From Nitrospiraceae bacterium (GTDB lineage Bacteria > Nitrospirota > Thermodesulfovibrionia > UBA6902), in assembly GCA_003599505.1 (NCBI GenBank), contig QZKO01000007.1, positions 1-37,084 of the forward strand: 37,084 nt of DNA, written 5' to 3'. Under the pieces are notes generated by a model. That model saw nothing but the letters and a program-made list of their open reading frames with translations. It ran no database searches and had not been told where the DNA came from. Of the stretch, positions 1-37,084 are shown piece by piece. A program made the translations under genes and the position numbers. The stretch's first letter is position 1, and every line of letters starts with the position of its first letter.

Positions 1-251
1 CAAGCGAAGTATGGAAAATTTTAGGGGCCGTTAAAACAGAATTTGAAAGGTTTGGCGATGTCTTAAGGAAAGCACAAGAAAAGATAAAGGAAGCGGACGA
101 TGAAATAGATAAGCTTGTCGGCGTGAGAACAAGGCAGATTCAGCGAAAACTTAAGATTGTTCAGGAATTGCCGTCACAGGAATCCTTATTATATATACCT
201 GATGAAACTTCCGAAAATGAAGAAGCGGAAAACGAGGGCAGCAGTCAATAA
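1..251 (+). CDS. rmuC: DNA recombination protein RmuC, C-terminal end (5' partial)
   Basis: The reading frame is open from base 3 to a TAA at 249-251, giving about 82 residues; the gene begins outside the window. The visible part starts SEVWKILGAVKTEFERFGDVL and contains GVRTRQIQRKL, the conserved end of the RmuC family (coiled-coil plus restriction-nuclease-like core) before a variable acidic tail. RmuC proteins limit inversions and rearrangements at repeats. The tail here is rich in Glu and Asn. The next gene starts 27 bases downstream with its own ribosome site, so co-transcription is likely. The family call rests only on this C-terminal segment. Confidence 0.82.
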   Translation, partial: SEVWKILGAVKTEFERFGDVLRKAQEKIKEADDEIDKLVGVRTRQIQRKLKIVQELPSQESLLYIPDETSENEEAENEGSSQ

Positions 252-278
252 CCTTTAATTCCCTAAAAGGAGGGCATT

Positions 279-557
279 ATGGCAGAAAAATTAAGTCACG
301 AGGAGTTTGTAAAGAAGGCGATCGTGAGTCTCAGGAAAGAGGGGTACAAAGGCATTCACACTGTTTATTCGGGGTTCAACACGGCATTCAAGAAATATTT
401 TGACGGAGAAGACCCTATAAAGGTAACAAACCAGCTTTCTGCGGAAGGCAAAATAGTGATAAGACCTGTTAAAGGCGGGGTCATGCTTTACCTCCCTGAA
501 GACGCGCCGCAAATGAAAGACGCCGGGGAAGACGCATTAAAGAAGATGGGACTATAA
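279..557 (+). CDS. Conserved small protein, unknown function
   Basis: A 92-residue soluble protein with a strong ribosome site (AAAAGGAGGG) 6 bases before ATG. No signal peptide or membrane segment is seen. The order is a helical N-terminus (HEEFVKKAIVSLRKEG), a helix around GIHTVYSGFNTAFKKYF, then a short basic beta-hairpin-like part (GKIVIRPVKGGVMLYLPED). This helix-helix-hairpin order resembles a small winged helix, but that is inference and I do not recognise a named family. It follows rmuC closely and is followed by a palindromic repeat. Confidence 0.75.
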   Translation: MAEKLSHEEFVKKAIVSLRKEGYKGIHTVYSGFNTAFKKYFDGEDPIKVTNQLSAEGKIVIRPVKGGVMLYLPEDAPQMKDAGEDALKKMGL

Positions 558-573
558 AAACAGGGATTAGGGG

Positions 574-630
574 GTAGGGGCAACCCCCTGTGGTTGCCCT
601 AAATTGGGCAGGCACAGGGCCTGCCCCTAC
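574..630. repeat. Nested palindromic intergenic repeat
   Basis: The outer arms GTAGGGGCA and TGCCCCTAC are perfect inverted copies. Inside are two smaller hairpins, GGGCAACC/GGTTGCCC and GGGCAGGC/GCCTGCCC. It lies between the small unknown gene and the methyltransferase. It stays open in the methyltransferase frame and so creates a false upstream start at 590. It has the form of a mobile palindromic intergenic repeat and could act as a transcript-stabilising hairpin. Confidence 0.8.
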
Positions 631-643
631 AATTGGGGTGATT

Positions 644-1627
644 ATGCCAAACATTCTCGAACAATCGATAAAAATAAGAAGGATATGGGGGGCTTTCAGG
701 CAGGCAAGGGTGCTTCTTACCGCGAATAACTACAGGGTATTTGACTATCTGGAAAAACCGATATCCGCAGAAGCAGTCGCGAAAAAATCAAATACGGATT
801 TCAGGGCCACTACAATCCTGCTCGATGCGCTGACAGGTCTTGGTTTTATTAAAAAACAGAGTGATAAATATCTGAACACAAATCTTGCTTCCCGATTTCT
901 TGTCTCCGGAAGTCCGCATTATCAGGGTAACATAATCAGGCATGCTGAGACCTTGTGGCAGAACTGGTCAGGGCTTGATGATGCCATAAAAACAGGAAAA
1001 CCCTGTCGCAAGGCCCATGACCATGAGGCGTTTATTCTCGGCATGCACGATCTGGCGTCATTGAAAGCCGGAAAAGTTGTCAGGGCGATTGGGTTAAAAG
1101 GTGTTAAAACAGCGCTTGATCTCGGCGGAGGCCCCGGCACTTATTCAATCGAGATGGCAAAAAAGGGTGTGAAAGTAACGCTCTTTGACAGGCCGGAGAC
1201 TGTTGAAATCGCAAAAAAGGTTGTTAGTAACGCCCCCCGACCCCCTCTTAAATTAAGAGGGGGAGAAGGGGGAGTTAATTTCCTCCAGGGGGATTTCATA
1301 AATGACAACATCGGTAACGGTTACGACCTGATTTTGGCCAGTCAGATATTACACGCAAATTCTGAAAAAGATAACCTCATGCTTTTGAAGAAATGCAAAA
1401 AGGCGCTGAATAAAAACGGCAGGACAGTCATTCAGGAATTCAAAATATCAACAGACCTGACACAGCCGGCAAACAGCGCTCTCTTTTCGGTGAACATGCT
1501 TGTCAACACTGAGGGCGGGAGATGTTATTCGCCTGAGGAAATGGAAGGCTGGCTGTTGAAGATCGGGATGAAAAAAATTAAAAAGAAGTCAATTGATGAT
1601 TCGGTGTTGATCAGCGCTGCAATATAA
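644..1627 (+). CDS. SAM-dependent O-methyltransferase (dimerisation + Methyltransf_2 type)
   Basis: About 327 residues. The N-terminal 100 residues form a winged-helix dimerisation domain (YRVFDYLEKPISAEAVA, then a TILLDALTGLGF helix). The C-terminal Rossmann domain carries SAM motif I DLGGGPGT at about 159-166 and acidic motif II at LFDRPETV. This layout matches small-molecule O-methyltransferases such as the hydroxyneurosporene/caffeate type; the substrate is unknown. I chose ATG 644 over the upstream in-frame start at 590 because the extra 18 residues are encoded by the palindromic repeat at 574-630 and GGGGTG lies just before 644. Residues of about 196-211 (APRPPLKLRGGEGG) are encoded by a second palindrome (1228-1277) and look like an in-frame insertion in a surface loop. 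Confidence 0.83.
   Translation: MPNILEQSIKIRRIWGAFRQARVLLTANNYRVFDYLEKPISAEAVAKKSNTDFRATTILLDALTGLGFIKKQSDKYLNTNLASRFLVSGSPHYQGNIIRHAETLWQNWSGLDDAIKTGKPCRKAHDHEAFILGMHDLASLKAGKVVRAIGLKGVKTALDLGGGPGTYSIEMAKKGVKVTLFDRPETVEIAKKVVSNAPRPPLKLRGGEGGVNFLQGDFINDNIGNGYDLILASQILHANSEKDNLMLLKKCKKALNKNGRTVIQEFKISTDLTQPANSALFSVNMLVNTEGGRCYSPEEMEGWLLKIGMKKIKKKSIDDSVLISAAI
1228..1277. repeat. Palindromic repeat inserted inside the methyltransferase gene
   Basis: The core is a perfect 11-base inverted repeat: CCCCCTCTTAA (1241-1251), a single A, then TTAAGAGGGGG (1253-1263). Outer arms TAACGCCCCC and GGGGGAGTTA are also inverted with one mismatch. The element keeps the frame open and adds about 16 residues of low-complexity Pro/Arg/Gly sequence. 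Confidence 0.85.
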
Positions 1628-1632
1628 AAGTG

Positions 1633-1672
1633 ATTAGTTGTCAGACTAACAGCTAATCACTAATAACTAATA
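1633..1672. repeat. Intergenic hairpin repeat (CTAATCA type)
   Basis: TGATTAGTTGT and ACAGCTAATCA form an imperfect hairpin (10 of 11 paired), followed by reiterated CTAATAACTAATA up to the dgt start. It fills the gap between the methyltransferase and the dGTPase gene. A similar element built on AGCTTA units lies at about 3467-3517. Confidence 0.65.
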
Positions 1673-2701
1673 ATGACCATACGTGAGCAGACAGAAGAGA
1701 TTGAAAGAAAAATCCTCCATCCGCGTGCATGCCTGAGCTCGGAAAGCAGGGGCAGGCTGAGGAAAGAGAAGGAAGACGACCTGCGGACATGCTTTCAGCG
1801 CGACAGGGACAGGATCATCCACTCAAAGGCCTTCAGGAGACTGAAGCACAAGACCCAGGTATTCCTTGCGCCAAAAGGAGACCACTACAGGACGAGGCTG
1901 ACCCATACGCTTGAGGTCTCGCAGATTGCAAGGACCATCGCCCGGGCGTTAAGGCTTAATGAAGACCTGACAGAGGCGATCTCGCTCGGTCACGATCTGG
2001 GACACACGCCGTTTGGTCATGCCGGAGAGGACATTTTGCGCGAGATTTATCCGGGAGGGTTTAAGCATTATGAGCAGAGCCTGCGGGTAGTGGACGTGCT
2101 CGAGAGAAACGGTCAGGGGTTGAATCTGACTCATGAAGTAAGGGAAGGTATCGTAAAGCATTCAAAAGGCAAGGGCGAAATCTTTTCTTCCCGCGTCCGC
2201 AGCGAAACTCTGGAGGGGCAGATCGTAAGGGTATCGGATGTGATCGCCTACGTTAACCATGATCTCGACGACTCTCTCCGCGCCGGCGTCCTTAAACGCT
2301 CAGGGCTGCCCATAGAGTTTTTCAAGGTCGGCGAGACGAACGCAAAAAGGATCGACGCGATGGTCAGAGATGTAATATCCGCTTCCACGACGACCGGCAT
2401 GAAGGAAGTTATCATGAGTGATTCCATGAAAGATATCACTTATTCCCTGAGAGATTTTCTCTATAAAAATGTATATGAAAGCGAAATCTCGAAGAAAGAA
2501 TTTAAAAAGGCGCGCAAGATACTTCTGGACCTTTATAATTACTATATAGAACATACCGACGAATTGTTTAAGGAATTCCCGAAGGAATCGGCAGAGAAAA
2601 AAAACAGGCTGGTCTGCGACTTTATTGCGGGGATGACGGACGGGTTTGCGCTCATTATGTATGAAAAGCTTTTCCTTCCCCAGCCCTGGGTGATATTATA
2701 A
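1673..2701 (+). CDS. dgt: Deoxyguanosinetriphosphate triphosphohydrolase-like protein (HD domain)
   Basis: A 342-residue HD-superfamily hydrolase expected to cleave dGTP (or other dNTPs) to the deoxynucleoside and triphosphate, controlling dNTP pools. Metal-ligand motifs are clear: RLTHTLEV (His78), [11 protein letters not shown] (HD at 107-108, further His at 111 and 116), and a later YVNHDLDD segment. The N-terminus ([24 protein letters not shown]) and the length fit the short dGTPase-like group found in most non-enteric bacteria. The start at 1673 matches the family's usual N-terminus, though the ribosome site is poor because the upstream bases belong to a repeat. True substrate specificity cannot be read from sequence. 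Confidence 0.93.
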
Positions 2702-2787
2702 TGGATTTTTGGGAGATGCCCCTGATTCAAATAATTCATTTGCATAAATTATCAGAATAAAATATAATTTTCAGTAACCTGTTTGCC

Positions 2788-2816
2788 TTGACAAGGGTGA
2801 TATCTCCTTTTATAAT
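2788..2816 (+). promoter_or_regulatory. Consensus sigma-70 promoter for the ihfA-like gene
   Basis: TTGACA (2788-2793) and TATAAT (2811-2816) are both perfect consensus hexamers separated by 17 bases. They lie 25 bases before the ATG of the IHF-alpha gene, whose ribosome site is AGGGGG. Transcription would begin near 2823, giving a very short leader. Confidence 0.9.
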
Positions 2817-2841
2817 TTAAGAAAATCTACAGGGGGTTATT

Positions 2842-3120
2842 ATGACAAAGGCGGATTTAGCTGACAAGCTGTACGAAAAGATCGGTCTTCCCAAAAAGGA
2901 AGCGACTGCGATTGTTGAGACTCTTTTTGAATCAATGAAAGGCATTCTGGCGGATGGCGAATCTTTAAAAATAACCGGATTCGGGACCTTCCTTGTAAGA
3001 AAAAAAGGTTCACGCAGGGGGAGAAACCCGAAAACAGGCACTGAACTCGAAATCGAGCAGAGACGTGTAGTAACCTTTAAACCCAGCTTACAGTTTAAAG
3101 ATCTTGTTGAAAAGGTATAA
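2842..3120 (+). CDS. ihfA: Integration host factor, alpha-type subunit (HU/IHF family)
   Basis: A 92-residue histone-like DNA-bending protein. The order is two N-terminal dimerisation helices (MTKADLADKLYEKIG, EATAIVETLFESMKG), the core strand GFGTFLVRKKG, the DNA-gripping arm with RNPKTG at its tip, and a C-terminal helix ending QFKDLVEKV. The N-terminus and RGRNPKTG arm fit IHF-alpha better than HU, but separating these paralogues by eye is uncertain. It has a perfect sigma-70 promoter and a MerR gene 6 bases downstream. The ihfA-merR-tRNA-Pro order resembles an arrangement known from deltaproteobacteria. Confidence 0.9.
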   Translation: MTKADLADKLYEKIGLPKKEATAIVETLFESMKGILADGESLKITGFGTFLVRKKGSRRGRNPKTGTELEIEQRRVVTFKPSLQFKDLVEKV

Positions 3121-3126
3121 TACCCC

Positions 3127-3468
3127 ATGGGAGCTTCATCCCGGAAGAACCTAAGCTCCGACAGACTCTTTTACAAAATCGGGGAAATCAGTGAGATAGC
3201 GGAGCTGGAGCCTTATGTGCTGAGATACTGGGAGACCGAGTTTCCTTTCCTGAAGCCCAGGAAAAACAGGACAGGGCAGAGAGTATATACACGGAAGGAC
3301 CTTGAGACAATCCTTCAGATAAAAAATCTTCTCTACAGGGAAAAATACACAATCGCCGGCGTCAGGAATAAATTCGGCGAGAGCATTCCGAAAAAAAGCA
3401 GTGTTTCAATTCAGACGATTCACGATGTAAGGCGCAAGCTGAAGGAAATACTGAACATATTAAAATAG
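3127..3468 (+). CDS. MerR-family transcriptional regulator
   Basis: 113 residues. The MerR winged helix-turn-helix spans about residues 15-85: FYKIGEISEIAELEPYVLRYWETEF, then the wing with RTGQRVYTRKDLETI. The C-terminal 30 residues (SIQTIHDVRRKLKEILNILK) form a short dimerisation helix. There are no Cys ligands of the metal-sensing MerR types and no effector domain, so it belongs to the short MerR group commonly found next to ihfA. It starts 6 bases after ihfA and is surely co-transcribed. Its target is unknown. Confidence 0.88.
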   Translation: MGASSRKNLSSDRLFYKIGEISEIAELEPYVLRYWETEFPFLKPRKNRTGQRVYTRKDLETILQIKNLLYREKYTIAGVRNKFGESIPKKSSVSIQTIHDVRRKLKEILNILK

Positions 3469-3517
3469 CTATAAGCTTTTCGGCTAACAGCTTACGGCTT
3501 ACAGCTTATCGCTTAAA
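3467..3517. repeat. AGCTTA-type reiterated intergenic repeat
   Basis: Several near-copies of AGCTTA/AGCTATAAGC lie between the merR stop and the tRNA, with ends that can pair (GCTATAAGCT with AGCTTATCGC). It is the same style of low-complexity intergenic filler as the element at 1633-1672. Confidence 0.55.
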
Positions 3518-3523
3518 AATGTA

Positions 3524-3602
3524 CGGGGCGTAGCGCAGTCTGGTTTAGCGCACTCGCTTGGGGTGCGAGAGGTCGGCCGTTCGAATCGGCTCGCCCCGAC
3601 CA
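3524..3602 (+). tRNA. tRNA-Pro (anticodon GGG)
   Basis: A full cloverleaf can be drawn. The acceptor arm CGGGGCG pairs with CGCCCCG (3592-3598). The D-arm is GCGC...GCGC. The anticodon stem CTCGC/GCGAG encloses the loop TTGGGGT with anticodon GGG. The T-arm is GGCCG-TTCGAAT-CGGCT. Discriminator A is followed by an encoded CCA (3600-3602). The length is 79 bases. It reads CCC and CCU codons. Confidence 0.96.
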
Positions 3603-3631
3603 TTTTTCCCCTCTCCAGGCGGTTTCAGATT

Positions 3632-4321
3632 TTATCCTCTCTTTGATTTATAGAGCGCGATTATTTTTTTTGCTGTTAGCGGGAAAATCCCCAGGAGGGC
3701 AAAGGAAACAATTAATCCCGGTGAAAGTATTCCCTTCAGCGAATCTATCTTTGCCAGTTCTTTACCGGCATTTACATATACAATCGTTCCGGCGAGCATT
3801 CCGATCTGTGAAACCCAGTAAAAGGTGATGAGCCGCATCTTCGTAACGCCCATCGCAAGATTGATAAGCCAGAATGGGAATACCGGGATCAGGCGGAGCG
3901 TGAAGAGATAAAAGGCACCTTCCTTTTCAATGCCCTCGTTGAGCTTCGCTGTCCTGTCCCCGAATTTCCCCTGCACCCAGTCGCGCAGCAGGAAGCGGGA
4001 GACAAAACATGCCAGCGTAGCGCCGATGGTACTGGCAAAAGATACAATTACCGTACCTGTAGCAAGACCGAAGAGCGCCCCTGCTGCGATGGTCAGCACT
4101 GCCGCGCCGGGCAACGACAGCGCGGTGGAAAGGATATAGACTGCCATGTAGCCCGCTATTACAGTGACTCGGTGTTCAACGTACAGCGATAAGAAATTCT
4201 GTTGTGATTCTTTTATGTAGGCAAGCGTCAGGTACTGGCCAAAGTTAAATACTTTGAAAGCGACGATGGCGCCGCCAAGGACAATGACCATCACAATTTT
4301 TTTCAGGATATTATTCTTCAT
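3632..4321 (-). CDS. TVP38/TMEM64-family inner-membrane protein (VTT domain)
   Basis: A 229-residue multi-pass membrane protein with an N-terminal segment (IVMVIVLGGAIVAFKVF), the VTT/SNARE-associated core with GAALFGLATGTVIVSFASTIG, and the typical FYLFTLRLIPVFPFWLINLAMG stretch. A last membrane helix precedes a basic tail. VTT (DedA-like) proteins are linked to lipid handling and envelope homeostasis, without a firm reaction. The start has AAGGTGG 5 bases upstream. It is the last gene of the long minus-strand run and ends about 30 bases from the convergent tRNA-Pro. Confidence 0.88.
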   Translation of the reverse strand: MKNNILKKIVMVIVLGGAIVAFKVFNFGQYLTLAYIKESQQNFLSLYVEHRVTVIAGYMAVYILSTALSLPGAAVLTIAAGALFGLATGTVIVSFASTIGATLACFVSRFLLRDWVQGKFGDRTAKLNEGIEKEGAFYLFTLRLIPVFPFWLINLAMGVTKMRLITFYWVSQIGMLAGTIVYVNAGKELAKIDSLKGILSPGLIVSFALLGIFPLTAKKIIALYKSKRG

Positions 4322-4415
4322 ACGACCACCTTATGTCAGCAGCATCCGTTCTGATTACTGTTGTCTTGTTCGCGGGCAGCAGTCGTGCCGCCTTGCAACT
4401 CAATATCCCTTCACA

Positions 4416-5111
4416 TCATAAATGGCTTATCTCATCCTTTTTCTCTTCACACCGGACTTTCTTTTCAAGATACTCCTTTGCCAGGTCCCTTCCTCCAAGT
4501 CCAAAGGAGACGGCGAGCGCAAGGACAATCCCGCCGAAGATTATCGCGAAGGCGATGACTATCGTCCCTTTGCCGATGCCGAGCTGTTCGAGCGCCATTG
4601 TCGCGGAAAGTATCAGTATTAAATACTTAACAGACTTCCCGATGAGATTGGAGAATCTGACGCCCGCGTTTACCGACGCGATCAAAGCCGCCCTGCCGAA
4701 GAAGTTGCCCAGCAGATATCCGAACAGGAGTATTAAGCCGGCAACGAATATATTCGGGAGATAAAGAAGGAATCTCTCGAGAAGCCTTTCGACCGTCGGA
4801 ATCTGAAGGGCGCTCATTGAAATACCCGCAAATATAACGATGGTAATCCATCCGATAACCCTTGAAAGCAGGGAGGAAAAGGGTTCGGTTACGCCCCCTT
4901 TTTTCAGCAGTTCAATAACGCCGGACCTCTCCGAGACCCTATCAAGGCCGATTACCCTGAAGAATCTGGACAATAAACCCTTCAGAAGAAATCCGAGCAC
5001 AAAGCCCACAATTAAAATAAACATGGAAGTCAGAAAGCTCGGAAGGAACTGGATAACTTTCTCATAAAATTTCTGAAAAGGCTCTGTTATCGCCACCTCG
5101 TACACATTCAT
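4416..5111 (-). CDS. Mechanosensitive-channel-like membrane protein (conserved TM-helix repeats)
   Basis: 231 residues with at least four membrane helices. The pattern FLTSMFILIVGFVLGFLLKGLLSR is echoed by FVAGLILLFGYLLGNFFGRAALI, the repeated conserved TM helix found in MscS-related proteins. The last helix (GTIVIAFAIIFGGIVLALAVSFGLGGRDLAKEYLEKK) resembles the pore helix and beta-domain entry of MscS, but the cytoplasmic MscS beta domain is missing. It is probably a small MscS-like or accessory membrane protein. Its place in a trehalose/solute operon fits an osmotic role, which is inference. Confidence 0.75.
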   Translation of the reverse strand: MNVYEVAITEPFQKFYEKVIQFLPSFLTSMFILIVGFVLGFLLKGLLSRFFRVIGLDRVSERSGVIELLKKGGVTEPFSSLLSRVIGWITIVIFAGISMSALQIPTVERLLERFLLYLPNIFVAGLILLFGYLLGNFFGRAALIASVNAGVRFSNLIGKSVKYLILILSATMALEQLGIGKGTIVIAFAIIFGGIVLALAVSFGLGGRDLAKEYLEKKVRCEEKKDEISHL

Positions 5112-5137
5112 GTCAAATGCCTCCTTTCATTTTTATG

Positions 5138-6397
5138 CTAATCCCATCTCTCAAGAAGAAAGACTTTCTTCTCCTCAAATACCCTGCACAACCGCTCAAT
5201 CTTCTCCTCAACCTCCCGCGCGTCGCTGCTCCATGTCTCTATCACAAATGACGCGGTCCTGCCTATGTAAAGCGGGGTCAGCGATTTCAGGAGGTGCTCC
5301 CTGTTCATTATCTTTTTATGCGCCGCTGTCGCAAAGCTGTACATGATCTCAACCCAAACTTCTTCGGGCATATTGAATTCCTCCTTTTTCAGGTCCCCCG
5401 CTTTATCCAGAAAAGCGATTGTTCCCGGGGGGAGGAATTCTTTCCAGATGCCCCTCAATTCCCTGACCCCGAGTCTGAATCTTTCCAGCATCCTGTCGAG
5501 GTTTACGGATACAGGCTCAAGCCCTACCGCGTATTGAAAACCGAAGGCCGGCACCGGCCCGGACGCGTTTATTCCCCTCCATACATGCGTGTATGTTTCC
5601 ATAAGGTCGAACGTCGAGCTTGCAACCTGAAACAGCATCGCGCTCAAATCAGCGCCCGGGTCTTTCGGGTCATGTATCTTCGCGCCGAGGAAGGACTGGC
5701 AGATTTTAAAACCGTTTGCAATCGCCGTGGTCGTCATCCAGATGTCAATACCGAACCTTGCGACGTCTGTCTCCCAGACGTCTTTGGTCAGGTAAAATTT
5801 CGCAAGCCTGCCTGAAAAACCGAAATCTCCGCCGATAGGCTGCCGTATCCGCTTTCCGTATAACGCCCGTGTCAGCGGATAGACAATGCTGTTGGTTATC
5901 GTCCCGTCATACTTGTGCCTGTGATAAAGAGGCGCGACATAATCAAATCCGCCTTCAAGGACCGGTTTCAGGAGAAGCTCGATCCATTCCGGCGTAATAC
6001 TCCTCAGGTCCGAATCGACAACAGCGCACGCCTTTACGTTCAGCGCGTCCGCTATTTCAAATATCGCCCTGAAAGCGCTGCCTTTCCCCGGTATGCCGTG
6101 ATACGGCATTGTCAATTTGAATAAAGGCGACACCCTGTGGTGAAGAAGCACGGACTGGAAGTCTTCGATGGCGGTATTCCGGACAATGTCCATTGTGCCG
6201 TCGGTCGAGCCGCCGTCTGAATTGACGAGCACACACTTTTTATCAGGGAAATATTTTGCAAAACCGGCCTGCACCGCCCTTACGACATGTCCGATGGTCC
6301 CGGCGTTGTTGTAACTGGGGATGCCGACGAGGATATCGGCCTCCCTGATTTCATCAATGCGCGTCTGGACGTCTTTCCTGAAGACAGAGTTTGCCAT
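5138..6397 (-). CDS. Glycosyltransferase, glycerate-solute type (possible glucosyl/mannosylglycerate synthase)
   Basis: 419 residues from ATG 6397. The alternative GTG at 6400 adds one residue, and the start overlaps the treY stop, so translation is coupled. It has a GT-A fold: ILVGIPSYNNAGTIGHVV at the N-terminus, NSDGGSTDGT at about 59-68, metal-binding DSD at 128-130, and an acceptor-side block PIGGDFGFSG followed by RFGIDIWMTT. That last block resembles the GGELLM...DWGID block of mannosylglycerate synthase (GT78). A second glucosylglycerate-type enzyme is therefore plausible, using an NDP-sugar and D-glycerate or a related acceptor. Its neighbours make trehalose, and gpgS and glycerate kinase lie elsewhere in the window. 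The exact product is unproven. Confidence 0.72.
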   Translation of the reverse strand: MANSVFRKDVQTRIDEIREADILVGIPSYNNAGTIGHVVRAVQAGFAKYFPDKKCVLVNSDGGSTDGTMDIVRNTAIEDFQSVLLHHRVSPLFKLTMPYHGIPGKGSAFRAIFEIADALNVKACAVVDSDLRSITPEWIELLLKPVLEGGFDYVAPLYHRHKYDGTITNSIVYPLTRALYGKRIRQPIGGDFGFSGRLAKFYLTKDVWETDVARFGIDIWMTTTAIANGFKICQSFLGAKIHDPKDPGADLSAMLFQVASSTFDLMETYTHVWRGINASGPVPAFGFQYAVGLEPVSVNLDRMLERFRLGVRELRGIWKEFLPPGTIAFLDKAGDLKKEEFNMPEEVWVEIMYSFATAAHKKIMNREHLLKSLTPLYIGRTASFVIETWSSDAREVEEKIERLCRVFEEKKVFLLERWD

Positions 6398-9351
6398 CAC
6401 CCTCCCATCTCCATCAGCGCCGCGGGAAAATTTCCGAACACATCGGAAAGGCGCAGGACCTGCCTGCCGTCCCGGCCGGCAACTGCGGCATTCTCGCCCG
6501 TAAATACGCTGCGGTATACCATCTCCCTTTCTTCAAAGGGTATCACAATGCAGGTGTCGTGCCAAACTTCTTCACCGAGCGGGGGCGACCCCGGGGGTAC
6601 AAGCCGCGTCAGAAGCCTCGGAACGGCAACCACTATCGTTTTATCCTCCTTTTTCCTTGCAAAGGCGCATACATGGTCTTTCAGCAAACCTTCGACGTCA
6701 AGAGGCACATACTCCCCTTCTTCAAACAGCTCCCTGTTCACCCTCCGGTAATTCAACGCCCTGCGGACCAGATACATCTTTATCCTGCCGTCGTCTTTGT
6801 TCATAAGTAAATCTTTTGCAAGCTCCTGCAACCCGTTCCCGGCTTCTCTCCTTTTGATCTCTTCAAGGAGGGCGGTCCTCTTCAAATAGTCTACAGGACG
6901 CCGGTTGTCGGGGTCTACGAGGCTGAAATCCCACAGCTCGGTCCCCTGATAAAAATCCGGCACGCCGGGAGATGCTATTTTAAGGAGTGTCTGAGACAGA
7001 GAATTGAACATGCCGTAGTGAGAAATCTTTTTCTGGAAAGGCATAAAATCATTCAGAAACTGATTGCCGGGATAAGGCTCCATGAGCTTTTCGATAAAAA
7101 CCATCACAGCGTCTTCATAAACGGAATTGAGGCTTATCCAGCTTGAATTGACCTTTGCCTCTCTTACCGCCTTCAGCATGTATTCCCTGATCCTCTGTTT
7201 GAATTTATCATATTCAGTCCTGTCCATCCGGTCAACAGGCCAGGACCCGATAAGCGTCTGGTATAACAGGTACTCGTCATTTCTGTCCGGCAGTCTCTGC
7301 CCCTCCAGGACCGTTTTCTTTTTGATGTTTATTTTGCTCCATGAAACAAGCCGCTGCCTCCATTCATCCGGGACCTCTGAGAGGACGTTCAGCCTCGCCC
7401 TCACGTCCTCTCCCCTCTTGGTGTCGTGCGTAGCGGTTGTTATGAGCGCATGAGGCCAGTATTTCATTCTCTCTATATTCTGGCCGTGAAATGTTTCAGG
7501 GAGGGTCCCGAACCGGTCGGGGCTGCCTCCCACTTCATTGAGAGAAACGAAACGGTTATAGACGTAAAAGGCGGTGTCCTCAACTCCCTTTGCCATGACC
7601 GGGCCCGTAATCTGCTGAAACCTCATAGTGAAATCAAGCCATTCTTTCCGGTCGTCATCGCCGAGATAATCAGGACAGTCAAGCAGGAGGACGTCTTTGA
7701 GAAAATTGAAGACCGATTCGTTTATTGCCGGATTTCTGCGCATGGCCTTTGATACCGCAGACTCGATGTATTTCCGGTCCCTGTCGTTGACGCCTGACGG
7801 TCTTATATAAGTCCTGTAGACAGGGAAAAAAGCAATAACTTCGCCGATAACGCCCCTGAGACTGTATAGGGTAAAATCCCGCGTGTGCCTGTTCTTTTCA
7901 GAGATGCGGTTCAGGTAGTGGGCCAACATATTGAGTTCGCTTGCCATCGCTACATACATTATCTGCTTCTTCTTTTCATAGATAATTTCGGTAAAATTCA
8001 GTTTCGCCCTGATGAACCTGAAATAGATTTCATCGAAGGCTTTTGCATTTGCAGTGTCGATGAATACTCCGTTTACGGAATTCAGAAACACATACCCGGT
8101 CGTGCTGAAGATAGGCCAGTCCTCCGGCATCCTCTCGCCTTTAATCAGTATCTTTTCTCCGACGATGTAGAAAGGCTTATACTGCGGGTCGTTTGATAAC
8201 ATCTCTTCATATTGCTTTTCCGATTCCAGTGTTTGCACAGCCTCTTCATTCAGCGTCCTCTGCATAAAACACTCCCTCTGAAGACGCCTGAAATACTCCG
8301 CAGGGTCGTACAATCCGTCCGGATGATCAACTCTGAGTCCGGTAATCTTCCCTTCCCTGATGAGCTTTAAAATCAAACCGTGCGTCTTTATGAAGACGTC
8401 CGGGTCTTCCACCCGTATTGCGGCAAGCTCGTTTATGTCAAAGAATCTCCTGTAGTTAATCTCTTCCGTAGCGACCCTCCAGTGTGAAAGCCTGTATACT
8501 TGTTCACTGATAAGGCTGTCGAGCAGGTCAAAGCTCCTCGGCTCTCCTTTTGTCCCGTTGAAGGTCCTCACATTATTGTCAATAAACTCCATTATGCCGG
8601 GGCCTTCACAACACAAAGCCCAAAGACGTTTCTTGATGACCTCCTTCTCCCTGTACCGTTCCATGATCTTTTCATGGTCCTTTTCGGTATAAGGCGGCAG
8701 GTGTTCGATCGCCGTTATGATGCTGAGGAATTCGGTAAGGTGAGGGTCTTCCTCCGCCGGCCTGCCGGCAAGATTTTCAATATCATGCTTCAGGACAAGC
8801 AGGTACGTCAGCGGTCTTACAGGAAATCTGTGCTCGTAATAAGTTACATAGAATGCGCCTTCCTGGAAACTCAATGAAATTTCCTGGTCCTCAAGCGCCG
8901 CGCCGTACTGGCCGCCCAGCACCGGCAGGAGCACTTTGTCTTTCAGCTCCCTCTTGACCGGGTCCCAGTCTACGTCAAAGAAACCGGCGAACACGGAGCC
9001 CGGCCCGTTCTCAAGCAGGTCCATCCACAATGCATTTTCACTGCCGACAGCCATGTGATTAGGCACTATATCGAGTACCTGTCCCATGCCGTATTTCCGG
9101 AGCTCCTTTACAAGATCATCATACTCTTCTTCCGTCCCGATTTCAGGATTGAGCATGTTGTGGTCTACAATGTCATACCCGTGGAGGCTCCCCTTTTTCG
9201 CTCCTAAGTAGGGCGATGCGTAAATATCGCTTATTCCGAGGTCGTGCAGATAGCGGACAATATCCCTTGCGTCAGAAAATCTGAAATGTTTATTGAACTG
9301 CAGCCTGTAGGTTGAAACAGGGACCCTTAATGTGTTTCTTTCGTATGACAT
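6397..9351 (-). CDS. treY: Malto-oligosyltrehalose synthase
   Basis: A 984-residue GH13-family enzyme that converts the reducing-end linkage of maltodextrins or glycogen chains into an alpha,alpha-1,1 bond. The N-terminus VPVSTYRLQFNKHFRFSDA and the block DIYASPYLGAKKGSLHGYDIVDHN are diagnostic of TreY. The catalytic nucleophile lies in GLRVDHPDGLYDP, the acid/base in IVGEKIL, and the transition-state residues in TATHDTKRGED. The length is at the upper end of the family. AAAGG lies before the ATG. It acts with TreZ, encoded just upstream, and its stop overlaps the following glycosyltransferase start. Near the C-terminus a Pro/Gly stretch (VPPGSPPLGEE) is encoded by GC-rich repeat-like DNA. 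Confidence 0.97.
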   Translation of the reverse strand: MSYERNTLRVPVSTYRLQFNKHFRFSDARDIVRYLHDLGISDIYASPYLGAKKGSLHGYDIVDHNMLNPEIGTEEEYDDLVKELRKYGMGQVLDIVPNHMAVGSENALWMDLLENGPGSVFAGFFDVDWDPVKRELKDKVLLPVLGGQYGAALEDQEISLSFQEGAFYVTYYEHRFPVRPLTYLLVLKHDIENLAGRPAEEDPHLTEFLSIITAIEHLPPYTEKDHEKIMERYREKEVIKKRLWALCCEGPGIMEFIDNNVRTFNGTKGEPRSFDLLDSLISEQVYRLSHWRVATEEINYRRFFDINELAAIRVEDPDVFIKTHGLILKLIREGKITGLRVDHPDGLYDPAEYFRRLQRECFMQRTLNEEAVQTLESEKQYEEMLSNDPQYKPFYIVGEKILIKGERMPEDWPIFSTTGYVFLNSVNGVFIDTANAKAFDEIYFRFIRAKLNFTEIIYEKKKQIMYVAMASELNMLAHYLNRISEKNRHTRDFTLYSLRGVIGEVIAFFPVYRTYIRPSGVNDRDRKYIESAVSKAMRRNPAINESVFNFLKDVLLLDCPDYLGDDDRKEWLDFTMRFQQITGPVMAKGVEDTAFYVYNRFVSLNEVGGSPDRFGTLPETFHGQNIERMKYWPHALITTATHDTKRGEDVRARLNVLSEVPDEWRQRLVSWSKINIKKKTVLEGQRLPDRNDEYLLYQTLIGSWPVDRMDRTEYDKFKQRIREYMLKAVREAKVNSSWISLNSVYEDAVMVFIEKLMEPYPGNQFLNDFMPFQKKISHYGMFNSLSQTLLKIASPGVPDFYQGTELWDFSLVDPDNRRPVDYLKRTALLEEIKRREAGNGLQELAKDLLMNKDDGRIKMYLVRRALNYRRVNRELFEEGEYVPLDVEGLLKDHVCAFARKKEDKTIVVAVPRLLTRLVPPGSPPLGEEVWHDTCIVIPFEEREMVYRSVFTGENAAVAGRDGRQVLRLSDVFGNFPAALMEMGG

Positions 9352-9370
9352 TCGATGCCTTTCCGCATTA

Positions 9371-9473
9371 ATTCACCCTCCCTTGACGGGAGGGGGCAAG
9401 GGGGGGGTGAACATTCTTGTCGTCACCCCCACCCTAACCCTCCTCCGTCAAGGGGGAGGGAACCCGGAGCCTG
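9371..9473. repeat. Large imperfect palindromic repeat between treZ and treY
   Basis: A left half CCCTCCCTTGACGGGAGGGG... and a right half ending TCCGTCAAGGGGGAGGG are inverted copies of each other over roughly 35 bases each, with a short GAACATTCTTGTCGT centre. It fills the treZ-treY gap, and its right half is read as the last dozen codons of treZ (ending RVPSPLTEEG). A hairpin this strong could act as a processing or attenuation point between the two genes. Confidence 0.75.
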
Positions 9474-11299
9474 TACAATACAAAACTGTGCCCTCTTGTG
9501 TTCAGCACAACTCTCGAACCGTCCGACTCTATTTTATCGGCGGACTTCCCGCCTTTCCCACCCCATTCTTCAGAAGAGGAATCGAGTATCCTTGACCAAT
9601 AACCTTCCGGCAGTGTCAAGCCGATCTCAACGTCTTCCTTATTAAAATTATAAAGACAGAATATCCCGTCTTCTTCAAACCATCTCCCGACAAATAATAC
9701 CTTTTTATCTTCAAAGCCCCTTGCCTCCATATCCTCTTTGCTTAAATGTGAGAGAGCGGGAAATTCTCTCCTCAGCCGTATCAACTCTTTATAAAAACTG
9801 AAAAGGACATTATGCCTGCCCTCCTGATGCAATCCGATATTCAGCTTTGAATTCAAAAAAGTACTTTCAGCCTCCGGATCGGGGACTTCTCCTTCCCATC
9901 CGAATGATGCGAACTCATCTTTCCTGCCTTTTCTTACGGCCTCGATCAATGCCTTGTCCGAGTGGCTTACGAAATACTGAAACGGCACGGTCTCGCCGTA
10001 TTCCTCGCCCATAAAAAGAATGGGAATAGATGGCGACAACAGGACAATTCCTGCTGCAAGTTTCAACGCTTCAAACGAAACAAGATTTGAAAGCCTTTCC
10101 CCGAGCATTCTGTTTCCGACCTGGTCATGGTTTTGTGAAAAGACGACAAATTGATGCGCGGGTATGTCCCTGGAAGAATTACCGTGGTTTCTCTTCCTGT
10201 ACTCCGAATATCCTCCTGAATAGACAAAGCCCTCTCTCATGGATTTCACCAGGTGCGACACCTCGCCGAAATCGGCATAATAGCCGTCTTTCTCCTCTGC
10301 AAGAAGGGTGTGGACACAGTGATGGAAATCGTCGTTCCACTGCGCGTCAAGGCCGTATCCTCCCTGCTCATTCCGTCTTGTCAGCCTTGAATCATTCAGG
10401 TCGCTCTCGGCTATCAGATAAAATTTCCTTCCCTTCAGGACTGAAAATTCTTCAACCCTTTCCGCAAGCTCCCGGAGAAACGGCTTCGCGCTCATATCAG
10501 TGATGCCGTGCACCGCGTCGAGACGGAGCGCGTCTATCTGATAATTATTGAACCAGTGCAGCGCATTCTCTATGAAATAGTTCCTTACGTCATTGCTATA
10601 CGCATCATCAAAATTTATTGCCTGTCCCCAGGGAGTTTTGTACTTGTCGGTGAAATACGGGGCAAAGTCCCGGAGATAATTGCCTTCGGGGCCGAGATGG
10701 TTGTAGACAACATCGAGTATGACGGCAACCCCTTTTTTATGGCATTCACTTACGAAACGCCTGAGGCCGTCGGGCCCTCCGTAAGAGTTCTGGACGGCAA
10801 AAGGATATGTGCCGTCATACCCCCAGTTCCTCTCTCCCGGAAACTGGGCGACGGGCATTAATTCAATCGCATTGACTCCCAGCCCGCCCAGATAATCAAG
10901 CGCCGGGACAACCGCATCGAACGTGCCCTCTTTTGTAAATGTCCCGACATGTATCTCATACATAATCATTTCCTGGAGCGGGACGCCTCTCCAGTCGCCG
11001 TCTTCCCGCTGAAATGAGCTATGGTCGACTACCTGTGACGGACCATGAACGCCGTCAGGCTGGAAACAGGACGCGGGGTCGGGTCTTTCAGTCCCGTCAT
11101 CAAGCCTGTATAAATAACGCGCTCCGGGGAACACGCCGTCAACTTCCGACCTCCAGTACCCGCGGCCGTCTCTTTCCAGAGAGACCAGCCGTTCATCAGG
11201 AGACATGATCTTTACCCTCAATTCATTTATAAAGGGGGCCCAGACAACAAATTCACATTTCCCGGTTTCATGATACCAAGCGCCTATTCTCATTTTCAT
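9434..11299 (-). CDS. treZ: Malto-oligosyltrehalose trehalohydrolase
   Basis: A 621-residue GH13 enzyme that releases trehalose from the ends made by TreY. It has an N-terminal CBM48-like/E-set domain (VGAWYHETGKCEFVVWAP, with Met read at an alternative start) and then the catalytic barrel. The barrel contains ALRLDAVHGI (nucleophile Asp), LIAESDLND (acid Glu) and FSQNHDQVGN. The final 12 or so residues come from the palindromic repeat at 9371-9473, so the native C-terminus probably ended near SFVLYRL. Two starts, ATG 11299 and ATG 11293, are possible; AGGTAA gives better spacing for the second. It follows the P-type ATPase by 31 bases and precedes treY. Confidence 0.96.
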   Translation of the reverse strand: MKMRIGAWYHETGKCEFVVWAPFINELRVKIMSPDERLVSLERDGRGYWRSEVDGVFPGARYLYRLDDGTERPDPASCFQPDGVHGPSQVVDHSSFQREDGDWRGVPLQEMIMYEIHVGTFTKEGTFDAVVPALDYLGGLGVNAIELMPVAQFPGERNWGYDGTYPFAVQNSYGGPDGLRRFVSECHKKGVAVILDVVYNHLGPEGNYLRDFAPYFTDKYKTPWGQAINFDDAYSNDVRNYFIENALHWFNNYQIDALRLDAVHGITDMSAKPFLRELAERVEEFSVLKGRKFYLIAESDLNDSRLTRRNEQGGYGLDAQWNDDFHHCVHTLLAEEKDGYYADFGEVSHLVKSMREGFVYSGGYSEYRKRNHGNSSRDIPAHQFVVFSQNHDQVGNRMLGERLSNLVSFEALKLAAGIVLLSPSIPILFMGEEYGETVPFQYFVSHSDKALIEAVRKGRKDEFASFGWEGEVPDPEAESTFLNSKLNIGLHQEGRHNVLFSFYKELIRLRREFPALSHLSKEDMEARGFEDKKVLFVGRWFEEDGIFCLYNFNKEDVEIGLTLPEGYWSRILDSSSEEWGGKGGKSADKIESDGSRVVLNTRGHSFVLYRLRVPSPLTEEG

Positions 11300-11330
11300 T
11301 TACCTGTAAAAAGATAAACGACATACCGGA

Positions 11331-14027
11331 TTATGTCAACCTTAATTTGCGGTTCTCACTGCTCTGTCTTCTTATCCATTTGTCCATCTCAACAACTGCT
11401 ATTACCGTAGCAGAGACCATTAGTATTTGCAGCCACTCGCCAGCAGCTATCGGTCCGGTCCTGAATACCCACTGGAGCGCCGGCACATAAAGCACGGCCA
11501 ATTGGGCAAAAAAGGCGGCCACCATGCTGAAGAAGAGAAAGGGGTTGCTCATAGGGCTCATCTTAAAGATTGATTGCGTCTCGGAGCGGCAGTTGAAGGC
11601 CTGATAAAACTGGAAAAAGACCATCGTAGTGAGAGCAATAGTACGCGCCTTCTCAAGAGACGCGCCGGAATTCAGATACCATATAAACATGAACAGAGTG
11701 CCGGCCGCAAGCGTGGTCCCCATTAAGACGGTCCTCTGAATCATCAGGCTTGACATTATGCCTTCTTTCGGCTTCCGGGGATGCCTGTCTAATACTCCTT
11801 TTTCCGCGGGTTCAAAAGCAAGGGCCACATCCTGCAGGCCGTTCGTTACGAGGTTGAGCCACAATATCTGGGCCGGTATATATGGTATGGGAAGTCCCAT
11901 CAGTATGGTTACGAGTATGGCAAGCAATTCTCCGAAGCCGCATGACACAAGAAATATGGCGACCTTTTTGATATTGTCATAAACAACCCTGCCCTCCTCG
12001 ACTGCCGCAACGATACTGGCGAAATTATCATCCGCAAGGACCATATCGGACGCCTCCTTTGCCACATCCGTGCCCGTCCTGCCCATTGCAATGCCGATAT
12101 GGGCGGCCTTCAGCGCCGGCGCGTCGTTCACTCCGTCTCCGGTTACGGCCACAACTTCGCCGTGCTTCAGCAACCCGAGAGTTATCCTTAACTTGTGCTG
12201 GGGCGAAACCCTGGCATATACGTTCACGGCGCTTACCTTTTCGAAAACCTCATCGTCAGTCATGCCTTCCAGTTCCATGCCGGTAAGAACGTCCGCGTCA
12301 TTGTCCGCAATGCCGAGTTTTCCGGCAATCGACCTGGCAGTTACGGCATGGTCGCCGGTAATCATCACAACCCTTATCCCTGCCCTCTTGCAACTCCTGA
12401 TCGCTTCTATAGCCTCCGGCCTCGGGGGGTCTATCATACCCTGAAGCCCGGCAAAGACAAGGCCGGATGTGATACCAGGGCACTCCACGTCCCTGCAGGT
12501 CAACTCCTCAAGTTCGCCCTCTACTTCCTTGTAGGCAAATGCAAGCACCCGCACCCCTTCCTTTGCAAAGCCTGAAGCAACGTGCAGGATGTCTTTTTTA
12601 TTTATGGCCCCGCCGTGCATATATTCGGCGCACATGTCAACAACCTTTTCAGGCGCGCCCTTAACGAATATCAGCTTCTTTCCTCTGTGCGTGTGGAGGG
12701 TCGCCATATAACTCCTTTCAGATTCAAAAGGTATAATGGCTATTTGCTGATACTTCTCCCGTTCTTCCTCTGTCTTTAATCCCGCCTTCATTGCGGACAC
12801 GATCAGCGCCCCTTCAGTGGGGTCCCCGTCGACCCTGTACCGGCCTTCCTCTTCGTAGAGATTTGATTCATTACAGAGAAGCCCTATCCGGAACACATGT
12901 GCGAGACTTTTAAACTCTTTTGCGTCGATGCTTCTGCCTTCATGCAGGACCTCGCCTTCCGGCTCGTATCCGCTGCCGGTGACCTCGTAGACGTGTTCGC
13001 CGTCGTAGAGCAGTTTCACCGTCATCTCATTTTTTGTCAGTGTGCCTGTCTTGTCCGAACCTATGACCGTCGTGCTTCCGAGAGTCTCCACCGCAGGGAG
13101 TTTCCTGATAATGGCATTGCGTCTCGCCATCCTTGCCACGCCAATGGCCATTGCTATGGTAACAGCCACCGGCAATCCTTCGGGTATTGCCGAGACCGCC
13201 GTGGCCACGGCGGTCATGAACATTTCGGACGCCTTTTCCCCGAGGATTATGCCGAATCCGAAAACCATAATTGAAAATGCAATGACAACAAGTCCTATCA
13301 ATCCGGCAAACCGGTCCAGCTTGTCCTGCAGCGGGGTCCTGATAGAGACAATCTCTTTGACCTCTTCGGCTATCTGCCCCAGTACAGTTCCATGTCCTGT
13401 CGCGACAACGGCGCCCCTGGCCCTTCCCGACACGACAATCGTCCCCATGAAAGCCATGTTCTTCCGGTCGCCCGGCGTCAGATTGTCCTCCTTTATGGGA
13501 CCCGTGTGTTTCAAGGCGGGAACAGACTCTCCTGTGAGCATTGCTTCTTCAATCTTGAACTCGATTGTGTGCGTCAGCCGCAGGTCGGCGGGTACCCTCG
13601 TGCCGGACGCGAGAAGCACTATGTCTCCGGGCACAAGTTCTTCACTGTTAATCTCCTTTTCCTTGCCTTCCCTGATCACCCGCGCCCTGGGGACCAGCAT
13701 CTTCTTCAGCGCCCGGACGCTCTCTTCCGCTTTGAACTCCTGTATATAGCCGATAATCGCATTGAGGACCACCACGGCAAAAATGACGCCGGAGTCTATG
13801 TATTCCTCAAGCAGTATGGTTACGACTCCGGCTATCAAAAGGATATAGATAAGCGGGCTTGTGAACTGATGGAGGAGTATTTTAAATTTACTTATCTTTT
13901 CTTCTTCAGCAAGCTTGTTCGGTCCGTATTGAACGATGCGCTCTTTCGCCTCCGCGTCAGTCAATCCGCTTTCTGAAGAGCCGAGCTTATGCAATACTTC
14001 TTTGACATTAAGCTGATACCAGTCCAC
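11331..14027 (-). CDS. P-type cation-transporting ATPase (P2 type, Ca2+-like)
   Basis: 898 residues starting at GTG with GGAGGTAAAAC before it. All P-type landmarks are present: an N-terminal cation-ATPase domain, the actuator loop with LTGESVP, the membrane motif AIPEGLPVAVT, the phosphorylated Asp in DKTGTLTKNEMT, the nucleotide-binding KGAPE, and the hinge TGDGVNDAPALK. About ten membrane helices are expected, the last four after GRVVYDNIKK. PEGLP plus the length suggests the SERCA/PacL-like P2A group (Ca2+), though Na+/K+ pumping members look alike. It is the first gene of the minus-strand operon leading into treZ-treY, consistent with ion and osmotic homeostasis. Confidence 0.93.
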   Translation of the reverse strand: MDWYQLNVKEVLHKLGSSESGLTDAEAKERIVQYGPNKLAEEEKISKFKILLHQFTSPLIYILLIAGVVTILLEEYIDSGVIFAVVVLNAIIGYIQEFKAEESVRALKKMLVPRARVIREGKEKEINSEELVPGDIVLLASGTRVPADLRLTHTIEFKIEEAMLTGESVPALKHTGPIKEDNLTPGDRKNMAFMGTIVVSGRARGAVVATGHGTVLGQIAEEVKEIVSIRTPLQDKLDRFAGLIGLVVIAFSIMVFGFGIILGEKASEMFMTAVATAVSAIPEGLPVAVTIAMAIGVARMARRNAIIRKLPAVETLGSTTVIGSDKTGTLTKNEMTVKLLYDGEHVYEVTGSGYEPEGEVLHEGRSIDAKEFKSLAHVFRIGLLCNESNLYEEEGRYRVDGDPTEGALIVSAMKAGLKTEEEREKYQQIAIIPFESERSYMATLHTHRGKKLIFVKGAPEKVVDMCAEYMHGGAINKKDILHVASGFAKEGVRVLAFAYKEVEGELEELTCRDVECPGITSGLVFAGLQGMIDPPRPEAIEAIRSCKRAGIRVVMITGDHAVTARSIAGKLGIADNDADVLTGMELEGMTDDEVFEKVSAVNVYARVSPQHKLRITLGLLKHGEVVAVTGDGVNDAPALKAAHIGIAMGRTGTDVAKEASDMVLADDNFASIVAAVEEGRVVYDNIKKVAIFLVSCGFGELLAILVTILMGLPIPYIPAQILWLNLVTNGLQDVALAFEPAEKGVLDRHPRKPKEGIMSSLMIQRTVLMGTTLAAGTLFMFIWYLNSGASLEKARTIALTTMVFFQFYQAFNCRSETQSIFKMSPMSNPFLFFSMVAAFFAQLAVLYVPALQWVFRTGPIAAGEWLQILMVSATVIAVVEMDKWIRRQSSENRKLRLT

Positions 14028-14208
14028 GTTTTACCTCCGGGCAGTCAATTTATCAGTATGACCTCTTGAAAGTGGTATAAAGATTATTTCACAGATGGCG
14101 TTAGATGTCACCTGAAATCGATTTTCTCATAATTTACGGTCTGGCAAAACTGGAGATAAAGAAGAATTTCAGGACTTCTCAGAATCCCCTTTCCGCAAAG
14201 GGAAGTGC

Positions 14209-15078
14209 ATGCACACAATGCACACAAAGATGAGAAAAGCCCCCTCCGGGTTAATTGCCGTTTTAAGGATTAATAAAGATTGGCGACTATTCGCCCGAAA
14301 TGTAGAAGAGATGGATGTTAAATACTGGAATGAGGTAGCAGAAAATTACGACCATGAAATATTCGATGTCCTTGCTCACGACAAGAGCAGTCTCATCAGC
14401 GACCGGATCAAAAACTTCGCTTCTGAAACCGGAACAGCTTCAGACATGGGATGCGGACCCGGCAAGTTCCTCCCGATACTGTCTGAGCGCTTCCGGCATG
14501 TTTATGCCTACGACATTTCAGAGAAGTGTCTGGAACAGGCACGCGACAACTGCGTCGGTCTGGCTAACATCGATTACGTCATGGCCGACCTGTCAAAGAA
14601 AAAAATCAGGATGCCGAAAGTTGATTTTGTTTTGTGTGTTAATTCTATTATCATGCGGTCCATGGTGAAGCGTTTCAGGTACCTGAGGGCGATCAGCGAC
14701 CATCTTAATCCCGAAGGGCATATGATATTGGTTGTTCCCTCTTTTGAGTCTGCAATATTTTCAAAAATCCGCCGGATTGAAAGTCACATGCGCAGGGGGG
14801 TCGGCTACGGTGCGGCGGTAATGGCCGTATGGAGAGCCAATAGCAGACAGAAGGCCTCGCATCTTCAGCAGGGCATTATCAATATCGATAATGTCCCGAC
14901 AAAGCATTACCTGAAAGAAGAACTGTTCGCTACACTGCGGGACTTCGGTTTTGAAATACTTGAAGTCATGAAGATCGAATACGGCTGGGAAACGGAATTC
15001 AGTGATCCGCCGCATTGGCTGAAGGAACCGTTTCCATGGGACTGGCTGGTCACGGCGCAGAAGGTCGGGCCGGTTTGA
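14209..15078 (+). CDS. Class I SAM-dependent methyltransferase
   Basis: 289 residues. The methyltransferase core begins at MDVKYWNEVAENYDHE (internal Met, base 14311). SAM motif I is SDMGCGPGKF at about 78-87, motif II is YAYDISEKCLEQA, and an ADLSKKK...VDFVLCVNSI segment follows. ATG 14209 has AAAGGGAAG just upstream, while 14311 has none at good spacing, so I keep the long form. The 34 extra residues are not conserved-looking and a shorter protein is possible. The substrate is unknown. It is transcribed divergently from the ATPase operon. Confidence 0.82.
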   Translation: MHTMHTKMRKAPSGLIAVLRINKDWRLFARNVEEMDVKYWNEVAENYDHEIFDVLAHDKSSLISDRIKNFASETGTASDMGCGPGKFLPILSERFRHVYAYDISEKCLEQARDNCVGLANIDYVMADLSKKKIRMPKVDFVLCVNSIIMRSMVKRFRYLRAISDHLNPEGHMILVVPSFESAIFSKIRRIESHMRRGVGYGAAVMAVWRANSRQKASHLQQGIINIDNVPTKHYLKEELFATLRDFGFEILEVMKIEYGWETEFSDPPHWLKEPFPWDWLVTAQKVGPV

Positions 15079-15215
15079 GTCAGGTAAAAACCCAAGGACA
15101 AGCGGACGCCAAAAACGTTTTTCCGACGTAATACGAGTAAGTGCAAAATCGCGACGATTCCTTTATAATCTTTACATAGCGCAGGGGTTAGATATTGATC
15201 TAAGGAACGACTTTC

Positions 15216-15290
15216 ATGGCTAATTCAGGACAACCACTCTCAGAGATATTCGGGCACATTATTATTCCCGGACGATCAAGACAGATTTGA
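15216..15290 (+). pseudogene. 24-codon ORF before the DNA methylase; possible restriction-gene stump or coupling leader
   Basis: ATG 15216 has a good ribosome site (AAGGA, 9 bases upstream). It reads MANSGQPLSEIFGHIIIPGR... to a TGA that ends one base before the methylase ATG. The start LSEIFGH resembles the opening of NotI-like restriction endonucleases (an ...EFFGH/EVFGY motif), which often sit beside DNA methylases. A deletion that left only the 5' end is therefore possible. Alternatively it is a leader peptide that couples translation into the methylase, which has no ribosome site of its own. The restriction-gene reading is weak. Confidence 0.35.
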
Positions 15291-15291
15291 A

Positions 15292-16209
15292 ATGCCCAAG
15301 CCGGTGAACGTTGCGTCCATTCCGCAGAGGAGCCCTTTTCGTTATCCCGGCGGTAAAACATGGTTTGTCCCGACATTCAGACACTGGATTACCGCCATAT
15401 ATCCCAAGCCCGATATCCTGATTGAGCCTTTTGCAGGGGGCGGGATCATCAGCCTGACTGCACTTTTCGAGAAGTTGGTTCAGAAAGTTGTTATGGTTGA
15501 ACTTGACGACGAGATAGCAGCAGTATGGAAATCAATAGTTAAAGGCGACGCTGAATGGCTCGCAAACCGCATTCTTAATTTTGAATTATCCAGGGAAGCT
15601 GTTATAAACGAACTTCAGAGAACTCCACACTCACATAAAGAAAAGGCATTTCAGACAATTCTCAAAAACCGCACATTTCACGGCGGGATTCTTGCTGAAG
15701 GCGCAGGGTTTCTCAAATACGGCGAAAATGGGAAGGGCATTCATTCACGCTGGTATCCTGCAACTATCGCCAAAAGACTTCTGAGTCTGGCTCACTTTAT
15801 TGAAAGGATCGATTTTCGCTGCGATAACGGCATGAAAGTGATGCAGGAATTCGCCGGCAGACATGATACAGTTTATTTTATAGACCCCCCATATACGGCT
15901 GGTGGAAAGAAAGCCGGGAAGCGTTTATATAAACATTATGACCTTGATCATGAAGAATTATTTTGTGTATGTGAAAAGTTGAAGGGCGATTTTCTAATGA
16001 CATATGATAATGCTGAAGAAGTTAAAAAGATGGCCCGGAGTCATGGTTTTCAGATGCGGCTGATACCGATGAATAACACTCATCATGCGACAATGGAAGA
16101 ATTGGTCATCGGCAAAGATTTGTCATGGATGGACGGGTTCCCGGCAGTGCATGAGCCTGAAGCGGAGTATTCAGTTCGGAATATGAAGAAAAGAAAGTCC
16201 AGGAAATGA
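15292..16209 (+). CDS. DNA adenine-N6 methyltransferase, D12 (Dam-like) class
   Basis: 305 residues. Motif X/SAM pocket FRYPGGKTWF lies at about 16-25, motif I IEPFAGGGIISL at 44-55, and catalytic motif IV DPPY at 198-201. The order is that of alpha-class D12 enzymes (Dam, DpnM). It methylates adenine in a specific sequence that cannot be read here. The start lacks its own ribosome site and is probably reached by coupling from the 24-codon ORF. No intact restriction enzyme is visible, so it is an orphan or the remainder of a restriction-modification system. It lies at the left edge of the AT-rich accessory island. Confidence 0.9.
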   Translation: MPKPVNVASIPQRSPFRYPGGKTWFVPTFRHWITAIYPKPDILIEPFAGGGIISLTALFEKLVQKVVMVELDDEIAAVWKSIVKGDAEWLANRILNFELSREAVINELQRTPHSHKEKAFQTILKNRTFHGGILAEGAGFLKYGENGKGIHSRWYPATIAKRLLSLAHFIERIDFRCDNGMKVMQEFAGRHDTVYFIDPPYTAGGKKAGKRLYKHYDLDHEELFCVCEKLKGDFLMTYDNAEEVKKMARSHGFQMRLIPMNNTHHATMEELVIGKDLSWMDGFPAVHEPEAEYSVRNMKKRKSRK

Positions 16210-16500
16210 TCCCGCTCGTTATAATTTTCGTGATAACACTCCATGATTTTCTTCTTACCGGAAATTTTCTTGCCTTTTCGTAAGGCGCTGATTATTATAA
16301 GACATCTCACAAACGGTCGCTGTTAATCTTCTTTATATGAGGGTAATGGGAGTAAGATCAGCGGTTGATTCTCAAGCGTTTCAAATTTAATAATCATTAT
16401 GGAAACTATGCGGCAGCAGAAATTATTGAGTTGTACAGGAGTATATGTATCAAATATTAACCGTTGCAGTTGATTATTTGTTAGGAGCAAGATAAGCAAA
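16210..16500. other. AT-rich spacer ending in a cassette-like boundary
   Basis: No gene is seen. The last part (16434-16488) holds a 44-base element shared with the region upstream of the 18102 gene (33 of 44 identical, no gaps). It is followed by G|TTAGGAGC, which is the inverted copy of the sequence after the next gene. Confidence 0.6.
16434..16488 (+). repeat. attC-like right half / cassette left boundary 1
   Basis: TACAGGAG...ATCAAATATTAAC...GATTAT (16434-16477) is followed by G|TTAGGAGC (G at 16480). The last nine bases GTTAGGAGC are the exact reverse complement of GCTCCTAAC at 17182-17190, just after the gene at 16501. This cassette-specific pairing across a gene is what integron cassettes show, because TTRRRY at the left end derives from the cassette's own attC. 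Confidence 0.5.
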
Positions 16501-17172
16501 ATGATTGACTACACTAATGAACTTTCAAATAACATTGTAGATAGCATAATTGAATCATCTTCTGTAGAATTAACTGCTGAAATTACTGAGTTTTCGATTG
16601 ACAAGTTACTCGATGATAGTTTATTCAAAGAAATACCTTGGGTAGGTTGGATATTTAAAGCAAAAAATATTTATACAACTTTATCAGACAGAATATTATT
16701 ATCCAAAATTATTAGATTCCTGATATCATTGGATGATATTCCAGAAGAAAAGAAAAAGGAATTTCGAACTAAATTAGAGAGCGATAAGAAATTTAAGGAG
16801 AGAGCCGGGTCAACCCTATTTGTGCTAATCGATAAATTAGATGACTTAGAAAAGCCCAGAATGCTTTCAAAAATATTTTCATATTATTTAAAGGGCTACA
16901 TTTCATTCTCTGATTTTCATAAGTTGTCTGATTCGGTATCATTAGCATTCATTGGGGATCTGAAAGACTTGGTAAGCATGGGAAGTGTAAATCCTACTCA
17001 AAAATTGGATTTAGAGAGTTTATATAGAAGCGGATTAAGTCAGATACAACGTCATAATTATATCGAAACAAGGATAGGCCATTCTGAATTAAATATTGGA
17101 TTTGAAGTATCGAGTCTTGGGGGATTATTTGTTCAGATTTTAAATGACAGCTTAAAGGAGCCAAAGCAATAA
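16501..17172 (+). CDS. Orphan cassette protein, unknown function
   Basis: A 223-residue, probably soluble protein, visibly AT-rich compared with its surroundings. I do not recognise a family. A helical N-terminus precedes a short hydrophobic segment (FKEIPWVGWIFKA), which might be amphipathic or membrane-associating. A charged helical middle (EEKKKEFRTKLESDKKFKERAG) and a mixed C-terminus follow. The ribosome site TAGGAGC overlaps the left cassette boundary, about 12 bases before ATG. Nine bases after the stop begins GCTCCTAACAACTGCA. Single gene, same strand, AT-rich and bounded by complementary core sites: it behaves like a captured gene cassette, possibly defence-related. Confidence 0.72.
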   Translation: MIDYTNELSNNIVDSIIESSSVELTAEITEFSIDKLLDDSLFKEIPWVGWIFKAKNIYTTLSDRILLSKIIRFLISLDDIPEEKKKEFRTKLESDKKFKERAGSTLFVLIDKLDDLEKPRMLSKIFSYYLKGYISFSDFHKLSDSVSLAFIGDLKDLVSMGSVNPTQKLDLESLYRSGLSQIQRHNYIETRIGHSELNIGFEVSSLGGLFVQILNDSLKEPKQ

Positions 17173-17338
17173 AACAAATTAGCTCCTAACAACTGCAATT
17201 GAACGAGTGCCACAATACACTTTTTCAGCTTATATTGTAATGAGGGATGCAAATTAATTTCAGGCATTTGATTATCTTAGATGGCACGTCACTCAGCTTT
17301 GCTACGTGCAGAATTCAATCGATTGATCAATAATAATT
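17173..17338 (+). repeat. attC-like site between the first and second cassette genes
   Basis: The left core GCTCCTAAC at 17182-17190 is followed by AACTGCAATTGAACG. About 100 bases later comes a right half CAGGCATTTGATTATC|TTAGATGGC (17261-17285) that shares GCANTTGATTAT with the boundary at 16434-16488. The spacing fits a full attC of about 100 bases, but G of GTT is C here and the inner arms pair poorly, so the site looks decayed. The remaining 50 bases before the next gene hold nothing I recognise. Confidence 0.42.
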
Positions 17339-17743
17339 ATGCTTAATAAAGTCGAGTATAAAAATCTAAATTCTAAACAAAAAGAAAATTACAACTTTTA
17401 TAAGTTGTCTGGCGTACTTGCTGATTATGGTTATTCTTCTATGTGGCTCAATGACGATTGGCAAGGTGCAGACTTTATTGCCACTCACATTAATGGTGAA
17501 ACTTATTTAAGGGTGCAGCTAAAAGGCAGGCTTACAATTGATAAAAAGTATTGCGAGAAAAATATTCATATAGCCTTTCGCGATGACAATGACTGGTACT
17601 TATACCCTCATGATGAACTTATGAATAAGTTGATAGAAAAGTCCTATTTGGCTGGTTGTGCTTCGTGGGATGATAAAGGCGGGTATAGCTGGCCAAACAT
17701 ACCAAAAAAAATCAAAGACATTATTTCTATATATAAATTATGA
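17339..17743 (+). CDS. Small protein with a possible PD-(D/E)XK nuclease-like core
   Basis: 134 residues, AT-rich. The pattern ADYGYSSMWLNDDWQGADFIATH, then TYLRVQLKGRLTIDKKY, resembles the core of PD-(D/E)XK proteins: an acidic residue in GADF, then a strand with Q-x-K (QLKGR) replacing E-x-K. The latter part (DDNDWYLYPHDELMNKLIE) has the beta-alpha look of the same fold. There is no clear ribosome site before ATG. Its left boundary TTAGATGGC at 17277 is visible, but no matching right boundary remains. The function is unknown; a nuclease or restriction-linked role is inference. Confidence 0.65.
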   Translation: MLNKVEYKNLNSKQKENYNFYKLSGVLADYGYSSMWLNDDWQGADFIATHINGETYLRVQLKGRLTIDKKYCEKNIHIAFRDDNDWYLYPHDELMNKLIEKSYLAGCASWDDKGGYSWPNIPKKIKDIISIYKL

Positions 17744-17928
17744 ACTGTTTAAAGCACATAGTTTTGTAAGGCTTCCGGTTGTCAAGGGCAATAATAACCC
17801 GTAATGGATTTTCGGAGAAAATCCGTCAAGTGAAGCGATACGAATAATAACAGGTCCTGACTTAGTTTCAAATCAACTGGCAACAGATCATATTCGGGTC
17901 GAAAGACAGAGGTCGTGCGTATAAACAA

Positions 17929-17983
17929 TGGGGTCGCGTCTACACTTTTTATATGTTTTGTGAATTGTGCAGACGCGACCCCA
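17929..17983. repeat. REP-like palindrome (TGGGGTCGCGTCTRCAC)
   Basis: The arms TGGGGTCGCGTCTACAC (17929-17945) and GTGCAGACGCGACCCCA (17967-17983) pair at 16 of 17 positions around a 21-base AT-rich loop. A GGGGTC-headed palindrome of this design resembles REP elements mobilised by single-strand (Y1/RAYT-type) transposases. No transposase gene is in the window. Confidence 0.75.
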
Positions 17984-18032
17984 GAGATGCAGACAAGGAC
18001 ACTTTCAAGCACTGACCCCTTTCTGTTCACTA

Positions 18033-18086
18033 TACAGGAGCGTAAAGATCAAATATTAACTACTGTAGGCGATTATCTTTATGTGT
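18033..18086 (+). repeat. attC-like right half / cassette left boundary 3
   Basis: TACAGGAG...ATCAAATATTAAC...GATTAT (18033-18076) matches 16434-16477 at 33 of 44 positions without gaps. It is followed by TTATGTGT (18079-18086), the exact reverse complement of ACACATAA at 18883-18890 at the end of the next gene. The base before TT is T, not the G expected for an active site. Confidence 0.48.
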
Positions 18087-18101
18087 AGATAATTTTCAGG
18101 C

Positions 18102-18890
18102 ATGCATATGGATGAGATTACAAAACTAAAAATGATATACGAGGAAGCATACAATTTCTTGAGAGATAAAGTTGATGAAGACATTCTCAAGAAGCATTTG
18201 GATTATTATCACAACTGCAACCCTAAATCAATTTGTGATGTATTCAGACAAATGGTTCAATCCCTAAAAAATAAACAGGGATATTCAAATTTCATAGCTG
18301 ATGTCGAACAGATGAGTGATATTTTGCAAGGCTATGACCCTCAGAAGGTTATCGTCAAATTTGGGAATAAATGGGAAGACTTATTTAAAGAATTCCAGAT
18401 AAGATATGGTAAGAACTACAAAATGGATATTGATAATAAAAGGAATGCATGGGTTATGTATAGCAAGGGAGTACTTTCTTGTGCATCTTTTTTATCGAAC
18501 TTTAAGACTATTGAACAATTTGATGAATTTGTAAGATCATTTTTCCTTAATGAGTTCACAATTGCTGCATTACCTATGCTCTTGGAAAAAGAAATATTTG
18601 GTTTTGGTTTCCCATTGGCGTGTGATTTCCTGAAAGAGCTTGGATATCGTCAGTATGGTAAACCGGATGTTCACCTGAAGGATATTTTCATAGCATTAAA
18701 TCTTGTTGAATCTGCTTCTGATTATGAGATTTTTAAGAAGATTGTAAAAATAGGGTTGATTGTTAAGCAAGACCCAGTAATTGTTGATAAAATATTTTGG
18801 CTGATTGGCTCTGGTAAGTTTCATATGAGTAACATATCTATAGGTAGCCACAAGTCAGAATTCATTGATTTCATAAGAAGCAACACATAA
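18102..18890 (+). CDS. Orphan cassette protein with a helix-hairpin-helix-like segment
   Basis: 262 residues, AT-rich, no signal or membrane segment. I do not recognise a named family. The C-terminal third contains GFGFPLACDFLKELGYRQYG followed by KPDVHLKDIF. This is like the helix-hairpin-helix and following KPD/VH segment of HhH-GPD DNA glycosylases, though the catalytic Lys/Asp pair cannot be assigned. The N-terminal half is helical and charged. ATG 18102 and ATG 18108 are both possible. The stop codon lies inside the right core site ACACATAAC, as often seen in integron cassettes. The function is unknown; DNA binding is inference. Confidence 0.68.
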   Translation: MHMDEITKLKMIYEEAYNFLRDKVDEDILKKHLDYYHNCNPKSICDVFRQMVQSLKNKQGYSNFIADVEQMSDILQGYDPQKVIVKFGNKWEDLFKEFQIRYGKNYKMDIDNKRNAWVMYSKGVLSCASFLSNFKTIEQFDEFVRSFFLNEFTIAALPMLLEKEIFGFGFPLACDFLKELGYRQYGKPDVHLKDIFIALNLVESASDYEIFKKIVKIGLIVKQDPVIVDKIFWLIGSGKFHMSNISIGSHKSEFIDFIRSNT

Positions 18891-19157
18891 CAACTGCACA
18901 TGCCGAAAAACAAAATGACAACAAAAAAGAAATTTCAACAAGCTGGACATTATGAAATCCACGGGGAAACTATTGCTAAATTCGAATTTTCTGAAAATTT
19001 CTTTTAAATGGGGACACATCCCGTATTTCTCGTTATTGAGAATATCTTGGGAATAGAAAATAAGGGATGTGTCCCTAATATTTACCTAATATTTACTAAT
19101 ATTTAATATTTAGTTTAAAGACTTTTCTGTGAGCGCAGCAAAAAAGCGCGGCGGCCC
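18891..19157. other. Spacer after the cassette region: attC-like left end, palindrome and AT tandem repeat
   Basis: It begins with CAACTGCACATGCC, the same CAACTGCA seen after the 16501 gene. It contains a palindrome (19011-19075) and a tandem AT repeat built on CTAATATTTA (about 19075-19112). No gene is seen. It ends at the convergent ClC gene. Confidence 0.6.
19011..19075. repeat. REP-like palindrome (GGGACACATCCC type)
   Basis: GGGACACATCCC (19011-19022) and GGGATGTGTCCC (19064-19075) are perfect inverted copies. The pairing extends inward through GTATTTCT against AGAAAATAA. It resembles the GGGACA-headed repeats associated with REP-type transposition. It marks the right edge of the accessory island. 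Confidence 0.75.
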
Positions 19158-20516
19158 TCACCGCTGCTCCTTGTCCTTTTTCATTTTCTCCAGCCCTTTT
19201 AAGATGCCTCCGGTAACGCTCTTCTCCCTTATTTCGACCTCAACGTCTTCTATATCTCTCATCTCCTTCCCTTTTTTCTCCCCGGTAAACGAAGATGATT
19301 TGATAACAGCAAGCACCTGGCTCGGATAGACGCTCCTGTGCCCGGTCATGAGAAAACTGATAACACACGCCACAGCCGCGTAAGGGCCGACCTGCGGCCC
19401 GAAAAGCTCCACAGCCATTATGCTCGCGGATATCGGCGTATTCGCCGCGCCTGCAAGGAGGCTCACCATGCCGATTGCCGCGAATATGTCCCTGCTTAAA
19501 CCGAAGACGCTCGCGAATGCATTACCGGACGCCGCGCCGGCAAAAAATATCGGCGTCACTATGCCTCCGCTGCCCCCGAAACCGAGAGTTACGGATGTGG
19601 ATAGCATCTTGAGAAGAAATGCCGTCATGGGGATATCCCCTCCTTCAAGCGCTGTTTTGATAGTGTCAAGTCCCAGTCCAAGGTAACGTGTTGAAAAAAT
19701 AAACGCAAGGATTGTTAAAACAGTCCCTCCCAGGACCGCCTTATACAAATCGCTCCATACAATCTTTTTATTCAGCCACTCAAAGAAGCGCAGCGTCTCC
19801 ACGAAAAGAAGGGAGCACAATCCGAAGAATATGCCGCTCAGACATACCCTGATGAAATAAACACCGGAGAAGTCCGGAATAAAATTCAGGGGACCGTGGA
19901 AATAACTCACTCCGAGCGCAGATGAAACCTGATAGCCTACAATGCCCGCGACAAAAGAGGGCAAAAGCACTTCATACATAAGGCCTCCGACAAATAAGAC
20001 CTCAACGCCGAATATCGCGCCCGCTATGGGCGTCCCGAAAACAGTTGAGAAGCCGGCACTGATGCCGCATATGACAAGTTTTTTGCGGTCATTGTCGTCA
20101 AACCTGAAGATATCAGCGAGCATGGACGAAAGCCCTGCTCCTATCTGGGCGCAGGGGCCTTCTTTTCCCGCCGAACCGCCTGACGCAATCGTTATGACCG
20201 TTGCGACAAGCTTCACCGGGACCACCAGGATATTTATTTTGCCGGAGCGTTTATGGACCGCTTCGATGACCTTTTCCGTGCCGTGACCTTTCGCGTCAGG
20301 CGCAAGATATTTGATTATGAGGGTGCTCAGCAGAAATGAGACAGGGAGCAGGAGGAAATAATATTTGTAGACCGATGCTATCGCGATTGCCCCCTCAAGG
20401 GATTTAAGAAATACGGTTGTCGAAAGACCTACGACGATGCCGACACAGGATGCAAGAAAAAGCCATTTTACAACGCTGATAAACAGCACGGAGCTTTCGA
20501 GCAGTTTTTTTCTCAC
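19158..20516 (-). CDS. ClC-family chloride channel/transporter
   Basis: A 452-residue polytopic membrane protein. The selectivity and gating motif GSAGKEGP (gating Glu about 119) and the second filter motif GSGGIVTPIFFAGAASGN are clear, with a membrane core of about 410 residues. The tail has no CBS pair. ClC proteins carry Cl- or exchange it for H+ across the inner membrane; channel or antiporter cannot be settled here. GTG 20516 is one base after the treT stop, with GGAG 8 bases upstream, so it is translationally coupled to treT. That coupling of anion transport to trehalose synthesis suggests an osmotic or pH stress response. Confidence 0.93.
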   Translation of the reverse strand: MRKKLLESSVLFISVVKWLFLASCVGIVVGLSTTVFLKSLEGAIAIASVYKYYFLLLPVSFLLSTLIIKYLAPDAKGHGTEKVIEAVHKRSGKINILVVPVKLVATVITIASGGSAGKEGPCAQIGAGLSSMLADIFRFDDNDRKKLVICGISAGFSTVFGTPIAGAIFGVEVLFVGGLMYEVLLPSFVAGIVGYQVSSALGVSYFHGPLNFIPDFSGVYFIRVCLSGIFFGLCSLLFVETLRFFEWLNKKIVWSDLYKAVLGGTVLTILAFIFSTRYLGLGLDTIKTALEGGDIPMTAFLLKMLSTSVTLGFGGSGGIVTPIFFAGAASGNAFASVFGLSRDIFAAIGMVSLLAGAANTPISASIMAVELFGPQVGPYAAVACVISFLMTGHRSVYPSQVLAVIKSSSFTGEKKGKEMRDIEDVEVEIREKSVTGGILKGLEKMKKDKEQR

Positions 20517-20517
20517 A

Positions 20518-21729
20518 TCAAAGCTCCATAACGCTCTTTCCCTTATTTTCCATCGAATACCATACGGACAAATAATCCCTGGTCTGTCTCGTTATCAGGA
20601 AATTATTCCTCACATATTCCCGGCCCCTTTCGCCCATCCTCTTTGCCATGTCGGGGTTGTTGAGGAATTGCCTTATCCTGAATGCCGCTCCCTCCACTGA
20701 ATGGACGAGGAAACCGGTTATGCCGTGGACTATCTGGAGAGGGATGCCTCCGACCGCGCCTCCGATTACGGGTTTACCTTTCCACATCCCTTCCGACACC
20801 GTAAGACCGAAGCCTTCTTTTAACGATTTCTGGAGAACAACGGATGATATCCGCTGCAATGCGTTTATGTCTTTATCACTGAAAGGAGGCAACAGGAGAA
20901 TATGTATATCGGGGTCCCCTGCCGCATACTCTTTCACTTCATTTAATACCGCTTCTCCCTCCGGGTCGTCCGTGGCAGGACTTCCGGCCAGTACGAGGAC
21001 GCAGTCATTGTATTTTTTTACTATCTTGTAAGCCTCTATAACGCCCACGGGGTCCTTGAACCTGTCAAACCGCGAAACCTGGAGTATGACCGGCCTGTCA
21101 ACGGGTATCTTCAGTCTTGCCGCTGTCTCATGAATTTCTTCCGCAGACAGCTCCCTGTTCTTTTCACTCAGAGGGTCTATTGAGGGAGGTATTATGAATT
21201 CGTCTATTCCCATCGCCCTTGTAAACCTGGCGACTGAAAAGACCGCGGCATTGTATTTCGAGCAATAACGCATCAGGTAATCGCAGACTTCCTTTACCGG
21301 ATTGGACACGTCTATATGACAGCGCCAGATCCATTTCCCTTTTTTTCTGAATTTGACCAGTGGGGACGGCTGGGGGTCGTGGATCAGCACTGCGTTTGCT
21401 TCGAGGTCGAGTCTCTCCGCATTTTTTTTATTGATCTCATAATGGTGGTCCCACATCTCCTTTGTTATTTTCTCGGGATTGCCCTGTATGGCATTATGGA
21501 TTTTTTTTGTTATGTCGAAAAACCTGTCGTCCCCCTCGATGACTTCCCATCTTGTCTTAATGCCCAACTCGACCAGCATGGGGACCATTCTCTGCAATAT
21601 CTCCGCCACGCCGCCCCCGGCGCGGGTGGAGTTTACGTGAAGAAAGGATTTCTTCTTCAGCTTTTCACCGAGCTTCTGAAGAAGGACCAGGTCGCCCTTG
21701 GGTGAGACCCCGGAATACTGGTTGATCAT
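20518..21729 (-). CDS. treT: Trehalose glycosyltransferring synthase (GT4)
   Basis: A 403-residue GT4 enzyme that makes trehalose from NDP-glucose and glucose. Typical TreT blocks are HVNSTRAGGGVAEILQRMVP near the N-terminus, VLIHDPQPSPLV, and GKWIWRCHIDVSNP. The C-terminal nucleotide-binding domain has LQVSRFDRFKDPVGVIEAY and the GT4 E-x7-E region KEGFGLTVSEGMWKGKPVIG. The start ATGA overlaps the stop of the DUF5752-like gene, and clc follows after one base. This is a second, independent trehalose route beside treY/treZ in the same window. Confidence 0.9.
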   Translation of the reverse strand: MINQYSGVSPKGDLVLLQKLGEKLKKKSFLHVNSTRAGGGVAEILQRMVPMLVELGIKTRWEVIEGDDRFFDITKKIHNAIQGNPEKITKEMWDHHYEINKKNAERLDLEANAVLIHDPQPSPLVKFRKKGKWIWRCHIDVSNPVKEVCDYLMRYCSKYNAAVFSVARFTRAMGIDEFIIPPSIDPLSEKNRELSAEEIHETAARLKIPVDRPVILQVSRFDRFKDPVGVIEAYKIVKKYNDCVLVLAGSPATDDPEGEAVLNEVKEYAAGDPDIHILLLPPFSDKDINALQRISSVVLQKSLKEGFGLTVSEGMWKGKPVIGGAVGGIPLQIVHGITGFLVHSVEGAAFRIRQFLNNPDMAKRMGERGREYVRNNFLITRQTRDYLSVWYSMENKGKSVMEL

Positions 21730-22394
21730 TGACGTATTATCTCCATAGACTTTTTTACCTCGTCTTCAACCAGCTCCACGATATGCTCCCGGATCCCGTC
21801 GACGGTGTGCATAAACGGGTCGATGGACCGTATCCCGGCCGCGAGGCCTTCGTTAAGCAGGACATCCTGTATCCAGGCCGAAAAATCATCCACCCCGCCG
21901 CCGAGGCGGACCCTCGCCTCGTAGAAGTGATAATAAATGGAGCCTGCGTCCACATATTTGACGGCAATCAGGAATTCCGCGAGGTTCTTCACCCATATGC
22001 CGGCAGGGAACGTAAGCGTGATGGTCTGATTAAAATAAAATTCATCGCCGGGCATCGCTTCCCTCGGCTCCGGGAACTTCCCGAGATAATCGTCGATCAC
22101 CCTCAGGAGTTCATTCCGCAATCCGCCGATTGTGCTGAAATCATACGGGTCGATCCCGGAAAGACGCTCCGCCAGGGCCCTTTCCTCAAGGCTTTCACCG
22201 GACCAGTGGGCAAAGTCATTGGTGTATTCGAGGATATGCCCTTTCAGAAAATACTGGTATGTATGATGGAATATGGACTCATCGCTCACCCCGGCTATTA
22301 TCTCTCTCATCCCGCGAAGGCTTTCGGCCTTCCTGCCGGTAGACTTCAGGATGCTCACGCACTGTTTGAATTCAAAAGGCTTTATTGCCTCCAT
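21726..22394 (-). CDS. DUF5752-like protein coupled to treT
   Basis: A 222-residue soluble protein. The N-terminal part, FEFKQCVSILKSTGRKAESLRGM followed by FHHTYQYFLK, and the middle segment GDEFYFNQTITLTFPAG match my memory of the DUF5752 family, which accompanies or is fused to glycosyltransferases. That assignment is by eye. Conserved His and Asp/Glu (VSDESIFHHTYQYF, NDFAHWSGESL) give it a helical, possibly ligand-binding look. There is no signal peptide. The ATGA overlap with treT implies a fixed ratio of the two proteins, so a regulatory or accessory role in trehalose synthesis is likely but unproven. Confidence 0.72.
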   Translation of the reverse strand: MEAIKPFEFKQCVSILKSTGRKAESLRGMREIIAGVSDESIFHHTYQYFLKGHILEYTNDFAHWSGESLEERALAERLSGIDPYDFSTIGGLRNELLRVIDDYLGKFPEPREAMPGDEFYFNQTITLTFPAGIWVKNLAEFLIAVKYVDAGSIYYHFYEARVRLGGGVDDFSAWIQDVLLNEGLAAGIRSIDPFMHTVDGIREHIVELVEDEVKKSMEIIRQ

Positions 22395-22460
22395 CCCTTC
22401 TCCTCACACATACAGACCGTCCTGTACGGGGACAGTATTCAGATGCCTTTATCCGATTGG

Positions 22461-23705
22461 TTAATTCCTGAAAACATTATCTCCGATTTCTTTTGTAAAT
22501 GCAAAAACAGGAGGGGTGATTGAAGCAAGTCGCGTGTCCATCCGGTTTCTGAATTCCCTGAAACCGGCCATTGATTTTTTCGGCACGGATTCCCCTCTCG
22601 GCAATTTTACGGTAAGGGGGTTGACGGGTTTATTGTTGACCCTCAGCTCGAAATGGAGGTGGGGCCCTGTAGAAAGCCCCGAGTTGCCGACGTTGCCGAC
22701 AAGCTGCCCCTGAACGACTTTTTTACCTGACCGGACATTTTTATCAATCCTTGAGAGGTGTCCGTAATATGTTTCGTACCCGTTATGATGCCTTATAATT
22801 ACAAGCTTGCCGTACCCTCCCCTGTACCCGGCAAAGACGATTTTCCCGTCTCCGAGAGCGGAGACAGGCGTGCCTGCCGGAGCCGAGTAATCAAGCCCGT
22901 GGTGCGGCCTGTAGACCTTCAGTATCGGGTGGAGCCTCCTTCCGGAATAATAAGAGCTTATCCGCCTGAAGTTCAACGGCGCTTTCAGGAAGGCCTTTTT
23001 CAGGGACTTGCCGTCGGCGTCATAATAGCCTGCCGCCCCGTTATTTTCGAACCTGTAGGCGTTGTATGTATTACCGTTGTTGTTAAATTCGGCGGAGAGT
23101 ATGTTCCCGAACTTCCTGAGCTCACCGTCAAGATAAAGTCCTTCGACAACAATTTTAAACGTATCGTTTTTTCTCAGGTCGGAGGTGAAATCCATGTCCC
23201 ATGCGAAGACGTCCGAAAGCTGAAGCGCCAGCATGAGGTTTTCCCTGCCTTCTCCGACAGAGGAAACAAGGTTGTCTTTTATTGTCCCGCCTATGTGCTC
23301 GATTCTTTTTTCATACGCAATGGGAACTCTTTCGGCCGTAAATCCCCGGTCTTTACGGCTGACTTCAAGCACACCGTCATCATCAATCCAGTAGGACAGG
23401 GAATTGACCCGGTTGTCCTCATCGACGGAGATCTTATATTGCTGCCCCGGCCGCACCTTTTTCAGACGGTGGACATCGGCGGCAGCCTTCCTGATTTCAA
23501 ACAGCTCCGCGAGATCGAGTCCGCACTGCCTGAAAACTCCAAAAAAATTCTCTCCCTTTTTTATGGTCCCGTTGATTTCCCGTGAAGCTTCACTTTCCTG
23601 CTGCTCTTTATTTAATTCTTCTTTAACATCTTTTGCGTCCCGGTATTGAATAAGCATCCATGCTGCCGCAATCAGGAAAATTACCGCCGCAAACAGTTTC
23701 TTCAT
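22461..23705 (-). CDS. M23-family zinc peptidase, MepM-like murein endopeptidase
   Basis: 414 residues. An N-terminal signal or anchor helix (MKKLFAAVIFLIAAAWML) is followed by a LysM/OapA-like segment (GTIKKGENFFGVFRQCGL, ...LKKVRPGQQY). A Csd3/MepM-type N-domain precedes the C-terminal LytM domain. Zinc-site motifs HHGLDYSAP and HLHFEL are intact, with ISSYYSGRRLHPILK in front. It should cleave peptidoglycan cross-links in the periplasm for cell growth. CAGGAGG lies before ATG. It is adjacent to pal, a common envelope pairing. Confidence 0.92.
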   Translation of the reverse strand: MKKLFAAVIFLIAAAWMLIQYRDAKDVKEELNKEQQESEASREINGTIKKGENFFGVFRQCGLDLAELFEIRKAAADVHRLKKVRPGQQYKISVDEDNRVNSLSYWIDDDGVLEVSRKDRGFTAERVPIAYEKRIEHIGGTIKDNLVSSVGEGRENLMLALQLSDVFAWDMDFTSDLRKNDTFKIVVEGLYLDGELRKFGNILSAEFNNNGNTYNAYRFENNGAAGYYDADGKSLKKAFLKAPLNFRRISSYYSGRRLHPILKVYRPHHGLDYSAPAGTPVSALGDGKIVFAGYRGGYGKLVIIRHHNGYETYYGHLSRIDKNVRSGKKVVQGQLVGNVGNSGLSTGPHLHFELRVNNKPVNPLTVKLPRGESVPKKSMAGFREFRNRMDTRLASITPPVFAFTKEIGDNVFRN

Positions 23706-23756
23706 GATACCTCCTGACTTCCCCCCTTTAGAAGGGAAAATAACTTCTAACGGGGC

Positions 23757-24323
23757 TTATTCTGACGCGATAAAATGCGCCCGCCTGTTCTTCTGGCGGC
23801 AGGGTTCATCCTGCCCTGCGCAAAGCGGTCTTTCTTCTCCGTAAGTTACAAAGCTCATTCTTCCGGAAGAGACGCCGAGGGAAGAGAGATAATCTCTCAC
23901 TGCCTTCGCCCTTTTTTCACCGAGCGCGAGGTTGTATTCATTGGTCCCCCTTTCATCACAGTGCCCCTCGATTACGACATTGATATTTTTGTTCTTTTTA
24001 AGCCATTCGGCGGTCGGGTCAAGCGCAGCCCTGGCATCCTGCCTTATATTGTGTCTGTCGTAATCAAACAGGACATCTTTGAATTCAAAGGCATCCTTCT
24101 TTCCTGCCAGCGGGGAAATGTCCGTGGCCCTTATATCAGATGACGCCGGTTGTTTATCTCCCGGCATTTTCGTTGTCTGTGCAGCTTCGTCTGTTTTAGT
24201 TACGACAGTATCTTTTTGTCCTGCGGTATCCCGTGAGGGTCCCACACGCGTCATTTTCTTAGTGCAGGCGGCAAATAACAGCACACCCGACATAAGTAAT
24301 ATCAGAACCGCTATCTTTTTCAT
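23757..24323 (-). CDS. pal: Peptidoglycan-associated lipoprotein (OmpA domain)
   Basis: 188 residues. The signal peptide MKKIAVLILLMSGVLLFAAC ends in a lipobox (LFAAC, Cys20). A Thr/Lys-rich linker is followed by the OmpA_C domain: FDYDRHNIRQDARAALD, then VVIEGHCDERGTNEYNLALGEKRA with the peptidoglycan-binding Asp and Arg. A Cys pair occurs in PLCAGQDEPCRQKNRR. It tethers the outer membrane to peptidoglycan with the Tol system. AAGGAGG is before ATG. No tolB is next to it, unlike the usual tol-pal order. Confidence 0.93.
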   Translation of the reverse strand: MKKIAVLILLMSGVLLFAACTKKMTRVGPSRDTAGQKDTVVTKTDEAAQTTKMPGDKQPASSDIRATDISPLAGKKDAFEFKDVLFDYDRHNIRQDARAALDPTAEWLKKNKNINVVIEGHCDERGTNEYNLALGEKRAKAVRDYLSSLGVSSGRMSFVTYGEERPLCAGQDEPCRQKNRRAHFIASE

Positions 24324-24357
24324 AAAAACCTCCTTAACGTTACGTGACTGATTGAAT

Positions 24358-24378
24358 CCCCCTCTTTTTCAAAGGGGG
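24358..24378. repeat. C/G-armed hairpin between pal and the small secreted gene
   Basis: CCCCCTCTTTTTCAAAGGGGG has five C/G end pairs, with the TTT/AAA inner part pairing around a short loop. It may be a short member of the CCCCCT...AGGGGG repeat family or a weak terminator/processing hairpin on the minus strand. Confidence 0.4.
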
Positions 24379-24416
24379 AATAAAATTATCCAAATTGCTA
24401 AGGGATAGATGTCTAA

Positions 24417-24887
24417 TCAGGAAAGAAACGGCGGCGAGAGGCCTGAAACCGAGGAATAAGAGCCCGTCCGGTATTCAGGCTTTGTGTATCGGTCCGACAA
24501 AGAATAAAATCCCCGGGTAAAGGCGAAGTCGCTGCAATCAAATTCCGAGGATTCCGACGGCGTCTGTTTGACGATGCTGTTGGAACTTACAAGGGCGCGG
24601 GCTTTCTTTATCAGAATATGTACATTGGCCCTGCCGCTTTCGTCTTCACTGCTGCTGAAGAAATCTGAAAGGACCATCTCCCATATAACGCGGATATTTT
24701 TCGCGTTGAGCGTCGTCTTGAAGGAATCTGAACTGCTTTCAGGTATGCCGTCTTCAGCCAGACATAAAGGCGACAGGATGTAAAACAGGAAATAGACTGA
24801 AAACAGGAGGATAAAGATATTCTTTTTCAGAATATTCATTGTCTTTTTTAGCACATAAGAGCCGCTGAATGCAACCTTTACGATCAC
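24417..24887 (-). CDS. Small secreted protein, unknown function
   Basis: 156 residues from GTG 24887, which overlaps the gpgS stop and has GAGG at good spacing. An internal ATG at 24839 gives 140 residues and a cleaner signal peptide (KKNIFILLFSVYFLFYILSP, cleavage near CLAED). The mature part is Ser-rich (ESSSDSF, SSSEDES) with a helical NIRVIWEMVLSDFF segment and a single Cys in FDCSDFAFTRGFYSL. No family is recognised. Its coupling to gpgS may be positional only, since pal follows. Confidence 0.65.
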   Translation of the reverse strand: MIVKVAFSGSYVLKKTMNILKKNIFILLFSVYFLFYILSPLCLAEDGIPESSSDSFKTTLNAKNIRVIWEMVLSDFFSSSEDESGRANVHILIKKARALVSSNSIVKQTPSESSEFDCSDFAFTRGFYSLSDRYTKPEYRTGSYSSVSGLSPPFLS

Positions 24888-26092
24888 TTATTGTCCTCTT
24901 CCACAGCCCGTCTTATCATGGTGAGTATATCGGGGATGGCTGAAGTCACCCTGTCCCAGCTCGCGATCAGAGGGACGCCGAGGGGGTCTTCGGTTATTAT
25001 CTCCGCGGCCTTCTTGATCCCGCTTGTGAATGTGTCCACAGCGAGACTTTCCTCATGCCTGTCGAAATACAGGCCGTTGATCGCTGCGTCGTCTTCATAT
25101 CGCTTGAGCATATCCTGCGCAGTCCTTGCGTACGTCGCGACAAGCGTCTTGAAAAAGCCGTCGGAAAACACGATCCCTTCCGACGCAAGCGTCCTGAAGA
25201 CGGATTTGCTTATGTCGACGCACATCTTGTGCAGCCCCTTTGTCGCGTCTTCAGGAGAAAGTATCTGGTGCTTGTGCTCATAATTCTCCGCTATGTCGAC
25301 CTGGCAGACCCTCCTCCATGAAGTATTCCGGTAAACCTCAGCGAGGACGCCGACCTCGAGTCCCCAGTCTCCGGGTATCTTGTTGACCCTCGCTATGTCT
25401 ATGTCCATCGAAAATTCGCCCGCGAGGGGATACCTGAAGCTGTCGAAAAACAATAGGAGGGGGTGATGTCCCAATATCCTCTGAAGCGACCTTATCAACG
25501 GGGTGACGAGAAGCCTGGTAACGCGTCCGTGCATCCTGTCCGACACCCTGCTGTAAAAGCCCTTGCAGAAATCATAATCGAGGTTCGGGTTCGTGACGGG
25601 ATAACACAGGCGCGCCAGGAGCTCCCGGTTGTAAGTAAGGATGTCGCAGTCGTGGAGCGCGATCACGCGGAAATACGCGTGAGAAAGCACATAGCCGTAA
25701 GCCATCCATGCCGACCTCCCCTTGCCGGGCTCGCCTGTGGGCAGTCCGGCCTCTTCTATCGCTTTGTACACTGAGCTCATATTGTCGCCGGTGTTCCAGA
25801 TAATCGACGTCTTCTGCGGAAGCTCTGAAAAAAATTTCTTTGCGTGTATGAATTCTTCTTCCGAGGCGGGCCCGAGGGTCACGACAACCTCACGTATGTA
25901 TTTTACTTCCTTTAACTCCCTTGTTATCCCTTTCAATGCCTCTCCTTTAAGCTCGCTGTAGAGCGAAGGGAGGACCAGGGCAATCGGCCGTTCCTGTGAA
26001 TACCATGTCAGCTCGGACTCTATTTTATCGAGATTAAGCTTGCCGAGTTTGTGGAAGGTTGCTACTACGCCTGTTTGATAAAAGTCCGACAT
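24884..26092 (-). CDS. gpgS: Glucosyl-3-phosphoglycerate synthase (GT81)
   Basis: 402 residues. It transfers glucose from NDP-glucose to 3-phosphoglycerate, giving glucosyl-3-phosphoglycerate, the precursor of the solute glucosylglycerate. It has a GT-A fold with PSLYSELKGEAL near the N-terminus, acceptor-side GKGRSAWMAYG, metal-binding DCD at 148-150, the hallmark IPGDWGLEVGVLAEVYRN at about 239-256, and NYEHKHQ after it. CAGGAGGTG precedes ATG. It heads the minus-strand run toward pal and treT. A GpgP-type phosphatase is needed; the MpgP-like gene at 31779 is the candidate in this window. Confidence 0.92.
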   Translation of the reverse strand: MSDFYQTGVVATFHKLGKLNLDKIESELTWYSQERPIALVLPSLYSELKGEALKGITRELKEVKYIREVVVTLGPASEEEFIHAKKFFSELPQKTSIIWNTGDNMSSVYKAIEEAGLPTGEPGKGRSAWMAYGYVLSHAYFRVIALHDCDILTYNRELLARLCYPVTNPNLDYDFCKGFYSRVSDRMHGRVTRLLVTPLIRSLQRILGHHPLLLFFDSFRYPLAGEFSMDIDIARVNKIPGDWGLEVGVLAEVYRNTSWRRVCQVDIAENYEHKHQILSPEDATKGLHKMCVDISKSVFRTLASEGIVFSDGFFKTLVATYARTAQDMLKRYEDDAAINGLYFDRHEESLAVDTFTSGIKKAAEIITEDPLGVPLIASWDRVTSAIPDILTMIRRAVEEDNK

Positions 26093-26213
26093 TTTGCACC
26101 TCCTGAAAGATTAAATTTTACCACAGAGGTCGCAGAGGGGAGTTCGAATTGTAAATTTAGTAACAGTATAAATGCTGAAACGCCTACGGTCAAGGGGAAT
26201 TTGTTTAATTTGT
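26093..26213. repeat. Spacer with a degraded CACAGAGG/TTGTAAATT repeat
   Basis: CCACAGAGGTCGCAGAGGGG followed by GAATTGTAAATTTAG is a shorter relative of the CACAGAGGCACAGAGG...ATTGTAAATT element at 27028-27116. Otherwise only the gpgS ribosome site is seen. Confidence 0.5.
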
Positions 26214-27116
26214 TTAAAACCCGTATCCTTTCTGTTCGGGCTCTTCAAGGACGTCGATATCCGTCTGAACTGCCCTTACAGCGCCATTATGTTTGAATTC
26301 CGCAAAGACGCGGTGTTTGCCGGGCTTCATGAAGACTATGCTTACCGCGATTTGCCCATCCACGTTCTGTCTTGAACCGGCGCAGATAAATTCTTTACGC
26401 GATTTGTCCCATGATGTGATCAAAATGTCGACACCGTCTGTTTTCTCGGGATACTCAACCGGTACTCCATTATGGCTTATTTCATAGAGGAAGGTTACAA
26501 CGTGCTCGGCATAGACCTTTTCGGGAAAAAGTTTGACATTTACGGAATAGATACCCTCCTCGTCCCCCTTTGGCAAGGGGGGAATTAAAGAGGGGTCTTG
26601 CTTGACGCTTTCTTTTATTGAAATATCCTTGCGCAGGTTTATCCAGCCGTCTTCAGCGCTTTTAAAAACAAACTCGAACCTGTATTTGCCATGTGAAGGG
26701 ACATTGAAAACAAATCTGTGCTTACCGTTCCCGCTCTCCGGGCGAAGATGCCTGAATACATTCAGACCGTTATCCGTGATAAAGACATGCACGTCACTGA
26801 TGGTTTTCGGGACCTTTGTTTTTATGCTGAATGTAAATTCCGAATCATTGCCCGCGATCAGGGTCCCATACTCCATCCGCAAGTCATAACCCCGGGTGCT
26901 CCCTGATTTCTTCCATTTGTACGGCTCCGCGTCATGGGTGTCGGGGATGACCAGCACGTCCTGCTCAAGGTCAAGCTGCGCAAATAACAAAGACGGGATT
27001 ATGACCGGTAATATTAAAAAAATAACCACGGAGGCACAGAGGCACAGAGGAAATTGAAGATTGTAAATTGAAGATTGTAAATTTAAAATTTGAAATTTAC
27101 AATTTGCATTTTTCAT
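26214..27116 (-). CDS. Exported beta-sandwich protein of the redox cluster, unknown function
   Basis: Up to 300 residues. The hydrophobic signal segment is VVIFLILPVIIPSLLFAQ, with cleavage after FAQ likely. The first 30 residues (MKNANCKFQILNLQSS...) are encoded by a tandem repeat, so the native start is uncertain; a GTG at the VV before IFLILP is an option. The mature part seems to hold two Ig/YtkA-like beta domains (SEFTFSIKTKVPKTISDVHVFI; YAEHVVTFLYEISHNGVPVE). The join carries a repeat-derived stretch (DPSLIPPLPKGDEEG). There are no heme or iron-sulfur motifs. It follows the NapH-like gene by 28 bases, whose N-terminus has a similar beta domain, so the two may work together in the periplasm. 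Confidence 0.7.
   Translation of the reverse strand: MKNANCKFQILNLQSSIYNLQFPLCLCASVVIFLILPVIIPSLLFAQLDLEQDVLVIPDTHDAEPYKWKKSGSTRGYDLRMEYGTLIAGNDSEFTFSIKTKVPKTISDVHVFITDNGLNVFRHLRPESGNGKHRFVFNVPSHGKYRFEFVFKSAEDGWINLRKDISIKESVKQDPSLIPPLPKGDEEGIYSVNVKLFPEKVYAEHVVTFLYEISHNGVPVEYPEKTDGVDILITSWDKSRKEFICAGSRQNVDGQIAVSIVFMKPGKHRVFAEFKHNGAVRAVQTDIDVLEEPEQKGYGF
26552..26597. repeat. Palindromic repeat inserted in the exported-protein gene
   Basis: CCCCCTT (26564-26570), TGGC, AAGGGGG (26575-26581) with further outer CCCTCCTC/GAGGGGT pairing. It is read in frame as DPSLIPPLPKGDEEG, a typical translation of this class of palindromes. Confidence 0.75.
27028..27116. repeat. Tandem CACAGAGG / ATTGAAGATTGTAA repeat overlapping a gene start
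   Basis: Two copies of GGCACAGA are followed by two copies of ATTGAAGATTGTAA and a TTTAAAATTTGAAATTT stretch. On the minus strand it supplies the apparent first 30 codons of the exported protein. Confidence 0.75.
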
Positions 27117-27144
27117 TTTTTCCCTCCGTCTCCCTTGCCACTAT

Positions 27145-29265
27145 CTAATGCCCGTGCCTCGCCGACATGGGCTGGCCGAGAATGAATACATTGACAATCA
27201 TAAGAATGACCGCAAGCGCCGCCATAGGCAAAAACGCCTTCAAAGCCTTCTCATTGTAATACCTCACTGCTATCCTGTAACCGGCATAGAGAGAAAAAAT
27301 GTTCAGCACAATAAACGTCGCCATCTGAAGCCAGAATATGGATTCATCTCCCATGAGCGGCGTTACGCTCCAGTCGGGCTCGCCCAGGTCCAGGCCGGCA
27401 TACTCATTCAGAGTTCGCTGAACAGCAGGCACGATTTGCGGGCCTTCCTTGAAAAGATGGCTGATGTTGTGCGCGAGGTGCATTGAAAGTCCGACAGGGA
27501 TAAACATATACGCAAACTGCACGAATGTTTCCCTGAAGCGCAGGGGCGGATCAGGCCTTGTGATTCTTCTTACGATCAACGCGGCTACGGCAAGAATTAA
27601 TGAGGGGAGCAAAAGTGAACCTATTGTCAGCGCGGTCAACGAGGTTATCTTTTCTATGCTCGTGTGTGATACGATGCCCAGGGCTTTAAAAAGGACCAAT
27701 GCGCTTACCGCGTCAAGCCACCTGTGCCAGGGCTCCACCATTTCACCTGTAAGGATAATGGTTATCCCCACAAGCGTCATCGCGAGATAGGCTTCATCCA
27801 TGTAGCCCTTCGCGGCAAACCACAGGTCTTTCGCGAAGCTGCGAAACCTGATAACGATGTTGTCCTGCGAACATGACTTTATGCATTCGCTGCAGAAATT
27901 ACAGTAATTGTTTCTGTCGAGCGTCATAGGCGTCTGAAACATGGGGCACGGATAGCTGTGTTCCGTCCCTTTGATACATTCCCTGATCTTGTGCCGCCTG
28001 CACACGTCAAGACATTTGTTCCTGAGCTCTACGGGACTGAACATTGAATAGATTCCAATCAGTCCTCCTATGGGACATACATACCGGCAAAACGACCTCC
28101 CTTTAAAGACAACCGCGACGCCGACGGCCGCGACGAAGAGGCCCAGAAGGACGTAAGCCGTAAGAGCCGGTTTGTTCACGATGCCGCTGTAACTGTCCCA
28201 CCAGGTAAGACCGAAGAACAGGAAACTGGACAGCCAGACATTTCTTACGGGCTTCGGAAAGTCTTTATTGAAAGTGAATACCCTCTGTATCCAGTCCTGC
28301 AGCGCGCCGTAAGGGCACATCATGCACCATATCCTGCCGAAAAATACAAAGGTGAAAATGATCCCGGCCCACCAAACAGTCCACATCAGGAGTGTGGCGA
28401 TGTTCCTGTCTCCCATCTGGATGTCAAAAAGACCCGCCGCTATTATAACGATGAAAAAAACAAGCATGGGTATCTGGAATACAGGCTGAAACCACGCGGA
28501 CTTCAGGAAACGCTTCACAGAAGGGATGTCGAGGATATTCATCTTCTGCCCCTGGCTCATATTCAGGGCTTTTCGTTTTGAGAGTATCCATGCGCCTGCC
28601 AGTCCGCTGAAAAGAATTATCCCCATGATAAAGAGCATATTATACTGACGCGCCTTTGAAGCCTCTTTGTAAACAAACCTCCCGCCGTATACGAGAGGCT
28701 CTGCAAACGTCCTCCCGTCAAGAGATTTCAAAGCAATCGTGAACGCGTATTCCCCTTTATCCGGCAGCGGATAGCTTATCCCATATGTCCCTGCCTTCTG
28801 CTGTGGCTGAAGCTTTTTGAACATGCCGAGGTCGATTCCCATCGTCACCTGCGGGGAGTCGCCGAAATCGAGCCCCTCATCGCCGGTAATATTATCGGTT
28901 GACGGTCGGGGCATTGCGTGGCCTGCATGCTCTTGGATATCCTGCTTCCCTTTTCCCTCAAAGAGAATATAAATCTCCGCATCCAGCACAGGGTTTCCAG
29001 TCATGTAATTCGTCAATTCCAGTATGACATCCGGGGCTCTCCCTTTGACATAAGTCTCCGGGGTGATATTCATTTTTACATCGGCAGCATCGAGTCGGAA
29101 TTGAAGGGAAGAATGTGCGGATTCATGAGCTCCGGAAGCAAAAGCTGAAGTGACGGTCAACAGCACGCAGAATACGGACAGACATATCACGGTTAATTTA
29201 TGCCGAACCCCTCGGACCCTCGCCCCCCCGGCCCCTTGGCCCCTATTTTTTTCTGAACATTTCAT
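27145..29265 (-). CDS. NapH/NosR-like polyferredoxin membrane protein with periplasmic N-domain
   Basis: 706 residues. A signal segment (LTVICLSVFCVLLTVTSAFAS) is followed by a periplasmic beta domain of about 150 residues (VKMNITPETYVKGRAPDVILEL...). Several membrane helices and an iron-sulfur core come next: CMMCP at 314-318 and CRYVCP at 393-398 on the membrane side, a Cys group CLDVC...C...CP at 418-441, and the cluster motif CNFCSECIKSC at 455-465. More membrane helices follow. It should pass electrons across the inner membrane. Its start overlaps the FMN_bind-like gene by 23 bases. The first 20 residues (NRGQGAGGARVRGVR) are encoded by GC-rich repeat DNA, so the true start may lie downstream. 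Confidence 0.85.
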   Translation of the reverse strand: MKCSEKNRGQGAGGARVRGVRHKLTVICLSVFCVLLTVTSAFASGAHESAHSSLQFRLDAADVKMNITPETYVKGRAPDVILELTNYMTGNPVLDAEIYILFEGKGKQDIQEHAGHAMPRPSTDNITGDEGLDFGDSPQVTMGIDLGMFKKLQPQQKAGTYGISYPLPDKGEYAFTIALKSLDGRTFAEPLVYGGRFVYKEASKARQYNMLFIMGIILFSGLAGAWILSKRKALNMSQGQKMNILDIPSVKRFLKSAWFQPVFQIPMLVFFIVIIAAGLFDIQMGDRNIATLLMWTVWWAGIIFTFVFFGRIWCMMCPYGALQDWIQRVFTFNKDFPKPVRNVWLSSFLFFGLTWWDSYSGIVNKPALTAYVLLGLFVAAVGVAVVFKGRSFCRYVCPIGGLIGIYSMFSPVELRNKCLDVCRRHKIRECIKGTEHSYPCPMFQTPMTLDRNNYCNFCSECIKSCSQDNIVIRFRSFAKDLWFAAKGYMDEAYLAMTLVGITIILTGEMVEPWHRWLDAVSALVLFKALGIVSHTSIEKITSLTALTIGSLLLPSLILAVAALIVRRITRPDPPLRFRETFVQFAYMFIPVGLSMHLAHNISHLFKEGPQIVPAVQRTLNEYAGLDLGEPDWSVTPLMGDESIFWLQMATFIVLNIFSLYAGYRIAVRYYNEKALKAFLPMAALAVILMIVNVFILGQPMSARHGH
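29203..29244. repeat. GGGGCCAAGGGGCC-type repeat at the start of the polyferredoxin gene
   Basis: On the minus strand, GGGGCCAAGGGGCC and GCGAGGGTCCGAGGGG follow the FMN_bind-like stop directly. They encode the Gly/Arg-rich n-region of the next protein's signal peptide. The style is shared with the GGGGCAA tandem at 31375-31404. Confidence 0.65.
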
Positions 29266-29806
29266 TGATGATCAGCAGCCCCCTCTTTGCTCCTGAGGCT
29301 ATTGCCTGCGCGGACTTCCCTTCAAGAGCGGGGTACGAGATATCTTCACCTGTTATAAAAGGGTCGTCAGCCCTTTTCCCCTTGAACTGTTCAAGGAATG
29401 ACGATTGCCTTATGCTTTCCGTTTCATTGTTCTCAAATATCAGGATATTCTCAAGAACACCTTTGCCGCTTGCAACAACGCCCATCTCGATCTTTCCGCC
29501 TTTGCCGTACGCGTCGATGAACATTATGGCAGCCGCCTTTCTGGGAGGCGCGTCAGGACTGTTTCTTATTATTGCAAGATAAATTGAAGGCTGGAGGTCT
29601 TCTTCAGGGAGTTTGCTTCCAAGGGCATTTTCAATGTTTTTACGCTGTTCATCAGAGACATACAGATTTTTCTGCTCAAAACTTTCAGCCGCAGGGAACA
29701 AGGCCTTCAGCTTTTCACCGGGCCATACAAGGTCGTGCGCGCAAGATACTGACGCATCTATAATTATTATCAGGAATATGAGCGCAAGCGATTTGAGGAT
29801 ATCCAT
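29243..29806 (-). CDS. Exported FMN_bind-like protein
   Basis: 187 residues with a signal peptide (KSLALIFLIIIIDASVSCA). The mature part fits an FMN-binding (NqrC/NosR N-terminal type) domain: AAIMFIDAYGKGGKIEMGVVASGKGVLENILIFENNETE, then the segment ISYPALEGKSAQAIASGAKRGL. The usual flavin-attachment motif S-G-A-T-x-T/S is not exact: SGAK stands where SGAT is expected, so covalent FMN is doubtful. It is followed by the polyferredoxin gene with overlap. Together they resemble a NosR-like protein divided in two. The ribosome site is weak. Confidence 0.7.
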   Translation of the reverse strand: MDILKSLALIFLIIIIDASVSCAHDLVWPGEKLKALFPAAESFEQKNLYVSDEQRKNIENALGSKLPEEDLQPSIYLAIIRNSPDAPPRKAAAIMFIDAYGKGGKIEMGVVASGKGVLENILIFENNETESIRQSSFLEQFKGKRADDPFITGEDISYPALEGKSAQAIASGAKRGLLIINEMFRKK

Positions 29807-29865
29807 ACATATATGATAAAGAAAGTATTTGAATATTTTGTGAATTCTGATCAGCCTTGCCTGGG

Positions 29866-30285
29866 TTATTTCATATTAACCTGTTTAAGCGCTTCACTGT
29901 GCAGTTTCTCGACTTCCTCAATGACATGGATCATCCTGTCCCCCAACGCGTGCAAATCACGCATCACCTTCTCATTAAATCCGCCTTCTTTATGCAAGAC
30001 TTTCATGTCGCTGCCGGCAAGCGTTTTGAGGATAGTTGCCTTGCCGTCTTTAACCATATCCGAACCGCGCTCAATTAAATCTTTGTCTGTTTCCCCGGAC
30101 TCCCCCATTTGACCGAACATCTGGAGGTTCGCGCCTTCAAGCGCCTGACAGAGGGCGCTGTCCATCAAACGCATCATCGCGTGCATCTCGTGCAGAGGCT
30201 GCCCTTTCTCCATCTGCTCAGCCTGCGCATTGACAGAGAGAATAAACACAATTGGAAAGACTAATGCTGCCGTGACCGTTTTCAT
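29866..30285 (-). CDS. Small periplasmic helical protein, unknown function
   Basis: 139 residues. The signal peptide MKTVTAALVFPIVFILSVNAQA has a clean AQA-E cleavage site. The mature part is helical and rich in His and Met (LHEMHAMMRLMDSAL, LHKEGGFNEKVMRDLHALGDRMIHVIEEVEKLHSE), with one Cys and no CXXCH. The His/Met content and four-helix pattern could suit metal or redox chemistry, but that is inference. GGGGGAG lies before ATG. It is the first gene of the minus-strand redox cluster, 59 bases before the FMN_bind-like gene. Confidence 0.72.
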   Translation of the reverse strand: MKTVTAALVFPIVFILSVNAQAEQMEKGQPLHEMHAMMRLMDSALCQALEGANLQMFGQMGESGETDKDLIERGSDMVKDGKATILKTLAGSDMKVLHKEGGFNEKVMRDLHALGDRMIHVIEEVEKLHSEALKQVNMK

Positions 30286-30406
30286 CTTAGCTCCCCCTTT
30301 TCACCAGGATAAAATTATTATCTCACCTTCTTTCTTCTACGTCAACGACCTCGCGGCTTTGTGATATGATGTATTGTGTAAAATTATAAATCAGGGCACA
30401 TATGTC

Positions 30407-31744
30407 ATGAATCATACTGAAAACAGGAAACCGGCCTCCGGGATATTTTATGCTTCGCTGAGAGCGGTTGATCCTTGTGATTCCGTCAAAGGTTGCGCGG
30501 ACAAAATTCGTTCCGCTTATATAAACGGCGGTTTCAACAGACTCCTTGTCGCGGGTTTCGGCAAGGCGGCATGTCCGATGGCGAGGGCGTTGGAAGAGGC
30601 CTTATGCGAATTGATAACCGACGGGATTGTAATTACGAAATACGGACATTGTGGAAGACAGAACATAGAGCACAGAGCACAGAACACAGACTCAAAAATA
30701 AGAACACACGAGGCGGGACATCCCCTTCCGGATGAAAACGGAGTTAAGGCGACGGAAGAGATAATCGGTCTTTTGAAAAGCGCTGATGATAAAACTCTTA
30801 TTGTATGCCTCATCTCAGGGGGCGGCTCTGCGCTCCTTGTTTCTCCGTATGAAGGCATTTCGCTCTCTGAAAAACAGGAGATCACAAACCTTCTCCTCAG
30901 GGCAGGGGCCGACATTTACGAGCTGAATACCGTCAGAAAGCATATTTCGAAAGTAAAAGGCGGCAGGCTTGCCGAAACAGCATATCCGGCAAGGACAATA
31001 TCTCTTATACTCTCTGATGTCATGGGGGACCGGCTGGACGTCATCGCTTCAGGCCCGACATCGCCCGACACCACTACTTATAATGACGCGCTGAAGGTCC
31101 TGGAAAAATATGAGCTCATGGATAAATCCCCCGGGAACATTATTGAAGTCCTTCAAAAAGGCAGTAGAGATATTGTCCGGGAAACGCCGAAAGAAGGCGA
31201 TAAAATTTTTGAGAGAGTCGAAAATATCATCATAGGCAGCAGCAGGACCGCGCTTGGCGCGGCAGTGAAGAAAGCTGAAGAACTCGGCTTTCACGCTGAG
31301 ATAATATCTTCCGGACTATCAGGCGAGGCAAGGGAAGCAGGCAGATGGCTGGCAATAAAGGCGAAAGAAACAGCAGGGGCAAGGGGCAAGGGGCAAGGGG
31401 CAAGGTGTTTAATCTCAGGCGGCGAGACTACGGTCACTGTGAAAGGCCTCGGCCTCGGTGGACGCAATATGGAGCTTGCGCTTGCTTTTGCGATGGAGAT
31501 TGAAGGCGTTGACGGGATGACACTTCTTTCAGCAGGCACTGACGGAACAGATGGCCCTACCGATGCGGCAGGGGCGGTTGTGGACGGAGAGACGATCAGA
31601 AAGGCAAAAGCAGCCGGACTTGATCCTGTTGAATATCTGGCAAATAATGATTCCTATAATTTCTTCAAAAAGATCGACAGTCTTTTCATCACCGGCCCAA
31701 CCGGCACGAATGTCATGGATTTGCAGATTGTGATTCTGGATTAA
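30407..31744 (+). CDS. Glycerate 2-kinase (DUF4147/MOFRL family)
   Basis: 445 residues from ATG 30407; an upstream in-frame TTG at 30374 is less likely. It phosphorylates D-glycerate to 2-phosphoglycerate. The N-terminal DUF4147 domain has VAGFGKAACPMARALEE, CLISGGGSALLVSPYEG and NTVRKHISKVKGGRLAE. The C-terminal MOFRL domain has LISGGETTVTVKG, GGRNMELALAFA and ends SLFITGPTGTNVMDLQI. Two stretches are repeat-derived: about residues 84-96 (RQNIEHRAQNTDS) and AGARGKGQGAR just before the MOFRL block. Both lie in linkers, so activity may be kept. It would connect glycerate from solute turnover to glycolysis. Confidence 0.92.
   Translation: MNHTENRKPASGIFYASLRAVDPCDSVKGCADKIRSAYINGGFNRLLVAGFGKAACPMARALEEALCELITDGIVITKYGHCGRQNIEHRAQNTDSKIRTHEAGHPLPDENGVKATEEIIGLLKSADDKTLIVCLISGGGSALLVSPYEGISLSEKQEITNLLLRAGADIYELNTVRKHISKVKGGRLAETAYPARTISLILSDVMGDRLDVIASGPTSPDTTTYNDALKVLEKYELMDKSPGNIIEVLQKGSRDIVRETPKEGDKIFERVENIIIGSSRTALGAAVKKAEELGFHAEIISSGLSGEAREAGRWLAIKAKETAGARGKGQGARCLISGGETTVTVKGLGLGGRNMELALAFAMEIEGVDGMTLLSAGTDGTDGPTDAAGAVVDGETIRKAKAAGLDPVEYLANNDSYNFFKKIDSLFITGPTGTNVMDLQIVILD
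30652..30692. repeat. AGCACAGA tandem repeat within the glycerate kinase gene
   Basis: Reiterated AGAACATAGAGCACAGAGCACAGAACACAGA units sit in frame between GHCG and the conserved EAGHPLPDENG block. Related enzymes join these parts with a short linker, so this is probably an insertion. Confidence 0.7.
31375..31404. repeat. GGGGCAA tandem repeat within the glycerate kinase gene
   Basis: Four consecutive copies of GGGGCAA (the last cut to GGGGCAAGG) are read in frame as Gly/Ala/Arg/Lys residues. Seven-base units change frame at each step, so copy-number change would usually break the gene. Confidence 0.85.
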
Positions 31745-31778
31745 GACCGTAAAAGGTCCGAATTTATTTCTGAAAAAG

Positions 31779-32603
31779 ATGGATACTATGAAACTCATTA
31801 TCTTTACTGATCTCGACGGGACCCTGCTGGATTCCAATTACTCTTTTGAGGCGGCCCTGCCGGCCCTGTCTCTGATAAAAGAAAAGGGCATACCCCTGGT
31901 TATCTGTTCAAGCAAGACCCTGAAGGAGATAGAACATTACAGAAAAAAGCTTTACAATCTCAACCCCTTTATTTCTGAAAACGGCGGCGGGGTCTTTGTT
32001 CCTAAGGGTTATTTCGGTTTTCAGCTTTCGGACGCCGGATTTCAAGCCAAAGACGAGAAGCAATATTATCTGATAAGGCTCGGGGCGGAGTATGATGATT
32101 TAAGAAAAGCCCTTAATGAGCTCCGGACAGAAGGGTTCAGCGTAAAAGGGTTCGGCGACATGACAGTGGAAGGGATATCCATCCTGACCGGACTCAGCAT
32201 AGAGGAGGCGGAGTGGGCAAAGGAGAGGGACTTCGATGAGCCGTTTGTGTTTGCTGGGGCAATCCCTGAACAGCCCCTGCTTTTAGACGCAATTAAGAAG
32301 AAAGGCTTCAATTACACACAGGGACGGTTTCACCATATCCTCGGAAACAGCGATAAGGGGAAAGCGGTATCCATCCTGACTGATTTATTTAAAAAGGAAT
32401 ACAACAAGGTGGCAACTATAGCCGCCGGTGACAGCCCGAACGATATCCCGATGCTTGAAAAGGTCGATTACCCTGTGATTGTACGAAAACGCGACGGTGA
32501 ATATGACTGCCGGATAAATATCCCCGGTCTTGCAAAAGCAGACGGAACCGGCCCGGAAGGCTGGAACAAGGCAATGATAGCGCTTATAAACCGCCTGCTT
32601 TAA
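31779..32603 (+). CDS. HAD-IIB phosphatase, mannosyl-3-phosphoglycerate phosphatase type
   Basis: 274 residues; a Met three codons in (31788) is an equally good start. HAD motif I is TDLDGTLLDSNYSF, motif II VICSSKTLKEI with the Ser, and motif III/IV AAGDSPNDIPMLEKVDYPV. The NPFISENGGGVFVPKGYF segment after motif II is typical of MpgP. It should remove phosphate from mannosyl- or glucosyl-3-phosphoglycerate to give the glycerate solute. Since only GpgS is seen here, glucosyl-3-phosphoglycerate is the likely substrate, which is inference. It follows the glycerate kinase by 34 bases. Confidence 0.88.
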   Translation: MDTMKLIIFTDLDGTLLDSNYSFEAALPALSLIKEKGIPLVICSSKTLKEIEHYRKKLYNLNPFISENGGGVFVPKGYFGFQLSDAGFQAKDEKQYYLIRLGAEYDDLRKALNELRTEGFSVKGFGDMTVEGISILTGLSIEEAEWAKERDFDEPFVFAGAIPEQPLLLDAIKKKGFNYTQGRFHHILGNSDKGKAVSILTDLFKKEYNKVATIAAGDSPNDIPMLEKVDYPVIVRKRDGEYDCRINIPGLAKADGTGPEGWNKAMIALINRLL

Positions 32604-32666
32604 ACCGGGCAACCGCTTATCTGAAAAAAACAAAATTACCGGCCCCCGCCCGGCCCGCCCCGGGTG

Positions 32667-32694
32667 TTCTCACGGTCTTTATTTATGGTATAAT
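32667..32694 (+). promoter_or_regulatory. Probable sigma-70 promoter for the small lipoprotein gene
   Basis: TATAAT at 32689-32694 is a perfect -10. A 16-base spacer separates it from TTCTCA (32667-32672), a four-of-six -35. It lies 45 bases before the lipoprotein ATG and after a GC-rich stretch. Confidence 0.5.
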
Positions 32695-32738
32695 TCGCAC
32701 CAACGCGTTTTATACGGTTTTTGATGAAAGTGGTCTTC

Positions 32739-32903
32739 ATGAAAAAAACAGCGCTTTTCATATCGCTTCTATTTGTCGCCGGAATACTGCTCGGCTCCGG
32801 ATGTAAAAATAACGATAAGACGGAGCCTCCCGGGAAGGAAGAGACTTCCAGGGAATCCATGACTGAGCCCGCGCCTGTTCCTGAAGGGACGCCTCCTTAC
32901 TGA
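32739..32903 (+). CDS. Small lipoprotein, unknown function
   Basis: 54 residues from ATG 32739, with AAAGTGG as a possible ribosome site; upstream in-frame Met codons add only MMKVVF. The signal sequence MKKTALFISLLFVAGILLGSGC ends in a lipobox (LGSGC). The mature peptide is about 33 residues, Lys/Glu/Pro-rich and unstructured (KTEPPGKEETSRES, TEPAPVPEG). It is a short tail without a domain. Its own promoter is visible. The function is unknown. Confidence 0.65.
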   Translation: MKKTALFISLLFVAGILLGSGCKNNDKTEPPGKEETSRESMTEPAPVPEGTPPY

Positions 32904-33408
32904 AAATCAATAAGCTGCAAGGTTTTTTTATCCCGCAGGAAAAACTGTCTGCCGTCCAGGTCCGTACCTCAGTGGTTAATAAAACACATGACAGGATTAA
33001 GAATGAGGCGTCATTAGTTTTTTTTATCACCAGTTATTTTTATTGCAATTATCTTTTCTTTTTATTACAGTGGTATGACTCAAATTAATATTTAAATTCT
33101 TCCGGGAATCGTGAAGGCGAGGAAACAGCATGCAGAGGAGACGCTGCTAAAGTTTGAAAAAAAATTGCCGATAAAGTAATTACCAATAGCCAGATTGGCA
33201 ATAACGTAACAACATGAAGCTATTCAGTGCAAAGTCAGTAAGACTTTGAATAGCTAATCCTTTAATTAAAGGAGGTGAAGGTGGCAATCTAAAAAGTTGA
33301 CACTTAAAATCCCGGGTCTGTAAAAAGATCTACACAAGATATGTTTGTTAATTTAAAAATTTTAACAATTATCGACCCCTGTTAAAAAAGAAGGGAGGAG
33401 AAAAGTAA
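32904..33408 (+). other. Long spacer: probable leader of the cytochrome gene
   Basis: No gene of normal length is seen. The first 220 bases are AT-rich without recognised sites. From about 33160 it has structured elements: paired ATTGCC/GGCAAT and CCAAT/ATTGG segments, a strong hairpin at 33218-33255 and a perfect anti-16S sequence at 33268-33278. About 115 unstructured AT-rich bases then lead to the cytochrome ribosome site (GGGAGGAG). Confidence 0.6.
33218..33255 (+). ncRNA. Structured leader hairpin before a full Shine-Dalgarno, unknown class
   Basis: AGCTATT (33218-33224) pairs with AATAGCT (33249-33255). After a CAGTG bulge, CAAAGTC (33230-33236) pairs with GACTTTG (33242-33248) around an AGTAA loop. 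Just after it, AAAGGAGGTGA (33268-33278) is a full-length Shine-Dalgarno, followed at 33281 by GTG GCA ATC TAA, a three-codon frame. I could not fit this to the c-di-GMP/cGAMP (GEMM-I) consensus. Confidence 0.45.
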
Positions 33409-34056
33409 ATGAAAAAATTATTAATCTTGATTATCATGCTTTCTGTAACGGGAGTTGCTTACGGTGCCTCGATCGTCAATTCAAAACACGACATGAGGTT
33501 CTTTGTGGAAAATGAAGAAACCGACCAGGTATGCGTGTTCTGTCATACCCCTCACCAGATGTCGGACGCCGCTTCACAGTATCCGCTCTGGAACAAACAG
33601 GTCTCAACAAACACTTTCGGCATATACAGCAGTCCTACCCTGGATGCTGACGATATCACGGAGATCGGCGGCGCTGCCGCAGGCGCCCAATCTGTTTCCG
33701 CTCTGTGTATGGGATGTCACGACGGCAGTGTCGCGGTTAACTCACTCTACAGACTGCCGAGTGACGGAAGCGCCGGCACGCCTAAAATGGTCCCTGAAAT
33801 CTACAGCCTTGGCGGAAGCCTGAGCGACGACCACCCCATTAATTTTACCTATGATACCGACCTTGCAACGCAGGACGGCGGACTGAAGGCGCCTTTCTCA
33901 AGCTCTAAAGTTGATAATGTTGCGCCTTATTTGCCGCTTTTTGATGGAAGTATGCAGTGCGCCACATGTCACAATGTGCACAACCCGGAATATCAGCCGT
34001 TTCTGAGAAGCACTGTCAATGGAAGTCAGCTTTGCCTGAGATGCCATGTAAAATAA
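33409..34056 (+). CDS. Periplasmic tetraheme c-type cytochrome (doubled CXXCH type)
   Basis: 215 residues. Signal peptide MKKLLILIIMLSVTGVAYGA, cleaved near residue 19-20. Four heme-binding motifs: CVFCH (42-46), CMGCH (100-104), CATCH (184-188) and CLRCH (209-213). Additional His residues (HTPHQ, HDGS, HNVHNPE) can be distal ligands. The spacing fits the doubled-CXXCH family of multiheme cytochromes used in respiratory chains of metal- or sulfur-cycling anaerobes. GGGAGGAG lies before ATG. A strong terminator follows, so the gene ends its transcription unit. Its redox partner cannot be named. Confidence 0.93.
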   Translation: MKKLLILIIMLSVTGVAYGASIVNSKHDMRFFVENEETDQVCVFCHTPHQMSDAASQYPLWNKQVSTNTFGIYSSPTLDADDITEIGGAAAGAQSVSALCMGCHDGSVAVNSLYRLPSDGSAGTPKMVPEIYSLGGSLSDDHPINFTYDTDLATQDGGLKAPFSSSKVDNVAPYLPLFDGSMQCATCHNVHNPEYQPFLRSTVNGSQLCLRCHVK

Positions 34057-34078
34057 TTTCCGGTACGCATTTATTTGT

Positions 34079-34115
34079 AAAAAAGGAGGGGGGATGGATT
34101 CCCCCCTCCTTTTTT
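34079..34115. terminator. Strong hairpin terminator after the cytochrome gene
   Basis: A 16-base arm AAAAAAGGAGGGGGGA (34079-34094), loop TGGA and complementary arm TTCCCCCCTCC followed by T6. It works in both directions because each side has an A or T run. The NHL gene frame is open back into it, giving a false start at 34094. Confidence 0.93.
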
Positions 34116-34204
34116 ATTATAATAATCCCCTGACAGCCTTCCTTTCATTCGCGGCGGACAGACCAGGGCAAAAACATTTTGCCTCCATTGGAACGGAGTT
34201 TATT

Positions 34205-35278
34205 ATGACTATAAAAAAAGCGGGACGGATATTCATCAGGTTAGCTGCTGCAATTCTAACCATCAGTATTGTTTCCTGCGCTCCGGCCCCGGGGAAAAAG
34301 GTCCGCGATAATGTATGGCCCCTGCCGCCTGATGAACCGAAAATAAAATTCGTCGAGACCCTGGAATCCAGCAGGGATTTTGAAGGAGAAGATAATTTAC
34401 TGCAGGCTCTGATCGCGGGCGAAAAAATCGAATACAGGTTTACAAAACCCTACGGCGTAACTGTGGACAAGGAGGGGAAGATCTATGTTACGGACGTCGG
34501 CAAAATATTTATCTTTGACAGACAGGCGAAAAAAGTGGACTTTATCGGCGCTGAAGAGGATTCCGTAAGACTCAAAATCCCTATCGGCATTGCCGTTTCC
34601 AGTGAAGGCCTGATTTACGTAACGGATACGGCCTATGACAAAGTGTTTGTTTTCAGCCTTGACGGAGAACTGGTGACCGCGGCCGGGCAGAAAGGGGAAT
34701 TTGAAAACCCGAGCGGACTCGCTATTGATGAGAAGAGAAGAAGGCTGTATGTTGTCGACACAAAACAGCATAATATCAGGGCGTACAGCACTATCGACAT
34801 GGGTCTTCTCATGACTATCGGTGAACGCGGCACAAACGAAGGCAGTTTCAACTTCCCTACAAACATAACTCTTGACAGTGAAGGTAATATCTATGTTGTT
34901 GATACCAACAACTTCAGGGTCCAGATTTTTGGTCCCGACGGCAAACACATAAGGACTATCGGCCGTATCGGAGACGGACCGGGGGCATTCGCAAGGCCGA
35001 AAGGCATAGCAGTGGATTCCGAAGGACATATATACGTGGTCGACGCAGCGTTTCAGAATTTCCAGATTTTCGATAAGACCGGACAAATACTCCTCTTTGT
35101 GGGAGAAGCAGGACATGGAAACGGGCAATTTTTCCTCCCGGCGGGAATATTTGTTGATGACGAAGACAGGATATATGTTGTTGATCAGTTAAACAAAAGG
35201 GTGCAGGTCTTTGAATATCTGGGCGAGAAATGGAAGAAACGGCAAGCCCTGCTTCAAGGGCAGCCTGGGAAAAATTAG
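34205..35278 (+). CDS. NHL-repeat beta-propeller lipoprotein
   Basis: 357 residues from ATG 34205, with CGGAG upstream. Signal peptide with lipobox IVSC (RLAAAILTISIVSC), so it is probably outer-membrane or periplasm-anchored. The mature part has about six NHL blades, each with a GIAVD/ITLD...G.IYVVD...VQIF pattern (for example GVTVDKEGKIYVTD, GIAVSSEGLIYVTD, NITLDSEGNIYVVD, GIAVDSEGHIYVVD). NHL propellers bind proteins or act as scaffolds. Lipoproteins of this type often accompany multiheme cytochromes in anaerobes, which fits its neighbour. The tail (KKRQALLQGQPGKN) converges with the sugar dehydrogenase 16 bases away. Confidence 0.9.
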   Translation: MTIKKAGRIFIRLAAAILTISIVSCAPAPGKKVRDNVWPLPPDEPKIKFVETLESSRDFEGEDNLLQALIAGEKIEYRFTKPYGVTVDKEGKIYVTDVGKIFIFDRQAKKVDFIGAEEDSVRLKIPIGIAVSSEGLIYVTDTAYDKVFVFSLDGELVTAAGQKGEFENPSGLAIDEKRRRLYVVDTKQHNIRAYSTIDMGLLMTIGERGTNEGSFNFPTNITLDSEGNIYVVDTNNFRVQIFGPDGKHIRTIGRIGDGPGAFARPKGIAVDSEGHIYVVDAAFQNFQIFDKTGQILLFVGEAGHGNGQFFLPAGIFVDDEDRIYVVDQLNKRVQVFEYLGEKWKKRQALLQGQPGKN

Positions 35279-35294
35279 CCCTGTCCCCTGCCGC

Positions 35295-36497
35295 TTACTG
35301 TCCGGCAAGCTTGAAGACAGCGCCCGACAGAAGATCGGCGACGTATAGATTCTCGTCTTCATCCTCCCCGAAAGTAGATATGGCAAGCCCGGTGTCGAGC
35401 AGGACAACGCTGTCAAATGCCGGCCCGCCCAGGCGCACAGCCCCCCGGATGAGCCCGCTGCAAAAATCACCGAAAAAATATACGCCCTGCATGGACGCGA
35501 ACTCCTGCCCCCTGTAGACCATTCCACCGGTGACCGAGCAATCGCCGGTGGCGTGGGTATATTCGGCAACCGGCAGTATAAGGCCGGCCGGGCTGCAGGC
35601 GGGGTCCTGAAAGCACCGGCTGCCCTCCATGGTGTTCCAGCCGTAGTTTTCTCCTCCCCTGCTCGCGGAAGCCTGAAAATCAATCTCCTCGATTGTATTT
35701 TGGCCGACGTCTGCGATAAAAAGATCTCCCGTCAAACGGTCGAAAGAGAAACGCCATGGATTTCTGAGACCGAGGGCCCATATCTCTCCCCGCGCCGCGC
35801 TGCTGCCGGCAAAGGGGTTCGAAGCGGGAACAACGTATCCGGCCGGGGCTGCTTCCACATCAATCCTGAGGAGTTTGCCCAGAAGGACCGCCGGGTTCTG
35901 CGCGTTATTGAACGGATCGCCGCCGCTCCCTCCGTCTCCCATGCCGATATAGAGAAATCCGTCAGGGCCAAATGCAAGCTGGCCCCCGTTGTGGTTAGTG
36001 AAAGGCTGATCGGCAGTGAGAATGACCTCTTCGGAAGACGGGTCTGCAACGTCGGGGTCGGCCGTAATCCTGAAACGGGACACGAAGGTGTCGCCGTCAC
36101 CTGTAACGCCGGTATAGTTTACGTAAAAATATCCTTTGGCGGCATATCCCGGAGGGAATGCCACACTGAAAAGCCCCTGCTCCGACCCTGTGGACAAGAC
36201 CACCGGCGAGATATCGAGGAAAGGCGTTTGCGAGATGACGCCGTCTTTGATGACCCTGATACGTCCGGCCTTTTCAACCACGAATATCCTGCGGCTGCCG
36301 TCTCCGGCATGGGTAACGTGTACAGGCTGGTTGAAACCCGACGCGAAGGCTGACAAGCTTATCTCCGGAAAGGCCTGCAGTGCGGCGGAAGTAACCGGCG
36401 CCTCGCCTCCTCCTCCACTGCATCTGATACAGGACATCGTTGCAAAAAGCAGGGGAAAAAAGGCTGCAAACATTTTAATGTCATGAGGTTTTTTCAT
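35295..36497 (-). CDS. PQQ-dependent sugar dehydrogenase (glucose/sorbosone dehydrogenase family)
   Basis: 400 residues. The signal region contains a lipobox-like FATMSC and then CSGGGG, so it is likely a lipoprotein. The six-bladed GSDH domain has FNQPVHVTHAGDGSRRIFVVEKAGRIRVI, EQGLFSVAFPPGY, FTNHNGGQLAFGPDGFLYIGMGDGG (catalytic His region) and ALGLRNPWRFSFD. Family members oxidise aldoses in the periplasm with PQQ, passing electrons to the respiratory chain; some homologues are not true dehydrogenases. ATG 36497 has AGGA very close; an internal Met at 36473 (MFAAFFPLLFATMSC) is an alternative. It is divergent from nifU across a shared inverted repeat. Confidence 0.9.
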   Translation of the reverse strand: MKKPHDIKMFAAFFPLLFATMSCIRCSGGGGEAPVTSAALQAFPEISLSAFASGFNQPVHVTHAGDGSRRIFVVEKAGRIRVIKDGVISQTPFLDISPVVLSTGSEQGLFSVAFPPGYAAKGYFYVNYTGVTGDGDTFVSRFRITADPDVADPSSEEVILTADQPFTNHNGGQLAFGPDGFLYIGMGDGGSGGDPFNNAQNPAVLLGKLLRIDVEAAPAGYVVPASNPFAGSSAARGEIWALGLRNPWRFSFDRLTGDLFIADVGQNTIEEIDFQASASRGGENYGWNTMEGSRCFQDPACSPAGLILPVAEYTHATGDCSVTGGMVYRGQEFASMQGVYFFGDFCSGLIRGAVRLGGPAFDSVVLLDTGLAISTFGEDEDENLYVADLLSGAVFKLAGQ

Positions 36498-36530
36498 ATC
36501 CTGTTTAACAGCTTAGCACAGCAGCTCAAA

Positions 36531-36572
36531 TTGTCAAGACCGGCAAAATATGGAGAGCGCCAATCTTGACAA
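36531..36572. promoter_or_regulatory. Inverted repeat over the divergent nifU/dehydrogenase promoters
   Basis: TTGTCAAGACCGGC (36531-36544) and GCCAATCTTGACAA (36559-36572) are inverted copies with 12 of 14 bases matching and a 14-base centre. Each arm includes TTGACA on one strand. The right one (36566-36571) with GATAAT (36587-36592) or TAATAA (36589-36594) gives a nifU promoter. The left one can serve the dehydrogenase. A dimeric regulator bound here would touch both -35 boxes. Confidence 0.55.
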
Positions 36573-36603
36573 GAAAAATACGCTGTGATAATAAAGAAGA
36601 GTC

Positions 36604-37084
36604 ATGTGGGAGTATACTGAAAAGGTAAAAGACCTTTTTCTCCATCCAAAAAATGTAGGGGAGATCAAAAACCCGGACGCGGTGGGAGAGGTCGGGAGCA
36701 TGGTCTGCGGGGACGCGCTCAAGCTTACCCTGAAGATCGACAGGGAAGCTGAAAAGATCACAGACGCAAAATTCAAGACCTTCGGCTGCGCCAGCGCGAT
36801 AGCTTCTTCATCCGCCCTTACCGAACTGATAAAAGGCAAGACCCTCGATGAGGCGATGACGGTCACAAATCAGGATATCGCTGAATATCTCGGAGGGCTC
36901 CCGCGTGAAAAGATGCACTGTTCCGTCCTGGGGCGCGAGGCCCTTGAGGCCGCTGTCGCGAATTACAGGGGAGAAAAACCTGCCGAAACCGAAGAGGGGG
37001 AAATAGTTTGCCAGTGCTTCGGGATCACGGACCGGAAGATAAAGCGCGTGATCCTGGAAAACAACCTGCGGACCGCCGGGGATG
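36604..37084 (+). CDS. nifU: NifU-type Fe-S cluster assembly scaffold (3' partial)
   Basis: 160 codons are visible and the frame runs off the window. The N-terminal IscU-like scaffold domain has the three cluster Cys: VCGDALKL (Cys35, with Asp37), [11 protein letters not shown] (Cys62) and [10 protein letters not shown] (Cys106). After a short Glu-rich linker a BFD-type [2Fe-2S] domain begins with [13 protein letters not shown] (Cys136, 138), showing the modular NifU rather than the short IscU type. It assembles Fe-S clusters with a NifS-type cysteine desulfurase, which is probably next. AAGAAGAG precedes ATG. The divergent operator-like repeat is just upstream. Confidence 0.94.

Follow-up and report, generated by a model that had tools for sequence, protein, structure and literature searches.

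The window, that is, the whole stretch of 37,084 nucleotides analysed here, contains four open reading frames on the minus strand in the order D-C-B-A, all of them at the positions given in the original prediction. D (29866-30285) encodes an exported, helical, His/Met-containing protein of 139 amino acids and is the first gene of the likely operon. It is followed by C (29243-29806), which encodes an exported protein of 187 amino acids with a predicted RnfG/NqrC fold (FMN_bind-like) and without a flavinylation motif, and by B (27145-29265), whose reading frame overlaps that of C by 23 bases. The B product is a membrane polyferredoxin of 706 amino acids, composed of an N-terminal periplasmic domain, a Fer4_5 core, and C-terminal helices. 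A (26214-27116) encodes an exported beta protein of 300 amino acids. A promoter-like site upstream of D (TTGACG-17-GATAAT, 30317..30345, minus strand) is a consensus match only; the region has 12 such sites, where shuffled sequences have 5.4 on average.

The original prediction saw in this group a NosR-like electron carrier without nosZ, with C and B as the two halves of NosR. Its description of the genes was borne out: an exported FMN_bind-like protein does overlap a polyferredoxin with CxxCP/CxxxCP and [4Fe-4S] motifs, the polyferredoxin does have an additional periplasmic beta domain (residues ∼49-202), and no reductase was recognised either at the locus or in the conserved neighbourhood.

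The core of B matches Fer4_5 (PF12801) with 54.8 bits, over a cut-off of 22. B has three cysteine motifs, on the minus strand: CMMCP (residues 314-318, 28312..28326), both cysteines of which are invariant in all 14 diverse homologues, CRYVCP (residues 393-398, 28072..28089), and the [4Fe-4S] motif CNFCSECIKSC (residues 455-465, 27871..27903). Further invariant cysteines are found at residues 422, 430, and 440. The histidines of HLAHNISH (H596, H599, and H603; 27457..27480, minus strand) are invariant in the trio formed by C, B, and A, in its nearest relatives, and in DOMON-type homologues and are missing from cupredoxin-type homologues, while M700, H704, and H706 of the C-terminal MSARHGH (27148..27168, minus strand) are invariant in 21/21 sequences. 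Because the AlphaFold model of whole B is poor outside the N-terminal domain (pLDDT 52.8), we used only that domain and read no cluster or histidine geometry from the model; for the same reason, the lack of a NosR, NapH, or CcoG chain in the PDB match lists for B is uninformative.

The reading of B and C as halves of NosR was not supported. With the NosR model, the cut-off of which is 1000, B obtained 9.6 bits; polyferredoxins of the same superfamily encoded next to a NosZ-like gene reach ∼263 bits, over the C-terminal portion of this model, and group in the opposite half of the tree to B. The tree, from which one homologue without the motif pair (X_G154a) was left out, places B in a different clade from NosR, NapH, and CcoG-type proteins. 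We rejected NosR membership on the model score, the tree, the missing flavin motif of C, and the lack of linkage to nosZ, and the neighbourhood in relatives is one of metal efflux. The window's own genome gave no NosZ match. Of 13 genomes that carry the trio, two have a near full-length NosZ-like gene, on other contigs and below the curated cut-off, and two more gave only short, weak matches. CcoG membership was also rejected, since B is not matched by TIGR02745 at E values up to 1; in the tree B is separated from a CcoG-like protein, whose branch is very long.

The Pfam FMN_bind match of C is below threshold (12.9 bits, cut-off of 22). Its AlphaFold model (pLDDT 89.6) clearly matches RnfG/NqrC structures (9eri_G: E of 2.6e-8, Z of 16.7, rmsd of 4.8, 169 residues aligned), and, on this model, C has the RnfG/NqrC (FMN_bind) fold, as had been expected. 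The flavin site had been read as SGAK. A gapless alignment with the Nitrospira-type relatives L143, L144, L146, L148, and L152 instead sets the S/TGAT position at residues 160-163, where C has ALEG (29318..29329, minus strand). SGAK (residues 171-174, 29285..29296, minus strand) lies 11 residues past this position, within the last helix (163-183) of the model, and was ruled out as a flavin site. None of the 19 C proteins retains the attachment motif, the Thr position being occupied by Gly, Glu, Asp, or Val. Since the motif is absent, C cannot be flavinylated where NosR is, and we rejected canonical flavinylation of C; the sequence shows C to be a one-time flavoprotein whose site for flavin attachment is gone.

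A different site is conserved at the other end of C. With signal cleavage placed by eye according to the -3/-1 rule, His24 (codon at 29735..29737, minus strand) is the predicted first mature residue (HDLVWP) and a candidate copper ligand. His-Asp follows Ala, Gly, Ser, or Thr at the predicted cleavage site in 19/19 C proteins and in a second copy of C in one genome (G113); this invariant N-terminal pair is a possible copper site. No second invariant histidine is present among the compared C proteins; invariant Asp/Glu and a nearly invariant Trp28 are, and the model has a pLDDT under 50 at residues 21 to 27. C has no profile similarity to the periplasmic domain of B.

The periplasmic domain of B (residues 49-202, 28660..29121, minus strand) was assigned by structure comparison. 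Its best match is CrdA (9ll2_A: Z of 12.1, rmsd of 2.6, 105 residues aligned), with a domain pLDDT of mostly 56 to 86 outside one loop, and the best 21 rows are all CrdA, FetP, P19/FtrA, HftA, and Tp34 (Z of 12.1 to 10.0), with unrelated folds at 9.6 and lower. As modelled, the domain folds like the copper/silver proteins CrdA and P19/FetP/FtrA. His47 is its only invariant candidate copper ligand, and its loops are variably rich in His and Met. For A, neither Pfam and NCBIfam nor the PDB sequences yielded a match above the cut-off; its first half is weakly similar to the B periplasmic domain over 43 residues in profile comparison, and its second half has no such similarity.

Gene-neighbourhood comparison shows that C-B-A is a conserved unit. 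Of 22 non-redundant loci having a close B homologue, 20 contain C and 19 contain A, and the three genes were kept together in all 13 close homologues of the first search; the predicted co-occurrence therefore holds for the trio. The GTDB scan for related loci used two short patterns and reaches close relatives only, and 12 of the 20 close loci were left out of the counts as duplicates of regions already taken. A and D had both been proposed to complete the group, which stands for A only. D is present in 3/22 loci, outside the conserved core, and is directly upstream of C only in the window and in L062, while L032 has two copies ∼8 kb from the trio, among metal genes. D homologues were found in 7 of 295 genomes of the phylum, three of them only at E values above 1e-10. 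The gene order around the trio varies from locus to locus. The second copy in G113 comprises C, A, and only the periplasmic domain and first helix of B, and sits between a P1B ATPase and a CYCXC-CusCBA cluster. Literature searches for the C-B-A gene set found no paper.

Of the 22 loci, 13 encode within 12 kb CusA/B/C, a P1B heavy-metal ATPase, or an MPAMPGM-type YtkA protein, alone or in combination. Neighbour families were named by Pfam/NCBIfam on representatives, the labels ApbE-like, ccm, DsbA-like, CcdA, and methylase-like were given by eye, and the "CopA" of L043 and the window's 898-amino-acid ATPase were excluded from the P1B count. CusA/CzcA lies within 10 kb of the trio in 6/13 genomes, in one of them through the second copy, against 0.29 expected from random placement; none of 2,000,000 simulations reached six, with the caveat that the genomes are related and thus not independent. 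No metal gene was found in 9 of the 22 loci, seven of which have under 5 kb on one side; the window and L043 do not. In the window locus no metal-efflux gene lies beside the trio, and its own genome has no CusA at an E of 1e-100 and three P1B ATPases, all away from the trio. Because metal genes are not adjacent to it in its own genome, the copper link is one that we infer for the window's trio.

A CYCXC gene lies within 12 kb in 8/22 trio loci, and the two closest B-like proteins without C and A have one next to them as well. The neighbouring protein is a member of NF041379/PF13798, with UGA at the UxxC motif in 7/9 cases. The family has already been described as a selenoprotein (PMC13188914), and only its linkage to C-B-A is new here. 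No CYCXC gene was found in the window's genome, G377, or G259, and the matches in G209, G277, and G321 are only partial or weak.

Since the trio adjoins copper/silver export pumps in relatives, handling of toxic metal outside the cell membrane is probable, rather than N2O reduction. We propose that C-B-A is a cell-envelope module that deals with copper and perhaps also with silver or further soft metals, probably as a Cu(II)-reducing electron conduit, a reading to which we give a probability of roughly 0.42. B would take electrons from the quinol pool or a cytoplasmic donor and, by analogy with its family, carry them across the membrane through its [4Fe-4S] clusters and CxxCP/CxxxCP cysteines. 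They would reach a periplasmic metal held by the CrdA/P19-like domain of B, by C, and by A, the likeliest net reaction being Cu(II) to Cu(I), presumably the form carried by CusABC and P1B ATPases. The role of C is probably to bind metal or to provide docking, and the CYCXC selenoprotein, where encoded beside the trio, may be a second redox partner. A precedent exists in CcoG, a polyferredoxin of the NapH superfamily with a periplasmic Ig-like domain, characterised as a cupric reductase, the loss of which raises copper sensitivity (PMC7558416). B shares with CcoG/FixG this architecture and the copper context (PMC7558416), but its domain is N-terminal and CrdA/P19-like, its partners are C and A, and no CcoG-model match was obtained. 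In the copper efflux system CrdAB-CzcBA of Helicobacter pylori, too, a CrdA-type periplasmic domain goes together with an RND pump of the Cus/Czc kind, and the MPGM Met motif of CrdA is common to the neighbouring YtkA proteins found here (PMC9182242), but here a CrdA-like domain also forms one polypeptide with a membrane protein for electron transfer.

In favour of the copper reading we counted the conserved trio, its metal neighbours amid varying gene order, the B-domain fold, the CcoG precedent, the loss of the flavin motif together with the His-Asp of C, and the G113 copy. Against it stand the lack of adjacent efflux genes in the window, the nine loci without a metal gene, the lack of a CcoG-model match, and the single invariant His47. 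In the G113 copy, moreover, the periplasmic proteins persist without the electron conduit, so that reduction may not be the core function.

Alternatively, B could pass electrons to a periplasmic thiol carrier, the CYCXC (seleno)protein or a different one, and so keep metal-binding thiols reduced, the metal itself not being the acceptor. The frequent CYCXC neighbours, including those of B-like proteins without C and A, and their UxxC motif speak for this, as do a PCYCGC-like protein beside a Chloroflexi homologue and TlpA/CcdA/DsbA-like genes adjoining other distant homologues. However, since CYCXC is missing from several trio genomes, it cannot be an obligate partner of the unit, and we regard this explanation as unlikely, if far from negligible. 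Distant homologues have ccm/TlpA-like neighbourhoods or adjoin cupredoxin and COX2-like genes, which would also suit an assembly factor for a cuproenzyme or cytochrome, like CcoG or the relatives linked to ccm. Such a factor would provide reduced copper or reductant for maturation and not for export; the neighbours of the trio, however, are exporters, with no recognisable oxidase or ccm genes among them, which leaves this idea a small chance.

Ferrous-iron uptake of the FtrABCD/P19 type combines a polyferredoxin, a P19-like protein, and an iron permease, and FtrD is the polyferredoxin of that system. PMC11966278 places FtrD in no known redox protein family. The P19/FtrA/FetP fold of the B domain recalls both FtrABCD and FetMP, but the domain is fused to the polyferredoxin here, no iron permease was recognised near the trio in the 22 loci by eye and clustering, the top fold match is CrdA, and the genes linked to the trio belong to the Cu/Ag type, making iron uptake improbable. 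Quite improbable, too, is a NosR-like (NapH-like) flavin carrier passing electrons from quinol through B and an FMN on C to a periplasmic reductase. The locus resembles NosR in its CxxCP/CxxxCP and [4Fe-4S] motifs and its FMN_bind fold, and split loci pairing a NapH-like Fer4_5 membrane protein with a separate exported FMN_bind-fold protein have been described as a type, comprising 539 gene clusters (Meheust et al. 2021, PMC8238504), in a paper whose main text does not contain the word "copper." Here, however, the set is split, C lacks the flavin site and stays below the Pfam cut-off, B lies outside the NosR/NapH half of the tree and has a CrdA/P19-like domain, the pair occurs together with A and metal-efflux genes, and neither a linked nosZ nor any other reductase was recognised.

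Within the copper reading, C itself may be a flavoprotein subunit converted to a copper protein. It would have kept the RnfG fold while losing the flavin site and gaining the invariant N-terminal His-Asp, which would bind Cu(II) in the manner of a mono-histidine brace. C and the CrdA-like domain of B would jointly present Cu(II) to the polyferredoxin for reduction to Cu(I) and export by CusABC or P1B ATPases. We consider this more specific proposal rather unlikely. If true, C-B-A would amount to a periplasmic module dedicated to cupric reduction, with a metal site in place of the NosR/Rnf-type flavin. An FMN_bind-like annotation need not mean a flavin, and the fold may be reused after flavin loss. 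Copper reduction outside the cytoplasm before Cu(I) export is poorly known in bacteria; C-B-A, with its CrdA/P19-like metal domain, its RnfG-fold partner lacking a flavin site, and its Cus neighbours in relatives, is a direct and testable candidate for a second such system.

Four co-directional genes with short gaps occupy the minus strand of the window and encode an exported His/Met protein, D (29866-30285), an FMN_bind-like protein, C (29243-29806), a membrane polyferredoxin, B (27145-29265), and an exported beta protein, A (26214-27116), with C and B overlapping by 23 bases. A putative promoter-like site directly upstream of D, identified by consensus match, is one of the two best on this strand. 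In searches with family models, B matched Pfam Fer4_5 with 54.8 bits and C matched Pfam FMN_bind with 12.9 bits, under the cut-off of 22, and A and D gave no match over cut-off. The 5' end of A (27026-27115) consists of a dispersed repeat that has 19 matches in the same genome, so the start of A and part of its signal peptide are repeat-derived in this strain. Elsewhere in the window, the stretch 16000-19000 has 33-36% G+C against ~48% around it and was probably acquired; a DNA-methylase-like ORF, recognized by eye, adjoins it (15292-16209).

B homologues were found at E 1e-10 in 32 of 395 genomes of the phylum, and in all 13 closest genomes, our own included, C lies directly upstream and A directly downstream of B. 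Profile searches of the 395 genomes returned strong matches to C (E <1e-70) in the same 13, plus a fragment at a contig end of G387, and strong matches to A (E <1e-110) in the same 13; at E 1e-5 C reached 150 genomes and A 26, those beyond the strong set being far weaker. Phylum loci combined with loci of GTDB species genomes, duplicates removed, gave 22 loci that have a close B homologue. Of these, 20 contain C (not L043 or L079; the L064 contig begins within C) and 19 contain A (not L043 or L061; L079 runs out at a contig end). Together, these matches and locus counts establish C-B-A as a real conserved unit. D, found in 3/22 loci and in 7/295 genomes, is outside it, so that the conservation expected for the whole group holds for the C-B-A trio and fails for D.

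The original prediction had read B and C as the two halves of NosR. In a midpoint-rooted tree of 44 polyferredoxin cores from the genomes compared, which has several long branches, a 100/99 split separates the B group from polyferredoxins beside NosZ-like genes, NapH proteins and a CcoG-like protein; this split rules out B as NosR, and the loss of the flavin site in C (see below) also counts against the two-halves reading. B is nearest to B-like proteins of G393 and G273, with weak support (80/72), then to Chloroflexi, Deltaproteobacteria and DOMON-fused homologues (96/93). The cysteine motifs had been recognized correctly; 11 Cys (in CMMCP, CRYVCP and CNFCSECIKSC and at C422, C430 and C440) are invariant in 14 diverse group members. 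Our own genome has no NosZ match. Near full-length NosZ-like genes, under the curated cut-off, occur in 2/13 trio genomes, on other contigs than the trio, and two further ones have short weak matches. A His cluster (H596, H599, H603) and the C-terminal MxxRHxH of B are invariant in 21 close homologues, common to DOMON-type forms and missing from cupredoxin-type ones. B-like cores also occur in frames of ~910-940 residues (L024, L025, L026, L028), with a sigma-54 activator match in front of the core in the two typed, L024 and L025; these fusions may be redox- or metal-sensing regulators. In L046, L047 and L048, B homologues have ~230 extra residues in total, with a DOMON match in one, and adjoin ccm/TlpA-like or DsbA-like ORFs, judged by eye. 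One open frame (L092 1156-3126) matches the NosR C-terminal half followed by NosD and adjoins a NosZ-like gene.

The expected FMN_bind fold of C was borne out by an AlphaFold model built from 19 sequences (mean pLDDT 89.6), which in the PDB comes closest to chains of RnfG and NqrC (9eri_G, Foldseek E 2.6e-8, Z 16.7, 169 residues); unrelated matches start near Z 6, a Borrelia periplasmic protein at 10.2 excepted. RnfG was also the best match, a weak one (E 0.024), of the C profile against PDB sequences. Weaker homologues from Nitrospira-type genomes have SGAT or TGAT, the Thr of which aligns without gaps over the last 30 residues to residue 163 of C, a position held by G, E, D or V in the 19 C proteins. 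The SGAK proposed as the flavin site, more generally SGAK/R, lies 11 residues further on, within the last helix (163-183), and is thereby ruled out. Because of these two observations, the alignment excludes covalent flavinylation of C at the usual place, an exclusion that covers covalent flavin alone. ApbE-like ORFs, recognized by eye from an MGTLVTIT-type stretch, adjoin several S/TGAT homologues, and a single frame (L149 1315-2778) joins an ApbE-like part, again by eye, to an FMN_bind-like part with SGAT. A different C-like protein likewise without S/TGAT adjoins ABC-transporter genes (L145 4209-4820; L147 6467-7048, the latter with a P-type ATPase gene nearby as well), perhaps a second loss of the site.

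All 19 C proteins have His-Asp (HDLVWP and variants) after a plausible signal-peptidase site (A/G/S/T at -1); the flavinylated-type relatives are without it. A His that follows the signal peptide at the N-terminus is known as a mark of metal binding (PMC12537917, accessible text), and YcnI of Bacillus subtilis binds Cu(II) with its N-terminal His, a Glu and a nearby Trp (PMC8424229, accessible text). In C, no His other than the one at this end is invariant, Trp28 is nearly so and several acidic residues are invariant; the model of C is unreliable over residues 21-27. At the predicted mature end, this His is a lead as a candidate metal ligand.

B as a whole was modeled poorly (pLDDT 52.8), and residues 49-202 reach mostly 56-86, one loop excepted. 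The best structural match of this periplasmic domain is Helicobacter pylori CrdA (Z 12.1, rmsd 2.6, 105 aligned), a member of the CrdAB-CzcBA copper efflux system (PMC9182242, accessible text). The best 21 matches, to CrdA, FetP, P19, FtrA, HftA and Tp34, all have Z of at least 10.0, followed by DUF4426 and others at 9.6 and lower. By its modeled fold the domain is of the copper/silver-protein type; it has no evident conserved metal ligands but His47.

Neighboring genes, assigned by Pfam and NCBIfam on representatives, include CusA/CzcA (1113 bits), HlyD_D23, OEP, YtkA, HMBD plus E1-E2 ATPase, and the small (seleno)protein family CYCXC. At least one of CusA, CusB, CusC, a P1B ATPase or an MPAMPGM YtkA lies within 12 kb in 13/22 loci, and CYCXC does so in 8/22. 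None of those metal genes was found within 12 kb in nine loci, seven of which have <5 kb on one side, the exceptions being L043 and the window. CusA/CzcA-family matches number 35, some of them pieces of one gene, across 12/13 trio genomes, with none in our own; a match falls no more than 10 kb from a copy of the trio in six of the 13 against 0.29 expected, and random placement gave six genomes in 0 of 2,000,000 simulations, a chance figure that is indicative only, the genomes being related. Gene order and spacing around the trio nevertheless vary between loci. A second copy in G113 (L150 9818-11909) runs P1B ATPase, C, B', A, two ORFs, cytochrome c, CYCXC, CusC, CusB, CusA; its C also has His-Asp after a plausible signal-peptidase site, and its B' is cut to 226 residues (periplasmic domain and first helix), with a clean stop overlapping the A start and, by crude codon count, no sign that it decays faster than C or A. 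In 7/9 cluster members, CYCXC beside the trio has an in-frame TGA and, after it, a conserved DIC and ~33 residues (L033 15097, L034 8409, L035 7728, L036 11673, L037 7555, L039 12779, L040 12271); in the other two, L044 and L045, where it adjoins B-like proteins, Cys stands at the TGA position.

The best reading of the trio is a metal-handling module of the cell envelope that includes an electron conduit. The data above show the conserved unit, its folds, the lost flavin site, the placement of B in the tree and the metal-gene linkage in relatives, and from them we infer the electron donor, direction, metal and product. We favor a conduit that would reduce Cu(II) to Cu(I), because the B domain is CrdA-like, because the family of the exporters beside the trio points to Cu(I)/Ag(I) as their substrates, and because CcoG catalyzes this reduction (PMC7558416, accessible text). 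The main warnings are the short G113 copy and the unlinked window locus. The strongest rival reading is thiol reduction through CYCXC, because such proteins also stand next to a Chloroflexi homologue and next to B-like proteins unaccompanied by C and A; our own genome, however, yielded no CYCXC protein.

CrdA, P19 and CcoG are known systems, as is the CYCXC selenoprotein (PMC13188914, accessible text). Split NapH-like plus FMN_bind loci are likewise a published type, resembling the trio, in the accessible text, in having the FMN_bind-type protein separate from the polyferredoxin (PMC8238504). We found no paper on this gene combination in the open-access literature. If true, the reading of C as a converted flavoprotein would be of greater novelty than a variant of known systems.
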